DNA of 41,125 bases. It comes from Deltaproteobacteria bacterium (GTDB lineage Bacteria; Desulfobacterota; Desulfobacteria; Desulfobacterales; JAUWMJ01). The position numbers and the translations under genes were made by a program. A model generated the notes under the pieces. The model had not been told where the DNA came from. It saw nothing but the letters and a program-made list of their open reading frames with translations, and did no database searches. Of the stretch, positions 1 to 41,125 are shown piece by piece; the first letter of the stretch is position 1; each line of letters starts with the position of its first letter. The stretch spans positions 1-41,125 of the forward strand of contig DAOWEJ010000062.1 in NCBI GenBank assembly GCA_030638575.1. The letters run 5' to 3'.

Positions 1-494
1 AATATAACATAAACAGTGTAAAGTATGAAGATATTACCAGCTATATTTTGGAAGAGTGCCTCGATATCGATACAAAAACGTTAAATGAAATCATAATACG
101 TATAATGGACGGAGGCTATGCAGCAGAACTAAAACCTCTAGATGGTGCAGTGAAGGTTTTGTCCCGGATTGGTAGGAATCATAGTCCGCTGCTGTTTGTT
201 ACCGCCAGGCCATACCTTGGTCCTATACATGACTGGATATTGAAAATGTTACCTTTTGGGCCGGAATTAATCGAGGTCGTTGCAACCGGAAGCTTTGAAG
301 ATAAGGCAGATGTACTTTTAAGCAAAGGTTATTCCTGTTTTGTCGAAGACAGACTTGAAACATGCTTTTTATTAAAGGATGCCGGAATTAATCCTGTTCT
401 TTTAAAACAGCCCTGGAACAGAGGTAGTCATCCTTTCCTTGAAGTTGGTACATGGAGCGAGCTTGAATCAATGATAAAGTTTAAACAGGCTTAA
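1..494 (+). CDS. HAD-like phosphatase/nucleotidase, 5'-truncated by window edge
   Basis: The frame is open from the first bases of the window (first full codon at base 3), so this is the 3' part of a longer gene; the TTG at 48 is probably internal. The visible ~160 residues carry a HAD-type motif II region (LLFVTARP) and a motif III/IV-like region (FVEDRLETC followed by GINPVLL), as in 5'(3')-deoxyribonucleotidase-like HAD proteins. The DxD nucleophile that would prove the family lies outside the window. The stop is 2 bp before the next gene's TTG start, so the two are probably co-transcribed. Substrate is unknown. Frame certain; family likely. Confidence 0.7.
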   Translation, partial: YNINSVKYEDITSYILEECLDIDTKTLNEIIIRIMDGGYAAELKPLDGAVKVLSRIGRNHSPLLFVTARPYLGPIHDWILKMLPFGPELIEVVATGSFEDKADVLLSKGYSCFVEDRLETCFLLKDAGINPVLLKQPWNRGSHPFLEVGTWSELESMIKFKQA

Positions 495-496
495 TT

Positions 497-1435
497 TTGA
501 AAGATAAACCTTCTGCTAAGAATCTGGTCGACTCCTTTATCGAATCCCTTTCCTCAGAAAAAGGATATTCTGATAATACATGCCGCGCATACAGGCATGA
601 CTTAAAGGAATTTGTATCAATAATTTCAGGTGGTCGGCTGTCAGGGGAAAAGATTGAAGAGGACAGGGGTGTTTTTAGGATAGATAAAGTAGACAACCTG
701 ACAATAAGGGGCTATCTGGGTGCATTATACAAAAATAATAAAAAGACAACAATAGCGCGCAAACTTTCGGCGGTACGTTCTTTTTTCAGATACCTGGTCA
801 AACACGGTTTTATTTCCGACAGTCCGGCAGATTCGATCCTTACACCAAAACAGGGAAAAGCAATTCCTGCATATCTTACAGTTGATGACATGTTCCGGTT
901 GCTTGATTCAATTAAGAGTGACAGTTTGCTTAGCCTTAGAAATCGTGCTATTTTTGAGACTATTTATTCATGCGGAATACGTGTTTCGGAACTTGCCGGT
1001 TTAAATATTATTGATGTTGATTCTGCTACAGGTGTTATCCGTGTTCTCGGAAAAGGGAACAAACAGCGGATTGTACCAATTGGGAAAAAGGCAATAGATG
1101 CGATACAGGCATACAGGAAAAGGCTGCAAGCTGAATCAGGAATACGTATTGATGAAAACGGCCCGCTTTTTTTAAACAAAAACAACGGCCGGCTGACAAC
1201 TCGATCTATTGCACGGATCCTTGACAAGCTGGTCAGAGAATGCGGCATGCAGTCGCCTGTTTCACCCCACGGGTTGCGTCATACATTTGCTACGCATATG
1301 CTTGATGCAGGGGCTGATTTAAGGGTGGTTCAGGAACTTTTGGGTCATAAAAGTTTATCAACTACACAGAAATATACACATGTTAGTATAGACAGACTTA
1401 TGGAGACATACGATAAGGCACATCCAAGGAAGTAA
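497..1435 (+). CDS. xerC: Tyrosine site-specific recombinase, XerC/XerD type
   Basis: This 312-residue protein has the usual Xer length. Residues ~10-105 form the SAM-like core-binding domain (EKGYSDNTCRAYRHDL) and residues ~125-305 the catalytic domain. The active-site residues are all visible: R162 in CGIRVSEL, K186 in LGKGNKQR, H258 and R261 in HGLRHTFATH, H284 in LLGHKS, and the nucleophile Y293 in TQKYTHVS. The family resolves chromosome dimers at dif with a partner recombinase under FtsK control. The TTG start at 497 lies 2 bp after the previous gene. XerC versus XerD cannot be decided by reading; placement next to hslV-hslU, as in several other bacterial genomes, favours XerC. No integrase-like context (att site, phage genes) is seen. 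Confidence 0.88.
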   Translation: MKDKPSAKNLVDSFIESLSSEKGYSDNTCRAYRHDLKEFVSIISGGRLSGEKIEEDRGVFRIDKVDNLTIRGYLGALYKNNKKTTIARKLSAVRSFFRYLVKHGFISDSPADSILTPKQGKAIPAYLTVDDMFRLLDSIKSDSLLSLRNRAIFETIYSCGIRVSELAGLNIIDVDSATGVIRVLGKGNKQRIVPIGKKAIDAIQAYRKRLQAESGIRIDENGPLFLNKNNGRLTTRSIARILDKLVRECGMQSPVSPHGLRHTFATHMLDAGADLRVVQELLGHKSLSTTQKYTHVSIDRLMETYDKAHPRK

Positions 1436-1471
1436 TAAGTAAAAGCAGATTACTGCGGAGACAGGTTAATC

Positions 1472-2002
1472 ATGAAATTTCATGGAACGACAATACTGGC
1501 AGTAAGACACAAAGGAAAAGCTGCGGTTGCCGGTGACGGCCAGGTAACTTTAAATGAAAAAATAGTAAAACACCAGGCAAAAAAGGTCAGGAGAATTTAC
1601 AACGACAAGATCATAGTAGGATTTGCCGGTGCTACAGCCGATGCATTGAATCTTTCCGAGCGCCTGGAAGCCAAGCTTGAACGATATAACGGCAATCTAA
1701 CCCGTGCTGCTGTGGAACTGGCCAGGGACTGGCGAACTGACAAGTATTTAAGGCGACTTGAGGCAATAATGATTGCCGTGGATGAGAGCAGAATCTTTCT
1801 TATATCAGGAAATGGCGATATAATTGAACCTGACGAAGGAATTATAGGTATAGGCTCCGGGGGCGTGAGCGCCCAGGCGGCTGCATCGGCTCTTATAAAA
1901 TATACTGATATGGATGCAAGAAGCATTGTAGAAGAAGCGATGAAAATTGCTGCTTCTATTTGTGTCTATACAAATGATATAGTGACGATAGAGGAGATGT
2001 AG
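1472..2002 (+). CDS. hslV: HslV (ClpQ) peptidase subunit of the HslUV protease
   Basis: The 176-residue product is the threonine peptidase that forms a double hexamer inside the cytoplasmic ATP-dependent HslUV protease. The N-terminus reads [15 protein letters not shown], so a five-residue propeptide is probably removed to expose the catalytic threonine T6. Family signatures [30 protein letters not shown] and the Gly-rich GIGSGG stretch are all present, and the length is normal. The ATG is preceded by GGAGA at a usable distance. Its partner hslU lies 220 bp downstream, separated by a palindromic element, so coupling of the two genes may be affected. Confidence 0.95.
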
Positions 2003-2020
2003 ATTTATAATATTTCTTGA

Positions 2021-2205
2021 GAGGTAGTTCGAAACGTCCCCTTTCGAAGTCTGCGCTTATCTGGCCAATATTTGTTTCAGGATCAAAATTTTATCCTCGA
2101 CCCGCCTCAGGCGGACCTGTGGTTAATCCGCCTGAGGCGGATCGACTTCCTTGATCTTGAACAGATAAGCGAAGGCTTCGAAATTGAACATTTTAAAACT
2201 ACCTC
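2021..2205. repeat. Palindromic intergenic element between hslV and hslU
   Basis: A large imperfect inverted repeat. GAGGTAGTT at 2021 pairs with AACTACCTC ending at 2205, CGCTTATCTG (2054-2063) with CAGATAAGCG (2162-2171), and an inner pair CCGCCTCAGGCGGA (2102-2115) and TCCGCCTGAGGCGGA (2127-2141) forms further stems. It has no coding potential and looks like a MITE/REP-type element. It could fold into a long hairpin in the hslVU transcript and influence hslU expression. Confidence 0.7.
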
Positions 2206-2222
2206 TTAATTGAGGAAAAAGT

Positions 2223-3596
2223 ATGAGCAATCTTAAACCATCAGAAATTGTAAAAGAGCTTGATAAGTATATTATTGGACAGGACAAGGCAAAGCGTTCC
2301 GTTGCTATTGCTTTGAGAAACCGCTGGAGAAGGCGACAGGTTCCGGAGGATCTTCGTGATGAAATAGCGCCTAAAAATATTATACTCATCGGCCCCACAG
2401 GAGTTGGAAAGACAGAGATAGCAAGACGACTTTCCAGGTTAACAGATTCTCCTTTCAGCAAGGTCGAGGCTTCCAAGTTTACCGAAGTCGGATATGTGGG
2501 ACGCGATGTTGAATCAATGGTAAGGGATCTTCTTGAACTTACGGTAACCACAGGCAAGGTAAGAGAACAGGAGGCGGTAAAGGGCAAGGCGTCAAAGATC
2601 GCTGAAGAAAGGATGCTGGATCTTCTTCTCCCAAAACCGGGAAAGCATGAGACCGGAAAAAGCGAAGATGGCACCGATACACAATTTGAGGTTGTAAATC
2701 CCGAAAGCAGCGGATCATCTTCAACGAGGGAGAAGCTTCGTAAAATGCTTCGTGAAGGCAAACTGGACAACCGGTATGTTGATCTGGATGTTACGGACCG
2801 GTCAATGCCAATGGTGGAAATCTTTTCAAATGTAGGTATGGAAGAGATGGGCATCAATTTTAAAGATATGTTAGGTGGTATTTTGCCAAAAGGTTCGAAA
2901 AGACGGAAAGCAAAAGTTTCGGAAGCAATGGAGATTCTGGCCCAGGAAGAGTCACAGAACCTGGTGGATATAGACAAGGTTGTGAAAAACGCAATTAATA
3001 AAGTTGAGCAGTCAGGGATTATTTTCCTCGATGAGATTGACAAGATTGCTGGAAGAAACAGCGGACACGGCCCGGATGTTTCAAGGGAAGGTGTACAAAG
3101 AGATCTTCTTCCAATAGTTGAAGGGAGTACGGTTACTACCAAGTATGGCCCGGTCAAGACAGATCATATTCTTTTTATCGCTTCCGGTGCTTTTCATACG
3201 GTCAAGCCGTCGGATTTAATCCCGGAACTTCAGGGCCGCTTCCCCATAAGAGTTGAGCTCAATTCCCTTGGGTATAAAGAATTCATAAAGATACTTACAG
3301 AACCTAAAAATGCTTTACTCCTTCAATACATTGAACTTTTAATGACCGAAGGAGTTGAAGTTGTATTTGAAGAGGATTCAGTTGAAGAGATTGCAAGGAT
3401 TGCGGAAGAAGTTAATAATCTGACTGAAAATATAGGGGCAAGGAGACTCCACACAATTATGGAGTGTCTTCTTGAAGATATTCTTTTTGATGCTCCTGAC
3501 ATGAAAGAAAAAAGAAAAGTAATTGACAGGATATTTGTAGAAGAGAAATTAAAAGATATCAAGGATAACGAGGATTTAAGCAGGTATATTCTGTAA
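2223..3596 (+). CDS. hslU: HslU (ClpY) ATPase/unfoldase subunit of HslUV
   Basis: This 457-residue AAA+ unfoldase feeds substrates to HslV. Walker A is GPTGVGKT at residues 57-64, the pore motif GYVGRD is at 90-95, Walker B IIFLDEID is at 266-273, and the sensor region contains [15 protein letters not shown]. Residues ~110-245 are the family-specific I domain, with a charged variable stretch. The C-terminus ends RYIL, in keeping with the HslU tail that docks into HslV. GAGG precedes the ATG at good spacing. It follows hslV across the palindromic element. Confidence 0.96.
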
Positions 3597-3689
3597 AAAG
3601 ATATTTATTGTATTCATCGGGGTTACGAGTTGCGCGTTAGAAAAAGGGAATATTTACGATTTTTTAAAAGTTGATAAGAGCATATTAAA

Positions 3690-4565
3690 ATGAACCCTAA
3701 CGTAGCAGACATACTAATAGAAGCACTTCCTTATATTCGGCGTTTTTACGGCATGACGATTGTTATAAAGTACGGGGGCCATGCCATGGTTGACGAGCAG
3801 CTAAAGGAAGATTTCGCAAGGGATGTTACCCTGCTTAAATTTATAGGATTAAACCCGGTGGTCGTCCACGGAGGTGGTCCTCAGATAAGCTCAGTACTAG
3901 AGCAGATGGGGATAACTTCCAGATTTGTTAAAGGAATGCGATTTACGGATGAGCAGACAATGGACGTGGTGGAAATGGTCCTAGGCGGAAAGGTGAATAA
4001 GGCGATTGTGGCACAAATTAATCGGCAGGGAGGTAAGGCTGTTGGGTTGTCAGGGAAGGACGGAAACCTTATCCAGGCAAAAAAGCTTCATATCGTAAAC
4101 CGGGAAGATGATGACAAGCCGCCCGAGATAATTGATCCCGGACTGGTGGGTGAGGTAACACATATTAATACTGATATTATTAATACACTGACCGGAAAGG
4201 GTTTTATTCCTATTATTGCGCCTGTCGGAACAGGGGGTTCAGGGGAAACCTATAATATAAATGCAGATATGGTGGCCGGTAGCATTGCAATGGCTCTTTC
4301 TGCAGGACGCCTGGTTTTTCTAACCGATGTTGATGGCGTTCTTGATAACAACGGGGCTTTAATATCTTCCATAGACGCACAATCCACAAAGAAAATGGTT
4401 GATGAAAAAAGTATTTCAGGTGGCATGATACCAAAGATAGAGTGCGCACTTAAGGCACTTAAAAGCGGTGTTAAAAAGGTTCCGATAATAAATGGTACAA
4501 AGCGTCATGCCTTATTACTAGAACTCTTTACAGATAAAGGAATAGGAACGGAAGTCACGGTATGA
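3690..4565 (+). CDS. argB: Acetylglutamate kinase
   Basis: Phosphorylates N-acetylglutamate in arginine synthesis (cytoplasm). The 291-residue amino-acid-kinase fold shows YGGHAM near residue 30, VVHGGGPQI for substrate binding, GLSGKDG, and [12 protein letters not shown] in the nucleotide half. An N-terminal helix precedes the kinase core ([16 protein letters not shown]) and the C-terminus reads [11 protein letters not shown]. Both are features of the arginine-feedback-inhibited hexameric class, so feedback control is inferred. It is the first gene of an argB-argD-argF-argG-argH run and overlaps argD by 4 bp (ATGA), implying translational coupling. The 93-bp gap upstream holds no promoter I trust. 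Confidence 0.95.
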
Positions 4566-5749
4566 GCAGCGAAACTATAAAAAAAGCAGATGAAGTCATT
4601 ATGGGAACTTACAAAAGGTTTCCAACCGTTATCGAAAAAGGAAAAGGTTGCAGGCTTTGGGACAAGGAAGGGCGCAGTTATACTGATTTTGTTGCAGGGA
4701 TTGCTGTCTGCAACCTCGGCCATGCACATCCATCGGTTGTAAAATCACTTTCAAACCAGGCGGATATTCTGTTTCATGTATCGAACCTGTATTATACTTT
4801 TCCGCAGATAGAACTGGCATCCTGGCTGGTTGAAAATAGTTTTGCAGACCAGGTATTTTTCTGCAACAGCGGAGCTGAAGCAAATGAGGCTGCAATTAAA
4901 TTAGCCAGAAAGTATTTCAGTGAAAAAGGAGAAAAAGGTCGATATCGGATTATAGCCATGGAGAAATCTTTTCATGGCAGGACAATGGCTACCCTTTCAG
5001 CCACAGGCCAGGACAAGTTAAAAAAGGGTTTTGATCCTGTTCTCGAAGGTTTTGATTTTGTGCCGTTTAATGACGCCAAAGCCCTTGAAGACAAAATTGA
5101 GCCATCCACATGTGCGATTTTAATAGAGCCTGTCCAGGGGGAAGGCGGTGTCCGATGCCCTGACCCTGACTACCTTCAATCGGTGAGGCGAATTTGCGAT
5201 GAAGCCGGCATACTTCTGATTTTTGATGAGATACAAACCGGGATAGGACGTACCGGCAAGCTTTTTGCCTATGAACATTTCGGGGTAAAGCCTGATATTA
5301 TGACTCTTGCCAAAGCCCTCGCAAACGGACTTCCCATTGGTGCTATGCTTGCAAGGGAACAGATAGCTTCTGCATTCGTTCCCGGTTCGCATGCATCAAC
5401 TTTCGGCGGAACGCCGGTTATAACGGCAGCATCACTTGAAGTGCTAAAGGTAATTGAAAAGGAAAAGATCGTTGAACATTGCCGGGAGATAGGCGTTTAT
5501 TTTAAGGAAAGGCTTTTATGGCTGAAAGAAAGACACGAGGTTATTGAGGATGTCCGGGGAATAGGACTTCTTTTGGGAATGAAGCTTAAAACCGATGGAG
5601 GACCGATTGTAAAGAAATGCATGGATCAAGGCTTTCTGATAAACTGTATCCAAGACTGTATATTGCGGTTTATCCCTCCGCTTATTATTGAAAAGAGTGA
5701 TATAGATGCTTTGGTAAAATGCCTGGATGAAATATTGATGGCGTCGTAA
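4562..5749 (+). CDS. argD: Acetylornithine aminotransferase
   Basis: A 395-residue class-III PLP aminotransferase making N-acetylornithine from N-acetylglutamate semialdehyde. Visible motifs are [11 protein letters not shown] (phosphate-binding turn), [26 protein letters not shown] with D222 holding the pyridine ring, and the Schiff-base lysine K251 in TLAKALANG. It overlaps argB by 4 bp. The last codons (MAS, stop) lie inside a palindromic repeat element that starts at about 5737, so an insertion appears to have reset the C-terminus. Some ArgD enzymes also serve as DapC in lysine synthesis; here dapL is present, so that role need not be invoked. Confidence 0.95.
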
Positions 5750-5950
5750 AAAGTCTCATCTACTGCGTTGTAGCGGTTTTTCAGGAACTCGACATACTAT
5801 ATCGTATAGTCTCGTCCCTGAAAAACCACTACGCCTTGTATATGAGCCTTTTTACTTAGCCATCCGGCGCTTATTCAAAGACTTTTTACGAGACCGTTTA
5901 AATCGGACTTTTTACGAATTCATCGAATATTGATGAATTCGTAGAAAGTC
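5737..5950. repeat. Palindromic element, family A copy 1 (argD-argF)
   Basis: Starts GATGGCGTCGTAAAAAGTC and shares its body with the copy at 27681-27833. It contains an inner hairpin (GGTTTTTCAGG ... CCTGAAAAACC), then GACTTTTTACGAGACCGT, then TCGGACTTTTTACGAATTC, and ends with a perfect 10-bp stem, CGAATTCATC (5915-5924) against GATGAATTCG (5932-5941). It supplies the argD stop codon and fills nearly all of the argD-argF gap. I see no other function in this gap except the argF ribosome-binding site GTGAGGA. Confidence 0.8.
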
Positions 5951-5981
5951 ACGTTCAGCAATCAGTTTTTGTGAGGATAAC

Positions 5982-6911
5982 ATGTATAAAAACATAATTA
6001 CACTTTTAGATCTTGAGAAGTCGGATTTTGAAAACCTTTTTTCAAGAGCAATCGAACTGAAGAAAAAGCACAAAGAGGGCATTCTGGAAACGCCCCTTGC
6101 CGGGAAAACACTCGGGCTTATTTTCGATAAGCACTCCACAAGAACACGCATTTCATTTGAAACTGCAATGGTTCAGCTGGGCGGAACGTCCATTTTTATT
6201 AGCGCAAAAGATACACAGATTGCCAGAGATGAACCGGTAAGGGATACCGCACGGGTACTTTCAAGATACTTGAATGCTCTTGCAATAAGAACATACTCCC
6301 AGGAACTGCTGAAAGAGTTCGCTTCCTTTTCAACGATTCCTGTTATTAATGCGCTGACGGATCTGTATCATCCATGTCAGGTTTTAAGCGATCTTATGAC
6401 TGTGATCGAGTATAAGGGAGGATACGAAGATCTTAAGATAGTCTGGGTAGGCGACGGTAATAATGTGTCCCATTCCTGGATAAATGCGGCAGCTGTATTA
6501 GGACTGAATCTTGTATTGGCCTGTCCTGAAGGATTTAATCCTGATCCTGAAATTATGCAAAAGGCTCTTGGACGAGGAAACGGTAAAATTGTGGTTACTT
6601 CAGACCTTTTTGAAGCGGTGAAAGATGCAGATGTAATCTATACAGATGTCTGGGCAAGCATGGGCCAGGAGGGTGAATATAATTCAAGAAAGATTGTATT
6701 TAAACCTTTTCAGGTAAATTCCGGGCTTGTAAAACAGGCGCCACGAGATGTTATAATCATGCATTGTCTTCCGGCGCACAGGGGCGAAGAGATAAGCGAA
6801 GAAGTTCTGGAGGGGCCACTTTCAGTTGTCTGGGACCAGTCTGAAAACAAACTCCATATGCATAAAGCAATTTTAGAAACGTTGATCAGTAATTCTTTCG
6901 TAAAAAAGTAA
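5982..6911 (+). CDS. argF: Ornithine carbamoyltransferase (anabolic)
   Basis: Condenses ornithine with carbamoyl phosphate to citrulline. The 309 residues contain the carbamoyl-phosphate site STRTR (52-56), HPCQ (130-133), the ornithine loop SMG (226-228) and the catalytic HCLP (261-264). The ATG follows GTGAGGA. It lies in the arg run between argD and argG; argG begins 12 bp after its stop. No catabolic genes (arginine deiminase, carbamate kinase) are nearby, so an anabolic role is likely. Confidence 0.96.
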   Translation: MYKNIITLLDLEKSDFENLFSRAIELKKKHKEGILETPLAGKTLGLIFDKHSTRTRISFETAMVQLGGTSIFISAKDTQIARDEPVRDTARVLSRYLNALAIRTYSQELLKEFASFSTIPVINALTDLYHPCQVLSDLMTVIEYKGGYEDLKIVWVGDGNNVSHSWINAAAVLGLNLVLACPEGFNPDPEIMQKALGRGNGKIVVTSDLFEAVKDADVIYTDVWASMGQEGEYNSRKIVFKPFQVNSGLVKQAPRDVIIMHCLPAHRGEEISEEVLEGPLSVVWDQSENKLHMHKAILETLISNSFVKK

Positions 6912-6923
6912 AGGAGCAAAATA

Positions 6924-8126
6924 TTGTCTGATAAAGTAAATAAAGTGGTACTGGCCTATTCAGGCGGGCTAGATACATCTGTCATATTAAAATGGCTTAT
7001 TGAGACATACCACTGTGACGTTATCACCTTTTCAGCCGACATAGGTCAGGATGAGGATTTGTCTTTTATTGAGGAAAACGCTATAAAAACAGGAGCAGTA
7101 AAGGTTTATATAGACGACCTGAAAGAAATCTTTGTGAAAGATTATGTTTTTCCGGCATTTCGTGCAAATGCAATATATGAGGGCCAGTATCTTTTGGGAA
7201 CATCTCTTGCCCGCCCCCTTATTGCAAAACGCCAGATGGAGATTGCGAAGATTGAAGGGGCGGATGCAGTAAGTCACGGAGCGACAGGGAAGGGTAATGA
7301 TCAGGTGAGGTTTGAGCTTGGCTATCTTGCACTCGACCCGAATATTAAAATTATCGCGCCCTGGCGTGAATGGCAATTGAGTTCCCGTACAGCCCTTATG
7401 AAGTTTGCAAAAGAGCATGGAATAAAAGTGCCGACTACACATGAAAAACCATACAGCACGGACTGGAATCTTTTACATATCAGCTACGAAGGGGGCGTTT
7501 TAGAAGACCCATGGGAAAAGCCGCCTGATAATATTTACACACTTACTGTTTCACCTGTCAAAGCACCAGACGAGCCGGAAATAATAGAGGTCACCTTTAA
7601 AGAGGGTGATCCGGTTGCAATAAATGGTGAAGAACTGTCACCGGCAAATCTTCTTAAACGCCTGAACATAATAGGTGGGCGGCACGGAATCGGAAGGATC
7701 GATATTGTAGAGAACCGCTTTGTGGGAATGAAATCACGGGGTGTATATGAAACTCCCGGCGGCACTATCCTGAGGGTTGCACACATGGCTATCGAAACTA
7801 TCACCATGGACCGTGAGGTCATGCACCTTAGGGATTCACTGATACCGAAATATTCCGAGCTTGTGTATAATGGTTTCTGGTTTTCTCCGGAGATGAAACT
7901 TCTTCAGAGCATGATCGATGATACGCAAAAGAATGTCTCCGGCGTTGTTCGTTTGGAGCTGTATAAGGGCAATTGCATTGTACAGGGACGTAAATCAGCA
8001 GAATCACTTTACAGCAAGGACTTTGCTACATTTGAAGATGATAGTGTATACAGCCAGAAAGATGCGGAAGGTTTTATCAAGCTTAATGCGCTGAGACTGC
8101 GGATTCAAAAAATGATTAATGGATAA
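6924..8126 (+). CDS. argG: Argininosuccinate synthase
   Basis: Joins citrulline and aspartate with ATP use. The 400-residue protein has the N-type PP-loop [10 protein letters not shown] (residues 11-20), [15 protein letters not shown] for citrulline/aspartate binding, and the [11 protein letters not shown] region. The start is TTG at 6924, chosen because AAGGAG at 6911-6916 sits 7 nt upstream and the N-terminus matches the family. Downstream, argH is separated by a 115-bp gap occupied by a palindromic repeat. Confidence 0.95.
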
Positions 8127-8223
8127 AGGCTGGGAAGCTTGGAAGTTATAAGGCTGGGAAGTTACTAAAGGATGTAATCCTTTTTTTAGCCTCCAAGCCT
8201 CCATGCCTCATAGCTTACCAGCC
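8127..8223. repeat. Palindromic element, family C copy 1 (argG-argH)
   Basis: Begins AGGCTGGGAAGCTTGG right after the argG stop and ends CAAGCCTCC ... AGCTTACCAGCC, with an internal partial duplication of AGGCTGGGAAG and an inner AAAGGATG/ATCCTTT stem. The purine-rich left arm and pyrimidine-rich right arm resemble the element at 29171-29246. It lies inside the arg gene run without any visible terminator poly-T end. Confidence 0.6.
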
Positions 8224-8241
8224 AATAAATAGAGGTTATGC

Positions 8242-9642
8242 ATGTCCAAAAAAACCTGGGACGGCAGATTTTCTGATAAGACAGATCCGAGTGTGGAAGC
8301 GTTTACATCTTCGATTGATATCGATAAACGGCTTTATTCCTGTGATATCGAAGGGAGCATTGCCCACTGCAGGATGCTTGCAGAAAAATCGATTATTACA
8401 AAGGAAGATGCATCAGTGTTGATCAAAGGACTCGATGCCATAAAAGAGGAAATAGAAAAAGGAAAGTTCAGGTTCGACGACAGCATGGAAGATATCCATA
8501 TGCATATCGAAACCGCCCTTGTGCGCAAGGTCGGGAAGGTCGCATTAAAGCTGCACACGGCAAGGAGCAGAAACGACCAGGTAGCGCTCGATGTCCGTAT
8601 GTATTTAAAAGAAGAGACCCTGAATATTATTAAGCTTCTTTTAAAATTAAGAAATGTAATAGTAGATCTTTCAGATATCAACATGGATGTGATTTTGCCT
8701 GGATATACCCATTTGCAGAGGGCGCAGCCGGTTCTTTTATCCCATCACTTAATGGCATATTATGAGATGTTTTCACGTGATAAGGAAAGGTTTAATGATT
8801 GTTTGAAACGTATAAACGTTATGCCCTTAGGGAGTGCTGCACTGGCCGGAACAACATATCCTATTGACAGGGATTATACTGCAGATATTCTTAACTTTCC
8901 CAAAGTATCGGCCAACAGCATAGATTCTGTTTCAGACCGCGATTTTATTATAGAATTTTTGTCATCGGCAAGCATATGTATGGTACATTTAAGCCGTCTG
9001 TCTGAAGAGCTGGTTTTATGGTCTTCATCCGAATTTGGTTTTGTAGAACTGCCGGATTCATTTGCCACAGGCAGCAGTATTATGCCTCAAAAGAAAAACC
9101 CTGATGTGCCGGAGCTGGTTAGAGGGAAAGCCGGTCGTGTTTTTGGAGACCTTATGGCCATGTTATCCATGATGAAGTCTTTGCCCCTTGCCTATAACCG
9201 GGACATGCAGGAGGATAAGGGAGTGTTGTTTGACGCTGTTGATATTTTAAAAGGGTGTATTGATATTTATGTAAAAATGCTTCCCAAATTAAAAATAAAC
9301 AAGGAAGTAATGATTCAGGCGACATCCGTAGGCTTTTTAAACGCAACAGACATGGCGGATTATCTTGTATCGCAAGGGATACCGTTCAGAGAAGCCCATA
9401 GCTGTGTGGGCAAGGCAGTCGGCTATGCTCTTGATAAGAAAAAAGAGCTTAATGAACTATCATTAGACGAGCTAAAATCCTTTTCATCTTTAATTAAAGA
9501 AGACATTTTTGCTGTTTTAGATACACGTGAGATGATTGAACGGAGAAAGTCTTTTGGCGGAACATCAACAGAAAACGTTAAAGCTGCTGCAAAAAAGGCC
9601 AGGCAGGATCTGGAAAAAGAAATACAAAGGTTTTCGACTTGA
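8242..9642 (+). CDS. argH: Argininosuccinate lyase
   Basis: Final enzyme of arginine synthesis, cleaving argininosuccinate to arginine and fumarate. The 466-residue protein belongs to the fumarase/aspartase superfamily: ARSRNDQ (107-113), HLQRAQP (157-163) and the signature loop GSSIMPQKKNP (277-287) with its catalytic serine. AGAGG lies upstream of the ATG. It overlaps the following lipoprotein gene by 4 bp (TTGA), so the lipoprotein is probably co-translated. Confidence 0.96.
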   Translation: MSKKTWDGRFSDKTDPSVEAFTSSIDIDKRLYSCDIEGSIAHCRMLAEKSIITKEDASVLIKGLDAIKEEIEKGKFRFDDSMEDIHMHIETALVRKVGKVALKLHTARSRNDQVALDVRMYLKEETLNIIKLLLKLRNVIVDLSDINMDVILPGYTHLQRAQPVLLSHHLMAYYEMFSRDKERFNDCLKRINVMPLGSAALAGTTYPIDRDYTADILNFPKVSANSIDSVSDRDFIIEFLSSASICMVHLSRLSEELVLWSSSEFGFVELPDSFATGSSIMPQKKNPDVPELVRGKAGRVFGDLMAMLSMMKSLPLAYNRDMQEDKGVLFDAVDILKGCIDIYVKMLPKLKINKEVMIQATSVGFLNATDMADYLVSQGIPFREAHSCVGKAVGYALDKKKELNELSLDELKSFSSLIKEDIFAVLDTREMIERRKSFGGTSTENVKAAAKKARQDLEKEIQRFST

Positions 9643-10076
9643 AAGAGCTGATTTCAATATTAATTCTTTTTCTTTTCCTTTTACCTGGATGCGGTAAAAA
9701 GGGTCCGCCCGCTGTACCCAGTCAGGAGCAGCCACCTGCCGTTGATGACTTAAGGTTCAGTCTTAATCAGGATATACTCACGCTGACCTGGACGATTCCA
9801 AAAGGAACTGAAAAAGTAAAATCAACTCCTGCAGGCTTTATTGTATATAGATCAAAAAGACCTCTTTCAGATTCTGATTGCAAAAATTGTCCAAAGTTGT
9901 TTATGCAGATGGCAGACATTCCAATTGAAAAAAAAGATTCTAAGGCTTTGTCAAAAGAGAATGTGAGATACAATGAAACCATGAAAAAAGGCTTTATTTA
10001 TACGTATAAAGTTGTGTTTTATACAAAAAACGGAGCCCAGAGCCGGGATTCCAATTATATTAACTTTAAATTCTGA
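9639..10076 (+). CDS. Small lipoprotein, LptM/YifL-like N-terminus with fibronectin-III-like domain
   Basis: 145 residues. A short hydrophobic signal (ISILILFLFLLPGC) ends in a lipobox with C18, so the mature protein starts CGKKGPP, resembling the CGLKGPL start of LptM/YifL lipoproteins. The rest (residues ~35-145) reads like one beta-sandwich domain (LRFSLNQDILTLTW ... GFIVYRSKRP ... YTYKVVFYT), as in fibronectin type III. The start is TTG at 9639, overlapping the argH stop. In enterobacteria lptM precedes dapF; here the gene precedes lysA-dapF, a similar neighbourhood. Outer-membrane location and any LptD-related role are inference. Confidence 0.75.
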   Translation: MKELISILILFLFLLPGCGKKGPPAVPSQEQPPAVDDLRFSLNQDILTLTWTIPKGTEKVKSTPAGFIVYRSKRPLSDSDCKNCPKLFMQMADIPIEKKDSKALSKENVRYNETMKKGFIYTYKVVFYTKNGAQSRDSNYINFKF

Positions 10077-10236
10077 CGGTCTCGTAAAAAGTCTCCCGCT
10101 TCAGTTCAGCGGGACGTTGTGCTGCATTTCGCAATCATTCAACGTACGACAAGTACGCCTCATGATTATCCCGCTTTAGCGGGGGAATTTGAACTTTTTA
10201 CGAAACCGTCTAAATCGGACTTTTTACGAGTTCATC
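10075..10236. repeat. Palindromic element, family B copy 1 (lipoprotein gene-lysA)
   Basis: Terminal inverted repeats GACGGTCTCGTAAAAAGTC (from 10075) and GAACTTTTTACGAAACCGTC (10191-10210) flank a body with an inner hairpin around CAACGTACGACAAGTACGCC, followed by the shared tail TAAATCGGACTTTTTACGAG to 10236. It begins inside the TGA stop of the lipoprotein gene. An extra pair, CCCGCTTCAG.../...CTTTAGCGGG, enlarges the stem in this copy. It fills the gap before lysA. Confidence 0.85.
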
Positions 10237-10268
10237 AATTCTGATTTAAGAGAAAAGCCTGTAAAATT

Positions 10269-11528
10269 ATGAATCATTTTATATATCATAAAAATGAATT
10301 GTATTGTGAAGATGTGCCGGTTCAAAAGATAGCTCAAGAAGTCGGCACCCCATTTTATTTATACAGCCATGCTACCTTGAAACGCCATTTCCTGGCCTTT
10401 GACGGAGCTTTTAAAGGAGTACAACGGCTCGTGTGCTATTCTGCGAAAGCCAATGCTAACATGGCTATTTTAAGATTGTTAAAAAGCCTTGGCAGCGGCC
10501 TTGATATAGTTTCCGGTGGGGAACTATTTCGTGGGATCAAAGCCGGTATTTCGCCTGAAAAGATTGTATATTCCGGCGTTGGGAAGCGTATTGATGAGAT
10601 CGACTACGCCCTTGATTCAGGTATCCTGATGTTTAACGTCGAATCCCTTGAAGAACTTGACCTTATAGATAAAAGGGCAGGCCTTTTGAAAAAGAAAGCC
10701 CCTGTTGCCATTCGAGTGAATCCTGACGTGGACCCGCAGACCCACCATTATATCTCAACAGGCTTAAAAAAGAATAAGTTTGGTATTGACATAAAGACTG
10801 CAATGGAAGGTTACAAGATTGCCGGCGGCCTTGATAATGTTGAAGTAATAGGGATTGACTGTCACATCGGCTCACAGATTACCAAAGTACAGCCTTTTGA
10901 AGAGGCCCTGAAAAGCCTAAAGACTTTGGTAACTGATTTAAAAGAGCTGAGGATTAAAATAAGATATCTTGATATGGGAGGTGGCCTTGGAATAACTTAT
11001 GATGATGAATCTCCTCCCGATTTGGGTGAATATGCAAAAGTTATCGTTGAGTCACTAAAAAAAAGCGAACTTAAACTTATCCTTGAGCCGGGCAGGGTTA
11101 TTGTTGGGAATGCAGGAATACTCGTTACCAGGGCATTATACAGGAAATCCAGCTCTATTAAGGAGTTTGTTATTGTTGACGCCGGTATGAACGATTTGTT
11201 GAGGCCGACCCTTTATAATGCATTTCATGCAATCAAGCCGGTTGTTAAATCTGATAATAAGCTTATTAATGCAGACGTTGTCGGGCCTATTTGTGAAAGC
11301 GGCGATTTTCTGGCAATGGACCGAGAAATTCCGGATGCAAAAAATGGTGATCTGCTTGCGGTTATGAGTGCCGGTGCATATGCGTTCGCCATGTCATCAA
11401 ATTACTGTTCAAGGCTTAAAGTGGCCGAAGTAATGGTAAAGGATGATAAGTTTTATGTTGCAACACAAAGACAAAGTTACGAGGATCTGGTTAGGGGGGA
11501 GTCGGTACCACCGTTTATAAACATATGA
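10269..11528 (+). CDS. lysA: Diaminopimelate decarboxylase
   Basis: Makes L-lysine from meso-diaminopimelate. The 419-residue fold-type III PLP enzyme has the Schiff-base lysine K60 in CYSAKANAN, the stacking histidine H199 in GIDCHIGSQ, the glycine-rich DMGGGLG, the EPGR motif, and C342-E343-S344-G345-D346 from the partner subunit. It overlaps dapF by 4 bp (ATGA). Together lysA-dapF-dapL encode the end of the lysine/peptidoglycan DAP pathway. Confidence 0.96.
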   Translation: MNHFIYHKNELYCEDVPVQKIAQEVGTPFYLYSHATLKRHFLAFDGAFKGVQRLVCYSAKANANMAILRLLKSLGSGLDIVSGGELFRGIKAGISPEKIVYSGVGKRIDEIDYALDSGILMFNVESLEELDLIDKRAGLLKKKAPVAIRVNPDVDPQTHHYISTGLKKNKFGIDIKTAMEGYKIAGGLDNVEVIGIDCHIGSQITKVQPFEEALKSLKTLVTDLKELRIKIRYLDMGGGLGITYDDESPPDLGEYAKVIVESLKKSELKLILEPGRVIVGNAGILVTRALYRKSSSIKEFVIVDAGMNDLLRPTLYNAFHAIKPVVKSDNKLINADVVGPICESGDFLAMDREIPDAKNGDLLAVMSAGAYAFAMSSNYCSRLKVAEVMVKDDKFYVATQRQSYEDLVRGESVPPFINI

Positions 11529-12397
11529 AAAAAATCAATTTCTATAAGATGAGCGGAAGCGGCAATGATTTTATCTTTATCGATAACAGGAATAATATCA
11601 TTGAAGAGAAGAATTTAACGAATTTTATTATAAATGTATGCCGCAGAAAAATGTCGGTGGGTGCAGACGGGCTTATGCTTATTGAAAATGACGATGACGC
11701 GGATTTTAAGTGGCGTTTTTACAATTCTGACGGAAGCAGGGCGGAAATGTGCGGAAACGGTGCACGGTGTGCCGCACGATTCGCATATCTAAATAAGATT
11801 GCCGGCGAAAAAATGTCATTTAAAACAGATGCGGGCATTGTCTTAGCACAGGTTAATCATGACCGGGTGAAGGTGAAAGTGCCGGACCCGACGGATCTTA
11901 CGGTCAATTTTATCATTAACCTGGAAAACGGGCCGCTTACGGTAAGCAGCATCAATACCGGTGTGCCCCATGTGGTAATTGAGGTTGACAGCATTGATGA
12001 TGTCGAAGTTGTAAAAACAGGCAGGGAGATACGGTATCATGATAAGTTTGCACCTGCAGGAACAAATGTGAATTTCGTGTACCGTTTAAAGGATGATAGT
12101 ATAAGCATAAGGACGTATGAACGGGGCGTTGAAGATGAAACCTTAGCCTGCGGCACAGGGGCGATTGCCTGTGCACTTGTCTATGCATATAAAGCAGAAA
12201 TGAAATCTCCCATATCTGTGATGACAAAGAGCGGCGTGCGGCTGTCTATATACTTTGATGCAAAAGAAGGTACATTTTATAATATTTATCTTGAAGGGGA
12301 TGCACGTATTATTTACAAAGGTGAGATGTCAGAGGAAGCTATGCACTATGTGAGTGCGGCGACTTTTACGGAGGAAACAGTGCATTATGAAAATTGA
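11525..12397 (+). CDS. dapF: Diaminopimelate epimerase
   Basis: Interconverts LL- and meso-diaminopimelate without a cofactor. The two catalytic cysteines are visible: C76 in EMCGNGARC and C209 in LACGTGA. KMSGSGNDF near the N-terminus is the family start signature. The 290 residues match the usual size. The ATG overlaps the lysA stop by 4 bp, and the C-terminal codons overlap the chosen start of dapL by 11 bp, so the three are tightly coupled. Confidence 0.96.
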   Translation: MKKINFYKMSGSGNDFIFIDNRNNIIEEKNLTNFIINVCRRKMSVGADGLMLIENDDDADFKWRFYNSDGSRAEMCGNGARCAARFAYLNKIAGEKMSFKTDAGIVLAQVNHDRVKVKVPDPTDLTVNFIINLENGPLTVSSINTGVPHVVIEVDSIDDVEVVKTGREIRYHDKFAPAGTNVNFVYRLKDDSISIRTYERGVEDETLACGTGAIACALVYAYKAEMKSPISVMTKSGVRLSIYFDAKEGTFYNIYLEGDARIIYKGEMSEEAMHYVSAATFTEETVHYEN

Positions 12398-13553
12398 AAA
12401 ATCCGATAGAATAAACAGTCTTCCGCCTTATCTGTTCAAGGAAATTGACAGGCAGAAGGAAGAGATCAGAAAACGTGGTGTTGATATTATTAACCTTGGG
12501 GTTGGTGATCCGGACATGCCGACTCCTTCCCATATTATTGAAGCATTAAATAAAGCCGCCCATGATCCGGCAAATCATAGATATCCATCATACACCGGTA
12601 TGGTTGATTTCAACGAGGCTGTTTCCCGCTGGTACAAACGAAGATTTAATGTAGATCTTGATCCTGCAAGTGAAGTTGTGACGCTTATTGGATCAAAAGA
12701 GGGGATTGCTCATATTCCTCTTGCGTTTATCAATAACGGGGATGTGGCCCTGGCAACAAGTCCCGGATACCCTGTTTATGACATAGGTGTTAAGTTCGCC
12801 GGCGGACAAACATATTTCATGGACCTTTTAAAGGAGAATAATTTCCTGCCGGATCTTGGTGCAGTACCGGAAGATATCGTTAAAAAAGCTAAAATGATGT
12901 TTATTAATTATCCCAACAATCCTACAGCAGCGGTCGCAGACAGCGAGTTTTTCAAAACAGTTGTCGAATTTGCCCAGGCGAATAATATTATTGTTTGTCA
13001 TGACGCCGCCTATACGGAACTGGCTTTTGACGGGTACCGTCCTGAGAGTTTCCTTGAAACAGATGGGGCAAAGGATGTCGGTATAGAATTCCATTCACTT
13101 TCAAAAACCTACAACATGACAGGCTGGCGCATAGGCTTTGCGGTTGGCAGGGCGGAAATTATACAGGCCCTCGGCCAGGTAAAAAGCAATATCGATTCCG
13201 GTGCCTTTCAGGCAGTGCAAATTGCAGGAATAGCTGCTATTGAGGAGGACCAAACCTGTATTAATGAAATGAACGCAGAATATACAAAGCGTCGTGATAT
13301 TCTTGTTGACGGGCTTTGCAGTATCGGACTTTCAGTAGAGAAGCCAAAGGCAACCTTTTATACCTGGGTCGAGGTTCCAAAGGGGTATACATCGTCAGAA
13401 TTTGCAAGCCATCTTTTATTAAAAGCAGGTATAGTTGCAACACCGGGCAATGGATTTGGGGCGGCAGGTGAGGGATATATACGAATGGTATTAACTGTTG
13501 GCCAGGAAAGGCTTAAGGAAGTCATTGAAAGAATCCGCAAAGTCGGTTTCTAA
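12387..13553 (+). CDS. dapL: LL-diaminopimelate aminotransferase
   Basis: Converts tetrahydrodipicolinate to LL-diaminopimelate in one step, so the acylated DapD/DapC/DapE route is not needed. The fold-type I PLP enzyme shows NLGVGDPDMPTP, SYTGMVDF, NYPNNPT, the Schiff-base lysine K230 in SLSKTYNMTGWR and a C-terminal RMVLTVGQERL. I choose ATG 12387 (388 residues): GGAGG at 12370-12374 lies upstream and the sequence before it (MRRLLRRKQCI) is unlike the family. It lies in a run with lysA and dapF. Close relatives include other class I/II aminotransferases, but context supports DapL. Confidence 0.9.
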   Translation: MKIEKSDRINSLPPYLFKEIDRQKEEIRKRGVDIINLGVGDPDMPTPSHIIEALNKAAHDPANHRYPSYTGMVDFNEAVSRWYKRRFNVDLDPASEVVTLIGSKEGIAHIPLAFINNGDVALATSPGYPVYDIGVKFAGGQTYFMDLLKENNFLPDLGAVPEDIVKKAKMMFINYPNNPTAAVADSEFFKTVVEFAQANNIIVCHDAAYTELAFDGYRPESFLETDGAKDVGIEFHSLSKTYNMTGWRIGFAVGRAEIIQALGQVKSNIDSGAFQAVQIAGIAAIEEDQTCINEMNAEYTKRRDILVDGLCSIGLSVEKPKATFYTWVEVPKGYTSSEFASHLLLKAGIVATPGNGFGAAGEGYIRMVLTVGQERLKEVIERIRKVGF

Positions 13554-13558
13554 GTGAA

Positions 13559-13590
13559 AAATCATCCGGTTGTATGATTTAAGTTTTTTA
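13559..13590 (+). terminator. Weak hairpin with U-tract after dapL
   Basis: AAATCAT (13559-13565) pairs with ATGATTT (13574-13580) over an 8-nt loop, followed by AAGTTTTTTA. The stem is AT-rich, so termination may be partial. It separates the lys genes from folK. Confidence 0.4.
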
Positions 13591-13592
13591 CA

Positions 13593-13707
13593 AATAGGAC
13601 ACGGATGGATACGGATTACACAGATATATTCATTTTATTTAATATGGCAAAAGAAATACGAACATTATGAAAACCTGTGTAAATCTGCGCAAATCTGCGT
13701 CCTATTT
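13593..13707. repeat. Palindromic element (AGGAC...GTCCT) overlapping the folK start
   Basis: The left arm AATAGGACACGGATGG at 13593 and right arm AAATCTGCGTCCTATT ending at 13707 are imperfect inverted repeats, with ACACAGAT and CCTGTGTAAATCTGCG further in. This pattern matches a repeat type I know from many environmental bacterial genomes. Its right arm is read in frame as the first codons of folK. Confidence 0.75.
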
Positions 13708-14224
13708 TCAAAGAACTAAATTATTACATATCGCTTATATTTCCGTTGGTTCCAACATCGGAAATAAACTTGAAAACTGCAAAAAGGGTGTTGATGCACT
13801 GACCAAGTCCGGCTCGGCGACTTTGAAAAACCAATCGCCCTACTATAAAACCGATCCGGTTGATTATCTGGATCAGGACTGGTTTATTAATTACGTAGTA
13901 AAGATTGAAACCTCATTAGACCCTTTTGAGCTTTTAACCACGCTAAAGAAAATACAGAGAGATGCCGGTCGCATTCGTGATGTAATACGGTTTGGTCCGC
14001 GTATCCTTGATATGGATATTATTTTATTTGATAATGCGGTAATGAATTCACCCGTTTTGACCATTCCGCATTCCAGAATGCACAAAAGGCGCTTTATTTT
14101 AAAGCCTATTTGTGATATAGATCCTGAAATCATTCATCCTGTTTTTAAAAAAAATATGAAATATCTCTTGGATGGCCTGGATGATGAAGAACAAGGGATA
14201 GCCGAGTATAAATGCGATTATTGA
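13667..14224 (+). CDS. folK: 6-hydroxymethyl-7,8-dihydropterin pyrophosphokinase
   Basis: Folate synthesis enzyme that pyrophosphorylates hydroxymethyl-dihydropterin. The core AYISVGSNIGNK, the downstream YKTDPVDYLDQDWFIN and the signature RFGPRILDMDIILF, HSRMHKRRF match FolK. The only ATG upstream of the conserved core is at 13667, inside a palindromic repeat, so the first ~15 residues (MKTCVNLRKSASYF) are repeat-derived and not part of the family. No ATG, GTG or TTG lies in frame between it and the core, and no clear Shine-Dalgarno precedes it. Function is sure; the start is not. Confidence 0.88.
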   Translation: MKTCVNLRKSASYFQRTKLLHIAYISVGSNIGNKLENCKKGVDALTKSGSATLKNQSPYYKTDPVDYLDQDWFINYVVKIETSLDPFELLTTLKKIQRDAGRIRDVIRFGPRILDMDIILFDNAVMNSPVLTIPHSRMHKRRFILKPICDIDPEIIHPVFKKNMKYLLDGLDDEEQGIAEYKCDY

Positions 14225-14472
14225 TAATTATAGGGGTTGCATACCTTGCATATAGGGCTTTAAAATCCTGGATGTTTCAAAATGTATCGACAGATAGAAC
14301 GGTAACTGGGAAAACAACAGGTGAGATTGACGATATAATGATAAAAGATCCTTTTTGCCAGGTTTATTTTCCTAAAAGAAACGGTGTACACTTAAAAGCT
14401 GACGGTGAAGATCTTTATTTCTGTAGCAAGGAATGCAGGGACAGGTTTATTGAAATGAGAAATGAAAAATAA
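14212..14472 (+). CDS. Small membrane-anchored YHS/TRASH-like metal-binding protein
   Basis: 86 residues. An N-terminal hydrophobic helix (residues 2-16) is followed by a polar linker and a compact module, KDPFCQVYFP ... LYFCSKECRDRF, whose Cys-x(n)-Cys-x3-Cys pattern and CSKECRDRF end resemble YHS/TRASH-type metal-binding domains. It overlaps folK by 13 bp, so it is probably co-translated. A similar small protein is common near housekeeping genes in related bacteria, but its role is unknown to me. Metal sensing or binding is inference. Confidence 0.7.
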   Translation: MRLLIIIGVAYLAYRALKSWMFQNVSTDRTVTGKTTGEIDDIMIKDPFCQVYFPKRNGVHLKADGEDLYFCSKECRDRFIEMRNEK

Positions 14473-14521
14473 AAATTATTAAAATATAACCGAAAATTTT
14501 TTAACAGGAGGTTTTTTATAT

Positions 14522-15166
14522 ATGAAATTTTTTATTGATACGGCAAACATCGACGAGATAAAAGAAGCCAGCCAAATGGGAATGGTTGATGGCGTTACAA
14601 CCAATCCGAGTCTCATTTTCAAAGAAGGTCGTGATTTCGAAGAAGTAATTAAAGAAATTTGTGAGATTGTGGATGGCCCCATAAGTGCTGAAGTTATTAG
14701 TACTGATGCTGAAGGCATGGTTAACGAGGCACGCCATCTGGCAGGTATTCACAAAAATATAGTTGTAAAGATTCCTATGACAGTGGATGGGCTGAAGGCA
14801 ACACGCAAGCTTTCCGGCGAGGGGATAAAAATAAATGTGACACTGGTTTTTTCTCCACTGCAGGCCCTTATGGCAGCTAAAGCAGGAGCGACATATGTAA
14901 GCCCATTTGTGGGTCGCCTTGATGATCTGTCCCATGAAGGACTTCTGCTGGTGGAACAGATTGCTGAAATTTTTAGTAACTATGCATTTGATACAGAGAT
15001 TATAGTGGCCAGTATCCGCAATCCGCTCCATGTGCTTGATGCAGCCATGATTGGGGCCGATATTGCAACCATACCTTTCAGTGTGCTCGGAAAGCTGGCT
15101 TCTCATCCTCTGACAGATAAAGGTCTTAAAAGCTTTCTGGACGACTGGAACAAGATGAAAAAATGA
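14522..15166 (+). CDS. tal: TalC-type transaldolase (fructose-6-phosphate aldolase family)
   Basis: 214 residues, the short class I aldolase form. The Schiff-base lysine is K83 in [15 protein letters not shown] and INVTLVFS are family signatures. Residue F129 in SPFVGRLDD sits where fructose-6-phosphate aldolase (FSA) has tyrosine and where transaldolases have phenylalanine, which points to transaldolase activity in the non-oxidative pentose phosphate pathway. A strong AGGAGG lies ~8 nt before the ATG, suggesting high expression. It is followed 22 bp later by pgsA. Confidence 0.88.
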
Positions 15167-15188
15167 TTATTGATTTGCAGGTATAAAA

Positions 15189-15755
15189 ATGCTTCCAAGC
15201 GGCGGAATAAAAAAAATATTAAGCCATCCTAATAGTTTGACTCTTTTTAGGGTTTTGGCTGTGCCTGTAATTGTTATTCTTTTGTTGTTTCCAAACAGGT
15301 TCTGTACATTTCTGGCAGCCATTTTGTTCAGTGCAGCAGCAATTACCGATTATTTTGATGGATACCTTGCAAGGAGCCGGGGACTTGTGACCAATCTTGG
15401 TAAAGTTATGGATCCGGTTGCAGACAAGCTTTTAGTTTCCTGTTCCTTTATTATGCTGGCATCACTTAACTGGATACCTGCATGGATGGTCTGCATTATC
15501 ATAAGTCGCGAAATTGCCGTTACCGGATTGAGAAACATCATAGCTGAAAAAGGGGAAGATATCTCCGCATCATGGCTTGGAAAATACAAGACAGGGTTTC
15601 AAATCGCAGCCATTATACCATTGATATTTCATTATCCATATTTTGGGATTAATCTTCACGCTATTGGATATGTTTTCTTAATAGGTGCTTTGATATTTAC
15701 AGTATGGTCAGGAGTCGACTATTTTATAAGGTTTAGAAGGCTTCTTGAATTATAA
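15189..15755 (+). CDS. pgsA: CDP-diacylglycerol-glycerol-3-phosphate 3-phosphatidyltransferase
   Basis: Inner-membrane enzyme of phosphatidylglycerol synthesis. The CDP-alcohol phosphotransferase signature is intact: D57-G58, A61-R62, G71, D75 and D79 in FDGYLARSRGLVTNLGK followed by VMDPVADK. Several hydrophobic segments span the 188 residues, normal for PgsA, and SLTLFRVLAVP near the N-terminus is typical. It could in principle be another CDP-alcohol transferase, but length and sequence favour PgsA. Confidence 0.9.
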   Translation: MLPSGGIKKILSHPNSLTLFRVLAVPVIVILLLFPNRFCTFLAAILFSAAAITDYFDGYLARSRGLVTNLGKVMDPVADKLLVSCSFIMLASLNWIPAWMVCIIISREIAVTGLRNIIAEKGEDISASWLGKYKTGFQIAAIIPLIFHYPYFGINLHAIGYVFLIGALIFTVWSGVDYFIRFRRLLEL

Positions 15756-15808
15756 ACAACGGACAACCTTAATCAAGTTTTGACTCGATAAGTGTATAAG
15801 ATTTTTTA

Positions 15809-15836
15809 TTGACAAAATTAAAGGAAGTCGTTAAAT
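15809..15836 (+). promoter_or_regulatory. Sigma-70-type promoter for the tRNA genes
   Basis: TTGACA at 15809-15814, a 16-nt spacer, then TTAAAT at 15831-15836, about 15 bp before the mature tRNA-Gly 5' end. The -35 box is a consensus match and the -10 box is 4 of 6. Confidence 0.6.
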
Positions 15837-15851
15837 GAAAACCGATACTGA

Positions 15852-15926
15852 GCGGGAATAACTCAGTGGTAGAGTGCGACCTTGCCAAGGTCGAAGTCGC
15901 GGGTTCAAATCCCGTTTCCCGCTCCA
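15852..15926 (+). tRNA. tRNA-Gly(GCC)
   Basis: A complete cloverleaf: acceptor GCGGGAA/TTCCCGC, D arm ACTC/GAGT, anticodon stem CGACC/GGTCG with loop TTGCCAA (anticodon GCC), and T arm GCGGG-TTCAAAT-CCCGT. A T discriminator and an encoded CCA (15924-15926) complete it. It is followed 8 bp later by tRNA-Cys, so the two form one transcript. Confidence 0.97.
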
Positions 15927-15934
15927 TTTTATTT

Positions 15935-16009
15935 GGCGGCATAGCCAAGTGGTAAGGCAGCGGTCTGCAAAACCGCTATTCACCAGTTCGAATCTGGTTG
16001 CCGCCTCCA
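15935..16009 (+). tRNA. tRNA-Cys(GCA)
   Basis: Acceptor GGCGGCA/TGCCGCC, D arm GCCA/AGGC, anticodon stem GCGGT/ACCGC with loop CTGCAAA (anticodon GCA), and T arm ACCAG-TTCGAAT-CTGGT. CCA is encoded at 16007-16009. Co-transcribed with the preceding tRNA-Gly. Confidence 0.97.
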
Positions 16010-16022
16010 TTAAAAAAACAAA

Positions 16023-16065
16023 AAGGGTTTGCAAGAAAATACAGTAACTTGCAAACCCTTTTTTT
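16023..16065. terminator. Strong intrinsic terminator after the tRNA genes
   Basis: A perfect 13-bp stem, AAGGGTTTGCAAG (16023-16035) and CTTGCAAACCCTT (16048-16060), with a 12-nt loop and a T-run to 16065. The A-run upstream (TAAAAAAACA) makes it usable on the minus strand as well, fitting its place between convergent genes. Confidence 0.88.
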
Positions 16066-16099
16066 GTTGCTTTTGAAACATCACAGAAAATACAATTGC

Positions 16100-16128
16100 A
16101 ATATGAGGAATACCCCTAACCTCATATT
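16100..16128 (-). terminator. Hairpin downstream of the P-loop ATPase gene
   Basis: AATATGAGG (16100-16108) pairs with CCTCATATT (16120-16128), an 11-nt loop between. It lies about 70 bp past the minus-strand stop at 16199. The U-tract is poor, so it may be a partial terminator or mRNA 3' end stabiliser. The rest of 16066-16198 shows nothing else. Confidence 0.4.
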
Positions 16129-16198
16129 TGGAGGTCTATTTTAATTGATTTATAATTACAGTATGATGAATAGTCTGAGACCGTTCAAACCTCAAACG

Positions 16199-16906
16199 TC
16201 ACTTATCGATTTGATCTTTTATCAGCATTGTAGCAGGGTCTAAAAGCAAGGTGGGATGATCGCTGGAAGCTCCCTCTCCCTTCAAGGCTTTAACATGTAT
16301 TTCTTTTCCTTCAGGTTGAAGCTGGATGACTATCTCAAAAAGATCAGAGATATTAATCAATCTGGTCGGGATGCCTTCCTGTCCTATTGCTTCATCACGA
16401 TGGGTTCGTATGGTGAACCATACATATAATGATTTATTTTGTGCCAGGGTTTTAAGCTGTGAAAGCGATTCATAAATGGATTCGTCAAAGGGGAGTCCGT
16501 CTATAATGAGCATTTGCGGAGAAAAAATATTCTGCTCGGTAAGGTCCGTAAGCCTTTCTTCAAGTTTGGGAACACTGAAGACTTCGACCCTGAAGGTCAT
16601 GATAAACCTGTGGGGCAGGATGGTCTCTAATAGTCGGTTTGTCTGCTGAATATTGTATTGTTCTGCTATACGACTTAAAACTTCCCTGTACCATAAATTA
16701 ACTTTATTTACCGGATCGTCCAGGCTTATATGAAGAACATTTTTATTTTTAAGAAGGGAGTTTAAAGAAAGTTGTACCAAAAAGGATGTTTTCCCGACAC
16801 CGGCACGTGCGAGTACCGCACCGAATCCGCCAGGGGTTAGAATCTCTTCGGCTTTATATCCCATAAGTCTTAAAGGGTTTCGAAGTATAAGATCATTTTT
16901 CAGCAT
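16199..16906 (-). CDS. RecA/DnaB-like P-loop ATPase, function unknown
   Basis: 235 residues from the chosen start. Walker A is ARAGVGKTS shortly after GGFGAVL, followed by LHISLDDPVNKVN; Walker B is MLIIDGLPF. The overall pattern is a single RecA-type ATPase domain like the DnaB/KaiC/RadA group, without helicase accessory domains or Cys clusters. I choose ATG 16906, because AAAGGAG (complement of 16914-16920) is 7 nt upstream. A longer frame from 17041 would overlap fusA by 41 bp and begin with a lysine/arginine-rich non-family stretch. It is the second gene after fusA on the minus strand. Role not recognised. Confidence 0.75.
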   Translation of the reverse strand: MLKNDLILRNPLRLMGYKAEEILTPGGFGAVLARAGVGKTSFLVQLSLNSLLKNKNVLHISLDDPVNKVNLWYREVLSRIAEQYNIQQTNRLLETILPHRFIMTFRVEVFSVPKLEERLTDLTEQNIFSPQMLIIDGLPFDESIYESLSQLKTLAQNKSLYVWFTIRTHRDEAIGQEGIPTRLINISDLFEIVIQLQPEGKEIHVKALKGEGASSDHPTLLLDPATMLIKDQIDK

Positions 16907-17000
16907 TCTGAAACTCCTTTCTTTAAGGTGAAAGATCTTTGTCTGAGTACTGTTAAAATTGATATTTGTCTGTGCTGAGTCTTTGGTATTGCGAATAAGT

Positions 17001-19085
17001 TTACGCAACATTCTTTTTTTCTTCCCTGGCTTTTTCGACAAGTTCTTCCATAATCTGCTGAGGGACCTGTTTATATGTATTAAATTCCATGGTGAACTGC
17101 GCCTTGCCCTGTGTCAGAGACCTTAAAACGGTTGAATAACCGAACATTTCAGAAAGTGGAATACGGGCTTCGATGCTGCACATGGGGCCTTCATCCTGGG
17201 CACCGACTATCATTCCCCGACGCTGATTCAAAGAACCCATGACAGCACCCTGAAATTCCGTTGGAGTCTCGACTACGACTTTCATTATTGGCTCATGGAT
17301 GACCGGGCCCGCTTTGGCATATCCTTCTTTAAATGCTCCGCGAGCCGCTGCCTGAAAAGCCATCTCGGAAGAATCAACCGCATGGGACGCGCCATCATTA
17401 ATAAGAATTTTAACACCTGTTACAGGGAAGCCCATTTTAGGCCCTTTGGCAAGGGATTGTTTAAAACCTTTTTCGCATGCACTGATAAACTGGGTTGGAA
17501 TGGAGCCACCGGTAATTTTATTTTCAAATACGAATTCTTCTTCTGCAACCGGCTCAATATAACCTGCCACACGGCCAAACTGCCCGGCGCCGCCGGTTTG
17601 TTTTTTATGGGTATAATTGAATTCCGCTTTTCTGGTTATTGTTTCCCTGTATGCAACGCGGGGTTTTCCTGTAGAAACTTCTGCGTCGTATTCCCGTCGC
17701 ATCCTTTCAACATAGACTTCAAGATGAAGTGCTCCCATTCCTTCTATGATGGTTTCACTGGTTTCATCACTTACATGGGTCCTGAAGGTTGGGTCCTCCT
17801 TTGTGAATCGTCCAAGGGCTTTGGACATATTAATCTGAGACTTGTTGTCTTTTGGAGCAATCGCAAGAGAGATTACAGGTTCCGGCACAAACATGGATGT
17901 CATGGTGAGGCTAATTCCAGGAGAAGCAAAGGTATCCCCGGAAGCACATTCAATACCGAAAAGGGCGCCTATATATCCCGCTTCAATTTTATCAATATCT
18001 TCCATCTGGTCTGCATGCATCCTGGCAACCCTGCCGACTTTGAACTTTTTTCCATTACGAACGTTAACCATTGTCATACCTTTGGCAAGGGTTCCCTGAT
18101 ATACCCGTATGTAAGTAAGCTGACCGTATTGCCCGTCTTCAAGCTTAAATGCAAATGCAACAAGATCTTCATCAGGACTGTTGGAAAGGATAGCCGACTT
18201 TTCATTATCTTCCATGTCAAGGGCTTCGTTTTTTATATCAGACGGGCACGGCAGGAAGTTCGTGACAGCGTCAAGAAGCGGTTGAATGCCTTTGTTTTTA
18301 TAAGCTGATCCCATAAGAACCGGAGTAAATTTACGGGCAAGTGTGCCGCTTCGTATGGCGGATATTAAAAGATCTTCAGTTACACGATCTTCAAGTGCGG
18401 CTTCCATAAGTTCATCCGAAAACATGGAGGCAGCATCAATAAGTTCTTCCCGCTTTTCCAGCGCCTCATCAATAAGGTTATCCGGTATTTCCTCAATGCG
18501 AACATTCTCACCATTGTCACCATCAAAATAGATCGCCTTCATTATAACAAGGTCAACAATTCCTGTTAGATCAGCTTCAAGGCCCACAGGTATTTGCATT
18601 GCAACGGCATTATGACCAAGTTTATCTTTGAGCTGGTTGATGACTCGTAAAGGATTTGCCCCGCTTCTGTCGCATTTATTGATGAATGCAACACACGGCA
18701 CTTTGTATCTTTTCATTTGCTGGTCAACGGTAATGGATTGGGACTGAACACCACCAACACTGCATAGGACCAGTATTGCTCCGTCAAGCACACGCAGGGA
18801 TCGTTCAACTTCAATTGTAAAATCGACGTGGCCGGGAGTGTCAATGATATTAATTTCGTGACCTTGCCACTTACAAAAGGTAGCTGCGGAAGCAATTGTG
18901 ATGCCCCTTTCTTTTTCGAGCTCCATGGAATCCATGGTTGCACCGACACCGTCTTTACCCTTAACATCGTGAATGGCGTGTATCCGCTTGGTATAAAATA
19001 AAATCCGCTCCGTAAGGGTTGTTTTGCCTGAATCGATGTGTGCACTTATGCCTATGTTTCTAACTTTTTGAATGTCGTTTTTCAT
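17001..19085 (-). CDS. fusA: Translation elongation factor G, mitochondrial-EFG1-like (spdEFG1) type
   Basis: 694 residues, GTPase that drives ribosomal translocation. G1 is AHIDSGKTT (15-23), G3 DTPGH (82-86), G4 NKCD (136-139, cysteine in place of the usual methionine). Switch I region [20 protein letters not shown] and the HIDSGKTT start (not HIDAGKTT) are features of mitochondrial EFG1 and its spirochaete/planctomycete/deltaproteobacterial relatives. Domains II-V follow with [10 protein letters not shown] and the C-terminal [16 protein letters not shown]. It stands away from rpsL/rpsG/tuf, unlike canonical fusA. A second EF-G (recycling type) is expected elsewhere in the genome. Confidence 0.93.
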
Positions 19086-19165
19086 AAAACTTTTTCCTGT
19101 CTGACAAAATGTATATTTTTGTATTAACTTAGCCTTTTGATAGAACCGGTTTCATAACCTCTTCT

Positions 19166-19209
19166 AAAAAAATCCCTCACTTGGGAGTTTAATACCAGAT
19201 GAGGGATTT
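19166..19209 (-). terminator. Intrinsic terminator downstream of the elbB-like gene
   Basis: On the minus strand AAATCCCTCA (complement of 19200-19209) pairs with TGAGGGATTT (complement of 19170-19179), followed by a T-run read from 19166-19172. It lies between the elbB-like gene and fusA and should isolate the two. Confidence 0.75.
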
Positions 19210-19281
19210 ACCTTTAACAAGTATTAAAAGAGACGACAAATATAATTCTCAATAGGGAAAAGTCAAGAGAATTTTTATTTC

Positions 19282-19935
19282 TCATGTCAGTTTTAAAATT
19301 TTGTTTACAAGTTTCTCTATTCCTACAGCAACATCCTTTATGCCTGGTCCAAGCATGTATGCAGGGGTGGTAACGATTTTGTTGTTTTTGTCAACATGAA
19401 TCATGTCAACGGTGCAGACCTTATGTTGCCCTCCCATTGCCTCAATCGCATCGGCTGTGCCGATATCGTTTCCGATGGTTACTTCCGGATTTATTCCGGA
19501 AAGCGCTTTGGTCAAAGTTGCGGGAGCAATGCAAATAGCTCCCACAGGTTTACCGGCAGAAACCATGTCGTTTAAAAGCCGGTCAACTTCTTCGTTAACT
19601 TCGGCATCTTTTCCCTTAACTGCAAAATTGCTTAAGTTTTTAGCAGCCCCGAATCCGCCGGGAATGATAAGGCCATCTATATCGGATGCTTGAACATCTT
19701 TTATATCCTTAATATTGCCCCTTGCAATTCGGGCTGATTCGACAAGTACATTTCTTTTTTCAACTGTCGCATCGCCCGTTAAATGGTTGATTACATCGAA
19801 CTGGTCAACGTTAGGAGCCATACAAACGATTTGAGCACCTGCCCGATCAAGCATAAGCAATGTTATTACTGCTTCGTGAATTTCCGAGCCGTCGTTTACA
19901 CCGCAGCCTGAAAGTAATACACCTATTTTAGCCAT
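19282..19935 (-). CDS. elbB: ElbB/ES1-family DJ-1-superfamily protein (putative glyoxalase)
   Basis: 217 residues of the class I glutamine-amidotransferase-like (DJ-1/PfpI) fold. LLSGCGVNDGSEIHE at the N-terminus, GLIIPGGFGAAKNLSNFA and the nucleophile-elbow cysteine C135 in GAICIAPATL are the ElbB/ES1 signatures. E. coli ElbB has been linked to isoprenoid metabolism and has glyoxalase activity; physiological role here is inferred only. AAGGAGG precedes the ATG. It stands alone with its own terminator. Confidence 0.88.
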   Translation of the reverse strand: MAKIGVLLSGCGVNDGSEIHEAVITLLMLDRAGAQIVCMAPNVDQFDVINHLTGDATVEKRNVLVESARIARGNIKDIKDVQASDIDGLIIPGGFGAAKNLSNFAVKGKDAEVNEEVDRLLNDMVSAGKPVGAICIAPATLTKALSGINPEVTIGNDIGTADAIEAMGGQHKVCTVDMIHVDKNNKIVTTPAYMLGPGIKDVAVGIEKLVNKILKLT

Positions 19936-20049
19936 ATTTTCCTCCTTTCATTATCAAGTTTTAGGTTAATGAAAATAAAAGCTATATCAGACAGTTAACA
20001 CTTAAAACATATTATAAAAGAGGGTTTTTGACTTTTAAAGAAACCATCA

Positions 20050-20775
20050 TTATTTGAACAAATGCCTTTTTCCTTTCATGAATCGTTTTGACAGGGGGCT
20101 TTGCCTGAGCAGTATATAAGTTGCGCCAGCACCTCCGTCACAGAGCCTTGCGCTTGAAAAGGCCATAATCCACTTACGCCAAGGGCCACACGTGAGCCAC
20201 TCGTAAACCTTGGACTTTAATACAGGTCGGGCAGGTGATGAAAGCCCGCGTCCATGCACTACCATAACAGCCCTTTTTTTCGTCATTAAAGAGTCTTTTA
20301 AAAACTCATCAAAAGCCGCCTTTGCATCATTTACATTTAATCCGTGGAGGTCAATATGGGCCTGAATCGAAAAATCACCCCGGTGAAGACGTTTAGTAAT
20401 GTACGGATGGACTTTGTATCCCGAACCTTCTATATATTCGGGAGTATCGGCAACAACAAAGCCTTTACCAGAATTTACAAGATTTTTGAGGCAGGCCAGG
20501 GTCTCATAATCCTCATCATTTTCATGGCCGACCAGTGGTCTGGGAAGAGGAGTGTTTTCTATCCGGTCTTCTTTTGAAATAGGTTTAACGTCAGCCATAG
20601 CCTTTTCAAAAAATTTCCGATCATCTTCCGGGTCTGTTTCCAGGTTCGACTTTTCTCCAAAAGATTTTATAGGGCTGTCAAAAGTGGGGTGCACAGGCAG
20701 CTTTGACCTGTTTTCAAGAAGGGTTTTCAGGCATTCAAAAGGTCGAAAGATGCCTGAGGATCTGGAAGGTTTCAT
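20050..20775 (-). CDS. Smr-domain protein (possible endonuclease/mismatch-related)
   Basis: 241 residues. The C-terminal ~90 residues form an Smr domain: HIDLHGLNVNDAKAAFDEFL, then VMVVHGRGL, then DGGAGATYILL. The N-terminal ~130 residues are polar and low in conserved motifs, as in stand-alone Smr proteins of the YdaL/SmrB type. The family includes MutS2-linked nucleases and SmrB, which cleaves mRNA at collided ribosomes. The LDxHG-type motif is present as DLHG. No MutS2 gene is adjacent. The exact role cannot be set from sequence. Confidence 0.82.
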   Translation of the reverse strand: MKPSRSSGIFRPFECLKTLLENRSKLPVHPTFDSPIKSFGEKSNLETDPEDDRKFFEKAMADVKPISKEDRIENTPLPRPLVGHENDEDYETLACLKNLVNSGKGFVVADTPEYIEGSGYKVHPYITKRLHRGDFSIQAHIDLHGLNVNDAKAAFDEFLKDSLMTKKRAVMVVHGRGLSSPARPVLKSKVYEWLTCGPWRKWIMAFSSARLCDGGAGATYILLRQSPLSKRFMKGKRHLFK

Positions 20776-20958
20776 AATGTTTGCCTTTGAAAACGAATAT
20801 TAAAAATTTATCAATCAATTGCATTAAGGTCAAACATAATCAGATTTTTAGCTAATAATTTTTCTTTTTGCTTTTGTCGGGTTTGTATTTGCACACAATG
20901 TTATTTATAAAACCCATGTTTTTAAACCGGTTTTTAATATTTTTTTGCTATTGATTTC

Positions 20959-20988
20959 TTGACTAAATTTACGATTTAGGTTGATAAT
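20959..20988 (+). promoter_or_regulatory. Sigma-70-type promoter for the CoA-transferase gene
   Basis: TTGACT (20959-20964), an 18-nt spacer, then GATAAT (20983-20988); each box is 5 of 6. Transcription would start near 20995, giving a short leader with GGGAGAGG before ATG 21031. The rest of the 255-bp gap from 20776 is AT-rich with nothing else recognised. Confidence 0.6.
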
Positions 20989-21030
20989 ATACATTATGTC
21001 GTTTTCAGGGAAAGACAAGGGAGAGGATAG

Positions 21031-22899
21031 ATGAACCTGAATGATTATTGTCCTGAAAAACTATTGAATGCACAAGAGGCTGTCTCGAAAATAAAAAGGG
21101 GCAGCAGAGTATTTATAGGCACCGGATGCGGTGAACCTCAGCAGTTGATCATGGCCATGGTAAATGATGAAAGTCTCCAGGATATCATGATTTACCAGAT
21201 GCTTTCATCAACACTTTCCAACTTTATTAAAGATGAATCATTTTCCAGGCGGTTTTTACTCAAACTTTTCTTTATAAGCAGTCATATGCGTGAAGCAGCT
21301 TTTGAGGGAAAAATCGATTACATACCTAGCTATCTTTCACAGATACCAAGACTCTTTGCAAGTCAACGCATAGGCCTTGATGTTGCCCTTATCCAGGTAA
21401 GTCCTCCGGACAAGTTTGGCTATTGCAGCCTGGGAGTATCGGTCGATATCACAAGATCAGGAATGGAAAATGCCGGAATGGTTATTGCCCAGGTAAACCC
21501 GATGATGCCCAGAACATGGGGGGACAGCTTCGTTCATGTTGACGATATAGATTACCTGGTAGAATACAAGGAACCTATTGTAGAGGCGTTGCCGACTATA
21601 AAAGACAATGAGATTGCTTCAAGGATCGGGTTTTACATCAGCCAGCTTGTGGATGACGGGGCTACGATTCAGATAGGTTTCGGAAATTTGCCCTTTTCCA
21701 TATTAAAATACTTAGATAAGAAAAAGGACTTAGGGGTACATACCCAGCTTATTACCGACGCTTTTCTTCCTTTGTTTGAAAAAAATGTTATTACAAATAA
21801 GAAAAAGACCCTTCTTCCCGGTAGGGTAGTGGCTTCTTTATGTATGGGATCTGAAAAAATTTACCGCTTTGTGGATAATAATCCGATGTTTTATTTCCGG
21901 TCGTCTGAATTTGTAAATGATCCGACGGTCATTGCACGCAACGATAACCTTATTTCCATAAGTTCGGCACTGGAGGTGGATCTAACAGGACAAGTCTGTA
22001 CAGATTCCATGGGATACCTCTTTTACAGCGGAATTGGTGATCAGGTCGACTTTCTTCGAGGGAGCGCCATGTCCAAAGGAGGGTTTTCCATTATTGCCCT
22101 TCCTTCTACTGCGCAAAACGAAAAAGTTTCACGTATAGTATCACATTTGAGTGAAGGAGCAGGTGTGGCCACCACACGGGGAGATGTTAACTTTGTTATA
22201 ACGGAGTACGGAATAGCGGAACTGCAAGGAAAAGGCATATACCAGAGGGTCATGGAACTGGCACAGATTGCACATCCAAAATTTCGCAGAAAGCTTATAG
22301 AAGCAGCCAAGAAGCATCATTATATTTTTTCTGATCAGCTTCCGCCATCCGAGGATGATCTTATTTTTCTGGAAAAATACAAAAGCTCCTTTACGTTAAG
22401 AAATGGAAAAACTATTGAATTCAGGCCGATTTTACCTTCAGATGAGTTCGGCTTCAGAAATTTTTTCTATTCTCTTCAGGAAAAGACTATCTATTTTAGA
22501 TTTTTTTATAAGATGAAATTATTTTCCCATGAAATTTTGCAGAAACAGTGGGCCAGTGTTGATTATCATAAAAATATGTCAATTATTGGCCTTGTTCAAA
22601 AAAGAGGACATAAAGAGATAATGGCTATAGGTTCCTATGCAATGGAAGAAGACGGCAGAGCAGAGGTTGCCTTTGTAGTTAGCGAGGATTACCAGAGCAT
22701 GGGTATCTGTTCTTATCTTCTTGAAATGCTTGAAAAAATTGCCAAAGAAAACGGTTATTCCGGTTTTTCAGCAACCGTCTTAAGAGAAAACTCTGCAATG
22801 ATTCGTGTTTTTAAAAAAAGGTATCCTAACTTAACAACTTCAATGCTGGGTGGAAGTAATGTCGGCATTTATATGAATTTTGAGGATACCAGCGAGTAA
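21031..22899 (+). CDS. Acetyl-CoA hydrolase/CoA-transferase fused to a GNAT acetyltransferase
   Basis: 622 residues. Residues ~1-440 are a class I CoA-transferase of the acetyl-CoA hydrolase/4-hydroxybutyrate CoA-transferase group, with the probable catalytic E315 in SSALEVDLTGQ and the GIGDQVDFLRG loop at 334-344. Residues ~465-622 are a GNAT domain: EFRPILPSDE, VAFVVSEDYQSMGICSYLL (acetyl-CoA pyrophosphate loop variant) and VLRENSAMIRVFKKR. Such fusions occur in sulfate reducers and syntrophs. The CoA-transferase could move CoA among acetate/short acyl groups; the GNAT part may acetylate proteins in response to acetyl-CoA. Substrates are not determined. Monocistronic from its own promoter. 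Confidence 0.87.
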   Translation: MNLNDYCPEKLLNAQEAVSKIKRGSRVFIGTGCGEPQQLIMAMVNDESLQDIMIYQMLSSTLSNFIKDESFSRRFLLKLFFISSHMREAAFEGKIDYIPSYLSQIPRLFASQRIGLDVALIQVSPPDKFGYCSLGVSVDITRSGMENAGMVIAQVNPMMPRTWGDSFVHVDDIDYLVEYKEPIVEALPTIKDNEIASRIGFYISQLVDDGATIQIGFGNLPFSILKYLDKKKDLGVHTQLITDAFLPLFEKNVITNKKKTLLPGRVVASLCMGSEKIYRFVDNNPMFYFRSSEFVNDPTVIARNDNLISISSALEVDLTGQVCTDSMGYLFYSGIGDQVDFLRGSAMSKGGFSIIALPSTAQNEKVSRIVSHLSEGAGVATTRGDVNFVITEYGIAELQGKGIYQRVMELAQIAHPKFRRKLIEAAKKHHYIFSDQLPPSEDDLIFLEKYKSSFTLRNGKTIEFRPILPSDEFGFRNFFYSLQEKTIYFRFFYKMKLFSHEILQKQWASVDYHKNMSIIGLVQKRGHKEIMAIGSYAMEEDGRAEVAFVVSEDYQSMGICSYLLEMLEKIAKENGYSGFSATVLRENSAMIRVFKKRYPNLTTSMLGGSNVGIYMNFEDTSE

Positions 22900-22929
22900 A
22901 GAAATTTTTAAAAAGCCATCAGATTTATC

Positions 22930-22959
22930 TTGATAAAGTGTTATATATTTTGATATATT
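22930..22959 (+). promoter_or_regulatory. Candidate promoter for the MglA/roadblock gene cluster
   Basis: TTGATA (22930-22935), an 18-nt spacer, then TATATT (22954-22959), in a very AT-rich stretch. An AAGGAGG follows at 22971-22977 with no start codon at the right distance; a 25-codon frame from GTG 23001 ends at 23078 on the next gene's start but lacks its own ribosome-binding site, so I do not call it. Confidence 0.35.
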
Positions 22960-23080
22960 AAATATTTGAAAAGGAGGATAAAAAAAGAAATAGCATCAGG
23001 GTGCGAGTATTGCCCAAAACCTTACTCGATTTAGAAAAAGAACAGATATCATATATGAATATTTTGCAGGAGGAATGAAA

Positions 23081-23485
23081 TTGACATATACTTTAGGTCA
23101 GGAACAACTTGATAGCATGGAAGAGATTTTGCAGGAGCATCTAATTGATGTCGGGGTTCGTTGCGTTTTTCTCATTGATATGGCCGGCAATATAATTGCC
23201 AATAAAGATAATGGCAAAATAAAACACGATGTTTATTCCCTGGCGGCCCTTGCTGCAGGAAACTTCGGTGCTGTGAGCGCCATGGCTAAAATAATTGGGG
23301 AAGGTGAATTCTCGTTGCTTTTTCATAAGGGTAAAAAGGAGAATATTCATTTCAACAAAATAAGCGCGGAATTTTTACTGATTACCATATTCAGCAACGA
23401 GATATCCTTAGGTTTTCTACGATTGAAAGTCGGTGAGGCTGTGGAAAAAATAAAGAAAATATTAGATAACATCAATACACCCTGA
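23081..23485 (+). CDS. Roadblock/LC7-family protein (MglB-like)
   Basis: 134 residues from the chosen start. GVRCVFLIDMAGNIIA, LAALAAGNFGAVSAMAKIIG, then FSLLFHKGKKENIHFNKI and LLITIFSNEISLGFLRLKV give the alternating roadblock/LC7 pattern of MglB and related GTPase partners. I prefer TTG 23081: AGGAGG at 23068-23073 is 7 nt away, whereas the ATG at 23075 is only 1 nt from it. The next gene encodes an MglA-like GTPase, so this is probably its regulator or activator. Which of GAP, exchange or scaffold roles applies is not visible. Confidence 0.85.
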   Translation: MTYTLGQEQLDSMEEILQEHLIDVGVRCVFLIDMAGNIIANKDNGKIKHDVYSLAALAAGNFGAVSAMAKIIGEGEFSLLFHKGKKENIHFNKISAEFLLITIFSNEISLGFLRLKVGEAVEKIKKILDNINTP

Positions 23486-23555
23486 CATTTCATTTATTCC
23501 CTGAACAACTACTGACAAAATATCGAGTAATATTTTAATTAACAGGTATATTTAT

Positions 23556-24161
23556 ATGGCATTTGTTAATCCGAAAAAAAAAGAGGTCCAGGTTAAAGTT
23601 GTATATTATGGCCCAGGAAGGGGCGGTAAAACAACTAATCTGGAATATATATATAAAAAATTCGACAAACGTATAAAAACAGAGATGGTCACCATCAAAA
23701 CCCATGGTGATAGAACGCTTTTTTTCGATTTCCTTCCTTTTGATATTGGAACAGTGAATGGATATGAGGTTAAAATACAGCTCTATACGGTGCCGGGGCA
23801 AGTAAAGTATGACGCTACCAGGCGACTTGTCTTAAGAGGGGTTGACGGAATTGTTTTTGTGGCAGATTCAATGGAGGTAAGAAGAGAGAAAAACATACTT
23901 TCTATAAAGAATCTGCAGGAAAATCTTGCAAATTATAAAAAAAGCATTTTCAAGATCCCAATCGTACTGCAATACAACAAAATGGACCTTGCAGAACAGG
24001 GAATCCCTCTATTGCCCGTTGAAACCCTTGAAAAAGACCTTAATAGTCAGTTAAAGACATCGTCTTTTGAGGCCAGTGCGATTACGGGAAAAAACGTAGT
24101 ACCGACCATGAAAAAGATCGTTTCCATGACAATTGCTACGATAGTCAAGGATCTGAAATAG
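23556..24161 (+). CDS. MglA-like small Ras-family GTPase
   Basis: 201 residues. P-loop GPGRGGKT (19-26), LFFDFLPFDIGTV, the switch II motif TVPGQ (78-82), NKMD (141-144) and SAI (174-176) are those of bacterial MglA GTPases, which set cell polarity and steer type IV pili or gliding machinery in myxobacteria. The P-loop has RGG where Myxococcus-type MglA has LCG. The roadblock gene is upstream and a charged unknown protein gene begins 11 bp after the stop. GTP-dependent switching is established for the family; the target here is inferred to be the motor ATPase at the end of the cluster. Confidence 0.93.
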   Translation: MAFVNPKKKEVQVKVVYYGPGRGGKTTNLEYIYKKFDKRIKTEMVTIKTHGDRTLFFDFLPFDIGTVNGYEVKIQLYTVPGQVKYDATRRLVLRGVDGIVFVADSMEVRREKNILSIKNLQENLANYKKSIFKIPIVLQYNKMDLAEQGIPLLPVETLEKDLNSQLKTSSFEASAITGKNVVPTMKKIVSMTIATIVKDLK

Positions 24162-24172
24162 GAGGTTGTTAA

Positions 24173-24808
24173 TTGGTACGTGAAAATTTCGATGATGCTC
24201 TAGTCAATGAAATCGATGGCCGTTTGGATAATTTGTTCGGTGAGGATGAAACGCCGCATAAAGATGCGGGGAAAAGTAAAAATCCTCAAGATTATCCTTT
24301 AAGAGAGCTAAAAGCTATTGTTTTATCTATCGACTGGGAGATAACCGATGACGTAATGAACAGGTTTGTTGATCAAACAGCCCGATTAAAAAAAAGATAT
24401 AGAGGCGACAAGATTCCTTTCACGTTTCTTCAGCTTCTCGGTTCAATTGGAGAATATATAAGGACCAACAAGGCCAAGTCACACCAGGATGCCTTTAAAA
24501 TTCTTAATTCATTATTTACAAAATTGGATAAAATGGTCCGTACAGAAGGTTTAGCAGAATCTGAAAAGAAAAAGATCCTTTCTGTTGAATTGAAAAAATA
24601 TAAGATTTTGAAAGATAAGTTAGCTTCCAGCAAGGCCGTTGTACAAAAGGAAAAACGCATAAAACCTGAAGAAAAGATTAAGCCTGAGAAGACCGATACG
24701 ATTCCTATAGAAGCCTTTGCAGATGCTATGGATCAGGTCAGACAGCTAATCCGAGTGGAATTCAAGGCTCTTAGGGATGAATTAAAGTTGTGGAGAAAAG
24801 GAAAGTAA
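24173..24808 (+). CDS. Conserved charged helical protein of unknown function
   Basis: 211 residues starting at TTG 24173 with GGAGG 7 nt upstream. Residues ~40-145 look like one helical domain (LRELKAIVLSIDWEITDDVM, RYRGDKIPFTFLQLLGSIGE, KSHQDAFKILNSLFTKLDKM). A Lys/Glu-rich linker (residues ~145-175) and a C-terminal amphipathic helix (AMDQVRQLIRVEFKALRDEL) follow. No enzyme motif, signal peptide or membrane segment is seen. Its place directly after the GTPase gene makes it a candidate effector or scaffold. I do not recognise the family by function. Confidence 0.7.
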   Translation: MVRENFDDALVNEIDGRLDNLFGEDETPHKDAGKSKNPQDYPLRELKAIVLSIDWEITDDVMNRFVDQTARLKKRYRGDKIPFTFLQLLGSIGEYIRTNKAKSHQDAFKILNSLFTKLDKMVRTEGLAESEKKKILSVELKKYKILKDKLASSKAVVQKEKRIKPEEKIKPEKTDTIPIEAFADAMDQVRQLIRVEFKALRDELKLWRKGK

Positions 24809-24843
24809 GCCCTATAATAGTTTATTTCTCCAACGCTGGATTG

Positions 24844-24884
24844 ATGGGGCAAGAAAGCCGGAGTTAAGCCCCCCATTGTTGTTT
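24844..24884 (+). terminator. GC-rich hairpin inside the signalling cluster
   Basis: TGGGGC (24845-24850) can pair with GCCCC(C)A (from 24868), followed by the T-rich TTGTTGTTTT. It could be a partial terminator or attenuator before the gene at 24929, allowing different expression of the GTPase module and the genes after it. Confidence 0.4.
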
Positions 24885-24928
24885 TGGTGTGTTAATAGAT
24901 TATAAAATGGCTAATCGGAGGAAGAACA

Positions 24929-25399
24929 ATGGATGTTTTGTCGGGTGATATTTCTGTTATGGTTTTCAAACAAGTGGTAAGAGACGGAGCCGGGGATATT
25001 TCCATAGACAGCCGGTTGCTGAGTGTGTTTCTGGAGTTGGATGGTAAAAAGACTCTTAGTACAGTTGCACAAAAAGCAGGTATGAATATGGGGGATATGA
25101 GAGAAGTTATATCCAGGCTTTTGGACCTGAATCTTGTGGAACCAACGGTGGAAAATGTTTTGATGCTGGATGATGATTTTATCGATTATCTCAATACTCA
25201 ATTATCCCTTGCGGTTGGTCCGGTTGCTGAAGTTTTGGTAGAAGATGAAATAACTAATATGGGCCACATCTTTTCACAATTCCCGGCTTCCAGGGTGGCG
25301 GAACTGGTTGAAATGCTCTCCAGTACCATTAAGCGTGAAGAAAAAAAGTCTGCGTTCAAGCTGAGTATGGTTAATAAAATAAGAGAAAAGGGATATTGA
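24929..25399 (+). CDS. Winged-helix-like protein with C-terminal 'GPVAEVLV' module
   Basis: 156 residues. Residues ~20-80 resemble a winged-helix/DUF4388-associated fold (SRLLSVFLELDGKKTLSTVA, MREVISRLLDLNLVEPT). Residues ~95-155 (LSLAVGPVAEVLVEDEITNM, AELVEMLSSTIKREEKKS) look like the small C-terminal domain that ends various myxobacterial and deltaproteobacterial signalling proteins. No DNA-binding or catalytic residue can be named. GGAGGA precedes the ATG. A role in protein-protein contacts within the cluster is inference. Confidence 0.68.
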   Translation: MDVLSGDISVMVFKQVVRDGAGDISIDSRLLSVFLELDGKKTLSTVAQKAGMNMGDMREVISRLLDLNLVEPTVENVLMLDDDFIDYLNTQLSLAVGPVAEVLVEDEITNMGHIFSQFPASRVAELVEMLSSTIKREEKKSAFKLSMVNKIREKGY

Positions 25400-25453
25400 T
25401 GCAGCGGAAATGGCCTTCCCAACACAAAATGATTATAAACAAGGAGTTTAGTA

Positions 25454-26605
25454 ATGATTATTATTTGCGAGGAATGTGGGAAAAAATTTAGTATAGATCC
25501 CTCGAAAATTAAAGGTGATCAGGCTAAATTTAGATGTGATGCGTGCAATAATGTAATAACTGTTAGAAAGCCTGTGGAAACTCCGGAGCCATCTCTTAAA
25601 AAGCCGCCGTTCATACAGCCTGATGGTGAAGTAGATGCTAAAAGAAAAGTTGCTCATAAGCCGGAAACTAAGAAAAAACATGTTAAAACAAAGGGCTCTA
25701 AAGGATTAAGTTTAAATATAAAAAGATTAGGTTTGCGTGGTAAAATGTTGCTGCTTTTCTTTTTGATTCCTATTCTTTTAGTGGTAGCTGCAAACATACT
25801 CTATTTATGGCAGATGAACTCACTTACATCACTCCTTACATCAGAAAGCACTGAAATGGTAAAAAAGCTTGTGGAAGACAAGGTGGTCGATACTGCGAGA
25901 AAGGTTGCCGCACAATGCACTCTTTACCTTGAGTCAAATCGCGGGTTGAAAAAAGAAAACTTTAATTTAGATGCCGACTTTAAAAGAATAGCCGTACAAA
26001 GAGTGGGAATGACGGGATACACCGCTCTTTATGAAAGACCCGACTTAAAAGGCGTCTGGCATACATGGGTTCATGTCAATCCTAAAATCATCGGTATTGA
26101 TATGAGCACACTAAAAAAGGCTATGGGGAAAAATTTTGCAGGTTTCTGGAGAGTTTATACCGGAGTAAAAGGTGGCGATGAATCAAGAGATTATTATAAA
26201 TGGGTAGAAAGAGACGGTTCTGTAAGAGAAAAGTACATGGCATGCACACCTGTTGAGGGGACTAAATATGTAATTGCTGCTACGACATACGTTGATGAAT
26301 TTTTAAATCCTGTTAAATTGCTTGAAACTCGGGCAAAGAAACAGACGATTACAACACGAAATATCATTATTGGGATATTCGGATGTACTATCTTACTGAT
26401 CGGTTTTGTGGTTTCTTTTTACGGGTACAGATTAACGGGAAGAATCAAAACTTTAACCGATGTTGCCGACCGTATCAGCATTGGTGAGCTTGACGCAGAA
26501 ATGGATATAAAGACAGGGGACGAAATAGGTGATTTGGGTGAAGCAATTGGCAGGATGCAGGAAAGTATCCGCCTATCCATAGAGAGGCTTCGACGGCGGA
26601 AATAA
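25454..26605 (+). CDS. Membrane sensor: zinc ribbon-TM-Cache-TM-HAMP, no output domain
   Basis: 383 residues. An N-terminal zinc ribbon (C5-x2-C8 and C28-x2-C31, MJ0042-like), a basic linker, TM1 ~98-118 (LLLFFLIPILLVVAANILYL), an extracytoplasmic Cache-like domain ~125-295 (GMTGYTALYERP ... GVWHTWVHVNP ... YMACTPVEGTKYVIAATTYV), TM2 ~303-323 and a HAMP domain ~324-376. The protein ends seven residues after HAMP, so there is no methyl-accepting, kinase or cyclase output. The cytoplasmic zinc ribbon may therefore be the partner-binding end, or HAMP may contact another protein. Cache ligands are often organic acids or amino acids; the ligand is unknown. Confidence 0.83.
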   Translation: MIIICEECGKKFSIDPSKIKGDQAKFRCDACNNVITVRKPVETPEPSLKKPPFIQPDGEVDAKRKVAHKPETKKKHVKTKGSKGLSLNIKRLGLRGKMLLLFFLIPILLVVAANILYLWQMNSLTSLLTSESTEMVKKLVEDKVVDTARKVAAQCTLYLESNRGLKKENFNLDADFKRIAVQRVGMTGYTALYERPDLKGVWHTWVHVNPKIIGIDMSTLKKAMGKNFAGFWRVYTGVKGGDESRDYYKWVERDGSVREKYMACTPVEGTKYVIAATTYVDEFLNPVKLLETRAKKQTITTRNIIIGIFGCTILLIGFVVSFYGYRLTGRIKTLTDVADRISIGELDAEMDIKTGDEIGDLGEAIGRMQESIRLSIERLRRRK

Positions 26606-26633
26606 TTTTTTGTAAAATTATTTTTAAGGTTTC

Positions 26634-26662
26634 ATCTTCCACTGGATATACCTGTGGAAGAT
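26634..26662 (+). promoter_or_regulatory. Intercistronic hairpin before the DUF4388-like gene
   Basis: ATCTTCCAC (26634-26642) pairs perfectly with GTGGAAGAT (26654-26662) over an 11-nt loop, with no U-tract. It sits ~15 nt upstream of GGAGGAG and the ATG at 26687. Role (processing or translation control) is unknown. Confidence 0.45.
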
Positions 26663-26686
26663 AACATAAATAATTAAGGAGGAGTA

Positions 26687-27670
26687 ATGGTCATTATTCC
26701 CAGAGAAAAGCCGGTAATAGAAGATTTGAATATTTATTATTTAAAAATAAAAAGACTGTTTGAACATTACCAGGGAGAAATCGGATCGGGCGGAGTTTTC
26801 TTTAAATTTCATTCTGCAGAGGGGGTAATTTTCTTCGATAAGGATGAACTCTTAAACGGCTATTTTCAAGACAAAGATATAAAGTTGACCGGCAATGCAG
26901 CTATCGACAGGATGATAGAAGCAGAGGACGACTATAATTTTTCTGTCAGTATATTTAAAATAGCCCAAGAAGAGATTTACTTCTGGGCCAGCCTCCCATC
27001 TGCGAAAAAAATTTACAGGGATCTCAGCACAGAATTTACTGATCTTGAAGGATTGATAAAGAAGATGAGTTCAGAAAAGCTTACCGGCTATATTGATGTT
27101 TCAATAGGAGACGGTAAAGAAGGCGGCCTCATCTTTATAAGTAATGGTGAGATCATCGGCGGTTCTTATTCCTGGGGTAGGGGAGAGCCGAACCCTTCAA
27201 AAAAGAACCTGGAACTTCTTATTGAAAAGACTAAAGAATCCAGTGGAATTTTTCATGTGAGTCGGATTCCTATGAAGAGCGAACAAGTCGAGAGCGAACA
27301 GAAAGAATCCGTCTCTGATACTGCTTTAGATACTCTAACGATGCTTGAGGAACTTTTAGGTGTATTCGAGACAGTGGTATCAACCGGCAAGAAAAAGAAC
27401 ATAGATTTCAGCAGTGTGTTAAGGAAAAAATTTGTGGAAAGTGCGGAAAATTATAGTTTTCTTGACCCATTTGCCGGTGAATTCGAATATTCCGGCCAAA
27501 AAATTACTTTTTCAGGTGACGCCGGTGAAAAAGAATTAGCCGAAGGTGTAATAGAGTCGGCAAAGGGACTTGCGGAAGAGCTAGGAATACTGCCCGAACT
27601 TATAAATTATCTGTCATCATGGACTGATAAATACGAGAAGAAACTTGCAAGCCTCGGAATAAGTGTATGA
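26687..27670 (+). CDS. DUF4388-like signalling protein, two repeats plus C-terminal helical domain
   Basis: 327 residues, cytoplasmic. Two stretches follow the DUF4388 pattern of a short beta-rich module with 'GxIxFxxGxIxxA'-type turns: residues ~30-100 (GGVFFKFHSAEGVIFFDKDE) and ~120-205 (LTGYIDVSIGDG, GGLIFISNGEIIGGSYSWG). Residues ~220-327 are largely helical (LDTLTMLEELLGVFETVVST, ... LPELINYLSSWTDKYEKKL). The start ATG has GGAGGAG 4 nt upstream. DUF4388 domains are usually linked to response regulators and MglA systems; one such regulator lies in this cluster. Specific function unknown. Confidence 0.68.
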   Translation: MVIIPREKPVIEDLNIYYLKIKRLFEHYQGEIGSGGVFFKFHSAEGVIFFDKDELLNGYFQDKDIKLTGNAAIDRMIEAEDDYNFSVSIFKIAQEEIYFWASLPSAKKIYRDLSTEFTDLEGLIKKMSSEKLTGYIDVSIGDGKEGGLIFISNGEIIGGSYSWGRGEPNPSKKNLELLIEKTKESSGIFHVSRIPMKSEQVESEQKESVSDTALDTLTMLEELLGVFETVVSTGKKKNIDFSSVLRKKFVESAENYSFLDPFAGEFEYSGQKITFSGDAGEKELAEGVIESAKGLAEELGILPELINYLSSWTDKYEKKLASLGISV

Positions 27671-27680
27671 TATGAAATTT

Positions 27681-27833
27681 GATGGCGTCGTAAAAAGTCC
27701 CATCTACTGCGTTATAGCGGTTTTTCAGGCACTCGGCATACTGCATGTATTGCCTCGTCCCTGAAAAACCACTACGCCTTGTATATAGAACTTTTTACTT
27801 AGCCATCGGCGTTACTTTTTACGAGTTCATCAA
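27681..27833. repeat. Palindromic element, family A copy 2
   Basis: GATGGCGTCGTAAAAAGTCC at the start, an inner GGTTTTTCAGG/CCTGAAAAACC hairpin, and TACTTTTTACGAGTTCATC at the end. It is nearly collinear with the copy at 5737-5950 but lacks the tail palindrome. It starts 11 bp past the stop of the previous gene and opens the 378-bp gap that divides the signalling cluster. Confidence 0.8.
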
Positions 27834-27908
27834 ATTTAGTATTTCGAAAACATATTGGCCTCATTGCTAAATACTTCATTCAACAAATACTAAGACATAA
27901 ATTAAAAC

Positions 27909-27983
27909 TCACCACAGAGTACGGAGATGATATAATTATAGTAACAGGCTTTATCTCTGTGAGTCCCGTGGTCTCTGTAGTGA
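27909..27983. repeat. Palindromic element of the CACAGAG type
   Basis: TCACCACAGAGTACGGAGA at the left and TCTCTGTGAGTCCCGTGG, TCTCTGTAGTGA at the right are imperfect inverted repeats. It is a different family from the neighbouring element. The remaining bases of the gap 27671-28048 show no further gene or clear promoter. Confidence 0.55.
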
Positions 27984-28048
27984 TACAGGATTAGTAAAGA
28001 AACGTCACCATGTTTATGCACTATAGCACTTAACCGGCAAAGTAATAA

Positions 28049-29200
28049 TTGGATGAGGAGAAAGACCTTTTCAATTTCTTTATAGTAAAAGGATTTAACG
28101 AAAAGATGACTGGTTTACCTTTTGAAGGAGTTATAGATAGTTCTGCTGGAAGGTATACCGATTTTTTTAACAGCATACCAGCGGCGATTTACAGAACAAC
28201 GGTTGAAGGAAGAATTGTTTATTGCAACAGGACTTATGCACATATATTCGGTTTCGATTCCGTTTCTGAATTAATAGATTATCCGGTTGTTAATCTATAC
28301 AGGAATAAGAAAGACAGAGGTGTTCTGGTAAATTCCATTATACAAAGAGGACGTGTAACGGATCTGCCGCTATCGTTTAAAAAAAAGGACGGAACGCCGA
28401 TCTGGTGCTCAGTTACGGCTAGAGCAGTTATAGATGAAGATGGCATTGTTGGGCACCTGGATGGTGTAATGAAGGATATCACAGGAGAAATAGAAGAAAA
28501 AGATGTTGAACCAAGTCTTGATGGAGCTTTTAATGATTTAAACTATTGTATTATTATTTTTGATCTTCAGGGAAATTTGCTCGATATAAACGAAGCAGGC
28601 GTTAAATTAATTGGATTTTCAAAAGATGAGTTGATCGGCAGATCATTGTCCGAATTTATTTTACCGGGACAGAGAGTTCTTTTTCTTCTGTTCCTTTCAG
28701 ATATATTGAAAATCGGACATGAAGAAGTTATCCTGCCTATAGTTGATAAAAATGGTGAAAAGCGTCATATTGAATTTAATGCAACACTTGTAAAAAAGAA
28801 CAGCAGGGCACACCATATAAAGGGAATTGCCCGGGATATAACAAAACGTGCGGAACAGCAAAAAAGTAGGTCAAATAAGGATAAATTTCAAGGTGTCCTA
28901 GAGATGGCAGGCGGAGTGGCACATAGACTGAATCAACCACTTACGATAGTTAGTAATCTCATTGATGAAGTATTATCCGATTTGCACTCTGATAACCAGA
29001 ATTACAAAAAAATAGTTACCGTGCATCAACAAATAAAGAGGATGAATGAAATAACAAAAAAAATTGGGAGTATAAAAAAGTATGAAGCTATGGATTATGT
29101 GGCTGGAATAAAAATTGTTGATATTGATAAGGCTTCATTAGAGAAAAACCGGGAAGCTATAAAGATAAGAAGTCAGGGGGCAAGGAAGCAGGGAGATTAG
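28049..29200 (+). CDS. PAS-PAS-histidine phosphoacceptor protein lacking the ATPase domain
   Basis: 383 residues. PAS1 ~35-147 (AAIYRTTVEGRIVYCNRTYA ... GHLDGVMKDIT), PAS2 ~161-276 (CIIIFDLQGNLLDINEAG ... IKGIARDIT), then a DHp-like segment with H292 in GGVAHRLNQPL and the QIKRMNEITKKIG helix. The protein ends ~90 residues after the H box with no N, G1 or G2 boxes, so it cannot autophosphorylate alone. I recall similar ATPase-less forms ending near 'IDIDKAS' in Desulfobacterales. The last residues (SQGARKQGD) come from a palindromic repeat. The start is uncertain: TTG 28049 has no good ribosome-binding site and ATG 28106 is an alternative. Confidence 0.8.
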   Translation: MDEEKDLFNFFIVKGFNEKMTGLPFEGVIDSSAGRYTDFFNSIPAAIYRTTVEGRIVYCNRTYAHIFGFDSVSELIDYPVVNLYRNKKDRGVLVNSIIQRGRVTDLPLSFKKKDGTPIWCSVTARAVIDEDGIVGHLDGVMKDITGEIEEKDVEPSLDGAFNDLNYCIIIFDLQGNLLDINEAGVKLIGFSKDELIGRSLSEFILPGQRVLFLLFLSDILKIGHEEVILPIVDKNGEKRHIEFNATLVKKNSRAHHIKGIARDITKRAEQQKSRSNKDKFQGVLEMAGGVAHRLNQPLTIVSNLIDEVLSDLHSDNQNYKKIVTVHQQIKRMNEITKKIGSIKKYEAMDYVAGIKIVDIDKASLEKNREAIKIRSQGARKQGD

Positions 29201-29246
29201 GATGCCGTGAAGATAAACATCCTGGCCTCCGAGCCTCCCCCTGCTT
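29171..29246. repeat. Palindromic element, family C copy 2, overlapping a gene end
   Basis: AGTCAGGGGGCAAGGAAGCA on the left and GGCCTCCGAGCCTCCCCCTG on the right form an imperfect hairpin with an inner GGATG/CATCC stem. The left arm encodes the last residues and stop codon of the PAS protein. The style is like the element at 8127-8223. Confidence 0.55.
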
Positions 29247-29293
29247 ATGTATCTTATTTATTAAAGCGCTAAAATTTTCTGCAAGGAGACTTT

Positions 29294-30316
29294 ATGATAA
29301 AAAATGTATTGATTGTTGACGATGACAAGGAGATGTTGCTTGCCCTTAAAAATGGGTTTTCCAAGTATAAGGAGACATTTTCGGTATTAATAGCTGAAGA
29401 TGGCATAATTGCAGTGGAAATGCTTAAGAAGAAAACCATTTCCCTTGTTGTCACTGATTTGAAAATGCCTAAAATGGATGGCTTTGCTCTTTTGGCTCAT
29501 ATTATGGAAAATTATCCCGACATTCCTGTAATCATAATTACAGGTTACAGCACTCCTGAAATGGAAAAACTCGCACTACGGGGCGGTGCTGTGGGATACA
29601 TTGCAAAACCCTTCATGCTGGAGAATCTGGCTAGAAATATTATGGTCACATTGAGAAAGGAGTCGGAGGGGGGAACACTTCACAGTGTCTCATCGGGCAT
29701 TTTCCTTCAATTGATGGAAATGGAACAAAAGACCTGTACAATCAGGTTGACAGATAAATCCACGGGCAACACGGGGGTTCTCTTTTTTCAGGATGGTGAA
29801 ATGCTTGACGCCAGGGCTAATGACCTGCAGGGTAAATCTGCTGCCTACCAGATTTTTTCATGGGAAGAAGTTAATATCTCCATCCAGAATGTTTGCCCTA
29901 AGATGGAGAATAAAATCCAGAGCGATTTGCAACCTTTGATTCTTGAGGCAATGCGAATAAAGGATGAGAGCCAAAAAGAAAAAGAGCTGGAAGAAGTAAC
30001 GGAAGAGATGGTAGAAGAGGTGAAAACCAAGGAGGTAAAACCGTCTGATCCTGTAAAAGAAATTAAAAGAAAGCTTGAAAAACAGATTGGTCCGAGATGT
30101 GGAGTGGAAGATATATACATGGACTCTTCATGGGATGGCTGGACAGTACAGATGTCGATTGTCGGTGATTTTTTTAATATCGGAAAATTGAAGGTCGGCT
30201 ATATGGATAAAGGTGAATCAAAGGATACGATAGTGCTTTCTGGAAAAAATGCAATTGTGATTTCGGTGAGTCCTAAATGTCCAAAGGATAAAGTAATTCA
30301 GGTCTTGAGTACGTGA
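29294..30316 (+). CDS. Response regulator with DUF4388 output domain
   Basis: 340 residues. Residues 1-120 form a CheY-like receiver with acidic D9-D10-D11, phosphoacceptor D55 in VVTDLKMPKMDG, T83 and K105 in YIAKPF. Residues ~130-230 are DUF4388 (FLQLMEMEQKTCTIRL, NTGVLFFQDGEMLDARAND, AYQIFSWEEVNISIQ). A Glu/Lys-rich linker leads to a C-terminal domain ~250-340 of unknown type (CGVEDIYMDSSWDGWTVQMS). GCAAGGAG precedes the ATG. It follows the phosphoacceptor protein and is followed 4 bp later by the motor ATPase gene, so it probably conveys phosphorylation to that ATPase or to the GTPase. Confidence 0.88.
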   Translation: MIKNVLIVDDDKEMLLALKNGFSKYKETFSVLIAEDGIIAVEMLKKKTISLVVTDLKMPKMDGFALLAHIMENYPDIPVIIITGYSTPEMEKLALRGGAVGYIAKPFMLENLARNIMVTLRKESEGGTLHSVSSGIFLQLMEMEQKTCTIRLTDKSTGNTGVLFFQDGEMLDARANDLQGKSAAYQIFSWEEVNISIQNVCPKMENKIQSDLQPLILEAMRIKDESQKEKELEEVTEEMVEEVKTKEVKPSDPVKEIKRKLEKQIGPRCGVEDIYMDSSWDGWTVQMSIVGDFFNIGKLKVGYMDKGESKDTIVLSGKNAIVISVSPKCPKDKVIQVLST

Positions 30317-30320
30317 ATGG

Positions 30321-32690
30321 ATGCGAAAGATGAAAACAGGGATTGATTTAAAAATCAATGAAGCAGAGGTCTGTCGATCCATGGGGTTATATGATGAATC
30401 TCTGACTATTTATCAACAGATCCTGTCGAGCCTTCCCGAAGAGGACAATCAGACTATCGAAACTATCAAAAAGAAGATTAACGATGTAAAACAGGAAATG
30501 GCAGACCGGAAGCAGAGTAAACCCAAACAAGTCTCTGCCGAAGATATTTCCATTCTTAAAAAGACCATGTCTGGTGATGAGAGTAAATCGGCAGTTCTTG
30601 ACAGTGCTGCAGCTTTTAACGATATGGGTCTTTTCAATGAAGCAGTAGCTGAATACGAAAAATTATTATTCCAGGATTTTACTGTTGAAGAAATTATCCC
30701 TGAATTTGCAAAATCTCTTCTAAAACTCCATTCACCTTCAAAAGTTGTTGAACATGTTAAAAAACTTGTCAATGACCAGCGGCTTGAAAAGAAGAAGAGA
30801 GCCAGGATAAAATTGTATTTTGGTCAAGAAATGGAAAGGAAAGAGCATAAGGACCAGGCGCTTGATTTCTATAAGGCGGCTGTTGAACTGGATCCAAACG
30901 AAACTGAAATCAGAAAAAGACTCGATTCACTATATGCAACACTTTCGTCAGGTTCCAAATATGATTACCTTTTGCGCCAGGAAAAGGTGACAACCGACCA
31001 GCTTCAAAAAGCTTTTGCACTTTCAAAAAAAATGAAAAAGAGTGTGGAATTTGTTCTTACAGGACAATACGGGATCAATAAGGCAGATATCGGAAAATCC
31101 TTTTCTGCGTTTTATAACTGCTCTTTTAGAGAATACGATTCTGCTTTTCCCATACCTAAAGAGATTTTAGGGAATTTAAAGAAAACATTTTTATTAAATG
31201 AAGGATGGGTCCCTTTAAGCTGGGATAAGGACGGAGTGGAGGTGCTTGTTGATGACCCAAGAAATTTAAACAAGACCGACAACATCAAGGCTCTGATGAA
31301 TACTTCCAAGATCAATTTCTCCGTGGCGATTAAGGAGGATATTGAGGAGTATGTAAAGCGTTTTTATGATGCCGACCAGACTATTGAAACGATATCTGAC
31401 GAAAATGGGCTCGATGATTTCGACCTGATTCCGGATGTTTCTTTTGAAGAAGAGGAAGAAGTTGAAGAGGTAGAAGGAGAGGATGAAAGTTCCAGCAAGG
31501 TAGTAAAGTTAGTGGATCAATGCATTATTGCAGCTTTCAGAAAAAATGCCTCTGATATACATATAGAGCCATCCCCTATTACAAAGGCTACAAATATTCG
31601 GTTTAGACTGGACGGAGTGTGCCAGGACTATCTCAAGGTTCCTAATGCAATGGCCAGGGGCATTCTTTCCAGGATCAAAATTATGTCTTCCCTTGATATT
31701 GCGGAAAGAAGGCTGCCACAGGACGGAAAAATTAAATTTAAACGGAAAGGGGTACCTCAATTTGAACTTCGGGTTGCAACACTTCCAACAGCCGGGGGTT
31801 TTGAGGATGCTGTATTAAGAATCCTGGCCAAGGCAGGCGCAATGCAAATAGATGATATGGGGTTAAGTGAGAGAAATTTAACTGTTTTAAAAAAAATTAT
31901 CTACAGGCCATACGGTCTTGTGCTTGCTGTGGGACCGACAGGTTCAGGCAAGACAACGACACTCCATTCCGCTCTTGGTGAAATCAACAAGCCGGAGGTA
32001 AAGATATGGACAGCAGAAGATCCTGTGGAAATTACCCAGGCCGGTTTGAGACAGGTAGAGGCGAAGCCAAGAATCGGGCTGGATTTTGCAAGGATAATGC
32101 GTGCTTTTTTGCGGGCGGACCCGGATGTTATTATGATCGGCGAAATGCGTGATGAGGAGACCGCTTCAATAGGCATAGAAGCATCTCTTACCGGGCACCT
32201 GGTTTTTTCAACCCTTCATACAAATAGTGCCCCGGAAACTATAACCCGTCTGCTCGATATGGGCTTAAATGCTCTTAATTTTTCGGATGCTTTTCTCGGT
32301 GTTCTTGCTCAAAGGTTGGTGAGGAGATTGTGTACTAATTGTTGCAAAGACTATAATCCCTCCAAAGAGGAATTCGAAGAGATAGTAACAGATTACGGAA
32401 AAAAAGATTTTGCTGCCACTGGAATAAAATATTCATCAGATCTTAAATTAAAACGTTGTGGGAGCTGTGAGGTTTGTTCGGGAACAGGATACAAGGGGAG
32501 ATACGGAATACATGAGTTAATGGAGGGTACTCCTGGAATTAAAAGATTAATAAAAAAGCAGGCTTCAGCGGAAGAACTTTTCAAATTTGCAATGAAAGAG
32601 GGGATGAGAACGCTGAAGCAGGATGGGATCGAAAAGGTTTTTCAGGGACTGACGGATATAAGTGAAGTAAGGAGAGTATGCATAACGTAG
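30321..32690 (+). CDS. GspE/PilB-family secretion/pilus ATPase with TPR-like N-terminus
   Basis: 789 residues, longer than usual PilB/GspE (~500-570). Residues ~10-205 read as TPR-like helices (GLYDESLTIYQQILSSLP; DQALDFYKAAVELDPNE). Residues ~215-350 are an MshEN/GspE N-terminal-like domain, then an acidic linker (371-390). The motor core has Walker A GPTGSGKT (538-545), an Asp-box region AEDPVEI, Walker B VIMIGEMRD (603-611), His box GHLVFSTLHTN (625-635) and the Cys cluster C671/C674 and C713/C716/C719. All catalytic elements are intact. No secretin, platform or pilin gene is nearby. A second ATG at 30330 is possible. Confidence 0.92.
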   Translation: MRKMKTGIDLKINEAEVCRSMGLYDESLTIYQQILSSLPEEDNQTIETIKKKINDVKQEMADRKQSKPKQVSAEDISILKKTMSGDESKSAVLDSAAAFNDMGLFNEAVAEYEKLLFQDFTVEEIIPEFAKSLLKLHSPSKVVEHVKKLVNDQRLEKKKRARIKLYFGQEMERKEHKDQALDFYKAAVELDPNETEIRKRLDSLYATLSSGSKYDYLLRQEKVTTDQLQKAFALSKKMKKSVEFVLTGQYGINKADIGKSFSAFYNCSFREYDSAFPIPKEILGNLKKTFLLNEGWVPLSWDKDGVEVLVDDPRNLNKTDNIKALMNTSKINFSVAIKEDIEEYVKRFYDADQTIETISDENGLDDFDLIPDVSFEEEEEVEEVEGEDESSSKVVKLVDQCIIAAFRKNASDIHIEPSPITKATNIRFRLDGVCQDYLKVPNAMARGILSRIKIMSSLDIAERRLPQDGKIKFKRKGVPQFELRVATLPTAGGFEDAVLRILAKAGAMQIDDMGLSERNLTVLKKIIYRPYGLVLAVGPTGSGKTTTLHSALGEINKPEVKIWTAEDPVEITQAGLRQVEAKPRIGLDFARIMRAFLRADPDVIMIGEMRDEETASIGIEASLTGHLVFSTLHTNSAPETITRLLDMGLNALNFSDAFLGVLAQRLVRRLCTNCCKDYNPSKEEFEEIVTDYGKKDFAATGIKYSSDLKLKRCGSCEVCSGTGYKGRYGIHELMEGTPGIKRLIKKQASAEELFKFAMKEGMRTLKQDGIEKVFQGLTDISEVRRVCIT

Positions 32691-32728
32691 ATAACCGGAC
32701 TTTTAACCATTTTGCATAATTACAACTG

Positions 32729-32757
32729 GCCGGATCGATTCCGGCTTTGTTTTTTTT
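32729..32757 (+). terminator. Intrinsic terminator after the signalling cluster
   Basis: GCCGGA (32729-32734), loop TCGAT, TCCGGC (32740-32745), then a T-rich tract to 32757. It lies 39 bp after the ATPase stop and reaches to just before the rsmG start. Confidence 0.75.
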
Positions 32758-32767
32758 CAATGCTTGC

Positions 32768-33418
32768 ATGAATATCGGAAGTGAAAAATGGAAAAAACTA
32801 ATTCTGGACGGAGCCAAAGTCCTAAATATTCATATTGACAAGAAAATTACAGATCAATTTTCCATCCATGCATCTGAATTGATCAGATGGAACCGAAAAA
32901 TAAACCTCACTGCCATTACCGATCCATTCGAAATAGCTGTTAAACATTATCTCGATTCCATAGTACCTGCACGAGTCATGCCCAGATGCGACCGGATGCT
33001 CGACATAGGCTCAGGGGGTGGTTTTCCAGGAATTCCACTAAAAATATTAATTCCATCTTTAACTGTTACACTGATCGATGCTTCAAGAAAAAAGGTTAGT
33101 TTTTTAAAGCATATAATAAGGAATATTAAGCTGACCAATATTGACGCCCATCATGTCAGAGCAGAGGATTTGGCAAATAAACGGACTATAGAAAACCGCT
33201 TTGATATTATTATATGCAGAGCACTTTCTTCGTTGGACAAAAGTATATCTCAGGCTTTGCCGTTGCTGGCAAAAGATGGGATCATTATCGCCATGAAGGG
33301 AAAGCTATCTGAAGCTGAAATAGAATCTGCAGGAAAGTATAATATTTCTTTAACAGTGGAAAAATATAAACTTCCTTTTCTCGAATTAGAAAGGTCTCTA
33401 GTTATTATCAGAGTTTGA
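32768..33418 (+). CDS. rsmG: 16S rRNA m7G527 methyltransferase
   Basis: 216 residues from ATG 32768. The class I methyltransferase SAM motif is LDIGSGGGFPGIPLKIL, with WNRKINLTAI upstream and IICRALSSLDK, all typical of RsmG (GidB). An earlier in-frame ATG at 32747 lies within the terminator T-tract, so I use the later one, although no clear Shine-Dalgarno precedes either. rsmG usually sits by mnmG/parA; here it does not. Loss of RsmG gives low-level streptomycin resistance in other bacteria. Confidence 0.9.
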   Translation: MNIGSEKWKKLILDGAKVLNIHIDKKITDQFSIHASELIRWNRKINLTAITDPFEIAVKHYLDSIVPARVMPRCDRMLDIGSGGGFPGIPLKILIPSLTVTLIDASRKKVSFLKHIIRNIKLTNIDAHHVRAEDLANKRTIENRFDIIICRALSSLDKSISQALPLLAKDGIIIAMKGKLSEAEIESAGKYNISLTVEKYKLPFLELERSLVIIRV

Positions 33419-33423
33419 TATTT

Positions 33424-33655
33424 GACGGTCTCGTAAAAAGTCCAACTTCTGCGTTGTGCTGCATTTCGTAATCATTTAACGTACGATAAGTACGCCTCAT
33501 GATTACAAAATTTGCACGCCTTGAATTTGAACTTTTTACGAAACCGTCTAAATCGGACTTTCAAAACTAAATCATAACCTTTTGATATGATAGAGAAGTT
33601 ATTTTCGGTTACAGTGCCGTAAAGCGGCATATTATAGTTTTTTACGAATTCATCA
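33424..33655. repeat. Palindromic element, family B copy 2, with interrupted tail
   Basis: GACGGTCTCGTAAAAAGTCC (from 33424) and GAACTTTTTACGAAACCGTC (to 33548) are the terminal repeats, with an inner ACGTACGATAAGTACGCC hairpin. The tail TAAATCGGACTTT stops at ~33562 and TTTTTTACGAATTCATC resumes at ~33638, so about 75 bp appear inserted in the tail. It fills the gap between rsmG and the phosphoesterase gene. Confidence 0.8.
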
Positions 33656-33658
33656 ATA

Positions 33659-34141
33659 CTAAAATTTTATAAATTGAGCGGATAGAGATTTTTCTTTTAC
33701 TTGAAGCAAAGCAACGGATGCAGGGTTGTTAAACCGCGGGAGTGTGGCGCTTCCCGGGTTTAGAAAGAGAACACCATTGTGATTTTCGAGGGACGGCCGG
33801 TGGGAGTGACCGCTTATAACAGCACTGACTCCTGATTCGTCAGGCTTTATATCGAGTTTATAGATATCATGAATAACGTAAAGCAATAAACTACCGACTT
33901 CGACAAACTTTGTTTCAGGCAATTCATGTGTCCAGTCACCTATGTCCATGTTTCCCCTTACGGCTATAACAGGGGCGATGTCCTGCAGTGATTCAAGTAT
34001 CTCCGGTTTTCCTACATCTCCCGCATGAATAATAAGGTCCGTGCCCTTGAGTGCTTTAATCGCAGCTGGTTGCAACCTGCCGTGGGTATCTGAGATGACT
34101 CCGATTAACTTCTGATTTTTGGTATGTATTTTTATTGACAT
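33659..34141 (-). CDS. YfcE/MJ0936-type metallophosphoesterase
   Basis: 160 residues with all metal ligands of the calcineurin-like fold: GVISDTHG (D-x-H), IIHAGDVG (GD), VRGNMD (GN), VIHD (H) and SGHSHRP (GHxH). Members hydrolyse phosphodiesters in vitro; natural substrates are mostly unknown. AGAGAGG precedes the ATG. It directly follows the cyclic-nucleotide-binding gene (17 bp apart), raising the untested idea of a cyclic-nucleotide link. Confidence 0.9.
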   Translation of the reverse strand: MSIKIHTKNQKLIGVISDTHGRLQPAAIKALKGTDLIIHAGDVGKPEILESLQDIAPVIAVRGNMDIGDWTHELPETKFVEVGSLLLYVIHDIYKLDIKPDESGVSAVISGHSHRPSLENHNGVLFLNPGSATLPRFNNPASVALLQVKEKSLSAQFIKF

Positions 34142-34158
34142 TAAAAAAGAGAGGATAT

Positions 34159-34619
34159 TTACTGGTTCAAGGTGGAGCCTCTTATGAATTTTGATATCTT
34201 TCTAAAAGACTCATTCATAGAATCGAGACGATTAATTAGCAGCTCAATAAGATAATTTTTTATCTTATCTTTTATTTCAGGGCTTACTTTTTTGAAAAAG
34301 GCTTTATCGAGTTTCATAACAAGAACATTTTCATTTGCAATAACATTGCTGTGACGAGGATTTTTTGTAAAGAAAGACATTTCTCCGAACAAGGCGCCCT
34401 GGGATAATTTGGCTATTGGTGTGATGTATCCATTCTTGGTGATTAATACTGTTCCTTTAATCAGGAGATAAAGAGATGTAAATGTATCTCCCTCCTTTAT
34501 AATTACATCATCCTTTTTAAACCCAAGAAGTGAATGCTCCAGTTTGGAAAATATTTTTTTTCATTTTCTGTAAAACGCTTAAACATCGTTATTTCATCAA
34601 TGGAATCAATTATTTGCAT
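34159..34619 (-). pseudogene. Cyclic-nucleotide-binding domain protein, frameshifted at an A8 run
   Basis: From ATG 34619 (AGAGG 8 nt upstream) the frame reads MQIIDSIDEITMFKRFTENE and then goes out of frame after an A8 run (T8 at 34554-34561 on the given strand), stopping soon after. One extra A, or a -1 slip, restores the frame: IFSKLEHSLLGFKKDDVII, KEGDTFTSLYLLIKGTV and the cyclic-nucleotide phosphate-binding stretch LFGEMSFFTKNPRHSNVIA to the stop at 34159. The restored protein is ~152 residues, one CNB domain plus a helix and no HTH. It may be a recent pseudogene, a slippage-regulated gene or a homopolymer sequencing error. Confidence 0.75.
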
Positions 34620-34860
34620 TTTGATATCCTCTCAGGCAAGTCATGAGATAAATTTGATATGTTTAGATGGCTTAACCAAAAGTAAGATATTGACATATTA
34701 AAACTAAACTATTGCTTTAAAAAAGTGTTTATTATCGATATCAAAACAATCATCAGAAAACAAACGAAAAATCGATATATAGACAATTATGGCTAAGTCA
34801 CGGTAACGTCGAAGTCGGTGCTAACTTGTTGATGTTTGGGGGGTTCTGAAAATGGCTAAG

Positions 34861-34888
34861 TTGACATATTTGTAAGTTGTTATATTAT
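34861..34888 (+). promoter_or_regulatory. Sigma-70-type promoter for the universal stress protein gene
   Basis: TTGACA (34861-34866), a 16-nt spacer and TATTAT (34883-34888), with a ~50-nt leader and GGAAGGA before ATG 34946. The 326-bp gap 34620-34945 also holds two copies of ATGGCTAAGT (about 34788 and 34853), of unknown meaning, and otherwise nothing recognised. Confidence 0.65.
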
Positions 34889-34945
34889 TGTATTTAAATA
34901 ATTTTATTCTTATAAACAATAACTCAACACGGAAGGATTGCAAAA

Positions 34946-35338
34946 ATGAAGATTCTGGTAGGGTATGACGGATCAAATGCGGGTAAGGAAGCTTTAGATC
35001 TGGCAAAAAATCACGCCAAAGCTTTTAAAGGAGAAGTAGATGTAGTTACATCTATGGTAAAAGGGGCGGAAAGCGAACGAAAAGATATAGATCAGGCCAA
35101 ACGTGGTCTGGAATATGCCGATTCGCTTTTTAAAGAAGATAATATTCCCTGCAAGATTCATCTGCTTATTCGCGGCATGTCATCAGGAGAAGATCTGGTT
35201 GAATTTGCAAAGGAAAACAAAGTTGATGAAATCATTGTCGGTGTAAAAAGAAGATCAAAAGTAGGAAAGCTTTTAATGGGTTCTACCGCCCAATACGTAA
35301 TTCTAAAAGCTCATTGTCCGGTGGTAACGGTAAAATAA
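34946..35338 (+). CDS. Universal stress protein (UspA family), ATP-binding type
   Basis: 130 residues, a single Usp domain. The N-terminal ILVGYDGSNAGKEALDLA and the C-terminal GVKRRSKVGKLLMGSTAQYV give the G-x2-G-x9-G-S/T ATP-binding signature (slightly altered at the first glycine). HCPVVTVK ends the domain as usual. It stands alone with its own promoter and probable terminator. A general stress or energy-status role is inferred from the family. Confidence 0.9.
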   Translation: MKILVGYDGSNAGKEALDLAKNHAKAFKGEVDVVTSMVKGAESERKDIDQAKRGLEYADSLFKEDNIPCKIHLLIRGMSSGEDLVEFAKENKVDEIIVGVKRRSKVGKLLMGSTAQYVILKAHCPVVTVK

Positions 35339-35349
35339 ATTACCGTTTT
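35327..35349 (+). terminator. Hairpin overlapping the universal stress protein gene end
   Basis: ACGGTAA (35327-35333) pairs with TTACCGT (35340-35346), then TTTT. The stem includes the last codons and stop codon of the gene. Confidence 0.5.
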
Positions 35350-35469
35350 GTCCCGCTTTCATCGGGGTTCCAACGGGCTTTTCTTGTTTCGGGTTACGAG
35401 TTATCAGCCAATGTACTGTGCCGGACAGGTTGCGAGCCGCGAGCTTCATACGAGCCAATCAAATATAAT

Positions 35470-35617
35470 GAACTCGTAAGAAATCCGATTTAGACGGTTT
35501 CGTAAAAAGTTCAAATTCAAGGCGTGCAAATTTTGTAATCATGAGGCGTACTTATCGTACGTTGAATGATTACGAAATGCCGCACAACGAAGAAGTTGGA
35601 CTTTTTACGAAACCGTC
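35470..35617. repeat. Palindromic element, family B copy 3, inverted
   Basis: Tail AACTCGTAAGAAATCCGATT (35471-35490), then GACGGTTTCGTAAAAAGTTC (35493-35512) and GGACTTTTTACGAAACCGTC (to 35617), with the inner GTACTTATCGTACGTTGAAT hairpin. It is the reverse orientation of the copy at 33424. It overlaps the end of the dehydrogenase pseudogene and supplies its last 16 codons and stop. Confidence 0.85.
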
Positions 35618-36517
35618 AAATATAATAGACCTGTTAACAGATGCTATATCCTTGCAGCCGGTTAATATCATCGCTTGGATAAGTTCAGATCGTATCTGAT
35701 TAATATATTTTCTCACGCCTTCTTGAAGACCTCCAACGGCAGCAATTGAAAAAGGACGTCCGATCATCACGGCGTCTGCACCCAATGCCAGCATTTTTAA
35801 GACATCACCACCTGATCTTATTCCTCCATCAGCTAAAATTACAATTTATCCCTGAACAGCTTCTGAGATTTCAGGAAGAACTTCAGCAACACCCGGTGTG
35901 TGATCAAATACCCTGCCACCATGATTTGAAACAACTATTCCGGATGCACCTACCTCTATGGCAAGTCTTGCATCGTCCGGGGTCATAATACCTTTAAGAA
36001 TAAAATTCATGGAGGTTTTTTCAATAATTTCACGTAATTTATCAGGCGGTTTCGGAGTTACAGGGCGGCCCATGAGCTTTAAGGTAATAAGGCCTGATGC
36101 ATCGATATCCATACTAACGATTGAAGCACCAGCGTCTTTTGCTTTGTCAAGTTTAAGGAAAAGCTCTTTGTCTTCCCAGGGCTTAATAAAAGGAATTCCT
36201 TCGCCATTCAAGGACCTAATGGCTGCAAATCCGGCTTCGTGAATAAAAGCCGGTATACCGTCACCGGTACAACCTATAGTTCCCTCATTATGGCAGCCTT
36301 CAAGGACTGCAAAGATATATTCTTCTTCTGATATTTTTCCTCCCATATTAAAAGGGACACCCCCTATAGGTGCTGCAAGTATTGGAATCTCCAATTTTTT
36401 TCCGAATAGCGTTATATGTGTATCCGGCTCTGTAATATGGTGAATCAGCCTCATGTTTAAACGAAAGTCTGATAGCGCTTTAACATTTGCCTTAAAGGAA
36501 GCTCCTGTGTCTATTCC
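35570..36517 (-). pseudogene. FMN-dependent alpha-hydroxy-acid dehydrogenase remnant
   Basis: In one frame from ~36517 the text reads GASFKANVKALSDFRLN, SLFGKKL-like IPILAAPIGGVPFNMGG, TIGCTGDGIP, VSMDIDASG, ILKGIMTPDDARLAIEVGAS and IVVSNHGGRVFDHTPG, typical of lactate/glycolate oxidase-type enzymes. A single TAA (35846-35848) interrupts it where lysine is expected; the same frame goes on with IVILADGGIRSGGDVLKMLA, LGADAVMIGRPF and MILTGCKDIASV. The N-terminal ~30 residues, with a Cys-rich start in related proteins, are degraded (a TGA at 36518-36520), and the C-terminus runs into a palindromic repeat. At least three lesions indicate a pseudogene. Confidence 0.85.
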
Positions 36518-36557
36518 TCAAACGAACAGAGCGGAGATTGAAAAACTCCCCGACCCC

Positions 36558-37568
36558 TCATTTATATACAGATTTTTTCAGCCATTCTTCCAGCCGACGA
36601 AGGCCTTCTTTTGTAGAAACCTGAGGAGAGTACCCAAGGTCTCTTACGGCTGCACTGATATCGAACCAGTGGGAAGTGGAAAGCTCTTCGGCTACAAACC
36701 GTGTCATTGGCGGTTCTACGTTAATATTTAAGATTTTATAAAAAAATTCACAGGCTGCACCGATTAGCCAGGCAGCTATTTTTGGGATTGATTTCTTAAC
36801 AGGGTCACGCCCTGACGCCTTTAGTATGGCATTAATCATGTCCCACAAAAGAACCGGTTCCCCTTGACTGATAAAATAGACATTACCGGAAATATCGGGA
36901 TTTTCATCAAGCTTTTTCGCTGCAAGAATGTGAGCATTTGCGGCATTGTCTATATATATTGTATCTACGAGATTTTTACCGTTTCCGACTATCTTGAGTT
37001 GTTCTGCTTTTGCAATAATCCGTGGAACAAGATGGTTATCTCCCGGACCCCATATCAAATGCGGTCTTAAAGTGATTGTCCTTAGTGTATCGGTCGCAGC
37101 ATTGACAACAAGTTGTTCGGCAATCGCCTTTGTTTTCGGATAATGAGCATGAAAACGTTCGGGATAAGGAGCAGATTCGTCAACACCTTCCATATCCGTA
37201 CCATTAAAGACAACGCTGGGGGAACCCGTATATATGAGTTTTTCAACATTATGCTTATTACAGGCAGAAATAACATTTTCGGTTCCTGTGACATTGGTTT
37301 TATAATAGTCATTGTAATTTCCCCAGATACCTGGTTTTGCCGCAACGTGAAAGATAATTTTAATATCCCGGCTTGCCTGTTCTACAGCTTTTTTGTCACT
37401 AATGTCTCCCTGGATTTGACTAACTCCCATCGATTCAAGTTCCGGATAAAAGCTTCTGGAAAAACTGCGGACATTTTCACCTGTTTCAACAAGCTGTTTG
37501 ACTATAGCTTTGCCTAAAAAACCACCACCGCCTGTAACAAGGATATTTTCTTTTATTCTTGTAGCCAT
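36558..37568 (-). CDS. oleD: OleD: NADPH-dependent 2-alkyl-3-ketoalkanoate reductase
   Basis: 336 residues from ATG 37568, an extended short-chain dehydrogenase (3-beta-HSD-like). The Rossmann motif TGGGGFLG (12-19) and catalytic Y143-x3-K147 (HYPKTKAIAE) are intact; RPHLIWGPGDNHLVPRI is an OleD-like stretch. OleD reduces the beta-keto acid made by OleA to a beta-hydroxy acid. An upstream TTG at 37589 lies in repeat-derived sequence and is less likely. It is the last gene of the oleA-B-C-D run, parted from oleC by a 164-bp repeat-bearing gap. Other NAD-epimerases are similar, but context fixes the call. Confidence 0.9.
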   Translation of the reverse strand: MATRIKENILVTGGGGFLGKAIVKQLVETGENVRSFSRSFYPELESMGVSQIQGDISDKKAVEQASRDIKIIFHVAAKPGIWGNYNDYYKTNVTGTENVISACNKHNVEKLIYTGSPSVVFNGTDMEGVDESAPYPERFHAHYPKTKAIAEQLVVNAATDTLRTITLRPHLIWGPGDNHLVPRIIAKAEQLKIVGNGKNLVDTIYIDNAANAHILAAKKLDENPDISGNVYFISQGEPVLLWDMINAILKASGRDPVKKSIPKIAAWLIGAACEFFYKILNINVEPPMTRFVAEELSTSHWFDISAAVRDLGYSPQVSTKEGLRRLEEWLKKSVYK

Positions 37569-37732
37569 TTCACTTTGATAGTTTCGCAAAAAGTTAAAAA
37601 ACCACTTTTTAAGAAACGTTTTAAGTTTTAGGTAATAAGTTTTAAGTATTTGATAAAACAGACAATAACATTAACCTAAAACCTAAAACTTAACACCTAA
37701 AAGCTGATAAATTCGACTTTTTACGAATTCAT
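37569..37732. repeat. Repeat-derived spacer between oleC and oleD
   Basis: The edges (GATAGTTTCGCAAAAAGTT near 37577 and CGACTTTTTACGAATTCATC ending ~37731) are degraded ends of the TCGTAAAAAGTC family. Inside, TTAAGTTTTAGGTAATAAG and ACCTAAAACCTAAAACTTAA form another inverted repeat. The element directly abuts the oleC stop codon (37733-37735). Confidence 0.6.
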
Positions 37733-39403
37733 CTACTTTAGCTTCTTTTCAGCCCATATCGCCAGCTTTTCACGGAAAATTTTTGAATTGTGCCGTATAT
37801 CCACAGGAAATCTTCTGTGATACAGCACAGTTCCTATATTTCTTGTAATTTCACTTTGTTTTGCCATTTCAAGAAGCTCTGAGGTAAGATCATTTTTATT
37901 TTTACCGTTATCTCCTTGTTCGAGTTCAATACAAATCACAGGCTTTTTATTATCCTGACCGACCCCCACAAGGGCGCTGCGATATACTCTTGGATGGGAA
38001 TTAAAAATCGCTTCGCAGGGAATTGTAAAAAGGGTTTCACGCTTAGTTATAACACGATGGCTTTTCCGGCCACAAAACCAGATCCTGCCTTTTTTATCGC
38101 GCCAGCCAAGATCTCCCATTCTGTGCCATACCTCTTCTCCCTGTTTGATTTTGGCCATTATATCTGCTTCCGGCCTTTCAAAATACTGCCGTGTAACAAG
38201 TCCACCCTTAACCGTAATTTCACCCATTTCACCGTCATTAACAACAAGTTCATCGGACCATTTTTGAATCGTCCTGTCGCTGATTTTAATAATACGAATC
38301 TTGATGTCATTGATCGGGTAACCAATGCAAGTGCCGTACCCCTGTTCGCTCAGGGCTCTTGTTTCAGACAAAATTTCCTTGCTGCGGATGGAGATAATCG
38401 GTACAGCTTCGGTTGCGCCATAGGGAGTGTGAATCTCGGCATCTTCACAAAGCATGGCGGAAAACTGCTTAATATTTGAAGGTGATACAGGGGCTCCGGC
38501 AGAAATTACTCTTTTTAATGAAGGGAGTTTTATACCTTTTTGTTTGCCGTATTTACCGACACGGTTTAGCAGAGCGGGCGAAGCGAACATATTTGTTATT
38601 CCATGGCTGATTATTGCATCAATAATTTTTTCAGGTTCAACAAGGGCAGGTTTTGTAGGGTCCATATCAGGTATTACGGATGTAATTCCAAGGGCAGGCC
38701 AAAAAAGAGCAAAAAGGGGAAATGTGGAAAGATCTATTTCATCAGTGGATATGCCTAAATGAGTTTTAATTTGGCGAAGCTGTGAGTCAAAATTACCGTG
38801 TGTATATATAACGCCTTTGGCAGGGCCTGTGCTCCCTGTGGTAAATAAAATAGCGGCTGTTTCATCCCGCAATGTTTTACTTATAGGATAAGATTTCCGG
38901 GGTTTTTGAAGAAAACTTTTTAATGTATAACCTCCCCAGAACCAGCGGCGGCCGACAGTTATCCAGATCTTAACTGTTTTAAAAAAGCCGGGACAGAGTA
39001 CTCTCACCACATGTGCCGGGGGAATTCCTATAAAGCCTTGGGGACGGCTTTCTCTCAAACAGCCGATCATACGACGTATTCCCATTCCCGGATCTACTAC
39101 CACTGGTACAGCGCCTGTTTTAAAAAGAGCAAATATTATGATAAAAAACTCCAGGCTAGGTTTCACCATTAATATAGTCCGTTTGCCGCGGGAAATTCCA
39201 ACCCTTTCCAGACCGCGTGCCAGGCAGTCAGACTCTTGATCAAGTTGTTGAAAAGTTAGATGAGTGTGTGCTATTCGGCCGTATTTGTCCTGTCCTGCCG
39301 GACATATAACAGCCTTTTTACTCGGAAAAATTTTGGCCATTTTCCTGAGATAGGAGGAAACGTTTATTGTTTTATTGTCTTTTTCTTGGTTTAAAGTATT
39401 CAT
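37733..39403 (-). CDS. oleC: OleC: beta-lactone synthetase (AMP-dependent ligase family)
   Basis: 556 residues of the ANL superfamily. The AMP-binding signature FTTGSTGPAKG is at 187-197, TPYGATEA is the A5-type motif, and MGDLGWRDKKGRIWFCGRKSH leads to the C-terminal lid. OleC converts the beta-hydroxy acid from OleD to a cis-beta-lactone using ATP, rather than forming an acyl-CoA. No fusion to OleB is present (some actinobacteria have OleBC). It follows oleB by 12 bp. A generic acyl-CoA synthetase is excluded mainly by context. Confidence 0.9.
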   Translation of the reverse strand: MNTLNQEKDNKTINVSSYLRKMAKIFPSKKAVICPAGQDKYGRIAHTHLTFQQLDQESDCLARGLERVGISRGKRTILMVKPSLEFFIIIFALFKTGAVPVVVDPGMGIRRMIGCLRESRPQGFIGIPPAHVVRVLCPGFFKTVKIWITVGRRWFWGGYTLKSFLQKPRKSYPISKTLRDETAAILFTTGSTGPAKGVIYTHGNFDSQLRQIKTHLGISTDEIDLSTFPLFALFWPALGITSVIPDMDPTKPALVEPEKIIDAIISHGITNMFASPALLNRVGKYGKQKGIKLPSLKRVISAGAPVSPSNIKQFSAMLCEDAEIHTPYGATEAVPIISIRSKEILSETRALSEQGYGTCIGYPINDIKIRIIKISDRTIQKWSDELVVNDGEMGEITVKGGLVTRQYFERPEADIMAKIKQGEEVWHRMGDLGWRDKKGRIWFCGRKSHRVITKRETLFTIPCEAIFNSHPRVYRSALVGVGQDNKKPVICIELEQGDNGKNKNDLTSELLEMAKQSEITRNIGTVLYHRRFPVDIRHNSKIFREKLAIWAEKKLK

Positions 39404-39415
39404 TTATAAAATAAA

Positions 39416-40327
39416 TCAGACAGGGTTACTTTTAAAAAATTTCTTAATTATAGCAACAACTCTGTCCGGAGCATCTTCAAGAAGGTAGTGGCCCGCATCT
39501 GAAAAAGCATGAACCTCTGCATCCGGAAAACGACGCTGCCATTCGGCAAGATAGTCGTTGTCAAAAACAAAATCGTGCTCCCCCCAGCATATAAGCATGG
39601 GGATGTTTCCGATTCTGTGAAGGTTATCATCCACGTCCCTGACCAGCCTGTAACTTGGGTCCTTTTTCTTTACAGGAATATCCTGAACAAATTTGAGTGT
39701 TGCGATTCTGTTTTTCCAATTGTTATACGGAGCTGTTAGGCCTGACCTGACATCCCTGGAAAGTCCCTTGTGAGATGCCATAAACAAGGCGCCATAAGAA
39801 AAGAGGTTAAAACCAAGGACTGCAAGTTTAGCCGGCAGCTTGAGATTTCGGATTATCCATAATCTTAAAGGGAGACTTTTCCCATTGGGTGGGAAAAATG
39901 CAGCCGTATTCATTATAACAACCCGACCTATGCTTTTAGAATGTCTTAGGGCAAACGCAATACCGATCATTCCGCCCCAGTCATGGAGGACCAGGGTCAT
40001 CTTTTCTTTTAAATTAAGATGCTCCACGAGTGCTTCCAGGTTATCTATGCGACTTTTAAGCAGGTAATCGTAATTTTTTACACCAGGCTTGTCAGAAAGA
40101 CCGCAACCGATATGGTCCGGTACAATAGTGCGAAACTGCGGAGACAATTCTTTCACCAGAGAGCGATAATAAAAAGACCAGGTCGGGTTTCCATGAATCA
40201 TTACAACCGGGCTTCCTGAGCCTTCATCAAGATAATGGTATTTCAGGCCGTTCATATTCAAGTAATGGGACTTAAAGGGGTACAGGTGATGAAACTTTGA
40301 AATATCAATTTTACTATTACTTATCAT
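39416..40327 (-). CDS. oleB: OleB: beta-lactone decarboxylase (alpha/beta hydrolase)
   Basis: 303 residues, alpha/beta-hydrolase of the haloalkane dehalogenase-like group. MIHGNPTWSFYYRSL (oxyanion region, 43-57), nucleophile D116 in LVLHDWGGM and the catalytic histidine in DAGHYLLEDAPD are visible; the aspartate nucleophile, not serine, is the OleB feature. It decarboxylates the beta-lactone to the final cis-olefin. It lies between oleA (30 bp) and oleC (12 bp), suggesting one transcript. Confidence 0.9.
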   Translation of the reverse strand: MISNSKIDISKFHHLYPFKSHYLNMNGLKYHYLDEGSGSPVVMIHGNPTWSFYYRSLVKELSPQFRTIVPDHIGCGLSDKPGVKNYDYLLKSRIDNLEALVEHLNLKEKMTLVLHDWGGMIGIAFALRHSKSIGRVVIMNTAAFFPPNGKSLPLRLWIIRNLKLPAKLAVLGFNLFSYGALFMASHKGLSRDVRSGLTAPYNNWKNRIATLKFVQDIPVKKKDPSYRLVRDVDDNLHRIGNIPMLICWGEHDFVFDNDYLAEWQRRFPDAEVHAFSDAGHYLLEDAPDRVVAIIKKFFKSNPV

Positions 40328-40357
40328 AATTTACATAATGAACCCGCAGACAGGCTT

Positions 40358-41125
40358 TTACCACTGCACTCCGAGCATAAGACAGTTCAAACCGCTGCCG
40401 ATTCCTAAAAATCCGACCAGATCATTTTTAATAAGGAATTCACGTTCTGATGCAATGGCAGCGGTAATCGGAAGAGATACGGTTCCTATGTTTCCAAGAT
40501 ACTTAAACGTGGTGAAATCCTTTTCTTTATCAATTCCGATAGATTCAAGGATAGTATTTTGGTGGGTTGCACCAACCTGATGGCAGATGATTTTATCCGG
40601 CTTGTTATTTGGCCATGAAAGTTCATTTTTGAAAGCTTTAAACGTTTTTATGCCCAGCTTAACGCCGTTTTGCAATACACCCACAGAATCCGTCTCCATA
40701 ATTTGGGGGCTGTTCGAAGGAATCCCTGTGTTCGGTCCCCAGCGGCATAGCTTATAATGCTCTGCAGCACTCCTTATAACACCACCAAGCAGACGGTGTC
40801 CTTTATCAGAAAGGGATCTATCAGTAAGTACTACAGCTACCGCACCTGACCCTCCAGTTAGTGTTGCCACGGTTTTTTTAAAAATTTCCATATCTTTTGC
40901 TGTAAGGAGGCGATCAATAGTGGTGTCCACGATTTGGCGCGCAGACTCACAGGATACAACAATCCCTGCTCTGATATGCCCGAGCTCAATTGCATTGGCT
41001 ATCTGGACCATACCGTTTAAGATACCGAGACATGCGTTTGAAACATCATAAATCTGGGTTTCAGGTCCAAGACCCAGACCATGAGATACTGCACAGGCCG
41101 TTGCAGGTTCCAGGTTGTCCCTGCA
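40358..41125 (-). CDS. oleA: OleA: acyl-CoA head-to-head condensing enzyme, truncated by window edge
   Basis: The C-terminal ~255 residues of a thiolase-fold KAS III-like enzyme; the first ~90 residues lie beyond the window. Catalytic cysteine in DVSNACLGILNGM (codon at 41030-41032), histidine in ICHQVGATHQN, and asparagine in LGNIGTVSLP make the C-H-N triad. GAVAVVLTDRS is the thiolase dimer region. OleA joins two long acyl-CoAs by non-decarboxylative Claisen condensation to a 2-alkyl-3-keto acid. The SNACLG motif and the following oleB-C-D separate it from FabH. Confidence 0.93.
   Translation of the reverse strand, partial: CRDNLEPATACAVSHGLGLGPETQIYDVSNACLGILNGMVQIANAIELGHIRAGIVVSCESARQIVDTTIDRLLTAKDMEIFKKTVATLTGGSGAVAVVLTDRSLSDKGHRLLGGVIRSAAEHYKLCRWGPNTGIPSNSPQIMETDSVGVLQNGVKLGIKTFKAFKNELSWPNNKPDKIICHQVGATHQNTILESIGIDKEKDFTTFKYLGNIGTVSLPITAAIASEREFLIKNDLVGFLGIGSGLNCLMLGVQW

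Follow-up and report, generated by a model that had tools for sequence, protein, structure and literature searches.

The mglA cluster and its ATPase gene

The window analysed here, a stretch of 41,125 nucleotides from a member of the Desulfobacterales, carries on its forward strand a row of genes in the order mglB, mglA, four conserved genes, a PAS-PAS-HisKA gene, a REC-PATAN gene and a gene for a PilB-like ATPase with N-terminal TPRs. The first one (23075..23485) encodes a Roadblock protein of the MglB kind (E 6e-20 to the solved Myxococcus xanthus MglB), for which the NCBIfam MglB model is the best match, yet below its cut-off. The next gene (23556..24161) encodes an MglA-like GTPase, with E-values of 2e-53 and 1.5e-52 to the solved MglA proteins of Thermus thermophilus and M. 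xanthus, respectively; MglA is its closest family over the full length, and the next family follows at E 1e-6.

Among the four conserved genes, the first (24173..24808) has no Pfam match and the second (24929..25399) just a weak winged-helix match below cut-off. The third (25454..26605) encodes, according to Pfam, a protein with Zn-ribbon, Cache-like and HAMP domains and no output domain, and the fourth (26687..27670) a protein of 327 residues with no Pfam match and a weak similarity to PATAN (hhalign E 8e-5, probability 60). The PAS-PAS-HisKA protein (28049..29200) lacks a HATPase domain by Pfam. In about ten loci its orthologues likewise end just behind the HisKA helix, so the protein could act as a phospho-acceptor or as a scaffold and have no kinase activity. 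Finally, the gene of a response regulator made of REC and DUF4388 (PATAN) domains by Pfam (29294..30316) ends 4 bp short of the ATPase gene, an open frame encoding 789 residues (30321..32690, + strand). Most relatives of the ATPase begin at the equivalent of Met4 (30330), and this alternative start may be the true one.

Domains of the ATPase

As originally predicted, the motor core is complete. The T2SSE domain spans residues 388-785 (31482..32675; PF00437, E 3e-114), and the Walker A and B motifs, the Asp and His boxes and four cysteines are invariant in 35 relatives. The predicted surplus of around 220 residues holds as well: solved PilB proteins have 566-588 residues, which leaves about 200-220 additional ones, and they align from residue 211-215 onwards, which puts the additional N-terminal part at about 205-215 residues. 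A start with TPR-like helices and an acidic linker before the core had also been anticipated, and both are there, although the linker follows an MshEN-like domain and not the TPR part, so that the order reads TPR (1-209), MshEN/N1-like domain (about 213-352), acidic linker (353-388) and motor core.

A T2SSE core with all its motifs and an MshEN/N1 domain ahead of it are features of the PilB type. However, the protein scores 492 bits against the NCBIfam PilB equivalog model (TIGR02538), whose cut-off is 676, and is therefore called PilB-like, and not PilB, throughout; no protein in the seven genomes searched reaches that cut-off. It also stays under the cut-off of the NCBIfam GspE model. Given that GspE proteins outscore it on the PilB model itself, its identity as a PilB is argued from elimination (see below) and not from sequence class.

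AlphaFold, with 29-35 natural relatives in the alignment, predicts eleven helices over residues 2-209 of the N-terminal module (residues 1-210, 30321..30950) with a pLDDT of 87. Almost every PDB neighbour retrieved by Foldseek and VIA-align is a TPR protein, with the best matches covering residues 84-210, and TPR_14 passes the Pfam cut-off at residues 164-201 (25.9 versus 23.5). The predicted fold thus consists of helical hairpins, as in TPR proteins, and bears out the TPR-like character first proposed. It comprises about four hairpins plus a long helix (43-65), the exact number of repeats being uncertain owing to the large rmsd of many of the structural matches and the poorer coverage of the first hairpin (2-37). 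A Pfam Leptin match at residues 6-83 (24.8 of the 25 bits needed) was taken as a chance helical match.

Absence of the extension from close homologues had been named beforehand as grounds for abandoning the idea, and many homologues do carry it: a profile detects the extension in many Desulfobacterota, and 24 of 58 related genomes, four of them with two copies, encode at least one TPR-type ATPase, according to the table of ATPases and the hits of the N-terminal profile. The extension is under purifying selection, its dN/dS being 0.14-0.18 in comparisons with two genomes of the same genus, and this value, together with its conservation, rules out a mis-called start or a random extension. One clade (L042, L044, L045, L046 and L052) has a shorter extension, without the first TPR hairpin and the long helix, and there is no MglA nearby in the three of these loci with enough flank.

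In other genomes, close relatives of residues 207-788 have a GAF domain at the position of the TPR module. These GAF-type ATPases of Desulfobacterota and Nitrospirota are the closest relatives of the core (about 53% identical) and, like the TPR-type ones, are encoded by orphan genes; several of them (L117, L119, L120 and others) have housekeeping genes close by, mutS among them. In a tree built from the final 580 residues, with the extension left out, a branch with an SH-aLRT support of 81 separates the 61 TPR-type proteins from the sister ATPases with GAF; at inner nodes the support rises to 97 without the two most distant proteins and to 100 for the main 57. This core-only tree shows that the TPR-type ATPases share a common origin, and the simplest reading would be a single acquisition of the TPR module, with the direction of the change not settled by the tree.

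The MshEN/N1-like domain (residues 213-352, 30957..31376) matches PF05157 at residues 274-352 (E 4e-11). Domains of this family can be c-di-GMP receptors, recognised by two RLGxx...LxxxLxxQ motifs (PMC5013675), and we scored both this pattern and a relaxed version of it. Neither occurs in any of the 61 TPR-type ATPases, and the motif is kept in neither the TPR-type nor the GAF-type group. By contrast, two relaxed copies are present in the MshE-like ATPase of the same genome. Since the TPR-type ATPases lack the motif, a control by c-di-GMP through this domain is unlikely. The acidic linker that follows (residues 353-388, 31377..31484) is predicted as disordered (AlphaFold pLDDT 26-48) and contains a PDVSFE motif (residues 371-376, 31431..31448) specific to the TPR-type ATPases. 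The pattern PD-x-x-FE occurs in the linker of 45 of 61 TPR-type and none of 34 GAF-type proteins, with 0.1 expected by shuffling, in counts that come from related sequences and are not independent. As a speculation, PD-x-x-FE could serve as a peptide for docking or for autoinhibition. A more elaborate version, decidedly unlikely in our judgement, would have the polarity GTPase gate the motor, the TPR groove holding the PD-x-x-FE linker to keep the hexamer off until MglA-GTP displaces the peptide.

The machine driven by the ATPase

There are no pilus genes in the window. An ordinary PilB of a pil operon is thereby ruled out, as none adjoins the ATPase gene. Elsewhere in the same genome, which is 76% complete, a pilMNOPQ set (contig C26) and a pilC gene followed by the gene of a PilS-like kinase (C97) have no ATPase adjoining either of them. 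By our reading of the open frames, two other ATPases have platform proteins of their own: the one on C23 lies in a GspC/D/L/M/N-like set, and the one on C33 is accompanied by pilins. The incompleteness of the genome, and a further ATPase of the GAF type in G001, its closest well-assembled relative, count against the assignment proposed below.

Three more complete genomes have no GAF-type ATPase. One of them (G029, 97% complete) encodes one PilC, together with PilM, PilT and PilU, a second platform protein with an ATPase linked to it, and two TPR-type ATPases; once PilT, PilU and the platform-linked ATPase are set aside, these two alone remain to serve the orphan PilC. The second (G044, 99%) has a T2SS-like ATPase, PilT, PilU, one TPR-type and one weaker ATPase (on C4, 353 bits), and the third (G031, 100%) has two TPR-type ATPases plus two further ones. 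By elimination, most cleanly in G029, the TPR-type ATPase is probably the extension motor of a type IVa pilus, and we infer in the same way that the protein of the window drives a pilus whose machinery is encoded by the unlinked pilMNOPQ and pilC genes.

It could be argued instead that the ATPase serves a secretion or signalling system and no pilus at all, given a window without pilus genes and a score below the cut-off of both the PilB and GspE models. The invariance of all the catalytic motifs, and the genomes that encode orphan PilC, PilMNOPQ and PilT/U without having any other free ATPase, speak against such a role, which we regard as highly improbable.

Genomic association with MglA and PATAN

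The extension had been proposed as a docking site for MglA or for the DUF4388 proteins, and the link to MglA gained independent support. In the Desulfobacterota set, restricted to loci with 6.5 kb or more of upstream sequence, 22 of 33 TPR-type genes and none of 25 GAF-type genes have an MglA gene no further than about 10 kb away (Fisher 4e-8, with related loci treated as independent), the GAF-type loci coming in part from the same genomes. Three layouts occur: the long mglB-mglA...REC-PATAN-pilB cluster, an mglA directly upstream of the TPR-type gene, at 64-110 bp (L047, L050 and L123, where flanks are short), and a divergent mglA (L037 and L051). Judging from these different layouts, mglA and the TPR-type ATPase gene were apparently paired, or their arrangement changed, on more than one occasion. 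A second type of TPR-PilB (L034, L037, L046, L051, L124 and L127) has no preceding REC-PATAN gene and shows downstream a receiver-domain protein, which is REC-PAS by Pfam in L034 and by sequence resemblance in the other five.

A separate TPR protein adds to this association. Contig C52 of the same genome encodes a protein of 301 residues homologous to the extension (E 1.2e-22, the next generic TPR match being 7e-11), whose gene precedes a second mglA and the gene of a PATAN-cNMP protein. Orthologues are present in 33 of 45 well-assembled relatives, and the order TPR-mglA-PATAN, with no ATPase in the operon, is kept in 19 of the 20 loci fetched; in the exception (L162), the separate TPR lies within a REC-PATAN/MglB/MglA cluster. 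We regard this operon as the strongest independent pointer that the TPR module may work with MglA or PATAN. In one example (L111:5954-9126), the PATAN protein has two cyclic-nucleotide-binding domains. By eye, the separate TPR protein seemed to carry a PilZ domain towards its C terminus, for which Pfam gave no match.

The same data bear on which of the neighbours would dock on the module. The TPRs could receive the PATAN response regulator, with MglA acting upstream or on the PATAN protein itself, and three facts speak for this: the REC-PATAN gene ends just ahead of the ATPase gene, a PATAN protein is also part of the separate TPR operon, and PATAN-REC proteins bind PilB1 in Synechocystis (PMC9090330, PMC7690835). 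The distribution of the genes, however, runs the other way, as MglA occurs without PATAN near five of the 33 TPR-type genes and PATAN without MglA near none, and mglA is the immediate neighbour in the three loci with short flanks mentioned above. Besides, we know of no TPR extension on the PilB1 that PATAN binds in Synechocystis. Docking of PATAN in place of MglA is possible, if rather doubtful. The TPR module might also be structural, binding PilM, another protein of the pilus base or itself, and the link with MglA might reflect shared regulation only. TPRs are general scaffolds, and MglA is missing at 11 of the 33 TPR-type loci, but the same TPR stands beside MglA in an operon without any ATPase, and this explanation looks unlikely to us.

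A probable motor with a proposed docking module

On balance, we lean towards a PilB-kind extension ATPase of type IVa pili that has gained a TPR docking module, which would take MglA-GTP, with the REC-PATAN protein as a second input. A PilB-kind ATPase would have acquired the N-terminal TPRs where its sister ATPases hold a GAF domain, and the module would receive the GTP form of the neighbouring MglA. Bound there, MglA-GTP would recruit or license the hexamer at the pilus base of the active pole, and MglB would end the signal. The product of the adjoining REC-PATAN gene, upstream of the ATPase gene, would act on the same motor as a second input controlled by phosphorylation. Both contacts, TPR-MglA and PATAN-motor, we infer from the genomic association together with the precedents of SgmX and PixE.

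In M. xanthus, MglA and SgmX recruit PilB, and how they bring it to the pilus base has been described as unknown (PMC11580455). Control of a PilB ATPase by an MglA-type GTPase, MglB and a TPR protein would be common to both systems, and in this functional sense the parallel with SgmX drawn in the original prediction stands. It does not extend to the proteins themselves: SgmX is a separate protein with 14 TPRs for which no direct contact with PilB has been detected (PMC11580455), whereas here about four hairpins are fused to the ATPase, which is thus no SgmX orthologue. The TPRs would do in cis what SgmX does in trans. A TPR motor that recurs beside a Ras-like polarity switch suggests that the switch docks directly on the motor, and not through a separate adaptor as in Myxococcus.

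The proximity of MglA to PATAN was noted earlier (PMC4316618). In Synechocystis, PixE and LsiR are REC-PATAN proteins paired with a PilB-type motor, as in the window, but they act on PilB1 in phototaxis and there is no MglA in the published model. The PilF of T. thermophilus (913 residues in the PDB) is likewise a PilB-type ATPase with a large N-terminal extension, although that extension is made up of c-di-GMP-binding GSPII/MshEN repeats, in contrast to a TPR module and a remaining MshEN domain without the motif. No TPR-PilB fusion was found in the open-access literature.

The locus of the window joins two known inputs, MglA and PATAN, with one fused motor, and the clustering of this fusion with MglA, MglB and PATAN offers a compact system in which to ask whether a single TPR surface links the GTPase and the motor.
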